Part shown: one piece after another, positions 1 to 46,626 of the stretch
Layout: every line of letters starts with the position of its first letter
Numbering within the stretch: position 1 is the stretch's first letter
IMG/VR virus record: IMGVR_UViG_3300022911_000007
Span: 1-46,626 of that record
Reading direction: 5' to 3' (one strand)
Length of the DNA stretch: 46,626 nt
Source: a virus
Program-made: the position numbers and the translations under genes
Notes under the pieces: generated by a model
What the model was told of the DNA's origin: nothing
The model's input: only the letters and a program-made list of their open reading frames with translations
Database searches by the model: none

Positions 1-333
1 ACTCGGTGGTCAGCGCTGATGGGCTACCGAGTGACCATCGCCGGCGGCATCCCGATCGCCCACCCACGCAGCATGGAGACCGTCGCCATCGCACTGCTCG
101 ATGTCGACAAGACCGGCTGGGTCTACGTCCGAGATCAGCAGCAGCCACAGTTCGTCGCTGCGTTCGACATGCAGAGAGGAGTCATCAACGTCACCGAGCA
201 CGGTTCGACCCTGCCCGAATCTAAGTACCCGGACTGGATCAACACCGTCCGGCGAATCATCAGCTACACCCACCCCACGTTCAAGGAGAACAGCAATGCC
301 CAAGGCCCCACAGGTCACCCTGTCGACGGATGA
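1..333 (+). CDS. Hypothetical protein, 5' end open at window edge
   Basis: The frame is open from base 1, with a first ATG at 19 that has no clear ribosome binding site, so the gene probably starts upstream of the window. About 104 residues follow the ATG. I recognise no family. The protein is mixed in composition, has no membrane segment, and ends in a short polar tail. Its last 38 bases overlap the start of the ParB-like gene in another frame, suggesting translational coupling. The overlap could also mean that the 3' end is a read-on into the next gene. Confidence 0.5.
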   Translation, partial: TRWSALMGYRVTIAGGIPIAHPRSMETVAIALLDVDKTGWVYVRDQQQPQFVAAFDMQRGVINVTEHGSTLPESKYPDWINTVRRIISYTHPTFKENSNAQGPTGHPVDG

Positions 334-1708
334 GTTCAAGCTCATCCCGCTCAGCCTCATCATCCCGGCTGACGACAACGTCCGAGACGACGTCGGCGAT
401 GTGTCCGATCTCGCTCACTCCATCCTGCAGAACGGACTGCAGCAGCCGTTGCGTGTCCGCCCCATCGAGGGCGGCGGCTACCAGATCGTCGCCGGTCACC
501 GCCGGTTCGCTGCGATCTCGACGCTGACCAAGGACAAGCAGCACGAGATCCCGTGCATGGTCATCGTCGGCGAGATGCTCGACGACGCCCGTGTCGCAGC
601 GATGCTCGTCGAGAACATGCAGCGCACCGACCTCAACCCGATCGAGGAGGCAGTCGGCTTCATGCGGCTCACCTCCCAGTTCGGGTACAAGCAGGCCGAG
701 CTGGCCGGGCGGATCGGTCGCAGCGCGAGCTACGTCTCGGCTCGCCTGTCCCTGCTCAAGCTGCCCGACGAGGTGGTCGACCAGGTCCGCACCGGCAACC
801 TGCCGCTCGCCATCGCCGAGTCGTTGACCAAGGTGGGCGACGACGCCGCCGTGCTCAAGCTGACCAAGCAGGGCAGCCTCGTCCCGTCCGAGTCGCAGAT
901 CAACGACGTCATCAAGGACATCAAGTTCAAGGCGGCGAAGAAGGCACTGCTCACCGCAGCCGAGACGATCGGTCTGCGCCTGTCCACCGAGCGCCCCGAG
1001 CACAACACCAAGGTGCTGCTCGAGACGAGCGATGCGAAGGAGCTCGCCGCTGCAGTCGCACTGCCGGCCAAGGCGGTCGGCTACATCAAGGCGCAGCCGT
1101 GGGACGGCAAGGTGTCGATCGACGTGCGCCGCCCGATGACGGACAAGGAGATCACCAAGCGTGACGAGCAGCAGGCTGCGTCCCGGGACAAGATCACCGA
1201 GGAGATCAAGGCACAGCGCGCCGCCGACGAGGCAGCCCGGCGTGAGTCGATGCCCGAGGAGCTCGTTGCCTGGGAGGACGAGTGCAAGCGGCTCCGTCGT
1301 GAGCACAACGAGGCGCTCGACCAGCACAAGGACAACGTCAACTCGGCGATGTCGGCGTGGTACCGGGAGGTCGACGCCAAGGCGGTCACTCGTTGGTTGA
1401 TGATCGGCTACGTCACCGACGCCTGGCCGAACGCCATCCTGCGTGCGCTCGAGATCCCCGTCGACATCGACGGCAACGAGTCGGCCACCGATGCGTTGGT
1501 CGCTTTCGCTTCGGAGTCAGCGGCGAACCTCGTCGCCTGCGTCGCTGCGTCGCTCGACCTGAACGACGACACGCACCTGCCCAACGACTTCTACGACGCC
1601 CGCAACAAGTGGCTGGCCAAGCACGAGCTGCTCAATGAGCCGCAGCTGGTCCTGCCCGAGCGACCGGCACCTGCCGACGAGCCCGTCGAAGACGAGCCGG
1701 CCGCCTGA
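296..1708 (+). CDS. ParB-like partition/nuclease-domain protein
   Basis: This 470-residue protein has the layout of the ParB/Spo0J family. An N-terminal ParB/sulfiredoxin-type domain (about residues 15-95) holds the box motif GHRRF at 67-71. The segment ENMQRTDLNPIEEA (106-119) and a helix-turn-helix (about 130-155, with YKQAELAGRIGRSASYVSARL-like spacing) follow. The C-terminal half is charged and helical and resembles no family I know. ATG 296 follows AGGAGA with good spacing, whereas the longer upstream frame lacks such a site. Known members bind parS-type sites and switch on CTP, or act as nucleases or regulators in phages. No ParA partner lies nearby, so partition is only one option; transcriptional control is another. 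Confidence 0.85.
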   Translation: MPKAPQVTLSTDEFKLIPLSLIIPADDNVRDDVGDVSDLAHSILQNGLQQPLRVRPIEGGGYQIVAGHRRFAAISTLTKDKQHEIPCMVIVGEMLDDARVAAMLVENMQRTDLNPIEEAVGFMRLTSQFGYKQAELAGRIGRSASYVSARLSLLKLPDEVVDQVRTGNLPLAIAESLTKVGDDAAVLKLTKQGSLVPSESQINDVIKDIKFKAAKKALLTAAETIGLRLSTERPEHNTKVLLETSDAKELAAAVALPAKAVGYIKAQPWDGKVSIDVRRPMTDKEITKRDEQQAASRDKITEEIKAQRAADEAARRESMPEELVAWEDECKRLRREHNEALDQHKDNVNSAMSAWYREVDAKAVTRWLMIGYVTDAWPNAILRALEIPVDIDGNESATDALVAFASESAANLVACVAASLDLNDDTHLPNDFYDARNKWLAKHELLNEPQLVLPERPAPADEPVEDEPAA

Positions 1709-1715
1709 TCGTGAT

Positions 1716-1746
1716 GGGGCCGCCACTCGGGGGAGCCGGCGGCCCC
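1716..1746 (+). terminator. Strong hairpin after the ParB-like gene
   Basis: GGGGCCGCC (1716-1724) pairs perfectly with GGCGGCCCC (1738-1746) around a 13-base loop. It lies 7 bases after the parB-like stop and just before the binding site of the next gene. There is no T-tract, so it may attenuate transcription or stabilise the 3' end rather than terminate fully. Confidence 0.5.
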
Positions 1747-1768
1747 ACCACCATCCCGAAGGAGAACC

Positions 1769-2095
1769 ATGTCCGATCCCCACGCACGACGCAGCGACCC
1801 GCTGTCGTCACACACCACCGTCCAGTCGCTCGCCAAGGCGGGCACCATGAAGGAGAAGATCCTCGACGCAGCGCGCACGCTCGATCCACCGTTCAACGAC
1901 ACCCAGTTGTGGGAGCGGGTCGAGCTCCGCACCGGCAAGCGGTGGCAGCGCAACATCGTCGCCAAGTTCCGCTCCGACATGGAGAAGGAAGGCATCTTCG
2001 AGCGGGTCGGCATGTCCGATCACCACGGTCGACAGCTCGTCGACTTCGTCCTGACCACACCATCCCAACCCTGGGTCGAACCGACCCTGTTCTGA
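1769..2095 (+). CDS. Hypothetical protein, possible winged-helix
   Basis: The 108-residue protein starts at an ATG preceded by AAGGAGAACC. From about residue 27 it has a helix-rich stretch (MKEKILDAARTLDPPFNDTQ) followed by a second helix and a hairpin-like segment ending near residue 90. That spacing resembles small winged-helix proteins that sense or bind DNA. This is an inference from pattern only; no conserved motif is diagnostic. It sits in a run of small co-directional genes after ParB and is likely co-transcribed with them. Confidence 0.65.
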   Translation: MSDPHARRSDPLSSHTTVQSLAKAGTMKEKILDAARTLDPPFNDTQLWERVELRTGKRWQRNIVAKFRSDMEKEGIFERVGMSDHHGRQLVDFVLTTPSQPWVEPTLF

Positions 2096-2103
2096 GGAGA
2101 ACA

Positions 2104-2346
2104 ATGCCCAAGTACAGCCTGCCCATCACCCGCAAGTGGATCGACGTGTACATCGTCGAGGCCAAGTCACCGACCGATGCCGGCATCCAGGTCGGTCAGC
2201 TCATTGCCCAAGGCTCGGAGCCGGACCATCAGACCGAGGTCGGCTACAACGTCGGCTCGGCCAAGCTCGTCATCGTCGACGAGCCCACCCTTCCCGGGAT
2301 CGGGCAGAACATCAATGACGCTGACGGTCAAGCGCCAACCAGCTGA
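2104..2346 (+). CDS. Hypothetical protein
   Basis: This is an 80-residue soluble protein. ATG 2104 is preceded by GAGGAGAAC, a strong ribosome binding site, which decides the start over the much longer open frame upstream. Alternating hydrophobic residues suggest a small beta-alpha fold. I recognise no family. Its 3' end overlaps the next small gene by 32 bases. Confidence 0.65.
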   Translation: MPKYSLPITRKWIDVYIVEAKSPTDAGIQVGQLIAQGSEPDHQTEVGYNVGSAKLVIVDEPTLPGIGQNINDADGQAPTS

Positions 2347-2470
2347 GCTGCCGTGCAAGGTCAAGGACGACGACGGAGCCTGCCGGTTCTGTCGTCGTCC
2401 TGGCTGGCACTGCTCGGGCTTCGGCCCCCTACCCGATGGGCCACGGCCCGAACCAAGAGAGAAGGACTGA
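2315..2470 (+). CDS. Small cysteine-containing protein
   Basis: This 51-residue protein begins inside the end of the previous gene and ends with its TGA overlapping the ATG of the next gene. The pattern C-x(8)-CRFC-x(5)-HC offers enough Cys and His to bind zinc, like the two downstream miniproteins. The C-terminus is rich in proline and arginine. The function is unknown. The stop-start overlap downstream supports its being translated, but the start is uncertain. Confidence 0.5.
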   Translation: MTLTVKRQPAELPCKVKDDDGACRFCRRPGWHCSGFGPLPDGPRPEPREKD

Positions 2471-2565
2471 TGCCGATCTGCGGCGAGTGCGGGAAACCGC
2501 TCGACTTCGACCACGACGATCCGACGTCGTTGCTCTGCAACGCCTGCATGGGTGAGGAGGACTGA
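2470..2565 (+). CDS. 31-residue zinc-ribbon miniprotein
   Basis: The protein begins MPICGECGKPLDF and ends CNACMGEED, so two CxxC knuckles 17 residues apart form a minimal four-cysteine zinc ribbon. It starts on the stop of the gene before it and its TGA shares a base with the ATG of the next gene. Such miniproteins in phages may bind host proteins, but no partner can be named here. Confidence 0.6.
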   Translation: MPICGECGKPLDFDHDDPTSLLCNACMGEED

Positions 2566-2759
2566 TGGGTGACATCGTTGGAGTGGACAAGATCCTGGCC
2601 GACCAGCTCGAAGCCAAGGGCTTCGGTGGCCCACCGTTGCTTGGCAACTGGGAGCCGCCGGCACCGACGTGCCAGGAGTGCGACGAGGAGATCGAGGACT
2701 TCGATCCCGACAGCCCGCAGATGTGCGCTCGCTGCCTCGAGGAGTTCGACTGTGACTGA
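2565..2759 (+). CDS. 64-residue zinc-ribbon protein
   Basis: The C-terminal half carries CQECDEEIEDFDPDS followed by CARCLEEF, again two CxxC pairs about 16 residues apart. This mirrors the 31-residue gene just upstream, and both have an acidic spacer between the knuckles (FDHDDPTS versus FDPDSPQ). They look like a tandem duplication with an added N-terminal helix. The function is unknown. Confidence 0.65.
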   Translation: MGDIVGVDKILADQLEAKGFGGPPLLGNWEPPAPTCQECDEEIEDFDPDSPQMCARCLEEFDCD

Positions 2760-3177
2760 CGCACCGGAGACCAGGCCACCTGATCCGCTCGTGGTCGATG
2801 CGTTGAAGATCGAGCTGCACAACCGCATGCTCGGCCAGCACCGCTGGAAGCGCAAGCAGCACGGTGCTGACGGTGAGCTGTGGTGGGACGCCAAGAACCA
2901 GCGCTCCGTGATCTGGTCGGTGGCACTCGTCGAGGGCGTGCACTGGATGCAGTGCTCGATGGCCCGGCGCGACCACGTCCCCAGCTACGCCGAGCTGTGC
3001 GAGCTCCATCACTGGTTCCTCGATGACCGCTTCGCCGTGCAGCAGTTCGTCCCACCCGACGAGCACGTCAACATCCATCCGTTCGCCCTGCACCTGTGGG
3101 CGCGCGCCGATGGCCAACGCCTACTGCCGGACTTCGCCGGCCGAGCCGAGCAAGTGCTCGGCAGAAGGAGCATCTGA
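2752..3177 (+). CDS. DUF7694-like phage protein
   Basis: The protein is 141 residues from GTG 2752, which overlaps the previous gene by 8 bases. The middle and end resemble a small family common in actinobacteriophages: a Trp-rich strand region (SVIWSVALVEGVHWMQCSM), then PSYAELCELHHWFLDD, then QQFVPPDEHVNIHPFALHLW. The HVNxHPxxLHLW signature is the main reason for the call. The role of this family is not known. It sits among early small genes. Confidence 0.6.
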   Translation: MTDAPETRPPDPLVVDALKIELHNRMLGQHRWKRKQHGADGELWWDAKNQRSVIWSVALVEGVHWMQCSMARRDHVPSYAELCELHHWFLDDRFAVQQFVPPDEHVNIHPFALHLWARADGQRLLPDFAGRAEQVLGRRSI

Positions 3178-3356
3178 TGGATCCATTCCCCGCCGAGCTC
3201 GACGAGTTCAAGCGTGACCTCGCTGCACTCATCAACCGCCACAGCCTCGACACGGCCACGCAGACACCCGACTTCATCCTCGCCGAGTTCCTGGTCGTCA
3301 CGATCGCCGGCTTCGGGATCGCCATGCGCCAGACCCAGCAGTGGCTGGTCAGCTGA
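3177..3356 (+). CDS. Small hypothetical protein
   Basis: This 59-residue protein is coupled at both ends: its ATG overlaps the upstream TGA, and its own TGA overlaps the ATG of the gp3-like gene. A hydrophobic stretch near the end (ILAEFLVVTIAGFGIAM) could be one membrane or amphipathic helix, flanked by polar residues. I recognise no family. Confidence 0.6.
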   Translation: MDPFPAELDEFKRDLAALINRHSLDTATQTPDFILAEFLVVTIAGFGIAMRQTQQWLVS

Positions 3357-4348
3357 TGCCCCGCCAGGACGTCACCCCGCTGGCCGAGCTCGAGCGCCGG
3401 CTGCCGATGGCCGGGCGGATCCGGTTGGGCGTGAAGGACAAGGGCGCGCCGAAGTCGATCGACACGTTCCGCTTCACGTCACCGTTCGAGGACGTGATCC
3501 GTCAGCTCGCCTCGCAGTACGGCGGCGACGTGAAACCGTGGAACGACCCGAAGGCCAACCCGCCGGCGCAGTGGCAGGTCATCACCAACACCAAGGAGGT
3601 GTCGGTCATCATCGTGCGCGACGGGCTGTCGTCGTGGTACGAGCAGTGGGTCGGCGGCGGGTGCGTGCGCCGCTGCGACGGTGAGCTGTGCGAGATCAAC
3701 CAGCCGACCGGGCCCGACGAGGTGGAGAAGGTCCAGGTGCCGTGCATCTGCGACAAGGAGAAGCTGATGGCCTGTCAGCCCCACACCCGCCTGACCGTGC
3801 TGTTGCCCGACGTCGCCTTCCGTGGTGCCTGGCTGCTGCAGACCAAGGGCTACAACGCAGCGTTCGAGCTGCCCGGCATGGTCGACATGATCCAGTACCT
3901 GTCGAACCAGAACAAGACGGTGCACGCCACGCTGTCCGTCGAGCGCCGCACCCAAGCCACGCCCGGCCGGCGCAAGCGCAGCTTCGTCGTGCCTCGCATC
4001 TCGATCCTGAACACACCGACCGAGCTGGCTGCGCTCGGTGGCACCACCACACAGGTCGCCATCGGCGCCGGCACCGTGGACGCCCTCATCGTCGGTGAGT
4101 CACAGCAGATGGTGGACGACGACATCATCGAGGCCGAGATCGTGCCCGACCATCCGGTGCTCGATCGACTGCGTGACGATGCTCGCAACTTCGGACTGGA
4201 TCCAGCGCGCTACGTCAACGCCGTCAGCAAGCAGACCAACGCCGACTTCGAGCGGATGGAGATCTGCTCGGCCAAGGTCCGCGCCGAGCAGCTGATCCCG
4301 CTCGGCTTCAACCCCGATGGCTCGGTGCAGTGGGGGAAGCCAGCATGA
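3356..4348 (+). CDS. phiC31 gp3-like protein (recombination directionality factor family)
   Basis: This 330-residue protein matches the Gp3-like family named for the phiC31 excision factor. In order it shows RIRLGVK (about 22-28), SIDTFRFTSP, YGGDVKPWND, WQVITNT, a cysteine cluster GGGCVRRCDGELCEI, CICDKEKLMACQPHTRLTVLLPD, and GAWLLQTKGYNAAFEL. The four-cysteine part is likely a metal site. In phiC31 the protein binds the serine integrase and reverses its direction. Many phages without a serine integrase also carry this family, where its role is unclear. No integrase is seen in this window. The C-terminal third (after about residue 250) is not conserved with the family as I know it. Confidence 0.75.
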   Translation: MPRQDVTPLAELERRLPMAGRIRLGVKDKGAPKSIDTFRFTSPFEDVIRQLASQYGGDVKPWNDPKANPPAQWQVITNTKEVSVIIVRDGLSSWYEQWVGGGCVRRCDGELCEINQPTGPDEVEKVQVPCICDKEKLMACQPHTRLTVLLPDVAFRGAWLLQTKGYNAAFELPGMVDMIQYLSNQNKTVHATLSVERRTQATPGRRKRSFVVPRISILNTPTELAALGGTTTQVAIGAGTVDALIVGESQQMVDDDIIEAEIVPDHPVLDRLRDDARNFGLDPARYVNAVSKQTNADFERMEICSAKVRAEQLIPLGFNPDGSVQWGKPA

Positions 4349-4491
4349 GTCGTGAGATGTGGTGGTGCATCCATGTCGACGAGCTCCGCATCATGCTCGC
4401 CGAGGTGGCCGCCGGCGCCCATCCCGACACGGTGCTCCTCGAGCACTACGCCAATGCCGAACACGAACCGATCGAAGGAGACCCCACATGA
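4345..4491 (+). CDS. Small hypothetical protein
   Basis: A 48-residue protein starting on an ATGA overlap with the gp3-like gene and ending on an ATGA overlap with the next gene. It starts MSREMWWCIHVDELRIMLAE and is acidic at the end. I recognise no family; the tight coupling supports its reality. Confidence 0.55.
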   Translation: MSREMWWCIHVDELRIMLAEVAAGAHPDTVLLEHYANAEHEPIEGDPT

Positions 4492-4730
4492 TCGACCACC
4501 GCCAGCAAGCACGTCTCGATTCCCTGCGCGCCGAGTGGCGCGAGAGCACCGACGCATCCCGGGAGTTCGCACACCTGGCCGACGTGGCCGCACGGTCACG
4601 TCAGTTCTCCGTCGAGGCCAACGCCCGTGCAGTGCAGCTGCTCGAGGCGTTGGAGCGTGTCGCTCACGAGAAGGCGGACAAGACCAAGGCCGAGCTCAAG
4701 GCCGCCGAGGGATGGCAGTCCGTGCGATGA
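4488..4730 (+). CDS. Hypothetical helical protein
   Basis: This 80-residue protein is almost entirely helix-forming and rich in Ala, Glu and Arg, with a likely short coiled coil in the second half (ARAVQLLEALERVAHEKADK). The binding site GAAGGAGACC precedes the ATG. It is coupled to both neighbours by 4-base overlaps. The function is unknown. Confidence 0.6.
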   Translation: MIDHRQQARLDSLRAEWRESTDASREFAHLADVAARSRQFSVEANARAVQLLEALERVAHEKADKTKAELKAAEGWQSVR

Positions 4731-4885
4731 CCGACCTTCCTGACAAGCAGGCGGCCGTCGACGAAGCACTGCTGCAGGCAGCCGAGGCGGGCCTACTCAT
4801 GGAGCGGGTAGGCAAACCACTGCGCCCATACGAGCAGGACTTTCTCGATCAGGTGTTCCTCCGTGCGGCGAAGGAGCAGTCGTGA
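4727..4885 (+). CDS. Small hypothetical protein
   Basis: This 52-residue acidic, helical protein overlaps its neighbours by 4 bases on each side. An in-frame extension a few codons upstream is possible, but the overlap start is typical of this operon. I recognise no family. Confidence 0.5.
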   Translation: MTDLPDKQAAVDEALLQAAEAGLLMERVGKPLRPYEQDFLDQVFLRAAKEQS

Positions 4886-5514
4886 GGGTGCTCGTCGTGC
4901 TCGTCGCTGCGCTGCTGGCCATGAGCACACCCACCTACGCCGACGTGAACCTCGGTGACACCGGTCAGGATGTCACCGAGGTCCAGTACCAGCTACGCGC
5001 GCTTGGCTACACGCTGGCCGTCGACGGACACTTCGGCCCGCAGACCGATCGTGCGGTTCGCCGGTGGCAGAAGTCAAACGGTCTGGCCGTCGACGGGATC
5101 GTCGGGCCCGCCACCACCGCCTCACTTGCTCGAGCTGTCCGCCTTCAACAGCCGAGCGCGCCGACGCTTGAACCGACAGGCGTGCTTGGACTGCCGTTCG
5201 CACCGGAAGGGCTGAGTGCCTGCGACGAAGCTCGCTTCTACCGGGAACAGTTCGGGCTGCCCCCAGCATTCGACGGCCTGGTCAATCGTGAGAGCAAGTG
5301 CCTGAACACAGTCACATCCCGAACGGGGTGCTGCGTCGGGTACCTGCAGATCCACTACATCGTGTTCAGCGACCACCGAATGGGGGCACTCGCTGAGATC
5401 TGCGGCGCAACATGGCAGAACATCAAGGGGAACGATCCCCTGTCGAAGCAGCGCAACATGTGCGCTGCCAAGCAGCTGTTCGATGTAGTCCGATACCAAC
5501 CGTGGAGTCTCTGA
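4882..5514 (+). CDS. Secreted peptidoglycan-binding lysozyme/transglycosylase-like protein
   Basis: The 210-residue protein begins with a clear signal peptide (residues 1-20, ending STPTYA before DVN). A PG_binding_1 domain follows (about 23-84, with LGDTGQDVTEVQYQLRALGY, VDGHFGPQT and VDGIVGP). The C-terminal domain (112-200) has a lysozyme-like pattern: NRESKC with probable catalytic Glu137, and VGYLQIHY at 152-159. It contains several Cys that could form disulfides, as expected outside the cytoplasm. GTG 4882 overlaps the previous gene by 4 bases. It lies far from the amidase lysis cassette, so it may be an exported lysin or cell-wall enzyme used in entry or release. Confidence 0.75.
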   Translation: MRVLVVLVAALLAMSTPTYADVNLGDTGQDVTEVQYQLRALGYTLAVDGHFGPQTDRAVRRWQKSNGLAVDGIVGPATTASLARAVRLQQPSAPTLEPTGVLGLPFAPEGLSACDEARFYREQFGLPPAFDGLVNRESKCLNTVTSRTGCCVGYLQIHYIVFSDHRMGALAEICGATWQNIKGNDPLSKQRNMCAAKQLFDVVRYQPWSL

Positions 5515-5515
5515 C

Positions 5516-5947
5516 ATGGCCTATGACACCTCCCCAGTGCCAATCCATACCCCAGATGGCATCGTTATGCACAGGTTATTCACAGATCTATGGCTGCCGA
5601 GGATGGGTCTCGACTGGCTCAACGAGAACGTCGAGCGGTCCTGGCCACTGCAGTACCGGATCCGCAAGGAGTGGGCGAACCTGACGATGGCGATGGTCAA
5701 GCAGCCGCTGATGCCCCACGCGCCATGGCCAAAGGCGTTGATCCAGCCGGTGTTCAAGTTCAAGACGGCGCGCCGTCGTGACCCGATCAACTTCATGCCA
5801 ACCGTCAAGCCGATCATCGACCAGCTGGTGCGCATGGGCTACTGGCGTGACGACACCCCCGAGTTCGTCGACTACGGCACGCCGTCCGCAGTCGAGCAAG
5901 TGAAGGAAGACGGCGTCCACCTGTTCATCTACGAGAGGAAGCAATGA
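5516..5947 (+). CDS. RusA-like Holliday junction resolvase (putative)
   Basis: The 143-residue length fits RusA-type endonucleases. The key segment is at about residues 85-120: RRRDPINFMPTVKPIIDQLV, then GYWRDDTPEFV. It follows the RusA pattern of a basic stretch, Asp and Asn, Lys, a second Asp, and a DD pair. In RusA the acidic residues bind magnesium and cut four-way junctions made by recombination or replication. The match is by motif only and the N-terminal half is divergent. The ATG lies 1 base after the lysozyme-like gene. Its first 70 bases are unusually AT-rich and contain two DnaA-box-like sites. Confidence 0.55.
   Translation: MAYDTSPVPIHTPDGIVMHRLFTDLWLPRMGLDWLNENVERSWPLQYRIRKEWANLTMAMVKQPLMPHAPWPKALIQPVFKFKTARRRDPINFMPTVKPIIDQLVRMGYWRDDTPEFVDYGTPSAVEQVKEDGVHLFIYERKQ
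5565..5584 (+). promoter_or_regulatory. Tandem DnaA-box-like sites
   Basis: TTATGCACA (5565-5573) and TTATTCACA (5576-5584) both fit the consensus TTATNCACA exactly. They are in the same orientation, one helical turn apart (11 bases start to start), inside the RusA-like gene. In such a GC-rich sequence two perfect copies this close are unlikely by chance. They may mark a replication origin or a DnaA-binding control site. The call is an inference from sequence. Confidence 0.5.
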
Positions 5948-6327
5948 CCGTCACACTCACCGCCCCACAGCAGCAGGTCGTCGACTGCATCAACCAGCTC
6001 AACGAGGAGCACGGCGTCGCCTCGGCGCTGTACGTCGCTGCCCGTCTCAACCTGCAGCAGACCTACGTCAACCAGCTGTGCCACTCGCTCAAGCAGCTCG
6101 GCGTCGTGACGTGGGAACCGAACGTCCCGTCACTGCGTGTCATCCTGCCCGTCGAGGTTGAACCACCCGCCGCGCCAGCCGATGGCGAGACAGAGGGAGG
6201 CCACGGTGCTGAGCCCGACGAAGATGACGAAGCCGAACGGAAGAAGCAGGCCCAGCGCGACGCTCTTGCCCGTGGACGCGCGACGGCCGCTGCCAACCGT
6301 GCTGCGAAGGCTGCCGCTCAGCACTGA
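5944..6327 (+). CDS. Winged-helix-like DNA-binding protein (putative)
   Basis: The 127-residue protein overlaps the RusA-like gene by 4 bases. Residues 7-62 read like a small winged helix: QQQVVDCINQLNEEHGVAS, then LNLQQTYVNQLCHSLKQLGV as helix-turn-helix, and VTWEPN...LRVIL as the wing. After an acidic linker comes a very basic Ala/Arg/Lys tail. It is the last gene of the plus-strand block and could regulate it. No specific family is recognised. Confidence 0.6.
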   Translation: MTVTLTAPQQQVVDCINQLNEEHGVASALYVAARLNLQQTYVNQLCHSLKQLGVVTWEPNVPSLRVILPVEVEPPAAPADGETEGGHGAEPDEDDEAERKKQAQRDALARGRATAAANRAAKAAAQH

Positions 6328-6497
6328 TCCTCGTCCCCCTCGGCGGGGGCCGAAGCCCGGCCCCGTCGACGGAGCTCGCCGCCGAACATGGTGCTCACCG
6401 CCCGCACGACCCGGATCGTGGCGACGGTAGCCAAGGTCGCGCCGAGGATGAAAGCGGCGGCGAGCTCGAAGTTGTCCCACTCGACTGCGCCCCACAC
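6318..6497 (-). CDS. One-helix membrane protein, holin candidate
   Basis: The 59-residue protein is read from GTG 6497, two bases from the amidase stop. A single membrane segment (about residues 10-32, FELAAAFILGATLATVATIR) is followed by a basic, then polar and acidic tail ending DEDQC. Its position directly after the amidase, small size and one membrane helix fit a holin or holin-like partner. No sequence family is recognised. The last 10 bases overlap the convergent winged-helix gene. No strong ribosome binding site is seen, so coupling to the amidase is likely. Confidence 0.6.
   Translation of the reverse strand: MWGAVEWDNFELAAAFILGATLATVATIRVVRAVSTMFGGELRRRGRASAPAEGDEDQC
6335..6364. terminator. 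Bidirectional hairpin at the convergent junction
   Basis: Two alternative stems share bases: CCCCC/GGGGG (6335-6349) and GGGGCC/GGCCCC (6346-6364). They follow the last plus-strand gene by 8 bases and lie inside the 3' end of the opposing small gene. There is no T-tract. The convergent position suggests termination for one or both directions. Confidence 0.4.
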
Positions 6498-6498
6498 A

Positions 6499-7350
6499 TC
6501 AGGTGATGACGCGAGCGAACGAACCAGGCGTCAGACCGGTCGGCACCTCACCGAGCAGGGTGATGTTGATGCACCAGCTCGACTCGCCCTCGACGGTCGG
6601 GACGCCGAGCGCAGCCATCGCTTCGTAGCGTGCCGGCGTCAGCCACTCGGCAACGGCCATGATGCCGTGGCTGTCCATGTAGCCACCGAGGGTGGCGCCG
6701 TTGTCGGCGAGGTGGAGGAAGGTGTACATCTGGTCGTCTCCTGTGGGTGGTGGCTCGGGTGGGATGACGATCTCGCCGGCAACGTCGGCTCGGAAGGCAT
6801 CCATGTTCCAGGTCGCTGAGCCGGTGGCCCACATCGACTGGCCTGCGGGATCGATCTTGCGGGAAGTCCACTCCTCGTGGCTGCCGAGGTCGCCTCGCCC
6901 GAACGTCAGCCCGTAGGCCGGACAGAGCGCACGGCAGGCCCGGACGTAGGCGTCCTGCTGCACCCACGGCCACGCCTCCCCCACTCCGTTGTTCGCCGCC
7001 TCGATCGAGAGCAGATGCCGGTTGCCGGCATCGAGTGGAACCGTGCCGCGCGAGCACTGCATCGGACCGCCCTTGCCCGACGTGTTCGTCGCGCCCGCTG
7101 CGCCGATGGTGAGCACGCCGGTGCGCGCCAGGTGGATCGCACCGATCGGTTCGTCCGGTGAGTTCTCCCACATCCAGGCGAAGTCGTTGGCCGGGCTGGT
7201 GTCCGACGCCGTGTGGTGGACCTGCACGCCGAGCAGGCTGTCGTAGCCACCGCTGCTGCGGGCCCGCATCTCCCACCCTGGGTAGAGCTCCACCTCGAGG
7301 CCGGCGTTGCGCAGCACGTCGGGCAGCGAGTGCAGCCAGATGCCACCCAT
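6499..7350 (-). CDS. Endolysin, N-acetylmuramoyl-L-alanine amidase
   Basis: The 283-residue endolysin cuts the bond between muramic acid and the peptide stem. The catalytic domain (about 35-190) is of the Amidase_2/PGRP type. It has VHHTAS (zinc His at 45-46), the IEAAN strand (116-120) and LGSHEEW with His158, followed by KIDP in place of the usual second zinc-side motif. A proline-rich linker (IPPEPPPTGD, about 196-205) leads to a C-terminal domain (208-283), probably for wall binding. An in-frame internal start may also make that domain alone. The gene overlaps the upstream small gene by one base. Confidence 0.85.
   Translation of the reverse strand: MGGIWLHSLPDVLRNAGLEVELYPGWEMRARSSGGYDSLLGVQVHHTASDTSPANDFAWMWENSPDEPIGAIHLARTGVLTIGAAGATNTSGKGGPMQCSRGTVPLDAGNRHLLSIEAANNGVGEAWPWVQQDAYVRACRALCPAYGLTFGRGDLGSHEEWTSRKIDPAGQSMWATGSATWNMDAFRADVAGEIVIPPEPPPTGDDQMYTFLHLADNGATLGGYMDSHGIMAVAEWLTPARYEAMAALGVPTVEGESSWCINITLLGEVPTGLTPGSFARVIT
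6727..6742 (-). promoter_or_regulatory. Internal ribosome binding site and ATG inside the endolysin
   Basis: On the minus strand AGGAG (6742-6738) stands 8 bases before an in-frame ATG (6729-6727, Met208), exactly at the end of the linker. A 76-residue product, the presumed wall-binding domain alone, would result (6499-6729). Several other phage endolysins are known to make such extra binding subunits. Whether this site is used is inference. Confidence 0.5.
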
Positions 7351-7529
7351 CAGCGGATGTCCAGCTCGTCGCCGAACACTGTCTCGAGCAGCTCACGCTG
7401 GGCGAGGCGGCGCTCGTTCGGGTCGGGCATCAGCTCGATCGCCTTGCGCACCAAGCGCAGCTTGCGCCAGTCGATGCGGTCGAGCTCGTCGCCGGCTGCG
7501 AAGGACTCTCCGTCGTCGAAGTTGCTCAC
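7350..7529 (-). CDS. Small hypothetical protein
   Basis: From GTG 7529, which forms a GTGA overlap with the upstream gene, this encodes 59 residues. It is charged and helical (DELDRIDWRKLRLVRKAIEL). Its stop overlaps the amidase start. A longer open frame upstream is Arg/His-rich and looks like a shadow. The function is unknown; its position suggests a lysis or late accessory role. Confidence 0.6.
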   Translation of the reverse strand: MSNFDDGESFAAGDELDRIDWRKLRLVRKAIELMPDPNERRLAQRELLETVFGDELDIR

Positions 7530-7843
7530 GGCAGCGGAGTCTCGGCGTCGGTGTACGGCCAGTGGGCAACGATGCCTGCGGTCAGCGCGGCGTCGGTGAT
7601 GATGTCGGTGTCGTAGCCGGGGGCGAACCGACCGGACACGAGCGCCGATTCGTAGGCCGCCTCGTTGTCGATGGCGATCGACCACATCAGCGGGTTGACG
7701 TTGGTGGATCCGGCGAGCAGCTGCTTGCCGTACTCGGTGTCACCGAGCTCCTCGTTGGAGAGCGCCTCCTTCTGCGCCAGCGCCTGGATGCGCGTCTGGA
7801 GGTGGAGGTCGGTGGCCGCCCGGGCGATGGAGGATGCTGACAT
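7526..7843 (-). CDS. Hypothetical late protein
   Basis: The 105-residue protein lies between the fibre genes and the lysis cassette. The N-terminal half is helical. The second half has a compact, conserved-looking block (NPLMWSIAIDNEAAYESALV, then GYDTDIITDAALTAGIVAHW). No family is recognised. A minor virion or lysis-control role is possible. Confidence 0.65.
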   Translation of the reverse strand: MSASSIARAATDLHLQTRIQALAQKEALSNEELGDTEYGKQLLAGSTNVNPLMWSIAIDNEAAYESALVSGRFAPGYDTDIITDAALTAGIVAHWPYTDAETPLP

Positions 7844-7864
7844 GGCCTGAGCGTAGACCGCTCG

Positions 7865-8503
7865 TCAGGTGTAGAGGCTGCTCATGCGGTAGCGCATCTG
7901 GAATCCGAACACGTCACCATTCGCCGCTGGGAACGCCGGGTTGGCACCGAGCGTCCAGTTGCTGTTGTGTGGCGTGAACGACACCTGCGTTGCCGCATCA
8001 TTCACTCCGCACGTTCCCTGGTAGGAGCCGAACGAAGCGTCGTAGTAGGCAAACGGCCCATTGGCAAATCCTCCCTGAGTGATGCAGGCAGGCAGCCCAG
8101 CTGTCGTGCAGTCGAACGGTGTTGCATTGGTCCCGGCTCCAGTGATGACGAGCTTGGCGAGCGTCTCACACCATCCGTTGCTGCGGTGGAATACGAACGG
8201 CGTGCCGACGGTGTAGGTCAGGTTGATGCTGTTCTGTCTCGGCGTGCAGGTGAATGACTGTGCCGGTTCGCGCATGATGATCCAGCCGGTGCCATCCCAC
8301 AGCCAGTCACGCTTGGTGTCCGTCGCCCAGTAGCGCATGATCGGCGCGCCGGCCGGGTTCACCGGCTTGGCCGCCTCGAGGCCGAACAGCGGGTACGGGG
8401 CGTTCGTCACCCCGACCCAGGCGACACCATCCCACGACCACGAGCGGTTGCCCTGCGTGTACACCTGCCCGATGGTCGGTGTGTTCGGGAAGTCCATCGC
8501 CAT
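7865..8503 (-). CDS. Short tail fibre protein
   Basis: The 212-residue protein begins with a module MAMDFPNTPTIGQVY followed by SWSWDGVAWVGV (residues 1-33). A second module is MRYWATDTKRDWLWDGTGW. The rest is a beta-rich C-terminal domain with four cysteines (about 80-212) that probably folds as a compact tip. The N-terminal module is shared with the next two upstream genes, so all three likely attach to the same tail site. FPNxPTxGQ modules of this kind are common in tail proteins of aquatic phages. The receptor is unknown. Confidence 0.7.
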   Translation of the reverse strand: MAMDFPNTPTIGQVYTQGNRSWSWDGVAWVGVTNAPYPLFGLEAAKPVNPAGAPIMRYWATDTKRDWLWDGTGWIIMREPAQSFTCTPRQNSINLTYTVGTPFVFHRSNGWCETLAKLVITGAGTNATPFDCTTAGLPACITQGGFANGPFAYYDASFGSYQGTCGVNDAATQVSFTPHNSNWTLGANPAFPAANGDVFGFQMRYRMSSLYT

Positions 8504-8509
8504 GTCAGA

Positions 8510-9436
8510 TCACCTGATTCCGAATGCCATCGCGCTGAGCGTCCAGTAGTTGGCGACCGCCGTGACGCTCCCGCCGAAGTTGCATTGCAGCGTCGACGTG
8601 AAGTCGAAGTCGCCGGCGCTCCCCAGTGCGTAGTAGCCGGAGAAGTGAGCGGTGGTGTAGATCCCCGCCGTGTGCTGAGCGACCATCATTGCCTGTGGGA
8701 TCGCCTCGCCCACGTATGCGCCGGCATAGATCTGGCAGCCGATGTTGGCGAACGCTCCTGCGCCATTGACGTTGATGACGGCATCGATGTCGGTGCGGAT
8801 CACGTCGCCGGCTTTCAGTCCGGTCAGCCGCAGACAGTTGCCTGGTGACTGAACGAACCCGATGCCGGAGCCGATCGGTCCGACATTGGCGGAGATCGTG
8901 TGCCGCCCGTAGGCAACGGGCAGCATGACCGGACGTCCGTTGAGGTAGGCCCGGTCGCTTGGATTCATGTCGAGTCGGGTGTCGGCCACGCCGAGAGCAA
9001 CCCGGTTCAGGGCGTAGACCCGCAGCGCATTGTCGTAGCGGTCGATGAACACACTGCCCGGCCATCCGATGGCACCTTGCAGATCGACCTGCCCACCTTC
9101 GTGCGTATCGCCCGGTGGCGCGAGCACCATGTGTGGTGGGTACTTCGTGACGTTCGCCGCCATCGTGTCGCCGGTCAGCGTGCCCGCCGCCGTCGAGCTC
9201 GGTGGTGCGGTGATGTCGACCCAGAAGTTGTCGTACCAGATGAACGTCTTGCCGGTGTCCGACTCGAACCACAGCTGGTTCGGAGACGGGCTGGCCGGCG
9301 GGTCGTCGCTCGCTGTGATCTGCGTGCGTGGCGAGCCGTAGGCATCCCACCTCGAGCCGGTCCAGATCCACGACCGGTCGGTGGTCGAGTAGATCTGGCC
9401 GACGGTCGGCGTGTTGGGGAAGTCCATGGCTGCCAT
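8510..9436 (-). CDS. Tail fibre protein
   Basis: The protein is 308 residues from ATG 9436, which overlaps the stop of the upstream fibre gene (TGATG); a start 5 codons earlier is possible. The N-terminus repeats the module (MDFPNTPTVGQIY, SWIWTGSRWDAYG). A second module follows: NQLWFESDTGKTFIWYDNFW. The remaining 220 residues are beta-rich with short hydrophobic strands and read like a receptor-binding or tip domain (NVGPIGSGIGFVQSPGNCL). It is closely paired with the 212-residue fibre downstream and may be its paralogue. Confidence 0.7.
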   Translation of the reverse strand: MAAMDFPNTPTVGQIYSTTDRSWIWTGSRWDAYGSPRTQITASDDPPASPSPNQLWFESDTGKTFIWYDNFWVDITAPPSSTAAGTLTGDTMAANVTKYPPHMVLAPPGDTHEGGQVDLQGAIGWPGSVFIDRYDNALRVYALNRVALGVADTRLDMNPSDRAYLNGRPVMLPVAYGRHTISANVGPIGSGIGFVQSPGNCLRLTGLKAGDVIRTDIDAVINVNGAGAFANIGCQIYAGAYVGEAIPQAMMVAQHTAGIYTTAHFSGYYALGSAGDFDFTSTLQCNFGGSVTAVANYWTLSAMAFGIR

Positions 9437-10824
9437 CAGCGTGTGCCCCAAATCTCATACGACCAGATGCAGGACTGACAGACACAGGCCCCGTTGAGCG
9501 TCTTGCCCTGGATGTACAGCTGGTAGTTCTCGGTGGCGGTCGCCGTGAAGTGGAGCGGGTGCATCTGCATCACTCGCCGCCATGACAGGTTGGAGTCGAA
9601 CACTTCCCTGCCCTGCTTCAACAAGCCCCCGGCCTGGCTGTAGAGGTAGAAGTTGACGAACACCCACCCGGCCACCGAGGGGATGAGGTCGGCGTTGCCA
9701 CGCACGATGAGCGTGTCACCGATTCGCACCGGGATGTCGTAGAGCTTGAACAGGTTGGCGGTGGTGTTGGGTGGAATCGTGCCACCGTTGATGGTCTCGG
9801 ACGGCTCGCGCTCGGACACGAGCACTCGCACGGGGCGTGCGTTGACCCACAGCCCACCAGCGCCACCGGGGTTGATGCCGATGTCAGAGGACGTCACCTC
9901 AACGTTGCCAGCACTGCCAGCCTGCAACAGAACCTTGGTTGTCGGTGCGGCAGTCACCTGCGCTGGCGAAACCGTCAGATGTGAGCCACCAGTGGTCGAG
10001 TCGTAGAACCGGAGCACGTTGCCGTTGCGGAACAGCGCCGAGTAGTCGTTGGTGGCGTCCTGATCGTAGAGCGCAAGGTTCGCTCCCGTACCTTTCAGAG
10101 CCAGCGTGTCGGCCGCGCTCGTCATCACCGTCTTGCCCGCCACCGTCAGGTCGGTGAGTGTCCCGACCTTCGTCAGCGACGAGTTCACCACGTTCGGAGC
10201 GAGCGTCGTGCCGACGAGATCGTTGGCATTGACGGCGCCGGATGCGCCGGTCACCTCGGACCACACGCCGTCGTACCAGATGTACATGCGGCCGCTGGTG
10301 GTGTCGTACCAGAGCGAGCCGACGATCGGAGTCGGTGGCGGGATCGTGTCGGCAGTGCAGCCACCACCACCGGTGAACGTGACGAGCACCTCGCCCGAGC
10401 CGGCGTCGGTGACGACGACGCTCGTGCCGACGAAGTTGATCGCTGTGGCCAGCGCGACGACGGTCGTGCCCTCGTCCTCGACCCGGATGCCGGCGACGCC
10501 TGCCGGTCCCTGCGCGCCTGTTGCGCCAGTCGGACCTGTTGCACCAGTGGGTCCGGTCGGGCCTGCAGGGCCGGGTGTCGTCGACACCGGCCCGGTGGGT
10601 CCGGTTGCACCGGTCGCACCCGTGTCGCCCTTCACGCCCTGCGGACCCTGAGCTCCGGTCGCACCCGTTGGTCCCGTGGGTCCGACTGGCCCCTGTGGCC
10701 CGGTCGGGCCGACTGGGCCGAGGATGCCTTCGGCGTTCCAGTATTCGCCGGTCCACGTCCACACCAGCCCGTTGTAGGTGTAGGTCGCACCGATCGCCGG
10801 TGTTGGCGGGAAGTCGATCGCCAT
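9436..10824 (-). CDS. Collagen-like tail fibre protein
   Basis: The 462-residue fibre has five parts. The N-terminal module is [15 protein letters not shown] with VWTWTGEYW (1-33). A collagen-like Gly-X-Y region (36-112) is broken once near residue 80. An RVEDEG...[10 protein letters not shown] module (114-157) is followed by [20 protein letters not shown] (about 166-186). A long beta-rich C-terminal part follows, with repeated short strands near 200-300 and a cysteine-containing tip ([10 protein letters not shown]). Collagen-like repeats make trimers in other phage fibres. It starts on the stop of the upstream collar gene. It is probably a host-binding fibre. Confidence 0.8.
10489..10719 (-). 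repeat. Gly-X-Y (collagen-like) coding repeat
   Basis: About 25 Gly-X-Y triplets, mostly GPT, GAT and GPQ, are encoded by imperfect 9-base units. A short interruption (VSTTP) divides the run. The related block at 11724-11975 shares [17 protein letters not shown], so the two are homologous and could recombine. Confidence 0.85.
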
Positions 10825-12179
10825 CAGGTCTTCACCATCACGTTGAAGGTAATGAACGGCGGCCGGTTCTCGTGCGCTGCGGTCGCTGCAGCGGCGACGG
10901 CATCGACGACGGTGACGGTGTGAGCGTGCACATTGGCACCAGCCGGACCAAGGATGTAGCCGGTGTTGTTGATGTTCGGCGGGTCGACCCAGTCGCGCGA
11001 CGAGCCATCGGATCCACCGCTCGGGCCACCAGTCCCGAAGCCGTGGCTGTGATCGCCGACGCCGGCGAGCGTGGACATGAAGATCGCTGCGTTGCTGCCC
11101 GCTGCATAGAGCTGAGGCCCCATGTCACCGGACGTGCCCGGGATGTAGAACGACGCCGAGTGGACGGTGCCGTGGGTGTGTGTGCCGCCACCGTTGGTCG
11201 TGCCACCGTGAGTGTGGCCACCGAGGCCGTGGGTGTGCTGGTCGTAGTGCTGGTGGTTCGAGAGGTCGTGGTAGTGGTTCGTGTCGGTGCTCGCTGCCGA
11301 CGCTCCGTGGCCGTGGCCACGCAGCCCTGACTCCGCCGCCGACAGCGTGACCGAAGCGAGGCCACCAGGGGTCAGCAGCGGGTTCGCCGTCGAGGCACCC
11401 ATGCGGAACTTGTCGCGCATGTCGGGCATGACGATGTTCGCCCCCGACTTCATGCTCGTCGGGATCACTGCCCACAGGTTCGGGTGCAACGTCTGACCGT
11501 TGACGATCGTCTGACCCTGCATGAACAGCCAGCCTGACAGCGGTGCTGCAGCAACGGTGTCGACGGTGGTGCCCGGCGGGATGTACGAGGCCGAGCCGAC
11601 ACCCGATGGGGTCGACTCAGTCCAGGTGCCGTCGTAGTAGATCAGCAGCACACCGTCGTTGGTGTGGTACCAGAAGTCTCCGGCCTGCGGCGCGACGGGC
11701 GGCGTCGTCTGAGCGAACGCACGCCCTGGCGGACCGGTCGGCCCGGTCGCTCCTGGCGGTCCTGGCACCGTCGACGCCGGTCCAGTCGCACCGGTCGGCC
11801 CAGCTGGACCTGTCGGGCCAGCGGGACCGGGCACGGTCGAGGCAGGACCGGTCGCACCAGTGGCGCCGGTGTCACCCTTGACGCCTTGCGGTCCGGTTGC
11901 GCCCGTCGCTCCGGTCGCTCCTGTTGCGCCGGTCGGACCAGCAGGGCCTTGCGGCCCGGTCGGGCCAGCCGGCCCGCCCGGGATCGTGACCGTTACCTCG
12001 CCGGATCCACCATCCGTGGCTGTGACGCCGGGCCCGGTGAAGTTGAGCGCAGTGGCCAGGGTGAGGACGGTGCCGCCTTCATCCTCGACACGCAGCCCGC
12101 CCCCACCACCGCCACCAACGAGCGACTCGAGCGCGCGGATGCGCCGAAGCAGCTCATTGAAGTGGTCGTCGTCACGCAC
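10824..12179 (-). CDS. Collagen-like fibre with tail-collar domain and HxH tip
   Basis: The 451-residue protein starts with a short coiled-coil-like helix (6-21) and a poly-Gly stretch. The RVEDEG...LATALNFTG module (29-68) and a collagen-like region (69-152) come next. [20 protein letters not shown] leads into a phage tail-collar domain ([25 protein letters not shown]). The tip region (about 290-345) is packed with His-x-His pairs (HGHG, HYHD, HTHG, HTHGG, HTHG). In T4 fibre tips such pairs bind metal along the trimer axis. It is a likely receptor-binding short fibre. Confidence 0.8.
11724..11975 (-). repeat. Gly-X-Y (collagen-like) coding repeat
   Basis: About 26 Gly-X-Y triplets with two related interruptions (GPASTVPGP occurs twice), which suggests internal duplication of a roughly 27-residue unit. 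It is the larger of the two collagen blocks in the fibre cluster. Confidence 0.85.
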
Positions 12180-12183
12180 CGGC

Positions 12184-13305
12184 TCACAGCCTGATGATGT
12201 AGTTGAGGACGAGGTACGGCTGCAGGTTGTTGTGCGGCTGACCGGCGCCCGTGTTGGGGTTGACCGTGACCGTCGTGCCGGACACGCCTCGGTTCACCGA
12301 GTTGCCGATCTGGTTGGTCTCGAGGCCGACCGTGGCCGGCACCGTCACGGTGTGGGCGTGCGTGCCACCACCAGTCTTGGAGCCGACCGTGCCGCCGTGG
12401 TTGTGGTTGCCGACCCCGGCTGTCTGGTTGCGCTGCTCGAGGTACGCACCGGGCTGGGTGATCGGTGCTGCGCCACCGGCTGCGTTGTTCTTGGCACCGA
12501 GGAAGTTGAAGCTCGGGTCGACGTCCCAGGCGTGGGCGTGTCCGCCGGCATCACCCGTCGAGAACCCGTGGCCGTGATCCTCGATCGCCGCGCCGTTGGC
12601 GCTGCCGCCGTGGCCGTGGTCGATCGAGTGCTTGTGCTGGCCGTTGCCGTGGTCGTGGCCCTGGCCGGCGTTCGGCTCGTTGACGACGGCCGGGTGGGCG
12701 TGGACACCGACCTCGGCGGCCGACAGGGTGTGTGACTTCTCGCCCCACGCAGCGCCCTCGCCGAGCGCATCGAACTCGACCTGGCTCGAGTCCCGCATGA
12801 CGATGACCTTGCCCTTGAGGTTGGGCACGAGGAACGCTGTCGGTGTCCCGCCATAGGTGGTGCCGATCACGGCGTACAGCGGCGCATACGCCGGGTTCGT
12901 CCCGTCGTAGGCCGCGCCGTCGCACATGACGTGCAGCGGTGGTGCGATCGGACCGGCGAACGCAGTGATGACTCCGGCCGGGGTGAGCGCACGGACGCCG
13001 GCGTTGAGGAAGTCGTCCATCGCCTGGAACCACTTGGCCGTGACGCAGTGGTCGACGGTCGTGTCGGCGGCGTGCGCCGCCTGAGTGGTGTCGTCGTAGC
13101 CACGGGTACACCCGGACAGCACGGTGGCGGTGCGTGAGGTGACGAAGACCTTCTCCTCGGTGACGGTGCCACGCCCGAGCACGATCGTGAAGTTGGCGGT
13201 CGGCAAGCTCGAGGCATCGTCGACGGTCATCGTCGCATCAGTGGCGTTGATGCCGAGCGTGAGCTGTGTCTGCAACGAGTCACCCTTGAACTGCTGTGCG
13301 GTCAT
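12184..13305 (-). CDS. Tail collar / short fibre protein
   Basis: The 373-residue protein has three parts. An N-terminal attachment domain covers about 1-95 ([20 protein letters not shown], then [19 protein letters not shown]). A phage tail-collar domain covers about 105-175 ([43 protein letters not shown]). A His-rich tip follows ([42 protein letters not shown]). It ends [14 protein letters not shown], typical of collar proteins. It is probably a structural base or short fibre, and the first fibre gene after the nozzle-like gene. Confidence 0.8.
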
Positions 13306-13314
13306 GCGGATCTC

Positions 13315-15159
13315 CTATGCCTTGACCAGTCGGACGACGAGCTCGCCGTTGAGGAAGCTCTTGGCATCGTCCCATCTGGCGGAACCGAACTCGAATGCGT
13401 CGACCCTGACACGATCAGCGCGCGACCCGATGCGATAGGTCAGCGGGCACTTGATCCGCCAGCAACTGAGGATGTGGTCGAGCCCTTCCTCGATCGAGAT
13501 CTCGCGCACCTGGCCCTGGGCGTTGTTGACGACGATGCGGTTCGACAGCCGCAGCGGGACGATCCACTGCTCGACGGGTGGGACGACCGGGTAGGCGCGC
13601 ATGCGCCACTGCTTCAGCGTCGGCGTCGAGTTGCCCGGTCCCTCGAGCACGATGTGGACCTTGCAGTGCCGGACCTGGACGGCGTTCAGGTCGTAGGTGA
13701 ACGACTCCGATCCTTCGAGCTCGATCAGGAACGAGCCGAGCAGCGCATCGAGGTCGTCGTAGATCTCGACGCCGATCTTCTCGTGGAGCAGCAGCGGTTC
13801 GTAGTCGACCTTGATCTCGGACAGCACCTTGGATTCGACGGTGCCGAACGTGAGGATGCCCGAGTCGATCGTGCCGGTCATCTCGTACTGCGAGGCCGAC
13901 TCGACCCACAGCCCGTGCGATCCGAGCGCCATGGCGGTGCGGTTGTTGTACCTGGCGATCGAGGTGACAGGCCCGACGACGTTGCCGCAACGGATCTCGC
14001 CGGCGGCGGCGGGCAGCAGCGGCTCGACGAACGTCGACAGGTCGATGCGAGCGCAGCCCGAGTAGCCGTCCGTCATCTGCGTCCAACCGACCCAGGCGTA
14101 CTGACCTTCGGCCGTCGCGCAGAGCACGTCACCACCCTGAGTGATGAGCGGGCCGTAGGTCAGCGTGCCGTCGCCGCCCGGTTGGGCCATCCGCACGCCC
14201 TTGTTGGTGAGCAGCAGAACGACACCGGCGTAGGGGAACCCGCCACGGAGCAGCTCGCCAGCCGGCAGCGGTGCGGTCTCGACGGACTGCATGATCGCCC
14301 CGGTCGAGTCGGTCGCCACCGAGTAGAGCTCGCTGCGCACACCGGCGACACCGCCGATGTAGATGCGGGAGCCGATGTTGAACAGCGTCGTCCAGCGGAA
14401 CCCGGTCTGGAAGTGCTGCTTGACCAAGGTGAGGACGCCGCCGTTGCCGATCTCGTTGAGCACGACGACGTTGTCCGGTCTCGTCATCCCGGCCAGCAGA
14501 CGGTTGCCGACGAAGGCGAGGCTGTGCGTGTTGTTGGTGATGTCGGTGGTGAACTGCACACCGGTCGTGGATCCACCGATGACCCGATCGACACCGTTGG
14601 TGTGGGCGACGTAGAGGTCGGAACCATCCGTGGTCATCGCCGTGATCGTCCCCATCGGTCCCGGCATCGAGATCGGGATCCACGTCGACAGGGTGTCGAT
14701 GGTCTGGTTGCGCCACAGCATCGTCCCCGCCCCGTAGAACAGGTAGCCGCCCGACTCGCACAGCACCCCGACCCCGGCGACGTTGGTGACCATCGAGATC
14801 TCGTCGGCTGCGTGGTGCAGCTCGAGCTCGTAGTCGTTCCACGGGTTGATCCTCGACGAGTGCAGGAAGCGGAACGGGTCGGCGTCCTCGCGCAGGTCGG
14901 CGAACTCCTGGCCGGCGCCGTGGATCCACGAGTAGCGGTACCGGGACCATGCACCGTTGGCGTTGAACAGCTGCTCGGACTGATCCGATGAGGTGACAGC
15001 GCCGTCACGCATCGTCTCCTGCGACATGTGCTTGTACTTCTCGAGGTTGATGGCGAACTCCATGCCGTCGAGCGAGATCGTGCCCGGCATCGGGACGAGG
15101 AACTCGAACTCACCCTCGAAGAACCGGTACGGGTCGTGCCCGGGGAGGACGTCGAGCAT
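13315..15159 (-). CDS. Tail nozzle-like / tubular protein (putative)
   Basis: This 614-residue protein follows the adaptor gene directly (1 base gap). It is beta-rich. Repeated strand-turn blades near 120-420 (for example GGYLFYGAGTMLWRN, GSRIYIGGVAG, LLLTNKGVRMAQPGGDG, GQYAWVGWTQ) suggest a beta-propeller-like core. Size, position after the adaptor and propeller-like strands fit the T7 gp12-type nozzle of podoviruses. No direct sequence motif confirms this. The C-terminal 200 residues resemble an insertion domain ending in a compact strand (LNGELVVRLVKA). Confidence 0.55.
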   Translation of the reverse strand: MLDVLPGHDPYRFFEGEFEFLVPMPGTISLDGMEFAINLEKYKHMSQETMRDGAVTSSDQSEQLFNANGAWSRYRYSWIHGAGQEFADLREDADPFRFLHSSRINPWNDYELELHHAADEISMVTNVAGVGVLCESGGYLFYGAGTMLWRNQTIDTLSTWIPISMPGPMGTITAMTTDGSDLYVAHTNGVDRVIGGSTTGVQFTTDITNNTHSLAFVGNRLLAGMTRPDNVVVLNEIGNGGVLTLVKQHFQTGFRWTTLFNIGSRIYIGGVAGVRSELYSVATDSTGAIMQSVETAPLPAGELLRGGFPYAGVVLLLTNKGVRMAQPGGDGTLTYGPLITQGGDVLCATAEGQYAWVGWTQMTDGYSGCARIDLSTFVEPLLPAAAGEIRCGNVVGPVTSIARYNNRTAMALGSHGLWVESASQYEMTGTIDSGILTFGTVESKVLSEIKVDYEPLLLHEKIGVEIYDDLDALLGSFLIELEGSESFTYDLNAVQVRHCKVHIVLEGPGNSTPTLKQWRMRAYPVVPPVEQWIVPLRLSNRIVVNNAQGQVREISIEEGLDHILSCWRIKCPLTYRIGSRADRVRVDAFEFGSARWDDAKSFLNGELVVRLVKA

Positions 15160-15160
15160 G

Positions 15161-16072
15161 TCAGACCCCGGTGTACGGGTAGCGGGCCGCCAACTTCATC
15201 GCTTCCTCGGTCTTGCGACGCCGGTAGATGGCGTTGACGAGCTGCATCGACTGCAGCCCGGCACCCCACGGCGTCTCGGCGGTGTCTCGTGGCTCATCCT
15301 GGGCGGTGCGCGCCCCTCGGGAGTTCTCGGCCTCCATCAGGGTGCGCAGCTGGACGCCTTTGTCGACGACATCGAGCATCGACGGGGCGAGATGGATGTC
15401 GTCGACCAGATCGGAGCCGGGTGTGAGCGCGCTGACGTCGAACGGCATGGCTGCCAGGACGTGCACCGGGCCGGTGACGCATCCATCGGTGAAGCGGAGC
15501 GCCACCCCTGAGGTTGACGCCCCGCTCCACGATGTGCCAGCCCCACGCTGGATCCTGAACGGCACCCTCGGCCACGCATCCGATGGCGAGGCGTAGGTGG
15601 CGTCGTTGATCTTGCTCCGCACCTCGATGATGCCATAGCAACCGGCGAACTCTGCAGGCAGCTCGAGCAGCTGACCGCCCGAGACGACCGCTTCGGTGCC
15701 GGCGACATCGTAGAGCTCGGTGCCCCAGCCGGAGATCTCGTCTCGGATCGCCTCGTAGATGTCCATCGGCTGGAACCGTGGGTTGATCCACACCTCGTCC
15801 CGGTCGGCGTGGTCGGCGCCCTCGGAGTCCTGCCAGCCACGCACGACGGTGACCTTCTTCTCGCGCAGCTCGACGTCCATGACCCGCATTGTCTCGACCC
15901 CGACACAGACGATCGCCCCGGGACGCAGCCCTGCCGGGAGATCGAACATGAACGTGAGCTCGGGAGTGGTCGGGCCGTGGTTGCCCTTGAGGAGGTTGAC
16001 TTCCTCGCGCTGACCCGACGCCAGCTGGCGGCGGATGCGCTCGATCGTGTTCGCTACCGTCGTTCGCGCCAT
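15161..16072 (-). CDS. Head-tail adaptor-like protein (putative)
   Basis: The 303-residue protein starts at ATG 16072; a GTG one codon earlier is also possible. The N-terminal helix (TIERIRRQLASGQREEVNLL) and a beta domain (VETMRVMDVELREKKVTVVR) precede FQPMDIYEAIRDEISGWGTE, a helical motif like those in podovirus adaptors (gp11/gp4 type). Its place between the capsid and nozzle-like genes supports the role of connecting portal and tail. The C-terminal helices (QLVNAIYRRRKTEEAMKL) are basic. The call is positional. Confidence 0.55.
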   Translation of the reverse strand: MARTTVANTIERIRRQLASGQREEVNLLKGNHGPTTPELTFMFDLPAGLRPGAIVCVGVETMRVMDVELREKKVTVVRGWQDSEGADHADRDEVWINPRFQPMDIYEAIRDEISGWGTELYDVAGTEAVVSGGQLLELPAEFAGCYGIIEVRSKINDATYASPSDAWPRVPFRIQRGAGTSWSGASTSGVALRFTDGCVTGPVHVLAAMPFDVSALTPGSDLVDDIHLAPSMLDVVDKGVQLRTLMEAENSRGARTAQDEPRDTAETPWGAGLQSMQLVNAIYRRRKTEEAMKLAARYPYTGV

Positions 16073-16104
16073 CACCTGATCCTTACTCGCTCATGCACAG
16101 ACCG

Positions 16105-16132
16105 GTGGGACCAGGCCGAAGCCTGGTCCCAC
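16105..16132 (-). terminator. TTCG hairpin after the capsid gene
   Basis: On the minus strand GTGGGACCAGGC, loop TTCG, GCCTGGTCCCAC forms a perfect 12-bp stem 14 bases after the capsid stop. Flanking GACC and GGTC can extend it past a bulge. There is no T-tract, so partial termination or mRNA 3'-end protection is likely. It would let capsid be made in excess over tail proteins. Confidence 0.7.
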
Positions 16133-16146
16133 GGTCCATGGCTGGA

Positions 16147-17325
16147 TCAGACGAGGCCGGCAGGCAGCGCAGCCGTGGCGTCGAGCGCCGTCCACTTCCC
16201 GCAGTGAGCCTCACCCTTCACCTCGAAGCCGCCTTCGGCGACCATGAAGAAGGCGTCGGTGTCACGGGTCTTGGCGAGCTTCTCGAGGATCAGCGGTTGG
16301 AACACCCGCTGCACGAAGTTGTCGCGCGAGAACGTGAAGGCGTCCTTCTTGCGGACCCACCGGTTGCGGACCAGGCCGACCTCACCGAACTCGGTCATCA
16401 CGACCGTGGCCCGGCGACGGCCACGCTTGGTGTCGTCGATGGTCACGGTCTGCACACGCTCGGCGCCCGACGTGTTGTTGAGGGCGACGAAGTTGGCGGG
16501 CCGGGCCATGATGAACTCGATCGAGCCACCCTTGTCGAAGATGGCTTGCTGCATCACCTCGACCGACTTGACCGTGATGTGCGGATCGGTCGAGTTGACG
16601 TTCGACGTGATGAAGAAGTCGAGCCCGCCGGTCTGGCGCTCCTGGCCGCCGGCGTTCACCTCCTTGTGCTTCACGCCGTACAGTGCGGCCTGCTCCATGT
16701 CGGTGTTGGTGATCTGGGTGTTGTTCACCGTCTGCTTGTTGAGCTCGTTCGGCACGCCGTACTTCTGGATCGACTGCTCGGTACGAGACATCTCGAGCGA
16801 GGCCGTCCAGATCTGCGTGTAGTTCGAGTAGCGGTCACGACCGGTGAAGTTCGCCTTCACGATCGCACCTTCCTCGACGACCGAGCCGAGGCCGACGACC
16901 TCGGCGCCTGCGGCGTGCGTCGCGCCGTTCGTGTTCGTCACGGCGGCCGAACCACGGATCACCGTGGCGACGTCGGCTGCCGTGAAGGCGACGATCTTCA
17001 TCACCTCGGCGTCGATGCGGATCGCATCGCCGACACGGAACTTCACGCCGTCACCAGCGGCGAACGTGATGCCGGTGCCCGTCGTTGCGTCAGCAATCGG
17101 TGCACCGAGCGTGCCACGGGGGAGCGGGACGGACTCCTCCATCCAGTAGAACTCGGTGTTGTCGACGGCCTGCTTGGCGAGGACGGGCATGCCGTCCGCA
17201 CCGATGCCGGACAGCAGCGGCAGATCCTCGGGCGTGAGGATGTAGATGAGCTCGTCGATGGCGATCTTCGTCTCGACTTGCAGGTCGTAGGAGTAGATGG
17301 GAAGGCCGACGATTGCTTGGGCCAT
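16147..17325 (-). CDS. Major capsid protein, SU10-like family
   Basis: The 392-residue protein forms the head shell. The N-terminal arm (LPIYSYDLQVETKIAIDELIYILTP) is followed by a domain with FRVGDAIRI. Then comes the segment typical of the SU10-like (DUF5309) capsid family: DRYSNYTQIWTASLEMSRTE, then IQKYGVPNELNKQT and TDMEQAALYG (about 165-225). The last third (FIMARPANFVALNN to LEKLAKTRDTDAFFMV) fits the HK97-fold core strands. It follows scaffold and a small protein, and a hairpin follows it, as expected for a highly expressed gene. An AAGG-type site precedes the ATG. Confidence 0.85.
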   Translation of the reverse strand: MAQAIVGLPIYSYDLQVETKIAIDELIYILTPEDLPLLSGIGADGMPVLAKQAVDNTEFYWMEESVPLPRGTLGAPIADATTGTGITFAAGDGVKFRVGDAIRIDAEVMKIVAFTAADVATVIRGSAAVTNTNGATHAAGAEVVGLGSVVEEGAIVKANFTGRDRYSNYTQIWTASLEMSRTEQSIQKYGVPNELNKQTVNNTQITNTDMEQAALYGVKHKEVNAGGQERQTGGLDFFITSNVNSTDPHITVKSVEVMQQAIFDKGGSIEFIMARPANFVALNNTSGAERVQTVTIDDTKRGRRRATVVMTEFGEVGLVRNRWVRKKDAFTFSRDNFVQRVFQPLILEKLAKTRDTDAFFMVAEGGFEVKGEAHCGKWTALDATAALPAGLV

Positions 17326-17338
17326 GGGTCCGAACCTT

Positions 17339-17638
17339 TCAGGCAGCTCCGCGCGTGGCGTGGAGGTGGGCGGTGATCTTGTGCTTCTCTGAGTCGAACT
17401 GTCTCTGCCTGATCGGCGTCATGTCCGGGTTCACCAACGGCATCTTGATGCCGTTGGCACGTTCGTCGTACTGGATGGTCCGGTTGTACACCGGGTCCAT
17501 CGACGGCGTCGGACGCCAGTTCTGTGTCCGTGTCATCTCCACTCGTGGAGACACCAGGAGTCCACCACCACCACGGATGCGACAGCCGAGATGCTCGACG
17601 CATCCCGGTGCACACGAACCGAATGGCCTACTCGCCAT
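17339..17638 (-). CDS. Small head-associated protein (unknown)
   Basis: The 99-residue protein overlaps the scaffold gene by 11 bases (ATG 17638) and ends 13 bases before the capsid gene. It has three cysteines close together (CAPGCVEHLGC), a glycine run, and a C-terminal part rich in Tyr, Arg and Pro (DPVYNRTIQYDERANGIKMP). Its place between scaffold and capsid suggests a head decoration or assembly role. I recognise no family. The frame continues upstream, but that part shadows the scaffold gene. Confidence 0.65.
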   Translation of the reverse strand: MASRPFGSCAPGCVEHLGCRIRGGGGLLVSPRVEMTRTQNWRPTPSMDPVYNRTIQYDERANGIKMPLVNPDMTPIRQRQFDSEKHKITAHLHATRGAA

Positions 17639-18152
17639 GACCGGCTTCCCGTTGCTGACGCTGCCAGTCCGCCTTGTCGAAGATGGCGCGCTGGTCGCCA
17701 CCTGCAGCTGCGGAGATGAGTGTGTCGACGGCCTTGAGTCGGGCTTGGTCGACACGCATGCCGTTCTTGATGTCGGTGTGGAAGTTCCCCAACGCCATGT
17801 CGAGCGGATGCTGCGTCTCGGGTGCCGTCGCTGCAGCGGCTGCGCCGCCACGGAGGGCATCCCGGTTCTTGGCCAGCTCGAGATCCTCTGCCGGCGTCTC
17901 GTCCTCGGTCTTGGGTTGCTCGGCGTACAGCCCGAGCTCCGTCGCTTCGGCCTTCAACGCTTCCAGATCGTCGCCGTCCCAGTTCTTGAACAGCAGCTTG
18001 CCGACACCCTTGCTGGTGTCGATGGCCGCCTTCGTGAACAGCAGCTCCTTGCGGAGCTCGGCGTTCTCCTTCATCGTCTGACGTCCAGCTTCGGCGGCTG
18101 CACGCAGGGATTCGGGAGTCTCGCGCTCGTCAATGGTCTCGGTGTTGGACAT
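17628..18152 (-). CDS. Scaffolding protein (putative)
   Basis: The 174-residue, acidic, helix-rich protein (MSNTETIDERETPESLRAAA, AELRKELLFTKAAIDTSKGV) ends in a basic, Gln/Arg-rich tail (KADWQRQQREAGHGE). Acidic coiled N-terminus, a disordered Ala/Thr linker, and a small basic C-terminus just before the capsid gene are the hallmarks of capsid scaffolds. ATG 18152 is preceded by CACACAGGAGACC, one of the strongest binding sites in the window, which fits high expression. Confidence 0.7.
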   Translation of the reverse strand: MSNTETIDERETPESLRAAAEAGRQTMKENAELRKELLFTKAAIDTSKGVGKLLFKNWDGDDLEALKAEATELGLYAEQPKTEDETPAEDLELAKNRDALRGGAAAAATAPETQHPLDMALGNFHTDIKNGMRVDQARLKAVDTLISAAAGGDQRAIFDKADWQRQQREAGHGE

Positions 18153-18298
18153 GGTGGTCTCCTGTGTGGGTGTCGTATCGCCTGACTACTCGCAGCGCGC
18201 GGCGGGACACTGCGGACTTCGGCGGCCGAACTCAGCTCACACCTCGGGGCCAGATCACCAGCTCACCCGTGAGCGCATTGTGGCACACCGGCCCTGGG
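18153..18298 (-). promoter_or_regulatory. 146-base gap upstream of scaffold and capsid genes
   Basis: This is the largest gap in the structural block. It holds a ribosome binding site for the scaffold gene (18170-18156) and a weak stem CGCAG/CTGCG; a TTCGGC/GCCGAA palindrome overlaps itself. A CACAAT hexamer near 18270 could be a -10 element, but no good -35 is seen. A dedicated promoter for scaffold and capsid is plausible by position only. Confidence 0.3.
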
Positions 18299-19441
18299 TC
18301 AGCGCGAACCAACTCCGGTCAGACCTTCATTGGTCACCAGGCCGCCACCGAACGACGAGCGTTCGTTGGCCTGGCGCTCGAGCACACGGCGTTCGAGGGC
18401 GCGCTGTGCGTCGGCGTTGCCGAACGAGGTGGCCTCGATGCCGGTCTGCTGGTTGAGGTCGTCGACTTCGGTGATGCCTTCGGTCAAGACGTTGCCGAGC
18501 CCGGCGACCGTGGTCAGATCCTGGGTGATCCCGGCCTCGGTCTTGGGCAGCTGGGCGAGGCGTTCGGCGGTGACCTGGTCGATGTTGACGCCGAGCTGCT
18601 TGCCCATCCCGGCCGTGTAGCCGGCCATCGACTTCTGGTTGAGGTCGGCCATCGTCTTGGTCGGGTCGAGGAAGAACGCTGCGAGCGCGCCGTCGCCGGC
18701 GCCGACACCGTAGAACTGCTCGAACGCCTCACGGATCTGCGGGCTGACGGTGGCCACCCGTTCGTAGGCGGTGCCGACACGCTCGGCGATCTCGGATGCC
18801 GAGGTGGCGTTGTCGCCGCCGTAGTCGTCCATCAGCGACTGCAGGTACAACGGGTCCGAGTACATCGACGGGGGCAGCCCGGCGTGGCGGAAGCTGGCAC
18901 CGACAGCGTTCTCGAAGTCCCGCACGTTCTTGGGTGTCGGCACATACGGCGAACCCTGGGCGCGCATGGTGGCGATGATCGGGTACCGGGACTTGAACTC
19001 CTGGGTCTGCTCGATCGCCATGCCGAGACCGCTGGCCGTGGTGTTGCCGTTGGCGATCTGGTCCCACAGCCAGCCGCCCGGCTTGCCGCTGGCGTCGACG
19101 GACCACAGGTTGGACAGCCCCATCTCATCGAGGGTGGTGGTGACGAGATCGAACATGCTGGTGTCCGGCTTCGCAGCGGCGGGCGTCGTCGTCACGGGCG
19201 CGACACCCGTGGTGTTCGGCGAGTTGTCCACCGATCCCGCTGGTTGGAACGGCGTCACCACCCCGAGCGGATCGACCCAGTTGGCGAAGTTCGGATCGCC
19301 GGCCTTCTGTGCTGCACGAGCAGCCTGATTGAAGCCGAGCGGATCGTTCGGGTCCACCCATGCGGCGTACTGCGGGTCACCGGACGCCTGCGCATAGCGG
19401 GCGATCTCGTTCCAGCCGAGCGGATCGTTCGGTGTGGCCAT
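18299..19441 (-). CDS. Internal virion protein (putative)
   Basis: The 380-residue protein opens with two copies of a roughly 27-residue unit (NDPLGWNEIARYAQASGDPQ..AAWVDP and NDPLGFNQAARAAQKAGDPN..ANWVDP, about residues 4-58). A Pro/Thr/Ala linker and a helical body (100-370) follow. The body includes QFYGVGAGDGALAAFFLDPT and a basic, Gln-rich end. It belongs to a set of four genes encoding large helical proteins between portal and scaffold. These most likely form the ejected internal core of a podovirus. The stop of the upstream gene overlaps its ATG. The function is inferred from context. Confidence 0.55.
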   Translation of the reverse strand: MATPNDPLGWNEIARYAQASGDPQYAAWVDPNDPLGFNQAARAAQKAGDPNFANWVDPLGVVTPFQPAGSVDNSPNTTGVAPVTTTPAAAKPDTSMFDLVTTTLDEMGLSNLWSVDASGKPGGWLWDQIANGNTTASGLGMAIEQTQEFKSRYPIIATMRAQGSPYVPTPKNVRDFENAVGASFRHAGLPPSMYSDPLYLQSLMDDYGGDNATSASEIAERVGTAYERVATVSPQIREAFEQFYGVGAGDGALAAFFLDPTKTMADLNQKSMAGYTAGMGKQLGVNIDQVTAERLAQLPKTEAGITQDLTTVAGLGNVLTEGITEVDDLNQQTGIEATSFGNADAQRALERRVLERQANERSSFGGGLVTNEGLTGVGSR

Positions 19442-20547
19442 CAGCCGCTCCCCTCGAAGACGCTGCGCAACAGCCCAGCGATGTCGGCACTCAGGTCACG
19501 CGCCTTGGTGGTGTCCTTGAAGCGTTCGTCTTGGCGGGCACGCTGGCGCAGCTCGGTCTGTGTGGCGGCGCGCACCGCACCCTTGTCGTCGGCCACCTGC
19601 ATCATGCTCAGCCACTTCGGGTCCATCAGGTCGACGTCGTTGGCGTTCATCTCGAGCTCGTCGGCGATGGCGTCGCGCGACGGCATCAGGAAGTCACGCA
19701 CCGAGATGCCGCTGTCGATCGCCGGACCGGCCCACGAGTAGCTGGTCTTGGCGTTGTCCCGCAGGATCTGGCGCACGGTGTCCATGTCGAGCTCGCCCGA
19801 GGCGATGCGCTGCGCGTAGTGGCGGGCGGTCTCGTCGGAGAGGCCGAGCAGGTTGTCGTTGGCGAGCGCCTTCATGGCGTCGACGTCCTTGGTCAGCGAG
19901 CCGGCCTTCAACCGGTCCCAGCCACCTTCGCCGCCGACAGCACCGACGATGTAGTTGGTCAGGCGGTCCTGCGCCCAGTCGTTGCGGACCACGGTGGTCG
20001 CCAGCGCGGTGATGGCCCCGTCATCGAACTGGATGCCGAACGACTCCGACATGTTCTTGATCGTGGCCTTCATGTTCTCGATGTCGATGAGCTCCTGCTC
20101 CTCCTTGGAGCGCCCACCACCGCCACCTCCGCCACGGCCCCGCCCGCCACCGTCGTCCTCCGGGTCGTCGAACGGGTTGACGAAGTCGTTCATGAACAGG
20201 AAGGCGTTGAGCTCCTCACCGTCGGAGTTGCGGTACGTCCAGACCTTGTCCTTGATGATCTTCTGGTACTCGGGGTTGGCGAGCAGCCACGGCCCGACGT
20301 TGTAGAGCACGTCGTCGGACTTCCAGAAGTTGTCGTACTCGGTGGCCGCAGCCTGCGTGTTGGAGAGCAGACCGGGGCGTGACGTGCGGTAGTCCCGCTC
20401 GGCCTGGTCGGCGGTCAGCCCGGCACGGGTCTGCTGCCACGGCGTGCGTCCCTGCGGGTCGCTGCGATCGGCTGCAGCGTTCGGCATCACCGGCGCGCGA
20501 GGCGTCGGTGTCGGGCGGGGGACCGGTTCTTTCGGACGAGGTGCCAT
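19441..20547 (-). CDS. Internal virion protein (putative)
   Basis: The 368-residue protein starts at ATG 20547 after TAGGAGCACCC; an upstream in-frame start lacks such a site. The N-terminus is proline-rich (MAPRPKEPVPRPTPTPRAP). A helical domain (50-130) is followed by a Gly/Arg run and a long helical C-terminal half (150-368). The latter includes NDWAQDRLTNYIVGAVGGEG and ASGELDMDTVRQILRDNAKT. The opening MAPRP is shared with the next gene upstream, hinting at a common packaging signal. It probably forms part of the internal core; no family is recognised. Confidence 0.55.
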   Translation of the reverse strand: MAPRPKEPVPRPTPTPRAPVMPNAAADRSDPQGRTPWQQTRAGLTADQAERDYRTSRPGLLSNTQAAATEYDNFWKSDDVLYNVGPWLLANPEYQKIIKDKVWTYRNSDGEELNAFLFMNDFVNPFDDPEDDGGGRGRGGGGGGGRSKEEQELIDIENMKATIKNMSESFGIQFDDGAITALATTVVRNDWAQDRLTNYIVGAVGGEGGWDRLKAGSLTKDVDAMKALANDNLLGLSDETARHYAQRIASGELDMDTVRQILRDNAKTSYSWAGPAIDSGISVRDFLMPSRDAIADELEMNANDVDLMDPKWLSMMQVADDKGAVRAATQTELRQRARQDERFKDTTKARDLSADIAGLLRSVFEGSG

Positions 20548-20555
20548 GGGTGCTC

Positions 20556-22106
20556 CTAGTAGCTGCTGTCGGCCCACTCGGCGGGCAGTGAGTGCTTGAC
20601 GAAGTTCTCGTCGGTGGCGCCGCGCCGCTTGTTGATCGCAGCGAACACACCTCGAGCGTTCTCGGTGGCCATCTCACCGGAGAGCTCATCCTTGACGGCG
20701 CGCTCGAACTCGTCGCCGCTGAAGCCTGACGCTGCCGTCTCCTGGTTCAGCCACGGGGTTTCGTCGAGACCGATGACGTCCTCGGCGCGCTCCTTGCGCA
20801 GCGTGAGCATCGCCTGACTCACCGTGTGGAACTCCTCGGGGGTGAGCTCGCGCCCGAGCAGGGAGACGGCGAGCTCGTTGGCCTTGGTGAACGCCTCGGT
20901 CATCTGGAACTTGCCGAACTTGTCGTCGGCGGTCTGCTTGTCGAGGCGGGCCATCTCGCCCTGCAGCAGCTGGTCGACGGGCACGCCACGCTTCACCGAC
21001 TCGGTCAGCACCTTCTCCCAGGCAGCGACCGTCTGCTCGTCGTAGGCGGCACCGAGCGTCGGCTTGCCCTTGCTCAGGTCGTAGAACCCGCCGCGCAGCA
21101 TCTGGTTCTGCAGGATCTCGACGTCATCCTCGTCGAGATCCCACAGGTAGTCACGGGCGGCGGACGGCTTCAGTGTCTGGTACGAGGCGCGCGCCGCTGC
21201 AGCCGGGTTGGCCTGGTCGTGCCACTCCTCGGTCGGCCCGGCCATGACCACACCCGGTACGGCGTCACCCTCACCCTCGGCGTGGATCAACGTGTTGATG
21301 TCGGCCGCACCGATCTTCACGTCGGAGAGCCACTGCTTATCGACCGGGATGGCGACCGTGACGCCCTGCTCCTGCAGCGTCGGCATGTAGTCGTTCCAGC
21401 TGCCCTCGACCGATGCCGGCTGCTCGGTGATCTCACCGGTCACCGGGTCGACGACCTGCACCATCGGTGCGTCCTCGACTGCCTGGCCGCCGAGCTCGAA
21501 CTCACGCCCGGGCGAGACACCGGCCTTGCCGGGATCGAAGCCCTGGACGTTGCCCAGGGTCTGGTTGAGCACGTCGACACTGGTGCCTTCGGGGATCACA
21601 CCGGAGTCGGAGACCTCCGAGATGATGGCGTCCTGCAGGGTGGCCAGCATCTTGGCCGCCTCCTGGCGCTGCGTCTCGGTGGCCGTGTCGGCAACGGACA
21701 GCTGCTGCGCGTAGGGGCGCAGGTCGAGACCTCGAGCGACGTCGACGGTCAACATGTCGGCCGGGATCGTGTCGACGATCAGCTGCGCCAGCTTGTCGGC
21801 GGCGCGCTCCGCCTCACCGGAGACGTCGTCCATGCGCCGCCCGATCGGGCTGTTCGATCGCTTCGGCAGGAGACGGTCACGGATGCGGGTGCGCATCTCG
21901 TTCGGGCCGATGATCGGAGACTCGGTCTTGAACGCTGACGGGTCGAACTTGACCGGCAGCGAGGCCGTCTCGGGCGCATCAGGGTTCGGCACCGGATCGC
22001 TGGTGGCCCGGTCGGCGTAGTTGCCACCGGACGGCTGGCCCGGCTCGTCGCCCGGCTGGTAGATCCCGCCGCCGCCGTAGGTGGTGTCTGTCGGTCGTGG
22101 TGCCAT
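20556..22106 (-). CDS. Internal virion protein (putative)
   Basis: The 516-residue protein runs from ATG 22106, 4 bases after the giant gene. The first 60 residues are low-complexity Gly/Pro. A helical part (75-190) precedes a beta-rich middle (200-310, PMVQVVDPVTGEITEQPASV) and a long helical end. That end includes DYLWDLDEDDVEILQNQMLRG and YDEQTVAAWEKVLTESVKRG. The second block resembles segments in structural proteins of other actinobacteriophages, though I cannot name the family. It is probably ejected with the DNA or part of the core. Confidence 0.55.
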   Translation of the reverse strand: MAPRPTDTTYGGGGIYQPGDEPGQPSGGNYADRATSDPVPNPDAPETASLPVKFDPSAFKTESPIIGPNEMRTRIRDRLLPKRSNSPIGRRMDDVSGEAERAADKLAQLIVDTIPADMLTVDVARGLDLRPYAQQLSVADTATETQRQEAAKMLATLQDAIISEVSDSGVIPEGTSVDVLNQTLGNVQGFDPGKAGVSPGREFELGGQAVEDAPMVQVVDPVTGEITEQPASVEGSWNDYMPTLQEQGVTVAIPVDKQWLSDVKIGAADINTLIHAEGEGDAVPGVVMAGPTEEWHDQANPAAAARASYQTLKPSAARDYLWDLDEDDVEILQNQMLRGGFYDLSKGKPTLGAAYDEQTVAAWEKVLTESVKRGVPVDQLLQGEMARLDKQTADDKFGKFQMTEAFTKANELAVSLLGRELTPEEFHTVSQAMLTLRKERAEDVIGLDETPWLNQETAASGFSGDEFERAVKDELSGEMATENARGVFAAINKRRGATDENFVKHSLPAEWADSSY

Positions 22107-22110
22107 GGGT

Positions 22111-25100
22111 CTATTCCAATCCAGCCTCGGGTCGGATGACCGACAGCCAGAAGCCTTGCACTGCCGGATTCGTTGCGACGTACTTCTCGGCCCACGTCTC
22201 GAACGCCGTCTTGGCGTCCTCCTTGTACTGGGTCGCCTCCTTGGTGTTGTCGTTGGCCAACGCCTGGATTGCCAGGCGGAACGAGTCGAACTCGGTGAGC
22301 AGCTTGCGCATCGCCGGCATGTGCGCCGGCTGCGGCGCGAGCGGGTCAGCGACAGCGATGCGCATCTGATCGAGCACCCGTGCTCTGGTCTTGCGCCCGT
22401 CGCCGAACTCGAGCTGCTCACGGAAGATCGGGTTGTTCGCCTTGTACATGTCGGACCACTGCGACCACGCAGCGTTGGCATCACGGACACCCTGTTCGTC
22501 GCCGCGCTCACGGGCCACGTCGACGAAGTTGAGGTAGTCGTCACGCTGCAGGAAGTAGAGACCGGACGCCTGCTTGAACTTGAGCGCCTCCAAGAACTCG
22601 AGCGGGGTGCGCTTCTGGCGCAGGCCGATGGCGTACTGCTGGTCCTGCACGTAGGCGACCCGTTGTCCCGCTGTGTCCTGTGGGAGCAGCCACGGTCCGG
22701 CGTCGGGGAACTCCTCCATGAAGTCCCGGTTGTCCTCGTAGAACCCGAGCGCTTCCTCGGTCGGCGGTACCGGCGCGCCCGACTTCGACTCGGACTGCGA
22801 CACGGTCAGCGCGACCGGGTTGATGATGTCGTTGAGCCCGTGGTTCGGGTAGATCTGCAGGTAGCGGGCGGTGCCGTCCTCGATGCCGAACTCTTGGATC
22901 ATCTGGTGATACGTGTCCTTGAACAGCGAGGTCGGATCGATCCCGCCGATGGCGAAGAACGGCTGCTCCTTGTCCTGCACCGCCGAGGGTGAGCCGGGCG
23001 TGAAGAACTGCAGCAGCGACTGGGCCATGGCGATGACCCGGGACTGGTTGCGTGTCCGGTCGAGGTACTCGTCGATCTGGCCCTGACTGGCGTCGTCGGG
23101 CAGGCCCATGTCGTAGGCGTCCTGCAACGCCATCGAGGTCATCATCGAGCTGGCCATGCGCGCCGACTCGTGGGAGAACATCGTCTCCATCGTGTTGACG
23201 AGGAACGACGGGACGAGGTGACGCCATGCTGCACGGCTCGCTGCGAGATCGCCGGACACGGCGCGCTCGAGCGGGGCCAGCTCTTGGAAGCCGTGGGTCA
23301 TGACGTCGAGACCGATCGTCACGGTCGGTGAGAACGACGGTGCACCGAAGTTGCCGTTGATACCGGGCAGCATCTGGTCGAGCGGGGTCTGGAACATCAC
23401 GTCCAGTGCCGGGTCGGGCACGCCGGGCACCCACTTGAGCAGGTCGGCGAAGACCTGCCCGCCCGGGTAGACGAACCACTGCTTGCCGGATTCGTCGGTG
23501 CGCACGACACCGGCGCCCTTCAACCCTTGGATGACGAGCTGGCCCTTGCGGATGGCGGTCGGGTCCAACAGGATCGTGCGCGCCCAGCGCTTGAGGAAGT
23601 TCTCCTCGGCGTACCAGAAGGGCAGCAGCGGCTTGACGATCTGCGCCCACTGGGAGCGGAGCTCGTGGGAGTCGATGAACGGCAGCATGTCCTCGATGCC
23701 AGCCACGGCGGCGTAGTCGCCGGCTTCCTTCTCGATCGAGGCCAGGTTCTTGTGCAGGGCGATGGCGTTGTACCAGTCGTCATCGGTCATCAGCTTGAGC
23801 AGCGGGTCCGCTTCGATCGCTGCGTGGTTGACGCGCTGCACCATCTCGACGGAGCGCATCGACTCGGGGTCGAGCCGGGCCCGGAGCATGCCGATGAAGT
23901 CCTGTGCGGTGGTGCCGGGAGCGATGACGTTGCCGAACGACGCCGGATCGTGGGCCAGCATGCTGCGCGCCGTCTGACCGTTGAGCTGCGCCTTCTTCCA
24001 TGCCTCGCCGCCACGCTTCAACGTCTTCTCCTGGCGGGCGACACGGCGCTGCAGCTGGGTGGCCATGGCGGTCACCTCGTCAGGGGTGTGACCGTTAAGC
24101 CAGGCGGCGGTCTGCGTGTTCGTCCAGCGCGCGGCGGTCTCCTCACCGTGGGCGACGGCCATGTTGCGGGTGTTCTGCAGCAGCTCGAGCAGCTCGGACG
24201 AGGGCAACTGGTCCGATCCGACGAACAGCCGGCCAACGGTGGCGTCGACGGCATTGATGGCGTTCTGATCGACACGCCACCAGTTCTGTGCCTTGGCGAA
24301 CTGGTACCGCTCGTGGAAGAAGTGCATCGCCATCGGCTTGCGGACGACGGCTTCGAGGGTCGGGCCGATGACACGGTCGAATCCGTAGCGGGTGAAGCGC
24401 TTCCAGAACCCGTCCTTGGGTGCCTCGTTGCGCAACTCACGGATGGCGAACGAGTCGAGCGGACCGTCGACCTTGTTGAGGTCACGGTGGCTGGACCGGA
24501 AGCGGCGGATCGTGTCGGACGACGGGACGAGATCGCCGGCGTTGAACGACATCGCCTCCTTGCCGATGTAGGTGGTCATGCCGAGCGCCTCATCGGAGAC
24601 GTCTTCGACCATCGGGCCGAGCACCGCCCACATCGGCTGGGTCTCCTTGCCCTGGTTGACCCACTCGTTGCGGAAGAACTGCGGGTCGGTGACCTGGACA
24701 CGCTTGTCCTCGGGGGTCAGGAAGACCCGATTGTCGACGTACCGCTCGGTCGGCTCGACCGGGACGTAGGCGTCGCGCTTGGCGTTGGCGACGCGCAGCG
24801 GCGACTCCACCCGATCCGGGTGTCCCTTGACCGGCCGGGTGCGGGGAACCTGCACCGACTTGACGCCGTGGCCCCACTCGTAGCGCATGTAGGACACCAT
24901 CCGCTCTGCCCAGTCCTGTGCGTCGTCGATCTCCTTGGAGGTCTTGGGCACCGGACGCAGGTTCATCTGATCGGCCTGGTCCTTGCCGAGCGTCCATGAC
25001 GTCGGGCGGGTGTCGAAGCGGTCGAGCGGCTTGAGCAGCCCGGTGTTCGGGTTCTCGATGATCGACCAGGGCACGACCATCTCGACGGTGTCGATGGCGC

Positions 25101-28100
25101 GAGGGCTGGCCGACAGCCGGCGGGCGAAGTCGGTCATCTGATCGGCCAGCACCGGGTCGGCGACGAGGACTCGCTGGCCCTTCTCGGCGCGCATCCAGCC
25201 CTTGATCGCCGCCTCGTTGGCCCGCACGATCTCGGGACGCACCGCCGTGGCCACCATGTCGAGGTACGCCTGGTCGACGTCGCCGATCGGCGGCAGGTAC
25301 GACGTGCCGTACACCCTCGTCGTCTGATCGGAGAGCTCACGGCCGAACCGGGACGACAGCGGTGCGGTGTCGACCGAGCGGGTGTTGCGGAACATGGCGG
25401 CGAGATCCTCGACGAGCTTCGGCTCGGCCTCGTCGAGGCTCGTCAGGAACACCTTGGGCACGGTCGGCTCGCCCATGAACTGGGCCCGGGCGCCGAGCTC
25501 CTGTTCCATCCCGGCGAGCTGCATGTCGGTGTCGGCCAGCTTGTCTCGCACGGCGTCGCGCTTGCGCACCCGGGCGGCCTGGCGTGCCGAGTCCGGCTGG
25601 TACTTGGCCGAGTTCATCCGCCGTGAGAGGTCGGCTTCGATGGCGTCGAGCTGCTCCTGCAGCTGGGCTCGCCGGGCCTGGACCGGGGCCATCTCGGTCT
25701 GCAGCTCGGAGAACCGGGGATCCTGCACCATGATCGCTGCGTCGTACTGCTCCCAGCGCTGCAGCTCCTTCTCGGCGGCAGCGATGCGGCGCTGCTGCTG
25801 GGCGACGATCGAGTCGTAGACCGCCCACTGCCGGTCGGACGGAACGGTGCGCTCGAGGTGCAGCTGGAGGTCGTCCATCTCGGCCTTGATCTGCTTGACG
25901 CTCATCTCCGGTGGCCGGTGGTGGCTGACCCGATCGGTCAGCGTGCGCATCTGGTCCTCGTAGTGCCGGAGATCTCCGTGCAGTCGGTCGCGCTCGATGC
26001 GATCGGCAGCGGGGTCGAGCGCCTTGATGTCGGCCTGGGTCTCGTCGATGCGACCGTTGAGGTAGCGCAGCTCGTTCTGCACCTGCGGGTCGTGGATCGC
26101 TGCGCCTTCGGTCTCCCATTCGTCCCACGCCTGCAGGTCGATGCGCAGCTCCTCGTGGCGCGCCTTCTGCTCGGGCGTCCACTTCGGCGGTGCCTCGTTC
26201 TGTGGCTTGGGCAGGTTGTTGATGCGGCCACGGGCGTCGGTGATCTCCGACTCGAGCTCGGGCCTGGTCTTCTTCGGCTTCTTGGAGCGCAGGTCGGCGG
26301 CGCGGTCGACCGGCGAGTACGGCTCGTTGCGGACCTGGGCGCGCGCCTCGGCGAAGTTGAAGTCGACGAGGTGACCGTTGGTCGGGTCGACGCCACGCAT
26401 CAGCGAGTTGAACGCACCCTGCTCATCGGCGTTCAAGGTGGCGGCGAACTCCCGGCCACGGCGGATCACCTCGGCCGACGATGAGGCGTTGGCGCCCTGC
26501 AGCGCCTCGGGCGACCACTCGGCCGAGTGCTTCAGCGAACGGTCGACGGCATCGAGGATGTCGTCCCACGGAATGTCCTCGCCCACCCTCGGCATCAGGT
26601 CGATGAGCTCGTTGCGGAGCTCGTCGGGGATCTCGAGGCGGTCGATCAGCGTGGCGATGTGGTCCTTGGACGTGGTGCCGATGGCGTTGTAGGCCAGCTT
26701 GCGCATCTCGTAGGGCAGCTTCGAGATCTCCTCGAGCATGTCGAGGACGTCTTCGGAGACCATCCGCTTCGGCACAGTCCGCCCGATCGTGGGCAGGATC
26801 GTGTCGCGCACACCCTGGTCGTCCAGGGGCTTGCGCATGTTGTTGATCTTCGCCTGGGCGTGGCCTTCCTGGCCGGGCACGACGAACTGGTGGCGGGAGT
26901 AGTCGACGACGACTGGCTCGGGGCGCAGCGTCCCGAACTCGTCGGCGCGCATCTCCTCACGGATCTCCCGGGTGTCGCCGTCCTGACGCCACGGCCCGGT
27001 CTGCACGGCGCCGACCTCGCGCGCCATGGTCGTTGCGTACTTGCGCTCGTAGGCGATGGCCGACTCGACGAGATCGTCGGCCACCCCGCCGAGGACCATG
27101 CGCCGCCAGCTGTACTTGGAGCCGAACAGCAGAGCGTTGGAGAGCTGCTCCTGGTTGCGTCCGAACGTCTCGATCAGCCCGGCCGCGCCGATGCCGGGAC
27201 GGGCGGTGATGGCCTGCTCGGCGAGCATCGGCGGCGAGAAGCCGAGGCCACGGTTCAGCGAGTCCCGCATGAAGTTGGCGTAGTTCTCCATGTAGGTGAC
27301 GGTCGGCTTCGACCAGGCCCACTGGTCCATGCGGTGCGAGAACGCCCGCAGGTGCGCCGGCATCGGTCCACGGGCATGAGCAGCCACTTCGGCCTCGGTG
27401 AGGATCAGCTTGGACTCGTCGGGCAGACGCAGGTTCTTGGCGATCTTCTCCTCGGCCTCCTTCCACACCTCGTACTGGGCGAGCGAGTCGGCGCCGAAGG
27501 TCTGGCCGATCCGGCCGAACCCGCCGCGCAGCATGAAGTTGAACCCTTCCTCGCCGGCGGCTCGCATGATGAACCCGACCCGCAGCAGCACGGCCGGCTT
27601 CCAGACGTTGTTGATCGCCGCGCCGTAGCGGGACTCGTCGAGCGAGCCGAGGAGGGTGGCGGCGAAGTTCGTCGTCGTGATGCGGCGCATCTCGGTCAGG
27701 TTCGGGATGACGACCTCGACAGCCTGGTCCTGGGGGAACAGACCGACCGTCATCCCTCGCCCGGTCATCTTGTCGATGAAGTCGTCGACCATCCCGCCGC
27801 CGTAGATGTGGCGGGTCTTCGACAGGAACTCGTCGGCGAGCTGCTTGCCGAGCTCGGTGGAGCGCATGCCGCCGATCGTCAGCATGTCCTCGAGGAAGTG
27901 GTTGACGGCCAGGGCGCGCTCGCCGACGTCGTGCTGGCTCATGATGTGGTCGCGCCACATGCGCCGGGTGTACTCGGGCATGCCGGTCATCTGACCGACC
28001 TCGGTCATCGCCCGGATCTCATTGGCCGAACGGGAGCCGGTCAGGGCGATCGAGCCGGACTTCGGCATCAGCTCGGAGATGCGGGTGACGAGCTCGCCCA

Positions 28101-30006
28101 TCTGGGCGATCGGGGCAACCCGGCCGAGCTTGCGTCCTGCCTCACGGGCGATCGGGTTGGCCTCGTTGTAGAGCCAGGGCTTCTCGATCAGGCCGGACTC
28201 CATCAGGTCTCCGACCATCTCGGCGGGGATCAGCGCACCGAAGCCGTGCGGGTTCTGTTCTCCCGCATCGGTGAACTTCTTCATCAGCTGCGCATCGGTC
28301 CAGCCGGTGCCGAGCTTGTCCCGGCGCGGTGCGTACTTGATCCGCATCGTGTCCTCGCCGGCGGCCCGGGCGGCGATGTTCGCCTCTCGGCGGATGTCGG
28401 TGACGCCGTAGGTGAACGAACGCAGGTCGGAGGTGACACCCTTGGCGAACGCCTTGACGGGGTTGAGCGAGTCGAGGATGACGGCGTCGCGCACGCCGCG
28501 CACCGTGCCGGCGCCCTTCATGATCGGCTCCATCTTCACGATCTCTTTGAGCCACATGTTCATGTCGGCGATCTCGAGCGTGCCCGAGGCGAGCTTGCCT
28601 TCGTCCATCAGCTGGCGGCGGTAGTTCGACAGCGGGATGAACAGGTCCGAGGTCGGCCCGGAGATGCGCCGGATCAGGTCGAAGTTCTCACCGTTGACTG
28701 CGTCGAGCAGCTTCTGGTGCATCTTCATCACACCCTCGTGCCTGGCCTGGATGGCGATGAAGCGGTCGAAGGCGGCGGCGTTGTCGAGACCTTGGATGCC
28801 GAGGCGCTGCATCTTGATCGCCTTGGCGCCGTAGCCGAGGATCAGCGTCGGGTCGAGCGCGACCTGCCAGGCGGCGTCGATCCCACCGGAGACGAAGTTG
28901 TAGCCGAACGAGCCGTACTCGAACTGACCGAGCCGGGCGATGTCCCGGCCGAGGGAGATCTTGCCCTTCTGCAGCTCGAGCACCGCTTCTTGGAACGTCG
29001 GCTGCTCCATCAGGTCGACCATCACGCCGGCGATCATCTTGTGCTCGGCGGAGCCTGGGGTGGCCAGCTCGTCAGCCATCTTGATCGCAGCGTTCAGCTG
29101 GACGTTGACGTCCTGGCCGCCGCGCTGGCCGCCGACCTCGATCAGGAACTCGTCGATGTCGAAGCCGGACTCGGCGATCTGCAACGCCATCGTCTGCAGC
29201 TTCGGGTTGCCGAGCAGCTCCTCGGCACGGTCACGGGACCGCTGGGTGAAGGTGCGCTCACCGTCCCACGAGTCACCGAAGGACCGCATCCAGTCCTCAC
29301 GGTTCGACAGCATCGCCGCTTCGGTGGCACCGGCCAGTGCGCCGGCACCGAGGATGCCGAGCGCGGCGAGCGAACCACCGGCAGTGACCGGGGTGAGGGC
29401 GATGGCGGCGGTGACACCGAGGACGGCGCCGGCTGCCGCCGTCCACTGGTCCATCGAGTCCATCGTGCGGATCGCCCGGTAGAAGTGGGCGGGCTGGTCC
29501 GAGATCCAGGTCAGCCCCTCGATGCCTGCCTCGACGGCATCACCGAGGATCGGGGTCGACATGACCGCCTTGGCCGGGCCGCCGAGGACGAACCCGATCG
29601 GCTTGACGGCGGCCGAGACGGCATCGTCGAACCAGCCGGAGTCGTCCTTCGGGGGCTGGTAGCCGAGGTCGGCCATGCCCTTCTGCTGGGTGTCGGACAG
29701 CTTGCCGTAGAGCGCGCGCTGGGTGCCGGGGCTGAGACGGCTGAACGTCGTCTGCAGCTTGTCCATCGCCATCATCCCACCCATGCCACCGGCCGTCTGG
29801 GCCAGCTGGTACGGGTCGGACGACGAGGCGGCGATCGTGCGGACGAGCTCAGGATGGGCGGCCAGGTACGGGTTGGACTGGGTGACGATCTTGACGTTCG
29901 TCGCCATGTCGATCGTCTGGACCTGACGCCGGGGCGTCTGGATGTTCTGCGGCGTGTTGGCCTGCGAGAAGTCGAGCTCGAGTTCGGTGGTGTCGAGATC
30001 GGTCAT
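22111..30006 (-). CDS. Giant internal virion (ejection) protein, 2631 residues
   Basis: This is the longest gene in the window. The N-terminal 130 residues are helical. A hydrophobic segment (about 188-230, rich in Ala, Gly, Leu) could insert in a membrane. A very charged helical region (about 1235-1500) with many Glu, Arg and Gln looks like coiled coil. Near residue 2120 is a distinctive aromatic-basic motif, LLPFWYAEENFLKRWARTIL, followed by helical C-terminal repeats. Giant proteins with this kind of block occur in other podoviruses, where they form the internal core and cross the cell envelope. I see no clear catalytic motif, and no polymerase or transglycosylase signature. The ATG overlaps the previous stop. 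Confidence 0.65.
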   Translation of the reverse strand: MTDLDTTELELDFSQANTPQNIQTPRRQVQTIDMATNVKIVTQSNPYLAAHPELVRTIAASSSDPYQLAQTAGGMGGMMAMDKLQTTFSRLSPGTQRALYGKLSDTQQKGMADLGYQPPKDDSGWFDDAVSAAVKPIGFVLGGPAKAVMSTPILGDAVEAGIEGLTWISDQPAHFYRAIRTMDSMDQWTAAAGAVLGVTAAIALTPVTAGGSLAALGILGAGALAGATEAAMLSNREDWMRSFGDSWDGERTFTQRSRDRAEELLGNPKLQTMALQIAESGFDIDEFLIEVGGQRGGQDVNVQLNAAIKMADELATPGSAEHKMIAGVMVDLMEQPTFQEAVLELQKGKISLGRDIARLGQFEYGSFGYNFVSGGIDAAWQVALDPTLILGYGAKAIKMQRLGIQGLDNAAAFDRFIAIQARHEGVMKMHQKLLDAVNGENFDLIRRISGPTSDLFIPLSNYRRQLMDEGKLASGTLEIADMNMWLKEIVKMEPIMKGAGTVRGVRDAVILDSLNPVKAFAKGVTSDLRSFTYGVTDIRREANIAARAAGEDTMRIKYAPRRDKLGTGWTDAQLMKKFTDAGEQNPHGFGALIPAEMVGDLMESGLIEKPWLYNEANPIAREAGRKLGRVAPIAQMGELVTRISELMPKSGSIALTGSRSANEIRAMTEVGQMTGMPEYTRRMWRDHIMSQHDVGERALAVNHFLEDMLTIGGMRSTELGKQLADEFLSKTRHIYGGGMVDDFIDKMTGRGMTVGLFPQDQAVEVVIPNLTEMRRITTTNFAATLLGSLDESRYGAAINNVWKPAVLLRVGFIMRAAGEEGFNFMLRGGFGRIGQTFGADSLAQYEVWKEAEEKIAKNLRLPDESKLILTEAEVAAHARGPMPAHLRAFSHRMDQWAWSKPTVTYMENYANFMRDSLNRGLGFSPPMLAEQAITARPGIGAAGLIETFGRNQEQLSNALLFGSKYSWRRMVLGGVADDLVESAIAYERKYATTMAREVGAVQTGPWRQDGDTREIREEMRADEFGTLRPEPVVVDYSRHQFVVPGQEGHAQAKINNMRKPLDDQGVRDTILPTIGRTVPKRMVSEDVLDMLEEISKLPYEMRKLAYNAIGTTSKDHIATLIDRLEIPDELRNELIDLMPRVGEDIPWDDILDAVDRSLKHSAEWSPEALQGANASSSAEVIRRGREFAATLNADEQGAFNSLMRGVDPTNGHLVDFNFAEARAQVRNEPYSPVDRAADLRSKKPKKTRPELESEITDARGRINNLPKPQNEAPPKWTPEQKARHEELRIDLQAWDEWETEGAAIHDPQVQNELRYLNGRIDETQADIKALDPAADRIERDRLHGDLRHYEDQMRTLTDRVSHHRPPEMSVKQIKAEMDDLQLHLERTVPSDRQWAVYDSIVAQQQRRIAAAEKELQRWEQYDAAIMVQDPRFSELQTEMAPVQARRAQLQEQLDAIEADLSRRMNSAKYQPDSARQAARVRKRDAVRDKLADTDMQLAGMEQELGARAQFMGEPTVPKVFLTSLDEAEPKLVEDLAAMFRNTRSVDTAPLSSRFGRELSDQTTRVYGTSYLPPIGDVDQAYLDMVATAVRPEIVRANEAAIKGWMRAEKGQRVLVADPVLADQMTDFARRLSASPRAIDTVEMVVPWSIIENPNTGLLKPLDRFDTRPTSWTLGKDQADQMNLRPVPKTSKEIDDAQDWAERMVSYMRYEWGHGVKSVQVPRTRPVKGHPDRVESPLRVANAKRDAYVPVEPTERYVDNRVFLTPEDKRVQVTDPQFFRNEWVNQGKETQPMWAVLGPMVEDVSDEALGMTTYIGKEAMSFNAGDLVPSSDTIRRFRSSHRDLNKVDGPLDSFAIRELRNEAPKDGFWKRFTRYGFDRVIGPTLEAVVRKPMAMHFFHERYQFAKAQNWWRVDQNAINAVDATVGRLFVGSDQLPSSELLELLQNTRNMAVAHGEETAARWTNTQTAAWLNGHTPDEVTAMATQLQRRVARQEKTLKRGGEAWKKAQLNGQTARSMLAHDPASFGNVIAPGTTAQDFIGMLRARLDPESMRSVEMVQRVNHAAIEADPLLKLMTDDDWYNAIALHKNLASIEKEAGDYAAVAGIEDMLPFIDSHELRSQWAQIVKPLLPFWYAEENFLKRWARTILLDPTAIRKGQLVIQGLKGAGVVRTDESGKQWFVYPGGQVFADLLKWVPGVPDPALDVMFQTPLDQMLPGINGNFGAPSFSPTVTIGLDVMTHGFQELAPLERAVSGDLAASRAAWRHLVPSFLVNTMETMFSHESARMASSMMTSMALQDAYDMGLPDDASQGQIDEYLDRTRNQSRVIAMAQSLLQFFTPGSPSAVQDKEQPFFAIGGIDPTSLFKDTYHQMIQEFGIEDGTARYLQIYPNHGLNDIINPVALTVSQSESKSGAPVPPTEEALGFYEDNRDFMEEFPDAGPWLLPQDTAGQRVAYVQDQQYAIGLRQKRTPLEFLEALKFKQASGLYFLQRDDYLNFVDVARERGDEQGVRDANAAWSQWSDMYKANNPIFREQLEFGDGRKTRARVLDQMRIAVADPLAPQPAHMPAMRKLLTEFDSFRLAIQALANDNTKEATQYKEDAKTAFETWAEKYVATNPAVQGFWLSVIRPEAGLE

Positions 30007-30440
30007 CCACGCACTCGCAGTGCGAGCCCGGCGAAGTACGGATCCTTGGTCTCCATCGACAACCGTTCGAGCAGCTCGATGGTCGGGTTGCCACGCAGCT
30101 TCGGCATGATCTCCGGGCCCGGGCCGGGACCGGACGGGAGACCTGCGGTGAGCGCCTCGTTCGGGCGGGTCGTCGGCGCTGCGAGCAGACCGGAACCGCC
30201 GGCCATCTGGCGGGCGATGTCCATCAACGCCTGCGGTGGCGCCTGCTCGACGGGCTGCTGCACCGGTTGCTCGACGGGCGCGGCGACGGGCGCGGCGGCC
30301 GCCGGTGCCGCATGGGCGTTCGGAGCCGGCATCGCCGCCGTCATGTCGGTCATCGGCTTGCCCTCGCCGTAGGTCTGCGGCGGGATGTTCGGGCGCACCT
30401 GGGCCGGGTAGCCGTTCTCGGTCTTCGCCTTACGGGGCAT
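30003..30440 (-). CDS. Pro/Ala-rich virion protein (unknown)
   Basis: The 145-residue protein lies between portal and the giant gene, overlapping the first by 11 bases and the second by 4. Residues 30-75 are low complexity (Ala, Pro, Val, Gln, with EQPVQQPVEQ). The end (NPTIELLERLSMETKDPYFA) forms a helix. It may be a small head protein or a cement between portal and core. No family is recognised. Confidence 0.6.
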   Translation of the reverse strand: MPRKAKTENGYPAQVRPNIPPQTYGEGKPMTDMTAAMPAPNAHAAPAAAAPVAAPVEQPVQQPVEQAPPQALMDIARQMAGGSGLLAAPTTRPNEALTAGLPSGPGPGPEIMPKLRGNPTIELLERLSMETKDPYFAGLALRVRG

Positions 30441-32307
30441 TGCCGCCTCCCTGTGCTGCCATGGCTTCCATCAGCTGACGCATCCCCGCTGCGCCACCGT
30501 CCGGTCCGGGCGGCGGTCCCGGGGGCGCGCCGGGCGGGAGGGCGAGCTGCTCACCTTGCTGCTGCAGCGCGCCCGGCCCGCCGGCCATGCCGGGCATCGT
30601 CTCGGGTGCAGCGATCTGGCCGAGCTCGGGCGGCGGCGCCTGCTGCGCTTGCAGCTCCTTCATCTTCTTGTCGACGTTGGTCATCGCCTTGAAGATGTCG
30701 TGGCCCTTGCGGATCTCCTCGACGAGCATCGTCGCTGCCGGCAGCGGGATCTGGCCCTGGGTCATCTGCTGCATGACGGTGGCGAACATCGCCTCCTCGA
30801 ACTGCTCGACCTGGACGAGCTCGGCTTCTTCTTCCGGGTCCTCGATCCACGGGTGCTTGGTGCGCGACGTCTCGAGCGACATCATCTTGGAGCCGTACAG
30901 CGAACCGAGGATCTGCGTCAGCTGGATGACGTCGGCGCCCGGGATCGGGTAGGACACCACGTTCTCCAACGTCTCGACGTGGATCGCCGGGGTGAACTCG
31001 ACGAGCCCCTTGTCGGTCGGCCAGCCCGAGTAGAGCGAGAACTGCTTGTTCGGCCAGTAGCCCTTGTAGGTCGCCAGGATCGCCGAGTTGATGTGGCTCA
31101 TCCATGCTTCGTCGGTTTCGTGCAGCTCTTGGATGCGGGGGTCGAGCGAGACCCCGGTGAGAGCATCGATGCCACGGCCGGTACGCAGGGCTCCGTATGT
31201 CTCGCCACCGACCTGAGGGGGCAGACCGGTCGAGATGCGGAAGTTGCGCTCGAGGCGGTCGACGGACTGCGAGGTGCGAACATCGGGAGTGGAGCGCAGC
31301 AGACCGAGGGACTCGGTGTCCATGAGCAGGTTGGGTTCGCCTTCACGGCCGTCCTTCCAGGGTCCGTTGACGAGCGTCGGCATGCCGCCGTCGCGCCGGC
31401 CGATGATGTACATGTCGGGGAAGATCGCCTTCTCCTGGGCGAGGATGTCGAGGGCGACCAACTTGGCCTGCAGGTCGACGTTGCCGATCATCGATGCCAG
31501 CCGGGAGGCGACGGCGCCGAGCGCGACGGAGCGGGGGCAGATCCCGGGGACGAGGCCGGCACGGTTCGGTGTCGACGGGCCGAGCTGGATCTGTGCGGCG
31601 CCACGCCACCGGTGGTCGACGTTGCGGCCGCCCTTGTGGACCGGGCCCATCAGCCCGAACATGACCTGGTCCTCGTCGATCCACTCGAACACCTCCCACA
31701 GCTCGGCGGTGTTCTGATCGGAGATCGGGCCGCCCTGCTCGCCGCGCACTTCGGGGAAGATCTTGCGGAGCTTCTGGCCGGAATGGGTGTTGATGTAGGC
31801 GATGTAGCCGGGCGGGCAGAGCTCCTCGGCGGACTGCGGTTCGACGAACGTGCCGAGCGGGTCACGGACCTCGAGGCGAGGCATCTCGTAGCCCTTCTTG
31901 AACGAGGGCAGCACGACGAGCGATGCGGTGTTGTAGGCGGCGAGCTGGCGCAGGTAGCGGCGGCGCCCGAGTCCCCACTTCGACTGGTGGTAGACGGCCG
32001 AGATCATCTTGCGCCGGGTCGTGGCGTAGCCGACCGAGCGCTGGCCGGTTGCCTTGTTCGGCTCCAACGCCGGCGAGACGACGCGCGGCCGCACCGAGGC
32101 GGCGCGCTGGGCCATCGAGTCGACCGCTTCACCGATCAGCGCCGGGGTCAACGGTGGCAGGGTCGGTTCGTTGACCACGGACGGCATCGGGATCACCCAG
32201 TCGCCTTCGTAGCGGTTGAGGACCTCACGCATCTTGGAGTTCATCACCGACTGCGACTTCTGCATGTCCTCGATCAGGGCGACAACGGAGTGGAAATCAC
32301 GAGGCAC
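30430..32307 (-). CDS. Portal protein
   Basis: The 625-residue protein forms the twelve-part DNA entry ring at one head vertex. It follows the large terminase and has a portal-like layout. A helical N-terminus (residues 1-60) contains WVIPMPSVVNEPTLPPLTPA. A wing and stem region (130-330) contains LASMIGNVDLQAKLVALDIL, and SVDRLERNFRISTGLPPQVG lies near 350. The C-terminal crown is helical and ends in a Pro/Gly/Gln-rich tail. GTG 32307 is preceded by AGGAGCACGCC. It overlaps the terminase gene by 11 bases. Order, size and segment pattern support the call. Confidence 0.8.
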   Translation of the reverse strand: MPRDFHSVVALIEDMQKSQSVMNSKMREVLNRYEGDWVIPMPSVVNEPTLPPLTPALIGEAVDSMAQRAASVRPRVVSPALEPNKATGQRSVGYATTRRKMISAVYHQSKWGLGRRRYLRQLAAYNTASLVVLPSFKKGYEMPRLEVRDPLGTFVEPQSAEELCPPGYIAYINTHSGQKLRKIFPEVRGEQGGPISDQNTAELWEVFEWIDEDQVMFGLMGPVHKGGRNVDHRWRGAAQIQLGPSTPNRAGLVPGICPRSVALGAVASRLASMIGNVDLQAKLVALDILAQEKAIFPDMYIIGRRDGGMPTLVNGPWKDGREGEPNLLMDTESLGLLRSTPDVRTSQSVDRLERNFRISTGLPPQVGGETYGALRTGRGIDALTGVSLDPRIQELHETDEAWMSHINSAILATYKGYWPNKQFSLYSGWPTDKGLVEFTPAIHVETLENVVSYPIPGADVIQLTQILGSLYGSKMMSLETSRTKHPWIEDPEEEAELVQVEQFEEAMFATVMQQMTQGQIPLPAATMLVEEIRKGHDIFKAMTNVDKKMKELQAQQAPPPELGQIAAPETMPGMAGGPGALQQQGEQLALPPGAPPGPPPGPDGGAAGMRQLMEAMAAQGGGNAP

Positions 32308-34075
32308 GGCGTGCTCCTGGGGGAAGGATCAGTCCAGAACCGATCGAGGGGTACGGCAGACCTTGCCGCTTGAACATTGCCGGCCCACGCTCCAACGCCC
32401 GGCTCTTGTACCGCTCTCGCCACAAGATCCAGATGAACCATAGGGCCATCACCCGGTCCATGCGGAACTTCGAGCCTCGCTGGCCGGGCTTCCACGCCTT
32501 CAACTGACGGACGAGCTCACCGATCTCGTAGCGGGTCCGGGTGTCGGGCGCCCATGGCAGCACGATCTCGCCCTTAATGAACGAGCTGACCATGCTCGGG
32601 ATGCCGATGTCCTCGTCGTACTTGTTGTTGCCCGTCAGGTGCGGCCGCTTGGAGAAGCCCCACTTGACCTCGAGCTCCTTGAAGCGTTCGTCGTTGGCGA
32701 GACCCTTCTGGAAGTTCATCGTCTCGACGACGACATCAGTGATGTGGCCGGTGTAGGCGAAGCGGCGCAGCACCGTTTCGAGCTCGGCCATGATCTCCTC
32801 GTTCTGCGAGAGACCGTCGACCTCTTTGATGTCTCGGATGATGAGCTTGTTGTCCGGTGTCACCTCGGCGGCCATCACACAGTTGAACGCTCCGAGGGCA
32901 GGGTCGAGGCCGGCGTAGCCGATCGCCCCTTCGGTCGGGTTGTGGTCGAGGGAGATCAGCGAGTTCTTGCACTTGTCGAGCACGGCGTCACCGAACGTGC
33001 GGTTCTTCGCCCCGGCCGAAGGGTTCTGCATGTAGTTGCGCGACCACGCCTCCTCACCGACCTTGCGGCGCATCCGGTCCAACTGGTCGAGGTTGTACCG
33101 CTCCGGCCACAGCGCGACCTGCTCGCCGGTGATCGCATCGGTGCGGATCGCAGCGAACTTCTTGACGGTGAGGATCCCCTCGAGCTCCTCGTCGTCGGCG
33201 AGGCGGGCCCAGATGTCGTCCTCACCGACACGGGTGCCGGCGCCGGTGATGATGCCGTGCTCGCCAGGGCGTGACAGCAGGTCCTGGCGGACGTACTCCT
33301 CGATCTCGTCGGTCTGGTTCTTCGTCTTCGTCGACTGCAGGTCGTCCATGTGGAGGTGATCGCAACGGGTCGAGACCACCGACGACTTGTAGCCGACCGC
33401 CTGCATCGAATAGTCACGTTCGTCGGAGTGGCCCTTCTTGAACACGTTGAAGTAGTCGGCGCCCCACGGCTGCGAATAGGCCTCGTCACGGGTCACGCCG
33501 GTCGGCGGCTTGAACGGGCCGAAGTCACGGACGTAGCGCGGCGTCGGGCCCTCCGGTTCCATGCGCAGCTTGACCCGGCCGAGGATCTTGCGCGAGATCT
33601 TCAACGCCTCCGAGGCAACGGTGATCCGGTACGTCGGGTCGGTGCCCAACTTCTCGCTGGCGTAGTTCTCGAACGTCGTCGTCTTGCCGTGCTCCGGCGG
33701 CCAGAGCGACAGCAAGATGTTGCCGAGCGGGAGCTGCTCCAAGGCGTTGATGAACTCGAGCTGGTGACGGGCGTAGCCCATCCCGAAGTAGCGCTTGGCG
33801 AAGCTGGCATGGCTGCCGTCCCACTTCGTCATCACCGCCGCCATCCCGGCCCGGGCGATGTCGACACTGGCCGCCCACGCCGGCTGCTTCTGACGTTGCT
33901 TCAGGTACGAGTCGTACTTCCAACCGACCGCCGTGCACGCCTCCTTGACCGGCATCCCGTTCTGCACATGAGCGAGGAGCTGTTCACGGCGCGCCAGAGC
34001 CTCGAAGTAGAACCGGTTGCGTCCCTTCTTCTCCGAGGAGTAGACGACACGACCCTCGTCGTCGTCGTCGTCCAC
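32297..34075 (-). CDS. Large terminase subunit (packaging ATPase/nuclease)
   Basis: The 592-residue protein drives DNA into the head and cuts it. The ATPase domain has Walker A LWPPEHGKTT (124-133) and Walker B LHMDDL (241-246), with ITGAGTRVGEDDIWARL as the coupling motif. The C-terminal RNase H-like nuclease begins at YAGLDPALGAF, where Asp391 is the likely metal ligand. It continues through VVVETMNFQKG and a late DRVMALW segment. Unusually, residues 38-62 (MPVKEACTAVGWKYDSYLKQ) look like a small helix-turn-helix, as in small terminases. GTG 34075 lies 2 bases after the previous stop. Confidence 0.9.
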   Translation of the reverse strand: MDDDDDEGRVVYSSEKKGRNRFYFEALARREQLLAHVQNGMPVKEACTAVGWKYDSYLKQRQKQPAWAASVDIARAGMAAVMTKWDGSHASFAKRYFGMGYARHQLEFINALEQLPLGNILLSLWPPEHGKTTTFENYASEKLGTDPTYRITVASEALKISRKILGRVKLRMEPEGPTPRYVRDFGPFKPPTGVTRDEAYSQPWGADYFNVFKKGHSDERDYSMQAVGYKSSVVSTRCDHLHMDDLQSTKTKNQTDEIEEYVRQDLLSRPGEHGIITGAGTRVGEDDIWARLADDEELEGILTVKKFAAIRTDAITGEQVALWPERYNLDQLDRMRRKVGEEAWSRNYMQNPSAGAKNRTFGDAVLDKCKNSLISLDHNPTEGAIGYAGLDPALGAFNCVMAAEVTPDNKLIIRDIKEVDGLSQNEEIMAELETVLRRFAYTGHITDVVVETMNFQKGLANDERFKELEVKWGFSKRPHLTGNNKYDEDIGIPSMVSSFIKGEIVLPWAPDTRTRYEIGELVRQLKAWKPGQRGSKFRMDRVMALWFIWILWRERYKSRALERGPAMFKRQGLPYPSIGSGLILPPGARRAS

Positions 34076-34077
34076 GC

Positions 34078-34542
34078 TCAGGCAGTCGTGACGGTGTACG
34101 TCACCGAGTTCGACTCGGTGGCGAACGCCACGTTGCGAACCGTGACCTCACTGGCGCCGTCGACGATCGGTGTCCCCGTGACGGTGAGCTCGCTGGCCGA
34201 CACGTACACGGTCGGCAACGGCGCCTGGTCCGCCTCGACGACGGCATCAGGGGCGAAGTTGTGACCGTGGACATGGATCGTCACCTCGACACCGACCACC
34301 GACGTGTCCGGCACCAGGCTGTCGATGTGCGGATCGAGTGTCGGCTCACTGCCATCAGGTTCGGCGTCGGACGGATGCGGCTGGAAATCCGCCCAATCCT
34401 TGTACAGCGGCAGGATCGACGGCATCGGGCCCGGGCCGACCAGCCCGTCCTCACCGGCCACCATCACCTCGACACGACCCGACGTCGGGTTGGCCAACAC
34501 CGGATGATCCTCGGAACGCTTCGACTTGCTCTTGGTGCTCAT
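34078..34542 (-). CDS. IPT/Ig-like domain protein, possible head decoration
   Basis: The 154-residue protein starts at ATG 34542, chosen over an upstream start whose 19 extra residues look like leader sequence. After a basic start and a linker, residues 75-154 form an IPT/TIG-like Ig fold: PHIDSLVPDTSVVGVEVTIH, then GHNFAPDAVV and VRNVAFATESNSVTYTV. Such Ig-like domains occur on phage heads, tails and fibres and are thought to bind weakly to cell-surface sugars. Its place before terminase suggests a minor head protein. No RBS is obvious. Confidence 0.6.
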   Translation of the reverse strand: MSTKSKSKRSEDHPVLANPTSGRVEVMVAGEDGLVGPGPMPSILPLYKDWADFQPHPSDAEPDGSEPTLDPHIDSLVPDTSVVGVEVTIHVHGHNFAPDAVVEADQAPLPTVYVSASELTVTGTPIVDGASEVTVRNVAFATESNSVTYTVTTA

Positions 34543-34564
34543 GGCGAAATCATGCCATGGAGGG

Positions 34565-34831
34565 TCAATCGTCGGACGGATACGACAACGGGATCCCACA
34601 ATCGCTGCGCGCGATCAACTCCAACTTGGCCAGCTCGAGCAACCCGATCACCATCGACACCGGCATCTCATCAGTGCGGTTGTACGTCTTCCAGTTCAAC
34701 TGACCCTCCGGGGTCATCCAACTGAGGATCGTCACGAACTGCACCATCGCCGCACCCTCAGGGACCAACGATGCGATGAACGCCTGATCGACCGCATCCA
34801 ACGGTTCCGTCTCGTGGTCGTGATCGCTCAC
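34565..34831 (-). CDS. Hypothetical protein
   Basis: The 88-residue, helix-rich protein (LDAVDQAFIASLVPEGAAMV, VSMVIGLLELAKLELIARSD) overlaps the gene before it by 4 bases. It could take the place of a small terminase, since it lies near the large terminase and none other is obvious. There is no helix-turn-helix that I can point to, so this is speculation. Confidence 0.55.
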   Translation of the reverse strand: MSDHDHETEPLDAVDQAFIASLVPEGAAMVQFVTILSWMTPEGQLNWKTYNRTDEMPVSMVIGLLELAKLELIARSDCGIPLSYPSDD

Positions 34832-35025
34832 GCCGACCCCTGCGACGGATGCCGAAGGAACGACTCGAGCTCACAGATCGCATCCGGGCCGAGATCCCCA
34901 CAATCGATCAGGACGAACGATGGCGAACGGGCGGGGACACCGATGGCGGCCGGCGCACCCCGCCCGCCCGGTAGCGCAACGAGACCCGGCTTCGGAATCA
35001 GCATCGGGGCATCGCTGTAGGCCAT
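34828..35025 (-). CDS. Small hypothetical protein, first gene of the late block
   Basis: A 65-residue protein rich in Gly, Pro and Ala (LIPKPGLVALPGGRGAPAAI) followed by a short helix. It is the first gene read leftward. No ribosome binding site precedes the ATG, but a TATCAT box lies 5 bases upstream, so the message may be leaderless. I recognise no family. Confidence 0.5.
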   Translation of the reverse strand: MAYSDAPMLIPKPGLVALPGGRGAPAAIGVPARSPSFVLIDCGDLGPDAICELESFLRHPSQGSA

Positions 35026-35030
35026 CCCAC

Positions 35031-35036
35031 ATGATA
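35031..35036 (-). promoter_or_regulatory. Possible -10 box for the late (minus-strand) block
   Basis: TATCAT on the minus strand differs from TATAAT at one base and sits 5 bases before the first late ATG, so transcription would start at or near the ATG. Leaderless messages are common in actinobacteria. No -35 element is seen, so the call is weak. Confidence 0.3.
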
Positions 35037-35071
35037 CTTCACCTGGTTCGTCGAGGCCGAGATGGTTCGCC

Positions 35072-35077
35072 TAGAAT
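35072..35077 (+). promoter_or_regulatory. Possible -10 box for the structured leader
   Basis: TAGAAT on the plus strand differs from TATAAT at one base. A start 6-7 bases downstream would place the long hairpin at 35081-35132 at the very 5' end of the RNA. No convincing -35 is present. Confidence 0.3.
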
Positions 35078-35080
35078 GGC

Positions 35081-35189
35081 AGACGGCGCCCCTTGTGGCC
35101 CGATGTGTTCAGCATCGGAAGGAGCGCCGTCTCAGAATCCGCTCTCTCATCGTAGAGGGCGCAACCCACCAGGAGCGAACCCGATGAGA
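35081..35189 (+). ncRNA. Structured 5' leader with start-codon sequestering helix
   Basis: Two elements are read directly. First, a long hairpin: AGACGGCGC (35081-35089) pairs with GCGCCGTCT (35124-35132), CCTT (35091-35094) with AAGG (35119-35122), and CCGATG (35100-35105) with CATCGG (35113-35118). This gives about 19 base pairs with one mismatch, a 5-base bulge and a 7-base loop. Second, TCTCATCG (35145-35152) pairs perfectly with CGATGAGA (35182-35189). That covers the ATG of the downstream gene, with the AGGAG site in the loop. Together they look like a cis-acting translational switch. No known riboswitch class is recognised; a packaging signal is an alternative. Confidence 0.5.
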
Positions 35190-35477
35190 ACCCACGGTCG
35201 CAGACCCAAAGATTCGGCCCGAGATCGCTGGCAATGCGCCAGCTGCCTCAAGGTCAAGTCCGGCCGATCCGTCCACATCAACGGCATCGACTACTGCCGT
35301 CCCTGCTCAACCACGATCACACCCGTGACCCCCACCGCGCGCCAAACTGGACTCCATGGCATCTGCGCAACATGCGGCATCACCGTCGACGGCACCGGCG
35401 TGAAATCCAAGCTCGGCAAAACCGTCCACGGCGGAGGCTGCCCACGCAAAGCCCGCTCCCGAGGCCGACCCAGGTAA
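35184..35477 (+). CDS. Zinc-ribbon protein
   Basis: This 97-residue basic protein starts at ATG 35184, preceded by AGGAG at 35171-35175. One cluster is CASCLKVKSGRSVHINGIDYC-type spacing with CRPC (two CxxC pairs about 20 apart). A second is CATCGITVDG with a further Cys near the C-terminus (GGGCPRK). That makes two likely zinc sites and a basic tail, consistent with nucleic-acid binding. No HNH motif is seen. It stands alone on the plus strand between the late block and the ORF-poor region, behind a structured leader. Confidence 0.65.
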   Translation: MRTHGRRPKDSARDRWQCASCLKVKSGRSVHINGIDYCRPCSTTITPVTPTARQTGLHGICATCGITVDGTGVKSKLGKTVHGGGCPRKARSRGRPR

Positions 35478-35641
35478 CACCTCGAGGCCCAGGAGCACCG
35501 CAGAGACAAGCGCCGCCGCTCCGGTGGACACCAACAGCCACCGACGCCGAGTGAATCCAGCAACCAGCCCTTGCCGCAGGCCCCGAGGATTTCTGATTGC
35601 ACGACACTCGAAAAAAGCGCCCCGCACCTAAGGGCCTGCCC

Positions 35642-35839
35642 ATGTCCAAACTCAGCACCAACGAGCTCGGCTCACGCACCTCAGTTCGGTTCGGAGAGAG
35701 TGTGAGCGAACCACACACGCAGCAGGTACGCACTACTGTTGACCAGGGAGTATGTGAACCATCCGTGCTCCACCAAGGACGCCAGGACGGTTATATATGG
35801 AGCCCCGGTCCTGGCACATCCCCCCCGCATCCCTGCTGA
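35642..35839 (+). CDS. Doubtful small ORF
   Basis: A 65-residue reading frame with AAGGG 9 bases before the ATG. The first 35 residues (MSKLSTNELGSRTSVRFGES and on) look protein-like, but the end is a Pro/Gly/Ser-rich stretch typical of non-coding GC-rich DNA. It overlaps an 8-bp inverted repeat (35781-35788 with 35808-35815). It may be a short peptide gene or nothing. Confidence 0.25.
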   Translation: MSKLSTNELGSRTSVRFGESVSEPHTQQVRTTVDQGVCEPSVLHQGRQDGYIWSPGPGTSPPHPC

Positions 35840-35995
35840 ACCCCGCAGGTCTGCGCCGGGGAAGCCAGGAGGGCTGCCCCGGTGGTCTGGCCCCGACGCC
35901 AGGATCTCCCACCGGGTCCGGTCCCCTCATCTCACTGCCATCGCTAGCGAGAAGGCCCGAGTCCCTCCCCCATCGAACCTCGGTGCTGCCAGACT

Positions 35996-36087
35996 GACGG
36001 TCGAATCTCCCCGATCCAAGAGCCAGGCGGTTCGGTACTGCTGGCCTGGTGTTGCTCCCTCCACCCTGCAGGTGAGCGGTCGACCGT
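35996..36087. repeat. Long-range 8-bp inverted repeat with inner hairpin
   Basis: ACGGTCGA (35996-36003) and TCGACCGT (36080-36087) are exact reverse complements enclosing 76 bases. Inside, CCAGGC (36023-36028) pairs with GCCTGG (36044-36049). The nesting suggests an RNA domain rather than a protein binding site. Confidence 0.45.
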
Positions 36088-36153
36088 GGGACTGTGGCTC
36101 CCTGCCCTGCCGACCGCACCGCTGCGGCAGCCGGGTGGTGACGGTCGTGCGAA

Positions 36154-36211
36154 CACACCACGGGTGCCGGGCTGACCGACCGCCTGCGGCGAGGGTCGCA
36201 CGCGTGGTGTG
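36154..36211. repeat. 9-bp inverted repeat, long hairpin
   Basis: CACACCACG (36154-36162) and CGTGGTGTG (36203-36211) are exact reverse complements around 40 bases. The inner part contains further short stems (GACC with GGTC). It is part of the structured region between the two gene blocks. Confidence 0.5.
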
Positions 36212-36634
36212 CCGGCGTCGGTGGGGCGAACCCACGACCCGCCTGCCGGACGCCTGCGTGTGCAGGTATCCATCCCCATGTTCACCGCACTGATCTTGCG
36301 GGGGTTGGTGGTGCCCGGCTTCGTTGGGTGGCTCCCGCCACGAACTGGTGGCGTGCAGGTCTACCCCGTTCAAGATCAAGATGCGCCTGGCGGCGGGCGT
36401 CCACCTGGCGGTGAGCACCTCCTCTCCCTGCGTCGGGTCGGAGCACGGGTCCCCGGTCACAATTGACAGCGTGGGGAATCGGGACGGCCCAAGGACATCC
36501 GTTCGGTGGTCGCTTGGCGGAGTGTGGGTGTTCGGTGGCACGGCGTTGGGCTCGCGCGCACGGATGCCCAAAGGACCGGCCCGACCTCCCGAGCTGTCGG
36601 TTCCCTGGTTTTATCCCCCCCACAGTGACCGCCG

Positions 36635-36656
36635 CCTTGTACCACATGGGTCAAGG
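36635..36656. repeat. Bulged hairpin
   Basis: CCTTG, bulged T, ACC, loop ACATG, GGT, CAAGG gives 8 base pairs with one bulge. It is compact enough to fold by itself. Confidence 0.4.
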
Positions 36657-36692
36657 GGCGAAACAATCTGGCACCCAGACGCCTGACACCCT

Positions 36693-36714
36693 GCCCACCC
36701 CGCTCTCAGTGGGC
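36693..36714. repeat. Hairpin related to that at 36849
   Basis: GCCCAC and GTGGGC flank a 10-base loop that contains CCCGCTCTC. The loop and 3' arm resemble the 3' arm of the hairpin at 36849-36879 (CCCCGCTCTC, then GT, then GGGC), so the two may be diverged copies about 165 bases apart. Confidence 0.4.
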
Positions 36715-36848
36715 GAGTCACGCAGCGGGTGGTCGGCTATCCCTGTGCTCGAGTCGCGCGCAGCGGGGCGGACAGTGTGACATGCGTGTCTCGATGAGGC
36801 AGCCAGATTCTTTCGGACCTGCCAATGGGGAACCCCAAGGCGCTGCAT

Positions 36849-36879
36849 CCGACAGAGAGCAAACCCCGCTCTCTGTCGG
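36849..36879. terminator. Perfect 12-bp hairpin
   Basis: CCGACAGAGAGC and GCTCTCTGTCGG pair completely around AAACCCC. There is no T-tract on either side. It may end a transcript from the left, protect an RNA end, or be a domain of a larger RNA. Confidence 0.55.
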
Positions 36880-36914
36880 GCACCGCCTATCCCCATCCCG
36901 GCACCCCTTGACCT

Positions 36915-36980
36915 ACGGGGGCAACCGATGCCTGGACATGGCGGACGGAAGGGCTGTCCGCCATCTCCCGGCGCCCCCGT
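36915..36980 (+). ncRNA. Nested double stem upstream of the early block
   Basis: An outer helix ACGGGGGC (36915-36922) with GCCCCCGT (36973-36980) encloses an inner 9-bp hairpin ATGGCGGAC (36938-36946) with GTCCGCCAT (36956-36964). All 17 pairs are Watson-Crick. It ends 67 bases before the first early gene. If transcribed with it, this would be a leader element that could control the early block. No known class is recognised. Confidence 0.5.
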
Positions 36981-37047
36981 TCATGCGGTTCATGGGGCGG
37001 TAACTGTGGGTGAGAGTCGCCCCGGTCCGAGTAAGGGATGGTCGGTT

Positions 37048-37785
37048 ATGAGCAAGCAAGAAGCAACTCCGGTTCGGAAGGTAGCGCAGCGTGTGCTGGT
37101 CTGCGGATCCCGCACCTTCGGAGATGTGCGGCTGGTGGAGTCGGAGGTGTTGTCCTTGGTGGAACGTGGCATCGTTTCACCGAACGCGACCATCGTGCAT
37201 GGTGGTGCGAAGGGCGCTGACACGTGTGCCGGGATGGTGGGGTTTGTGCTCGGCTTCGAGGTCGAGGTGCACCCGGCCGATTGGTCCGGCAAGGGTAAGA
37301 GCGCTGGTTACATCAGGAACCAGGAGATGTTGGAGTCCGGCCTCGACTACTGCATCGCGTTCATTGACAAGCCGCTTGCGGAGAGTCGAGGCACTGCCGA
37401 CATGGTTCGGAGGTGCACTGCGCATGGTGTCCCAGGTGTGATCGTGCATGCTCGGAAGCCGAAGTCCGAGGCGCGCCGGTCAGCTCCCGAGGCGAGGGTG
37501 GTGTCCAAGAAGGATGCGCACGATGTGTACATCGGTCGGCCGTCGAAGTGGGGGAACCCGTTTCACATCGGAGTCGACGGCACTCGGGACGAGGTGATTG
37601 CCAAGTTCGAGTCGTATCTGCTGGCACGCCCTGACCTGATCGCTGATGCGCAGGTCGAGTTGAAGGGCAAGAGGCTCGGCTGCTACTGCGCTCCGCATCG
37701 GTGCCACGGGGACGTGCTCGCCTTCATTGCCAACGGCGGAACCCTCGTCCCTGCCTACACCTACAACGAGGAGGTTGCAGTCTGA
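37048..37785 (+). CDS. SLOG (DUF2493/YspA-like) - DUF4326 fusion protein
   Basis: The 245-residue protein joins two domains. Residues 13-135 form a SLOG Rossmann-like fold: VLVCGSRTF, then VHGGAKGADT (50-59), VEVHPADWSGKGKSAGYIRN and ESRGTADMVRRC. Residues 148-232 match DUF4326: VVSKKDAHDVYIGRPSKWGN, then GTRDEVIAKFESYLL and LGCYCAPHRCHGDVLA. SLOG proteins bind nucleotides or nucleotide-derived signals, and the family is linked to conflict systems. DUF4326 has no proven activity that I know of. AAGGGA lies about 9 bases before the ATG. It is the first gene of the early block, behind the structured region, so it may be made early in infection. An anti-defence or nucleotide-modifying role is inference. 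Confidence 0.8.
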   Translation: MSKQEATPVRKVAQRVLVCGSRTFGDVRLVESEVLSLVERGIVSPNATIVHGGAKGADTCAGMVGFVLGFEVEVHPADWSGKGKSAGYIRNQEMLESGLDYCIAFIDKPLAESRGTADMVRRCTAHGVPGVIVHARKPKSEARRSAPEARVVSKKDAHDVYIGRPSKWGNPFHIGVDGTRDEVIAKFESYLLARPDLIADAQVELKGKRLGCYCAPHRCHGDVLAFIANGGTLVPAYTYNEEVAV

Positions 37786-38159
37786 TGCTGTCGATCTGGA
37801 CGCTGCAGAAGTTGAGGCACGGGCGTTGCCTCCAGCTGGACGATGCCCTGTTCTATCTCCAGGTTGCCGAGGACAACGGCTACCACTACAGCGAGGACGG
37901 TCGAGGTGAGATCCGGTACTCGCAGGCGCAAGCAGCTCGTGCCCGGCGTTCGATCCGACGCATCGACGCTGCGATCGAACGGCGTTCTCGCCCGGTCGAC
38001 GAGGCCAGGTATCAGGTGCGTCCGAATCGCACCGACTACCACCCGCAGCGGTACCCGTGGATGGTGGTCGACCTTGCCGATGGTGCATGCGAGTACTTCC
38101 ACTCGCATCTTCGGGCGGCGGTCGAATGTGCTGCCGAGTTCAACGAGGTGTCGGCATGA
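37785..38159 (+). CDS. Hypothetical protein
   Basis: The 124-residue protein starts on the stop of the SLOG gene (TGATG). It is rich in Arg, Tyr and Gln and has no membrane segment. The N-terminus (LQKLRHGRCLQLDDALFYLQ) and C-terminus (YFHSHLRAAVECAAEFNEV) look helical around a basic middle. No family is recognised. Confidence 0.65.
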   Translation: MLSIWTLQKLRHGRCLQLDDALFYLQVAEDNGYHYSEDGRGEIRYSQAQAARARRSIRRIDAAIERRSRPVDEARYQVRPNRTDYHPQRYPWMVVDLADGACEYFHSHLRAAVECAAEFNEVSA

Positions 38160-38227
38160 GCGATTCGGAGATCGGGTTCGTCATCTTTCTTCTTCTCTTT
38201 TCCTTGGTTGTGGAGGTCCTGTCATGA
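38156..38227 (+). CDS. 23-residue membrane micropeptide
   Basis: The peptide MSDSEIGFVIFLLLFSLVVE plus three residues is almost entirely one membrane helix with a short acidic start. It has an ATGA overlap with the gene before it and another with the gene after it, which makes translation likely even though it is so short. The codons are T-rich compared with neighbours because of Phe and Leu. Possible roles include a membrane effector or a partner for a larger membrane protein; nothing specific is known. Confidence 0.6.
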   Translation: MSDSEIGFVIFLLLFSLVVEVLS

Positions 38228-38520
38228 AGCCACGTCATGTCAACGAAGTGCTCACCGATCCGGCTGTGTTGGCCGGTCTGTGTCCCGATGTCATCATCGA
38301 TCCCGAGTCGGTGGTGGAGAGGATGGTGTCTCACCTGAATCTCGATCCTGATGGCGACGAGCTGCCCGCACTGCCTGCCACCGTGCCGACCAAGCGCATC
38401 GTGTACGTCACGAAGTGGTTGCACGGCAGGCAGATCCAGATGCCTCGTCTCGTCATCGTCTCAAGCAATGCTCGGCGCAATCCCGCTGCCGATGTCTACC
38501 CGGAGGTAACACCGTCATGA
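38224..38520 (+). CDS. Hypothetical protein
   Basis: The 98-residue protein is coupled by 4-base overlaps on both sides. The first half is helical (VNEVLTDPAVLAGLC). The second half is basic with strands (TKRIVYVTKWLHGRQIQMPR, LVIVSSNARR), which could bind nucleic acid. No family is recognised. Confidence 0.6.
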   Translation: MKPRHVNEVLTDPAVLAGLCPDVIIDPESVVERMVSHLNLDPDGDELPALPATVPTKRIVYVTKWLHGRQIQMPRLVIVSSNARRNPAADVYPEVTPS

Positions 38521-39641
38521 CCACGTCCATCCCCACGTTCACCGTCCTGCATGACCCCAAGCAGCAGGCCGGGCACCGCTTCCTCGTCTTGAATGCCGAG
38601 GAGGACATCGTCTTGCGTTGCAGCACGCGCAAGGCGGCCGAGTTCGCAGCCTCGATCACGCTGCCCGACATCCAGTCCCAAACCAACAGCCCCACACAGG
38701 AGAACAGCATCATGTCCAGCACAACCGAGTCCACCTACACCGAGGGAGTCGATCCCGTCACCGAGTCGTTGCTCGCCGACCCCGCTGCTCACGCGCAACG
38801 GTTGATCGACGACGCAGCCGAGTCGAGCATGCTCCCCGAAGGTCTCCCCGATGAACTGGCCGCCGACTACCGGCTGCAGTGCGAGGTGATCGACACGATC
38901 GAGGCTCGCAAGATCCCGATGCAGGTGCCGATGTTCCTCAACGGTGTCGACGAGGACGGCCTGCCCACCGTGTTCGGCGAGGGTTGCATCGCAGCCTCGG
39001 CGAACGTGATGATCGGCAACGAGAAGGTCGCCGTCTCCAGCTTGGTGAACAAGCTCTCCGCTCAGGATCTCGTCAAGGCAGCATGCGCTCCGTTCGCATC
39101 CCACCTGCTCAAGAGGTTCAAGTTGGAGACCGGCACGGTCAAGGCGGCGAACACGTACATCAACATCCCCAAGGTGGAGACCACGATCGACGGTGACCGG
39201 GCCGAGGTGTGGCAGAACGCAGTGATCGGCCTGCACTACGACGGGTACGACGTGCCCGGTGTGTTGCTGTTCGTCGTCCGCCTGCACGAGAACTCGCCGA
39301 AGCGGGAGGAGGGGTACGAGGGGTTCATGGCTGTGCTCTACGATCCCGACACCTTCGCTGGTGACGGCGGTACCAAGGTGGCGGATTGGGGCTGGTCGGA
39401 TCCGTCCTGCTGGCAGCGGGGTGGGATCAGCATGTACCTCGATGCCGAGCAGATGGATCAGCGCCTGCGCATGTTCGGTCGCTACCTGCAGGCACGTCGC
39501 CTCACCCGCAGCTACGACAAGATCGCCCGTCTCGCAGTCGAGGCGGGTCGTCGTCAGCCCGAGCATGAGGAGGAGCAGGACTTCGTCGTCACTCGCACCC
39601 CGATGCGCAAGTCCAAGGCTGCGGCTGCCGATCCGTTCTGA
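38517..39641 (+). CDS. Hypothetical protein with two likely starts
   Basis: The full frame is 374 residues from an ATGA-overlap start. A second ATG at 38712 stands 9 bases after AGGAG within CCCACACAGGAGAAC and would give 309 residues. The first 50 residues look like a small folded segment (FTVLHDPKQQAGHRFLVLNA), so the long form is kept. The main body (about 100-340) is mixed alpha/beta (VSSLVNKLSAQDLVKAACAP, YINIPKVETTI, GYDVPGVLLFVVRLHEN) and ends in a basic tail. I recognise no family. It is the last gene before a strong terminator, so its transcript end is well defined. Confidence 0.65.
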   Translation: MTTSIPTFTVLHDPKQQAGHRFLVLNAEEDIVLRCSTRKAAEFAASITLPDIQSQTNSPTQENSIMSSTTESTYTEGVDPVTESLLADPAAHAQRLIDDAAESSMLPEGLPDELAADYRLQCEVIDTIEARKIPMQVPMFLNGVDEDGLPTVFGEGCIAASANVMIGNEKVAVSSLVNKLSAQDLVKAACAPFASHLLKRFKLETGTVKAANTYINIPKVETTIDGDRAEVWQNAVIGLHYDGYDVPGVLLFVVRLHENSPKREEGYEGFMAVLYDPDTFAGDGGTKVADWGWSDPSCWQRGGISMYLDAEQMDQRLRMFGRYLQARRLTRSYDKIARLAVEAGRRQPEHEEEQDFVVTRTPMRKSKAAAADPF

Positions 39642-39654
39642 TCGGTCGTGAGGA

Positions 39655-39693
39655 GGGAGGCCCGGTGCTTCGGCACCGGGCCTCCCCCTTTTT
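39655..39693 (+). terminator. Strong intrinsic terminator with TTCG loop
   Basis: GGGAGGCCCGGTGC and GCACCGGGCCTCCC form a perfect 14-bp stem closed by TTCG, followed by CC and TTTTT. It is the clearest terminator in the window and separates the first early transcript from the next. Confidence 0.95.
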
Positions 39694-39845
39694 GGCGCGC
39701 ATCTCTTGCTCACGTCCACCGATGATCGGACGGTGGCCCGACCCAAACACTGCTGCGCAACCGAGCGCAGCTGGCTCCGCCCTGCCGGACCTGCGCACCG
39801 TGGTGTGCGGTGTCCCTTCCTCCTGCTACCCCACTGCCAGGCTCG

Positions 39846-39882
39846 CAGCCGGCGGCGCATCCCTCGAGGTGCGCGCCGGCTG
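39846..39882 (+). promoter_or_regulatory. Hairpin in the leader between terminator and lipoprotein-like gene
   Basis: CAGCCGGC, bulged G, GCGCA, 10-base loop, TGCGC, GCCGGCTG gives 13 pairs. It lies in a 266-base gap (39694-39959) that otherwise shows only short GC stems and no clear promoter or gene. It could be a leader structure for the next transcript. Confidence 0.4.
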
Positions 39883-39959
39883 TGTGTCCGGGGATTGCGT
39901 CGTTCATCCCCCGGCCTATGGCCTGTTGCGCCAGTCCACTGAACAGAAAGAAATCCATC

Positions 39960-40214
39960 ATGTTGAAGCTCCTCGTTGTGGTGATGACACCTGTGCTGTC
40001 CACCTGTGTGCCGGCACCGGAAGTTGCATCAGTCCCGTCATCGCGCGTCCCGATCCCTGTGCATTGGGTGGTGGACGAGCTCGACCCTGCTCCGTTCGAT
40101 GCGCAGCATGGTGATCGTGTCGATGTCCAGTTGCGTGATCCGTATGCACGGTGCGCATGGATGGGCGGCACGTTGAACATCGTCAACCTCGTCTGCGAAG
40201 ACGTCGACTTCTGA
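39960..40214 (+). CDS. Lipoprotein-like small protein
   Basis: The 84-residue protein begins MLKLLVVVMTPVLSTCVPAP: a short basic start, a hydrophobic core and LSTC, which resembles a lipobox with the less usual Thr before Cys15. The mature part is polar with two more Cys. Phage lipoproteins can block superinfection or act in lysis; neither is shown here. AAAG about 7 bases upstream is a weak binding site. Confidence 0.55.
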   Translation: MLKLLVVVMTPVLSTCVPAPEVASVPSSRVPIPVHWVVDELDPAPFDAQHGDRVDVQLRDPYARCAWMGGTLNIVNLVCEDVDF

Positions 40215-40225
40215 AAGGCCAGCCC

Positions 40226-40612
40226 ATGAATCTGATCCCGACCAAGATCTCCGCCGTGTTCGGTGATCCCGAACGCCCGAACATGCAGACCACCATCTAC
40301 CGCGTCGATGTGCATGGTGTCGACACCTTCCCAGCGCGGATGGGTGTGACGATCACCAACCGCTTCGTCGTCCGTCATGCGAGCGGTTCCAACACCTTCC
40401 ACACCACGTTCGAGGACGCGGTGATGGCCGTGATGTCATCCCTCGGCCATCCGCTTGCCTCGCCGGTCACCTATTGCCCACATGGCATCGACACACACAG
40501 TCCGTGCGAGCTCTGCTACGAGGCCAGCAAGCTCGACATCGCCGACGCGATGCACAACGTGCGCACCGAGGTCAACGACACGATCGGCGACACCCCCGAC
40601 TGGACGAACTGA
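40226..40612 (+). CDS. Hypothetical protein with Cys/His motif
   Basis: The 128-residue protein starts at ATG 40226 after GAAAGGCC. The first 75 residues are strand-rich (ISAVFGDPERPNMQTTIYRV, MGVTITNRFVVRHASG). A later CPHGIDTHSPCELC segment (about 91-104) could bind zinc, followed by a helical tail. No family is recognised. Its stop overlaps an ATG of the next frame. Confidence 0.65.
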   Translation: MNLIPTKISAVFGDPERPNMQTTIYRVDVHGVDTFPARMGVTITNRFVVRHASGSNTFHTTFEDAVMAVMSSLGHPLASPVTYCPHGIDTHSPCELCYEASKLDIADAMHNVRTEVNDTIGDTPDWTN

Positions 40613-40668
40613 TGCGTCGTCTCGCCACATCCCGCATTGCCCACCCCACACAGGAGAACATCACCGTC

Positions 40669-41373
40669 ATGCCCACCAACGAGGAGCTCGTCGAGCTCAA
40701 CACCACCCAGATGCACCGCATCGAGCAGCTGATGGACGAGCTCGACGCAGCACGCCGCACCCTGGTCAGTGCGGGCACCGAGACAGGCACGATCATCCTC
40801 GATCTCGAGCGGGCCAAGGAGCAGATCGAAGCCGGCGCGCTGCTGCTTCGTGAACAGCAGGAACGCAACAACCGCCAGATGTTGATGATCCAGTCGCGCG
40901 ATGAGGCGCTCGTCAATCGTGAGCTCACCATCGAGGCGGACCAGGCGTTGATCCGTGCCCTGCAGGAGCAGCTCGAGGAGGAGAAGCGTGAGCACCACGC
41001 CTCACGTCAGGCCCACAGCAAGGACATCGACATCATCGGTCAGACCATGCTCGATGCAGCGGAGCGCTACTCGATGTGTGAGCAGTACGACGCTGTCGTC
41101 GCGCAGCTGATCGGCATGCCCGATGGCACCAAGCTGCACCGTCTGCCGGAGCGCACCAAGAAGTGCCGGTTCACGACACGGTTCACGATCGACATCGACT
41201 GCTTCGCCGAGCACACCCGTGCCAGCTTCGACCAGGCCGAGGAGGACGACGAGTACAAGATCACGGTCGACCAGCTGCGCAGCATGCTGTCGATCGCCAC
41301 GTCCGAGGACTTCGAGCGCAAGATCGACGTCATCGAGCAGCTCTCCACGTCCACCTCGTGGGACGTGAGCTGA
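40669..41373 (+). CDS. Coiled-coil protein
   Basis: The 234-residue protein is led by CCCACACAGGAGAAC; the frame is open back to an ATG at 40612 (19 more residues that look like leader sequence). Residues 8-120 are a long charged helix with heptad-like spacing (LEQLMDELDAARRTLVS-type, ALIRALQEQLEEEKREHHAS). The end is a small mixed domain with a basic KKCRFTTRFTID segment. It may be a scaffold or DNA-associated structural protein. No family is recognised. Confidence 0.65.
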   Translation: MPTNEELVELNTTQMHRIEQLMDELDAARRTLVSAGTETGTIILDLERAKEQIEAGALLLREQQERNNRQMLMIQSRDEALVNRELTIEADQALIRALQEQLEEEKREHHASRQAHSKDIDIIGQTMLDAAERYSMCEQYDAVVAQLIGMPDGTKLHRLPERTKKCRFTTRFTIDIDCFAEHTRASFDQAEEDDEYKITVDQLRSMLSIATSEDFERKIDVIEQLSTSTSWDVS

Positions 41374-41404
41374 GATCATTGATCCCCAACAGAAGGAACA
41401 TCCA

Positions 41405-41956
41405 GTGACCACCGAAGAAGCCAGCCCCACCGTCGATGTCGTGGCCGAGACCATCGCGCTGCGCACACCCGACGCACACAAGACCGCCAACCTGAAGCGC
41501 GCCCTCGTCCAGCTGTTGCTGGCGTGCGACACGACACCTGATCTGCTGTCGGATCTGATCCCGGGCACCGACTACGAGGTCCAGGGGTACTACAACATGG
41601 TGCCGCAGCCGACCCGTCCGAGCTACAACATGCAGCTCGACAACTGGGTGGCTGAGTCGGAGCTGCCGATCTTCGTGCGCCGGCTGAAGGATCTCGCGCA
41701 CCGCCTCGGTTGCATGCCGGGTGCGGTCAAGAAGTTCGCCGACGATTCGTACTACGGCGTCGAGCTGTACCTCGAGGGTGCGGTGCGGATCCGTGTCTTC
41801 ACCGGCCGCAGCCAGGTGTGCACGCAGGTCGCCACCGGTGAGGTGCGCACGTTCACCCGCAAGAAGATCGTCACGCCGGCGGTCACGATCGACGAGATCG
41901 TGTCGGAGGACGTGATGGAGTGGGTGTGCCCCGACACCATCCTCGAGGTGGACTGA
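41405..41956 (+). CDS. Hypothetical protein
   Basis: The 183-residue protein starts at GTG 41405 after AGAAGGAAC. The first 50 residues are helical (TANLKRALVQLLLACDTTPD). The centre has DYEVQGYYNMVPQPTRP, and the rest is strand-rich (YGVELYLEGAVRIRVFTGRS). The C-terminal part is acidic. No family is recognised. Confidence 0.65.
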   Translation: MTTEEASPTVDVVAETIALRTPDAHKTANLKRALVQLLLACDTTPDLLSDLIPGTDYEVQGYYNMVPQPTRPSYNMQLDNWVAESELPIFVRRLKDLAHRLGCMPGAVKKFADDSYYGVELYLEGAVRIRVFTGRSQVCTQVATGEVRTFTRKKIVTPAVTIDEIVSEDVMEWVCPDTILEVD

Positions 41957-42024
41957 TGGACGGCTGGGCCCTCGTCGGCTTGCTCTGCTTCATCGCCATC
42001 TTCGTCGGCCTCATCACGAGGTGA
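41956..42024 (+). CDS. 22-residue membrane micropeptide
   Basis: The peptide MDGWALVGLLCFIAIFVGLI ends in Thr-Arg. It is one hydrophobic helix with an acidic start and a basic end, so an N-out, C-in orientation is likely. The ATG overlaps the upstream stop (TGATG), and the next gene starts 1 base after its own stop. It is like the micropeptide at 38156 in size, context and coupling, though not in sequence. Confidence 0.55.
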   Translation: MDGWALVGLLCFIAIFVGLITR

Positions 42025-42025
42025 C

Positions 42026-42277
42026 ATGGTCGCATCCCACTTCACCTATCCCCGCCCTGTCGTCGACGACATTGCCAAGGTCATCGCCTCTGTGCGTACC
42101 ACCTCGGTGTGGCTCGACGCACAGCGCATCACCCTCGACTCCCTCATCGACGGCATCTGTCGAGATCTCGAGGACAACCACGAAGGGTTCAATGCCGAAC
42201 GCTTCCGAGACAAGGCCGGCTACTGGATCGGCCGGCTCCAACCCCACCCCAACCAGGAGGACAGTCATCATGGCTGA
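42026..42277 (+). CDS. Hypothetical protein
   Basis: The 83-residue helical protein (VVDDIAKVIASVRTTSVWLD, ITLDSLIDGICRDLEDNHEG, FRDKAGYWIGRLQP) overlaps the start of the ssDNA-binding gene by 8 bases. Its position suggests a replication role; nothing in the sequence proves that. Confidence 0.6.
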   Translation: MVASHFTYPRPVVDDIAKVIASVRTTSVWLDAQRITLDSLIDGICRDLEDNHEGFNAERFRDKAGYWIGRLQPHPNQEDSHHG

Positions 42278-42707
42278 CAACAGCATCACCATCTGCGGGA
42301 ATCTCACCCGTGACCCGGAGCTCCGCTTCACCCAAGGAGGCAAGGCAGTCGCCAACTTCTCCGTCGCCCACAACCGTCGCTTCATGAAGGACAACGAGTG
42401 GGTCGACGGACCGACGACGTACTTCGAGTGCGTCGCCTGGGAGAAGCTCGGTGAGAACCTGACCGCCTCGCTCACCAAGGGCATGCGTGTCATCGTCACC
42501 GGCACCATGGAATCCCGTGACTGGGAGGACAAGGAAGGCAACGCGCGCAAGGCGTGGGAGATCAAGGTCGACGACGTCGGCTGCTCGTTCAAGTTCGCCA
42601 CCGCTTCGGTCGAGCGCACGGTGCGCACCGGTGGCGAGCGCCCGCCCGTGCAGGAGGGGCGCAACGTCCCCGCCGGCGTGTATCAGGATGGCGAGGAGCC
42701 GTTCTGA
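42270..42707 (+). CDS. ssb: Single-stranded DNA-binding protein
   Basis: The 145-residue protein coats single-stranded DNA during replication and recombination. The OB fold (about 1-108) shows the family pattern SITICGNLTRDPELRFTQGG, then VANFSVAHNRRF, YFECVAWEKLGENLTASLTK and KGMRVIVTGTMESRDW. A short flexible linker ends in EEPF, the acidic tip with terminal Phe that binds partner proteins. AGGAGG lies 9 bases before the ATG. It is shorter than many bacterial SSBs because the linker is brief. Confidence 0.95.
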   Translation: MADNSITICGNLTRDPELRFTQGGKAVANFSVAHNRRFMKDNEWVDGPTTYFECVAWEKLGENLTASLTKGMRVIVTGTMESRDWEDKEGNARKAWEIKVDDVGCSFKFATASVERTVRTGGERPPVQEGRNVPAGVYQDGEEPF

Positions 42708-42943
42708 GATTCACACAGGAGTTGTGGGATGCACTCACGGCACCTGGCAACCATCCGCTCGAGCTCGTCGACACTGGTGTCACCGCCATGCTCGACGAGC
42801 CCGACGGACGGGTGATCGCCTACTTCGTGGTGCTCCGTCTCCGTCACCGTGAAACCGGCGACGAGTTCGACATCATGCTGCGCGCCGAGCACGACGTGTT
42901 CCACGCCATGCTCACCAGGCTGCGCGAGTTCCCGCCCTACTGA
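42704..42943 (+). CDS. Small protein with probable CTG start
   Basis: This 79-residue frame has a natural-looking N-terminus after CTG 42704 (then RFTQELWDALTAPGNHP). CTGA overlaps the stop of the ssb gene in the same way as the ATGA overlaps here, and GAGGAG lies 5 bases upstream. There is no ATG or GTG in this frame nearby. A TTG at 42722 is the other option but sits directly on a binding site. The protein is strand-rich (VTAMLDEPDGRVIAYFVVLR) then helical. The function is unknown. Confidence 0.5.
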   Translation: MRFTQELWDALTAPGNHPLELVDTGVTAMLDEPDGRVIAYFVVLRLRHRETGDEFDIMLRAEHDVFHAMLTRLREFPPY

Positions 42944-42954
42944 GGGCTCATCGC

Positions 42955-43263
42955 ATGACCAATCACCTGTTGCGCTGCTCGGGATGCGGCTCCGGCGCGC
43001 AGCTGTCCTCGTCGGTCGAGCTGCTCACCGACCACACCACTCACGCCTGGCACCTGTGCGCTGCATGCACAGGCGTCACGATCCTGTTCCTGTCCAGTCT
43101 CCGAGGTACCACTGCCATGCCCCACTTCCTGCCCATCCCGCTCGACATCGAGGAAGACGAAGCCGAGCATCATCCGTCCTGCACCTGCATCGAGTGCGTC
43201 GATCTGACCGATGCCGCCGACGAGCTCCGCTTCGAGATGAGGCGCGACGAGCGTGCGTCGTGA
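42955..43263 (+). CDS. Zinc-binding small protein
   Basis: The 102-residue protein has two Cys clusters. The first is CSGCG and CAAC about 30 residues later, a likely zinc ribbon. The second, after a hydrophobic linker (VTILFLSSL), is HHPSCTCIECVDL. The second motif is like HPFSCGCELC in the 46-residue gene at 43619. It may be a fusion of two small proteins. The function is unknown. Confidence 0.6.
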   Translation: MTNHLLRCSGCGSGAQLSSSVELLTDHTTHAWHLCAACTGVTILFLSSLRGTTAMPHFLPIPLDIEEDEAEHHPSCTCIECVDLTDAADELRFEMRRDERAS

Positions 43264-43619
43264 CCGACCTCGACGTGCACCCTGCCAAGCGTGGCCCTGC
43301 CCCGCAGACCCGGCTGCCGATCGACGCGCTGTTCGACTACCTCGACGTGCGTCGCACCTGGCATCTCCACGCCACTGACGGTGACATCACCCCTGTCGAG
43401 CACGGCGAAGGCACGATGACCGGCGCGCTCGGCCGGCCCGGTGTGTTCGAGCGGATCACCGGCATCAACCGTGGCCAGTACCACCGCTTCATCCGTGAGG
43501 GTGGGGTCACGGTGAGCATGGCCGATCACATCGCTGATGCGATCGGTCGTCATCCCACCGCTGTGTGGGGGATGGAGTATTGGACGGTGGTGCTCAACAC
43601 CATCGACGAGGAGGACTGA
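43260..43619 (+). CDS. Helix-turn-helix DNA-binding protein (putative)
   Basis: The protein is 119 residues from GTG 43260, a 4-base overlap with the gene before. Residues 67-105 look like a Cro/C1-type helix-turn-helix: FERITGINRGQYHRFI, then GGVTVSMADHIADAIGRHPT. The first part is Pro/Arg-rich. The last 15 residues are acidic. Such a protein could control the early block or act as a repressor. The family match is by pattern only. Confidence 0.6.
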   Translation: MTDLDVHPAKRGPAPQTRLPIDALFDYLDVRRTWHLHATDGDITPVEHGEGTMTGALGRPGVFERITGINRGQYHRFIREGGVTVSMADHIADAIGRHPTAVWGMEYWTVVLNTIDEED

Positions 43620-43759
43620 TGCCAATCGATCCTGACCAGATCCTCGATCAGCAGGTCGACGACTACATCGACGCAGCTTCCGAAGACGAGGAGGACAACG
43701 AGTTCCATCCGTTCTCGTGCGGCTGTGAGCTGTGCGATCCGTACCCGGGACCGGACTGA
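43619..43759 (+). CDS. 46-residue acidic protein with CxC-xx-C motif
   Basis: The first 30 residues are acidic (ILDQQVDDYIDAASEDEEDN). Then FHPFSCGCELCDPYPGPD ends the protein, with Cys-x-Cys-x(2)-Cys after HP. The same arrangement ends the second half of the protein at 42955. It may be a metal-binding decoy or adaptor. It is coupled to both neighbours. Confidence 0.55.
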   Translation: MPIDPDQILDQQVDDYIDAASEDEEDNEFHPFSCGCELCDPYPGPD

Positions 43760-43935
43760 TGGCCAAGACCCACGTCCGCTGCCGCAACTGCGGACTCAAG
43801 CCGATCGATCACCTCAACGCCATGTGCACCACGCCCGAGTACCGGCGAATCCCCGATGCGATCGTGCACCCATCGGAGATGGCGGCCAGCGTCACCGACA
43901 TCGCACCCCACCATTGGAAGGAGCTGTACGCATGA
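43759..43935 (+). CDS. Small protein with CxxC motif
   Basis: The 58-residue protein starts MAKTHVRCRNCGLKPIDHLN, with one CxxC pair and His nearby, and ends HHWKELYA. It lies between the acidic miniprotein and the ArdC-like gene with overlaps on both sides. No family is recognised. Confidence 0.55.
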   Translation: MAKTHVRCRNCGLKPIDHLNAMCTTPEYRRIPDAIVHPSEMAASVTDIAPHHWKELYA

Positions 43936-44780
43936 GCACACCACAGATGGACAAGGTCGTCGCCTCCATCGTCGAGGCGATCGAGGCCGGCGCCAAGGGT
44001 GGCGAGTGGGTGATGCCGTGGACGTTCAAGGGTGGCAGCGTGCTGCCGCACAACGCCACGACCGGCGCGCAGTACCACGGTGCGAACGTCGTCATCCTCT
44101 GGTTCACCGCGCTGCAGCAGGGCTGGCCGTCGTCGAGGTGGGCGACGTTCAAGCAGTGGCAGTCGGTCGGTGCGCAGGTGCGCAAGGGATCGAAGGGCAC
44201 CGATGCGTTCATCTGGAAGTCATTGCCGTCCGACAACGACGATCCTGATGCGCCGCGCCGTGGCTTCTACCGTGGCTTCTACCTGTTCAACGCAGCCCAG
44301 GTCGACAACGATCCCTACTCCGAACCCGAGCTCGACCTCGACGTCGATCTCCACGACCTCGAGCTGGTGCCGGCGCAGCGTGCCGTTGGCCGCCCGTCGT
44401 ACAACGTGACGATGGACGTGGTCAACATGCCACCGCGCTCGACGTTCGCCACCGAGGACGACTACCTGGCCACGCTGGCGCACGAGCTCGGTCACTGGAC
44501 GGGGCACAGCACACGGCTGAACCGTGAGTACGGCAAGCGGTTCGGTGACCAGCAGTACGCAGCCGAGGAGCTCGTCGCCGAGCTGTCCGCTGCGTTCACC
44601 TGTGCCGAGCTCGGCATCTCGACGGTGCCACGCCTCGACCATGCGCAGTACCTCGAGCACTGGATCTCGATGCTCAAGGCCGACGCTTCGATCCTGTTCA
44701 CCGTGGCATCGAAGGCGCAGGCCGCCACCGACTACCTCATGAAGTACACCCAGCCCCACGCACAGGAAGCGATCGCATGA
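43932..44780 (+). CDS. ArdC-like antirestriction protein
   Basis: The 282-residue protein has both parts of the ArdC family. An N-terminal ssDNA-binding domain (about 1-120) has GGEWVMPWTFKGGSVLPHNA, TGAQYHGANVVILWFTALQ, WATFKQWQSVGAQVRKGSKG and GFYRGFYLFNAAQV. A zincin-like metalloprotease domain follows: HELGHWTGH (184-192; His184, Glu185, His188) and AAEELVAELSAAF, which supplies the third Glu ligand (211-223). Family members protect incoming plasmid or phage DNA from restriction. All active-site residues are present. It starts on an ATGA overlap. Confidence 0.9.
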   Translation: MSTPQMDKVVASIVEAIEAGAKGGEWVMPWTFKGGSVLPHNATTGAQYHGANVVILWFTALQQGWPSSRWATFKQWQSVGAQVRKGSKGTDAFIWKSLPSDNDDPDAPRRGFYRGFYLFNAAQVDNDPYSEPELDLDVDLHDLELVPAQRAVGRPSYNVTMDVVNMPPRSTFATEDDYLATLAHELGHWTGHSTRLNREYGKRFGDQQYAAEELVAELSAAFTCAELGISTVPRLDHAQYLEHWISMLKADASILFTVASKAQAATDYLMKYTQPHAQEAIA

Positions 44781-45040
44781 CCGACCTCGCCCGCCCCGCC
44801 ATCGGCATCAACACCTACGTCGAACCCTCATCGCTCGACCAGTACGGCCTCGTCATGGCCGCACAGCGCAAGGCGCTCGCCATCCTCAGTGATGGGCGTG
44901 ACTGCCGGCTGCTGTTCTGGGGGACGCGCGAGCCCGCTACCAGGGCGAAGATCCTGCTCGGTGGCCGGCACTACATGATCGACCAGGCCGACATCATCCT
45001 CATCGCCCTCGATGGGCAAGGCCCGGACGACCCGTTCTGA
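44777..45040 (+). CDS. Hypothetical protein
   Basis: The 87-residue protein follows ArdC by a 4-base overlap. The sequence is mixed alpha/beta (YGLVMAAQRKALAILSDGRD, LLFWGTREPATRAKILLG, ADIILIALDGQ). The two hydrophobic strands suggest a small open-sheet fold. No family is recognised. Confidence 0.6.
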   Translation: MTDLARPAIGINTYVEPSSLDQYGLVMAAQRKALAILSDGRDCRLLFWGTREPATRAKILLGGRHYMIDQADIILIALDGQGPDDPF

Positions 45041-45366
45041 TGGGTGAGTTCTGCAACTTCCGCTGGATCGGACAGGAGGCGCGTGGTCCGAACATGCGGG
45101 TCAAGCACACCTGTCGCAAGGACAAGGGCCATGAAGGACTGCACATCTGCGTGGCGTGCGGTGTGATCTACCTCAGGCTGCGGTCAAAGGACGAGCAGGC
45201 CGAGCGCGAGCAGCATCAACCCCGCTGCGATGAGCGCGGCGTCGATGGCGATCGGCTTGACCTGCACTCGAATGACGAAGGCGATGCCGAAGACGATGAC
45301 GGCGATGAGGAAGAAGATGTCGGCGAGGTTGAACTTGCCGGACCAGATCCCATCGTCGGCGGCTAG
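45040..45366 (+). CDS. Cysteine-containing protein; 3' half overlaps antisense gene
   Basis: The frame encodes 108 residues from a TGATG overlap. The first 50 look like a real zinc-binding protein (CNFRWIG, HTCRKDKGHEGLHICVACG). From about residue 50 the sequence becomes extremely acidic, because it is the complement of a hydrophobic membrane gene on the other strand (45184-45381). Either both are translated or one is not real; the N-terminal part is the more credible. The function is unknown. Confidence 0.5.
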   Translation: MGEFCNFRWIGQEARGPNMRVKHTCRKDKGHEGLHICVACGVIYLRLRSKDEQAEREQHQPRCDERGVDGDRLDLHSNDEGDAEDDDGDEEEDVGEVELAGPDPIVGG

Positions 45367-45381
45367 CAGTGTGGACAGCAT
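45184..45381 (-). CDS. Small two-helix membrane protein (antisense to the plus block)
   Basis: The 65-residue protein (ATG 45381; GGAG very close upstream) has a short polar start and two membrane helices (FNLADIFFLIAVIVFGIAFV and IDAALIAAGLMLLALGLLVL) joined by a short basic turn. Small two-helix proteins of this type are common in actinobacteriophages and are often called membrane proteins or holins. It is the only minus-strand gene in this block and overlaps the gene at 45040 by 183 bases. Confidence 0.6.
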   Translation of the reverse strand: MLSTLLAADDGIWSGKFNLADIFFLIAVIVFGIAFVIRVQVKPIAIDAALIAAGLMLLALGLLVL

Positions 45382-45471
45382 GACTCCACTGTTCCACGTC
45401 CGGTACCAGCACACACGGATCCACTACGATCACAACAGCGATTGAGCTATCGGCTCAGGAGGATGGCGCCA

Positions 45472-46500
45472 GTGCCTATCAAGAAGCAGCATGAGGGTTT
45501 GCCCCTCGCATCCCGTGCCGAAGGCACACCACCCAGCAAGCACCCGATCCTGGTGCACCGCATTGCGGAGGCATGGTTCGAGCGGTACGTCGCAGAGGGT
45601 GGCCTCGACTACCAGGCTGCGATCCCCGAGCTGCCGTACCGTGCGTCGTTGGCCGGCTCGAGGTGTGACCGGCAGATGTTGTGGCGGATGATCGGCCATG
45701 AACCGTCGAACCCGAACACCATCGCTGACCACTGGCGCATGTACGTCGGCAACATCGTCGGCGGCGCGCTCGGTGAGGAGATGAAGAACCCGGGCGCCCA
45801 GTACGAGGACGTCGACGTGATGTGGGACGCCGAAGTCAACGTCGATCTGCGCACGATCGGCATCCAAGGCTCAGCTCACGCCGACCTGGTGCGCTACCGC
45901 TACACCGGCGATGACGTTGGCAACGCCACCATCGACTGGCTCACCCGGTATCTGTGGGTTCCTGATCTGGTGGTGGAGCTCAAGACTGCGGGCGGGTTCG
46001 CCTTCAAGCGTCAGTCCACCTCGTTCAGTGGCCCGCCGTCCGGTCCGAAGTACGGCCACATCGTGCAGGGTGCGCTCGCTGCAGCTGCACTCGGCGCGCC
46101 GAAGCTGATGGTGGCGTACCTCGCGCTCGACATGCTCTCGGTCGGTGAGGCCAAGAAGCAGCACGTCGATGACATCGGTCGCTTCGGTGCCGAGTGGCAC
46201 TACATGACCGAGGACATCGAACTCGCTGTCGAACATGAGCGGCTGCGCATCAAGCGCCTGCTCCACCAACGTGACCACGACATCCTTCCGACCCGCACCC
46301 TCGACGACCCGACCGAGTACCCCGCTGGTGCTGTCGTCGTCCGCTTCCCCGGCGGAGCGAAGGCGCAGTGGCAGGTGCAGGTCGATGACTCGATCGTCGA
46401 TGCGGGCACGACGTGGATGTGCGACTACTGCGAGTTCAACAAGGACTGCAAGGAGGCCGGCGACGGCACCGTGGTCAGCTTCGACGAGGACCTGTTCTGA
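45472..46500 (+). CDS. Cas4/RecB-like PD-(D/E)XK nuclease with iron-sulfur cysteines
   Basis: The protein is 342 residues from GTG 45472, 9 bases after AGGAGG; ATG 45463 is too close to that site. The order of motifs is that of Cas4-type exonucleases. GSRCDRQ comes first (Cys65), then AHADLV (Asp138), VVELKTAG (Glu169, Lys171) and YGHIVQGALAAAAL (Gln199). A C-terminal cysteine triad WMCDYCEFNKDC (317, 320, 326) completes a likely 4Fe-4S site with Cys65. Such enzymes process DNA ends in recombination. A 5-bp hairpin (45443-45457) lies just before the binding site. It is shorter and simpler than helicase-nucleases. Confidence 0.85.
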   Translation: MPIKKQHEGLPLASRAEGTPPSKHPILVHRIAEAWFERYVAEGGLDYQAAIPELPYRASLAGSRCDRQMLWRMIGHEPSNPNTIADHWRMYVGNIVGGALGEEMKNPGAQYEDVDVMWDAEVNVDLRTIGIQGSAHADLVRYRYTGDDVGNATIDWLTRYLWVPDLVVELKTAGGFAFKRQSTSFSGPPSGPKYGHIVQGALAAAALGAPKLMVAYLALDMLSVGEAKKQHVDDIGRFGAEWHYMTEDIELAVEHERLRIKRLLHQRDHDILPTRTLDDPTEYPAGAVVVRFPGGAKAQWQVQVDDSIVDAGTTWMCDYCEFNKDCKEAGDGTVVSFDEDLF

Positions 46501-46626
46501 TGCAACCATCAACCGTTATCCATCTGGCACACCACATCTCCACCGACCGAGTGATGTGCGGTGGGTTCATCGGCCAGCACATCGTGACCACCAACGTCGA
46601 CGAGGTGACCTGCAAGCTGTGCAAGA
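46500..46626 (+). CDS. Hypothetical protein, cut by window end
   Basis: The first 42 residues are visible (starting MQPSTVIHLAHHISTDRVMC). The ATG overlaps the stop of the nuclease gene. It has CGG and CKLC near the cut end, which may be the first part of a zinc site. No more can be said. Confidence 0.5.
   Translation, partial: MQPSTVIHLAHHISTDRVMCGGFIGQHIVTTNVDEVTCKLCK

Follow-up and report, generated by a model that had tools for sequence, protein, structure and literature searches.

The window, by which we mean the whole stretch of DNA that was analysed, is an IMG/VR virus record of 46,626 bases with a GC content of 65.5%. As a whole the record is without a near match among 50,697 phage records in a DNA comparison, and a search for DNA similarity to cultured phages gave none. 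Its leftward block contains the terminase, the major head protein and the tail genes, and its rightward block begins at 37048 with a SLOG/DUF4326 protein and also includes an SSB and an ArdC-type anti-restriction protein. The region discussed here had been placed between late and early genes by the first-pass annotation, and the gene assignments agree with that position. By terminase, the most similar cultured group consists of Streptomyces phages such as Immanuel3 (Beephvirinae), the terminases of which are 24% identical to that of the window. A search of bacterial genomes for prophage terminases resembling the one in the window, which was meant to reveal the host, found none. Elsewhere in the window, positions 101-1708, 3341-4348 and 43725-44780 correspond to a ParB-like protein, a Gp3/recombination-directionality-factor-like protein and an ArdC anti-restriction protein with a zincin-like metallopeptidase domain, respectively.

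The gene-free gap and its folding

The description of the region as about 1.2 kb without genes or a coding frame stood up well. Over 35840-37047 the period-3 power amounts to 0.78, whereas the genome averages 13.05. GC by base position is flat (0.72/0.64/0.68), in contrast to well-supported genes, which have 0.43-0.46 at the second and 0.76-0.89 at the third position. The missing period-3 signal, together with the lack of any Pfam match for the ORFs within this interval, rules out a hidden protein gene. The 1208-nt window with the lowest period-3 value in the genome (0.66) starts at 35637, and the gene-free stretch extends to the left beyond 35840, to about 35480 or further. An ORF with Cys pairs (zinc-ribbon-like) is present at 35187-35477 on the plus strand, opposite to the late block; its coding signal is weak and no family was found for it. 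Three-base periodicity is also very low in the 300-nt windows 2301-2600 and 18101-18400, which are possibly small noncoding gaps.

In comparison with 16 dinucleotide shuffles, the MFE of 35795-37040 has a z value of -8.8 on the plus and -7.2 on the minus strand, and that of 36601-37030 reaches -12.7 and -10.4. A rerun with other shuffles gave -7.2/-5.6 for 35830-37040 and -8.7/-7.3 for 36601-37040; being based on 16-60 shuffles all such values are rough, and the independent runs are concordant. At the left end, 35795-35960 was evaluated with 60 shuffles (Table 1), and a 150-nt window at 35776 has a z of -3.2. Coding control segments have a mean z of -0.8/-0.5, with a range of -3.5 to +1.7. In the middle part (36060-36600, about 540 nt) structure is not significant (z -0.4 to -1.3).

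Plain inverted repeats of 8-9 bp are not in excess over the region as a whole, with 165 paired bases versus 166 in shuffles, and because these counts match, single helices of this size prove nothing at a GC content of about 68%. Within 36601-37040 they comprise 63 paired bases versus 42 in shuffles. Two features do stand out: the 12-bp hairpin (36849-36879) and, toward the right end, the long-range pairs that nest within each other. Of the long inverted repeats and exact helices that had been claimed earlier, the repeats are present and the folding goes beyond that of shuffles (z about -7 to -9), but the short helices are not in excess and the middle is unremarkable.

Hairpins with an AACCCC loop were defined by a loop AAACCCC or TGAACCCC closed by at least five perfect pairs. 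The 2.7 Mb of fetched sequence, with 330 loop occurrences, yielded four such hairpins against 0.3 expected: two in the gap of the window, two in that of L002, and none in other fetched sequence. They sit near both gap ends, in the window and in L002 alike. The inner CCTGC/GCAGG stem is common to the first copies of both genomes, and the stems of the distal copies differ. These predicted hairpins are the sole comparative RNA evidence that bears directly on the window.

Table 1 Features of the gap and of the adjoining genes (positions in the window; paired z values refer to plus/minus strand)
Feature	Position	Strand	Remarks
Terminase large subunit, leftward late block	32297..34075	-	PHROG 38, E 4e-42; served as query for relatives
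Terminator-like hairpin with T-run	35611..35635	-	GCCCTTAGGTGCGGGGC GCTTTTTTCG; lies downstream of the leftward element by about 150 nt
Conserved element common to distant marine phages, promoter-like read leftward	35756..35826	-	Matched by a profile in about 20 contigs, once per genome
TATATA, -10-like hexamer	35792..35797	-	17 nt spacer; read by eye from alignments
GATGTG, -35-like hexamer	35815..35820	-	Read by eye from alignments
Structured domain adjoining the promoter-like element	35795..35960	open	z -3.6/-3.1
Hairpin with AACCCC loop, copy 1	35832..35849	open	CCTGC-TGAACCCC-GCAGG; 1 of 4 in 2.7 Mb
Gene-free structured region	35840..37047	RNA strand left open	No period-3 signal; MFE z -7.2/-5.6 to -8.8/-7.2
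14-nt inverted repeat, 93%	36154-36167/36198-36211		
Most structured domain, about 430 nt	36601..37030	open	z -12.7/-10.4, -8.7/-7.3; nested long-range helices and hairpin 36930-36946/36956-36972
20-nt inverted pair, 85%	36614-36633/36996-37015		Long-range, nested
17-nt inverted pair, 82%	36642-36658/36904-36920		Long-range, nested
Hairpin with AACCCC loop, copy 2	36849..36879	open	CCGACAGAGAGC-AAACCCC-GCTCTCTGTCGG; perfect 12-bp stem (36849-36860/36868-36879), 7-nt loop
Opening gene of the rightward early block: SLOG/YspA-like protein, DUF4326 domain	37048..37785	+	Pfam PF10686, PF14216

The promoter-like element and the gaps of relatives

The terminase search produced 80 loci, of which L002 is the nearest (65% terminase identity). 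No close relative of the window was found among them, and only about 70 nt of the gap, beside the promoter-like element, align with L002. Within this alignable part lies the pattern TATATAT-N14-GGCACATCCCCCCC with conserved flanks, which recurs once per genome, within the same gap, in far more distant marine phages. Most aligned relatives have, reading toward the terminase, GATGT[GA], 16-17 nt, and then TATATA, TATTAT or TATTAA. A scan with the sigma-70 consensus gave nothing at the element, and no rightward promoter was recognised either. We infer that the conserved element may function as a late promoter, its -35 hexamer being non-canonical. Its assignment as a rightward early promoter was dropped, since the hexamer spacing fits a leftward reading and the adjoining leader RNA of marine relatives is leftward by wobble counts (see below). 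Of the extra matches to the pattern TATATAT..TGGCANANCCCC, most lack the remainder of the element and are probably accidental.

Relatives with terminases that are only 23-65% identical to that of the window keep a gene-free and mostly highly structured stretch in the same divergent gap. On the far side of the element from the terminase, the next ORF nearly always begins only after 0.3-1.1 kb that lacks clear genes; in L002 this stretch is interrupted by a small ORF of 56 codons. In successive lineages the degree of structure equals that of the window: the folding z of the stretch beside the element is -8.7 in L125, -8.6 in L159, -7.3 in L164, -6.8 in L161, -6.0 in L130, -5.4 in L133 and -5.1 in L163, and the distal part of L002 has -6.4. 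Two exceptions were found among those tested, namely L114, in which a gene-free stretch in a similar position folds ordinarily (z -0.7), and L201, which folds weakly too. Because the architecture of the gap is not conserved between lineages, regarding these stretches as one RNA class would be a matter of position and shared modules.

Covarying modules in marine relatives

Alignment for compensating base changes, which had been proposed as a check by the first-pass annotation, gave such changes in the marine relatives. In the window it gave only the same-loop hairpins, mostly with different stems, since just those 70 nt align with L002. In group A (three marine genomes) double changes occur in nine pairs, for example AAATCTTCGGA/TCCGAAGATTT versus AAATTATCGGG/CCCGATAATTT, and group B has compensatory double changes in nine pairs as well.

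The strongest pairing pattern is that of a 30-nt module, CCACG-GAG-NGAU-C-CGUGG-ACG-AUCN', which forms a pseudoknot and of which 15 distinct copies were found, in one orientation wherever the orientation relative to the element is readable. All 135 of the 135 cells are paired, five of the nine pairs have double changes, and one pair is seen as UA, CG, AU and GC. The real score is reached by none of 500 shuffles, and slid versions collapse. The second helix was lengthened by one pair after looking at the slid control, a mild post-hoc choice that is unimportant because the four pair types agree perfectly. This marine-type module was looked for in the window and not found, and its exact main form is absent from a genome set of 84,980 species. 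Copies at L306:1005 and L308:3490 lie in a noncoding-looking stretch, and no match to the late-leader RNA or to terminase was seen in those contigs. Related genomes also share a recurring second module, TGTGCAATC..GATTGCTACG.

Downstream of the element, toward the terminase, marine relatives have a conserved leader of about 125 nt with a GCCCNUCUGACGGGC hairpin and a covarying C/G stem. It is present at L125:2059-2178, L130:804-924 and some 33 further loci, and is absent from Rfam. Its predicted helices comprise 568 Watson-Crick, 62 G-U and 4 A-C cells on the leftward strand, compared with 526, 4 and 15 on the other, and double changes occur in five of 13 pairs. By these wobble counts and double changes it is an RNA made toward the terminase, and this late-operon leader represents a second new RNA. 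It is also present in phages with a terminase only about 24% identical to that of the window, and was undetected with a profile and a covariance model in the window, L002 and L114.

Possible roles of the gap

No family of Rfam 15 matches the window or the gap of any relative. With the covariance models of GOLLD and ROOL, nothing reached gathering score in the window, nothing appeared up to an E value of 5 in 35600-37100, and the relatives had no match either. The window is also without a tRNA (searched with ARAGORN) or tmRNA. Membership of GOLLD, ROOL or another Rfam family is accordingly not supported, and the tRNA setting is missing as well. GOLLD RNAs are large (many >800 nt), ornate, noncoding, phage-borne and partly poorly conserved, and ROOL RNAs are phage-borne, hundreds of nucleotides long, and have several pseudoknots and no known function (PMC12286853). 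The locus in the window shares the listed properties of GOLLD. However, GOLLD often occurs near tRNA genes, whereas the present locus lies beside a late promoter-like element upstream of the terminase, and no conserved 3' core is seen across its lineages. With ROOL it has in common that it is phage-borne and hundreds of nucleotides long. As to pseudoknots, one covarying module occurs in the relatives and was not found in the window. The locus differs from ROOL in having no Rfam match, another genomic place and a lineage-dependent architecture. Further traits of GOLLD are a rise in expression at lysis and assembly into an oligomeric cage, and ROOL forms oligomers too. GOLLD and ROOL are nearest in style, and the locus is outside every known class, similar to them in kind but unrelated.

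The gap is best explained as the divergent early/late control region of an uncultured phage family, in which a structured RNA locus occupies up to about 1.2 kb. We put the probability that this is a functional RNA locus, with a putative transcript, at roughly 0.7. RNA is the best reading because relatives keep a structured gap with compensatory changes and a covarying pseudoknot, and because the same-loop hairpins link the window to L002. Together with the lack of a coding frame, this leaves the large structured RNA of the first-pass annotation as the preferred interpretation, while class membership is unsupported. As far as can be judged from sequence, the locus points to a putative, undescribed kind of large phage RNA.

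A mode of action can be envisaged in which the gap is transcribed and selection keeps the folded RNA rather than the DNA. Repeated modules (the pseudoknot in relatives, the AACCCC-loop hairpins in the window) could then serve as places where a phage or host partner docks. The untranslated RNA, as the gap's own transcript, would fold into a compact multi-module particle that acts in trans, and would work like GOLLD or ROOL though unrelated to them. Such a stand-alone, trans-acting multi-module RNA, with transcription and function both presumed, is a tentative proposal to which we give slightly less than an even chance. Similar reserve applies to the idea of a family-wide class of large RNAs. 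Their architecture would be rebuilt in each lineage from small recurring modules (the covarying pseudoknot, the GCAAUC/GAUUGC module and AACCCC-loop hairpins), always beside the conserved late promoter, with the second leader RNA in the marine members.

Next in likelihood, though rather unlikely, is that the structured stretch is a leader, i.e. the 5' untranslated part of an early rightward transcript or of leftward read-through into the late block, in which hairpins control elongation by attenuation or antitermination. RNA-borne antitermination is found in the put RNA of phage HK022. This RNA and late leaders such as the lambda 6S RNA region are likewise untranslated structured RNAs at the start of a phage operon, and the present stretch is far longer. 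The stretch directly precedes the first early gene and adjoins the promoter-like element, a separate late leader in the marine relatives covaries as RNA, and the window has a leftward terminator-like hairpin downstream of the element. On the other hand, an attenuator of 0.4-1.2 kb would be long, the promoter scan recognised none directed rightward, and strand tests lean leftward in the relatives and not in the window. The strand difference in folding energy, relative to shuffles, favours the strand toward the terminase in 12 of 12 full-length relatives (z +0.6 to +5.9), which are not independent and some of which lean only slightly (z 0.6-1.2). In 180-nt windows this lean is mild (59%), is found mainly in the first 400 nt beside the element, and holds only on average. 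The window itself has no preference (z -0.3), and G-U versus A-C counts in the main region are weak strand evidence when taken alone.

A DNA-level role, either at genome ends (as a direct terminal repeat or packaging site) or as a replication origin whose hairpins act as DNA, is improbable but stays in contention. In Immanuel3 the corresponding gap, which also lies upstream of the terminase where the early and late blocks diverge, contains a 275-bp direct terminal repeat and about 1.2 kb of gene-free, structured sequence. The two phages differ in that blastn of the window gap against the phage collection showed no similarity, the terminases are only 24% identical, and a terminal repeat is known in Immanuel3 alone. 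The ends of many marine contigs lie near the element, which is also where three near-complete contigs (46.9-47.5 kb) are broken. However, a pseudoknot with perfect covariation is an RNA feature. Moreover, the ends overlap clearly in a single contig only, and there they are not identical (97.6% over 123 nt), which fits an assembly break at a conserved/variable boundary. A terminus and an RNA locus could also share the gap. For the window no end repeats are reported, and its record was opened about 10.8 kb from the gap. Contig ends within about 130 nt of the element were seen in L010, L020, L078, L239, L066, L036, L136, L044, L026 and L029, and are either physical ends or places where the assembly broke in hypervariable sequence. 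In Immanuel3 the right end, which is free of genes (L115:44620-45815), has z values of -4.4/-6.3, based on only six shuffles, and repeats GAGTTCTC motifs.

That the gap is a GC-rich spacer which accumulated inverted repeats and has no RNA function is very improbable. In its favour, short inverted repeats counted over the entire region do not exceed those of shuffles, and both the middle part and L114 are unstructured. Against it are the z values, which run from -7 to -12.7 in the region and its distal part, the recurrence of such folding in many lineages, the compensatory changes and the shared modules.

Large structured RNAs of phages fall into only a few known classes, none with a settled job, and the structured RNA locus proposed here is a further candidate. 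It is found widely in uncultured aquatic phages, where it occupies a set position in the genome next to a conserved control element; in relatives it also contains a compact pseudoknot that covaries. A large fold that turns over fast beside constant modules could show which parts of such RNAs matter.

Two further observations concern the relatives. Palindromes CGAACNNNNGTTCG, absent from the window, resemble Gram-positive LexA (SOS) boxes and occur about 235-480 nt to the right of the element in L133, L125, L117 and L164, and also near position 1400 in L134 and L163. A match of only 82 nt to the Rfam tmRNA family (72 bits, E 6.6e-26) is present in a marine relative at L133:7186-7267 and L060:1777-1858, and so represents a truncated or unusually compact tmRNA-like gene.
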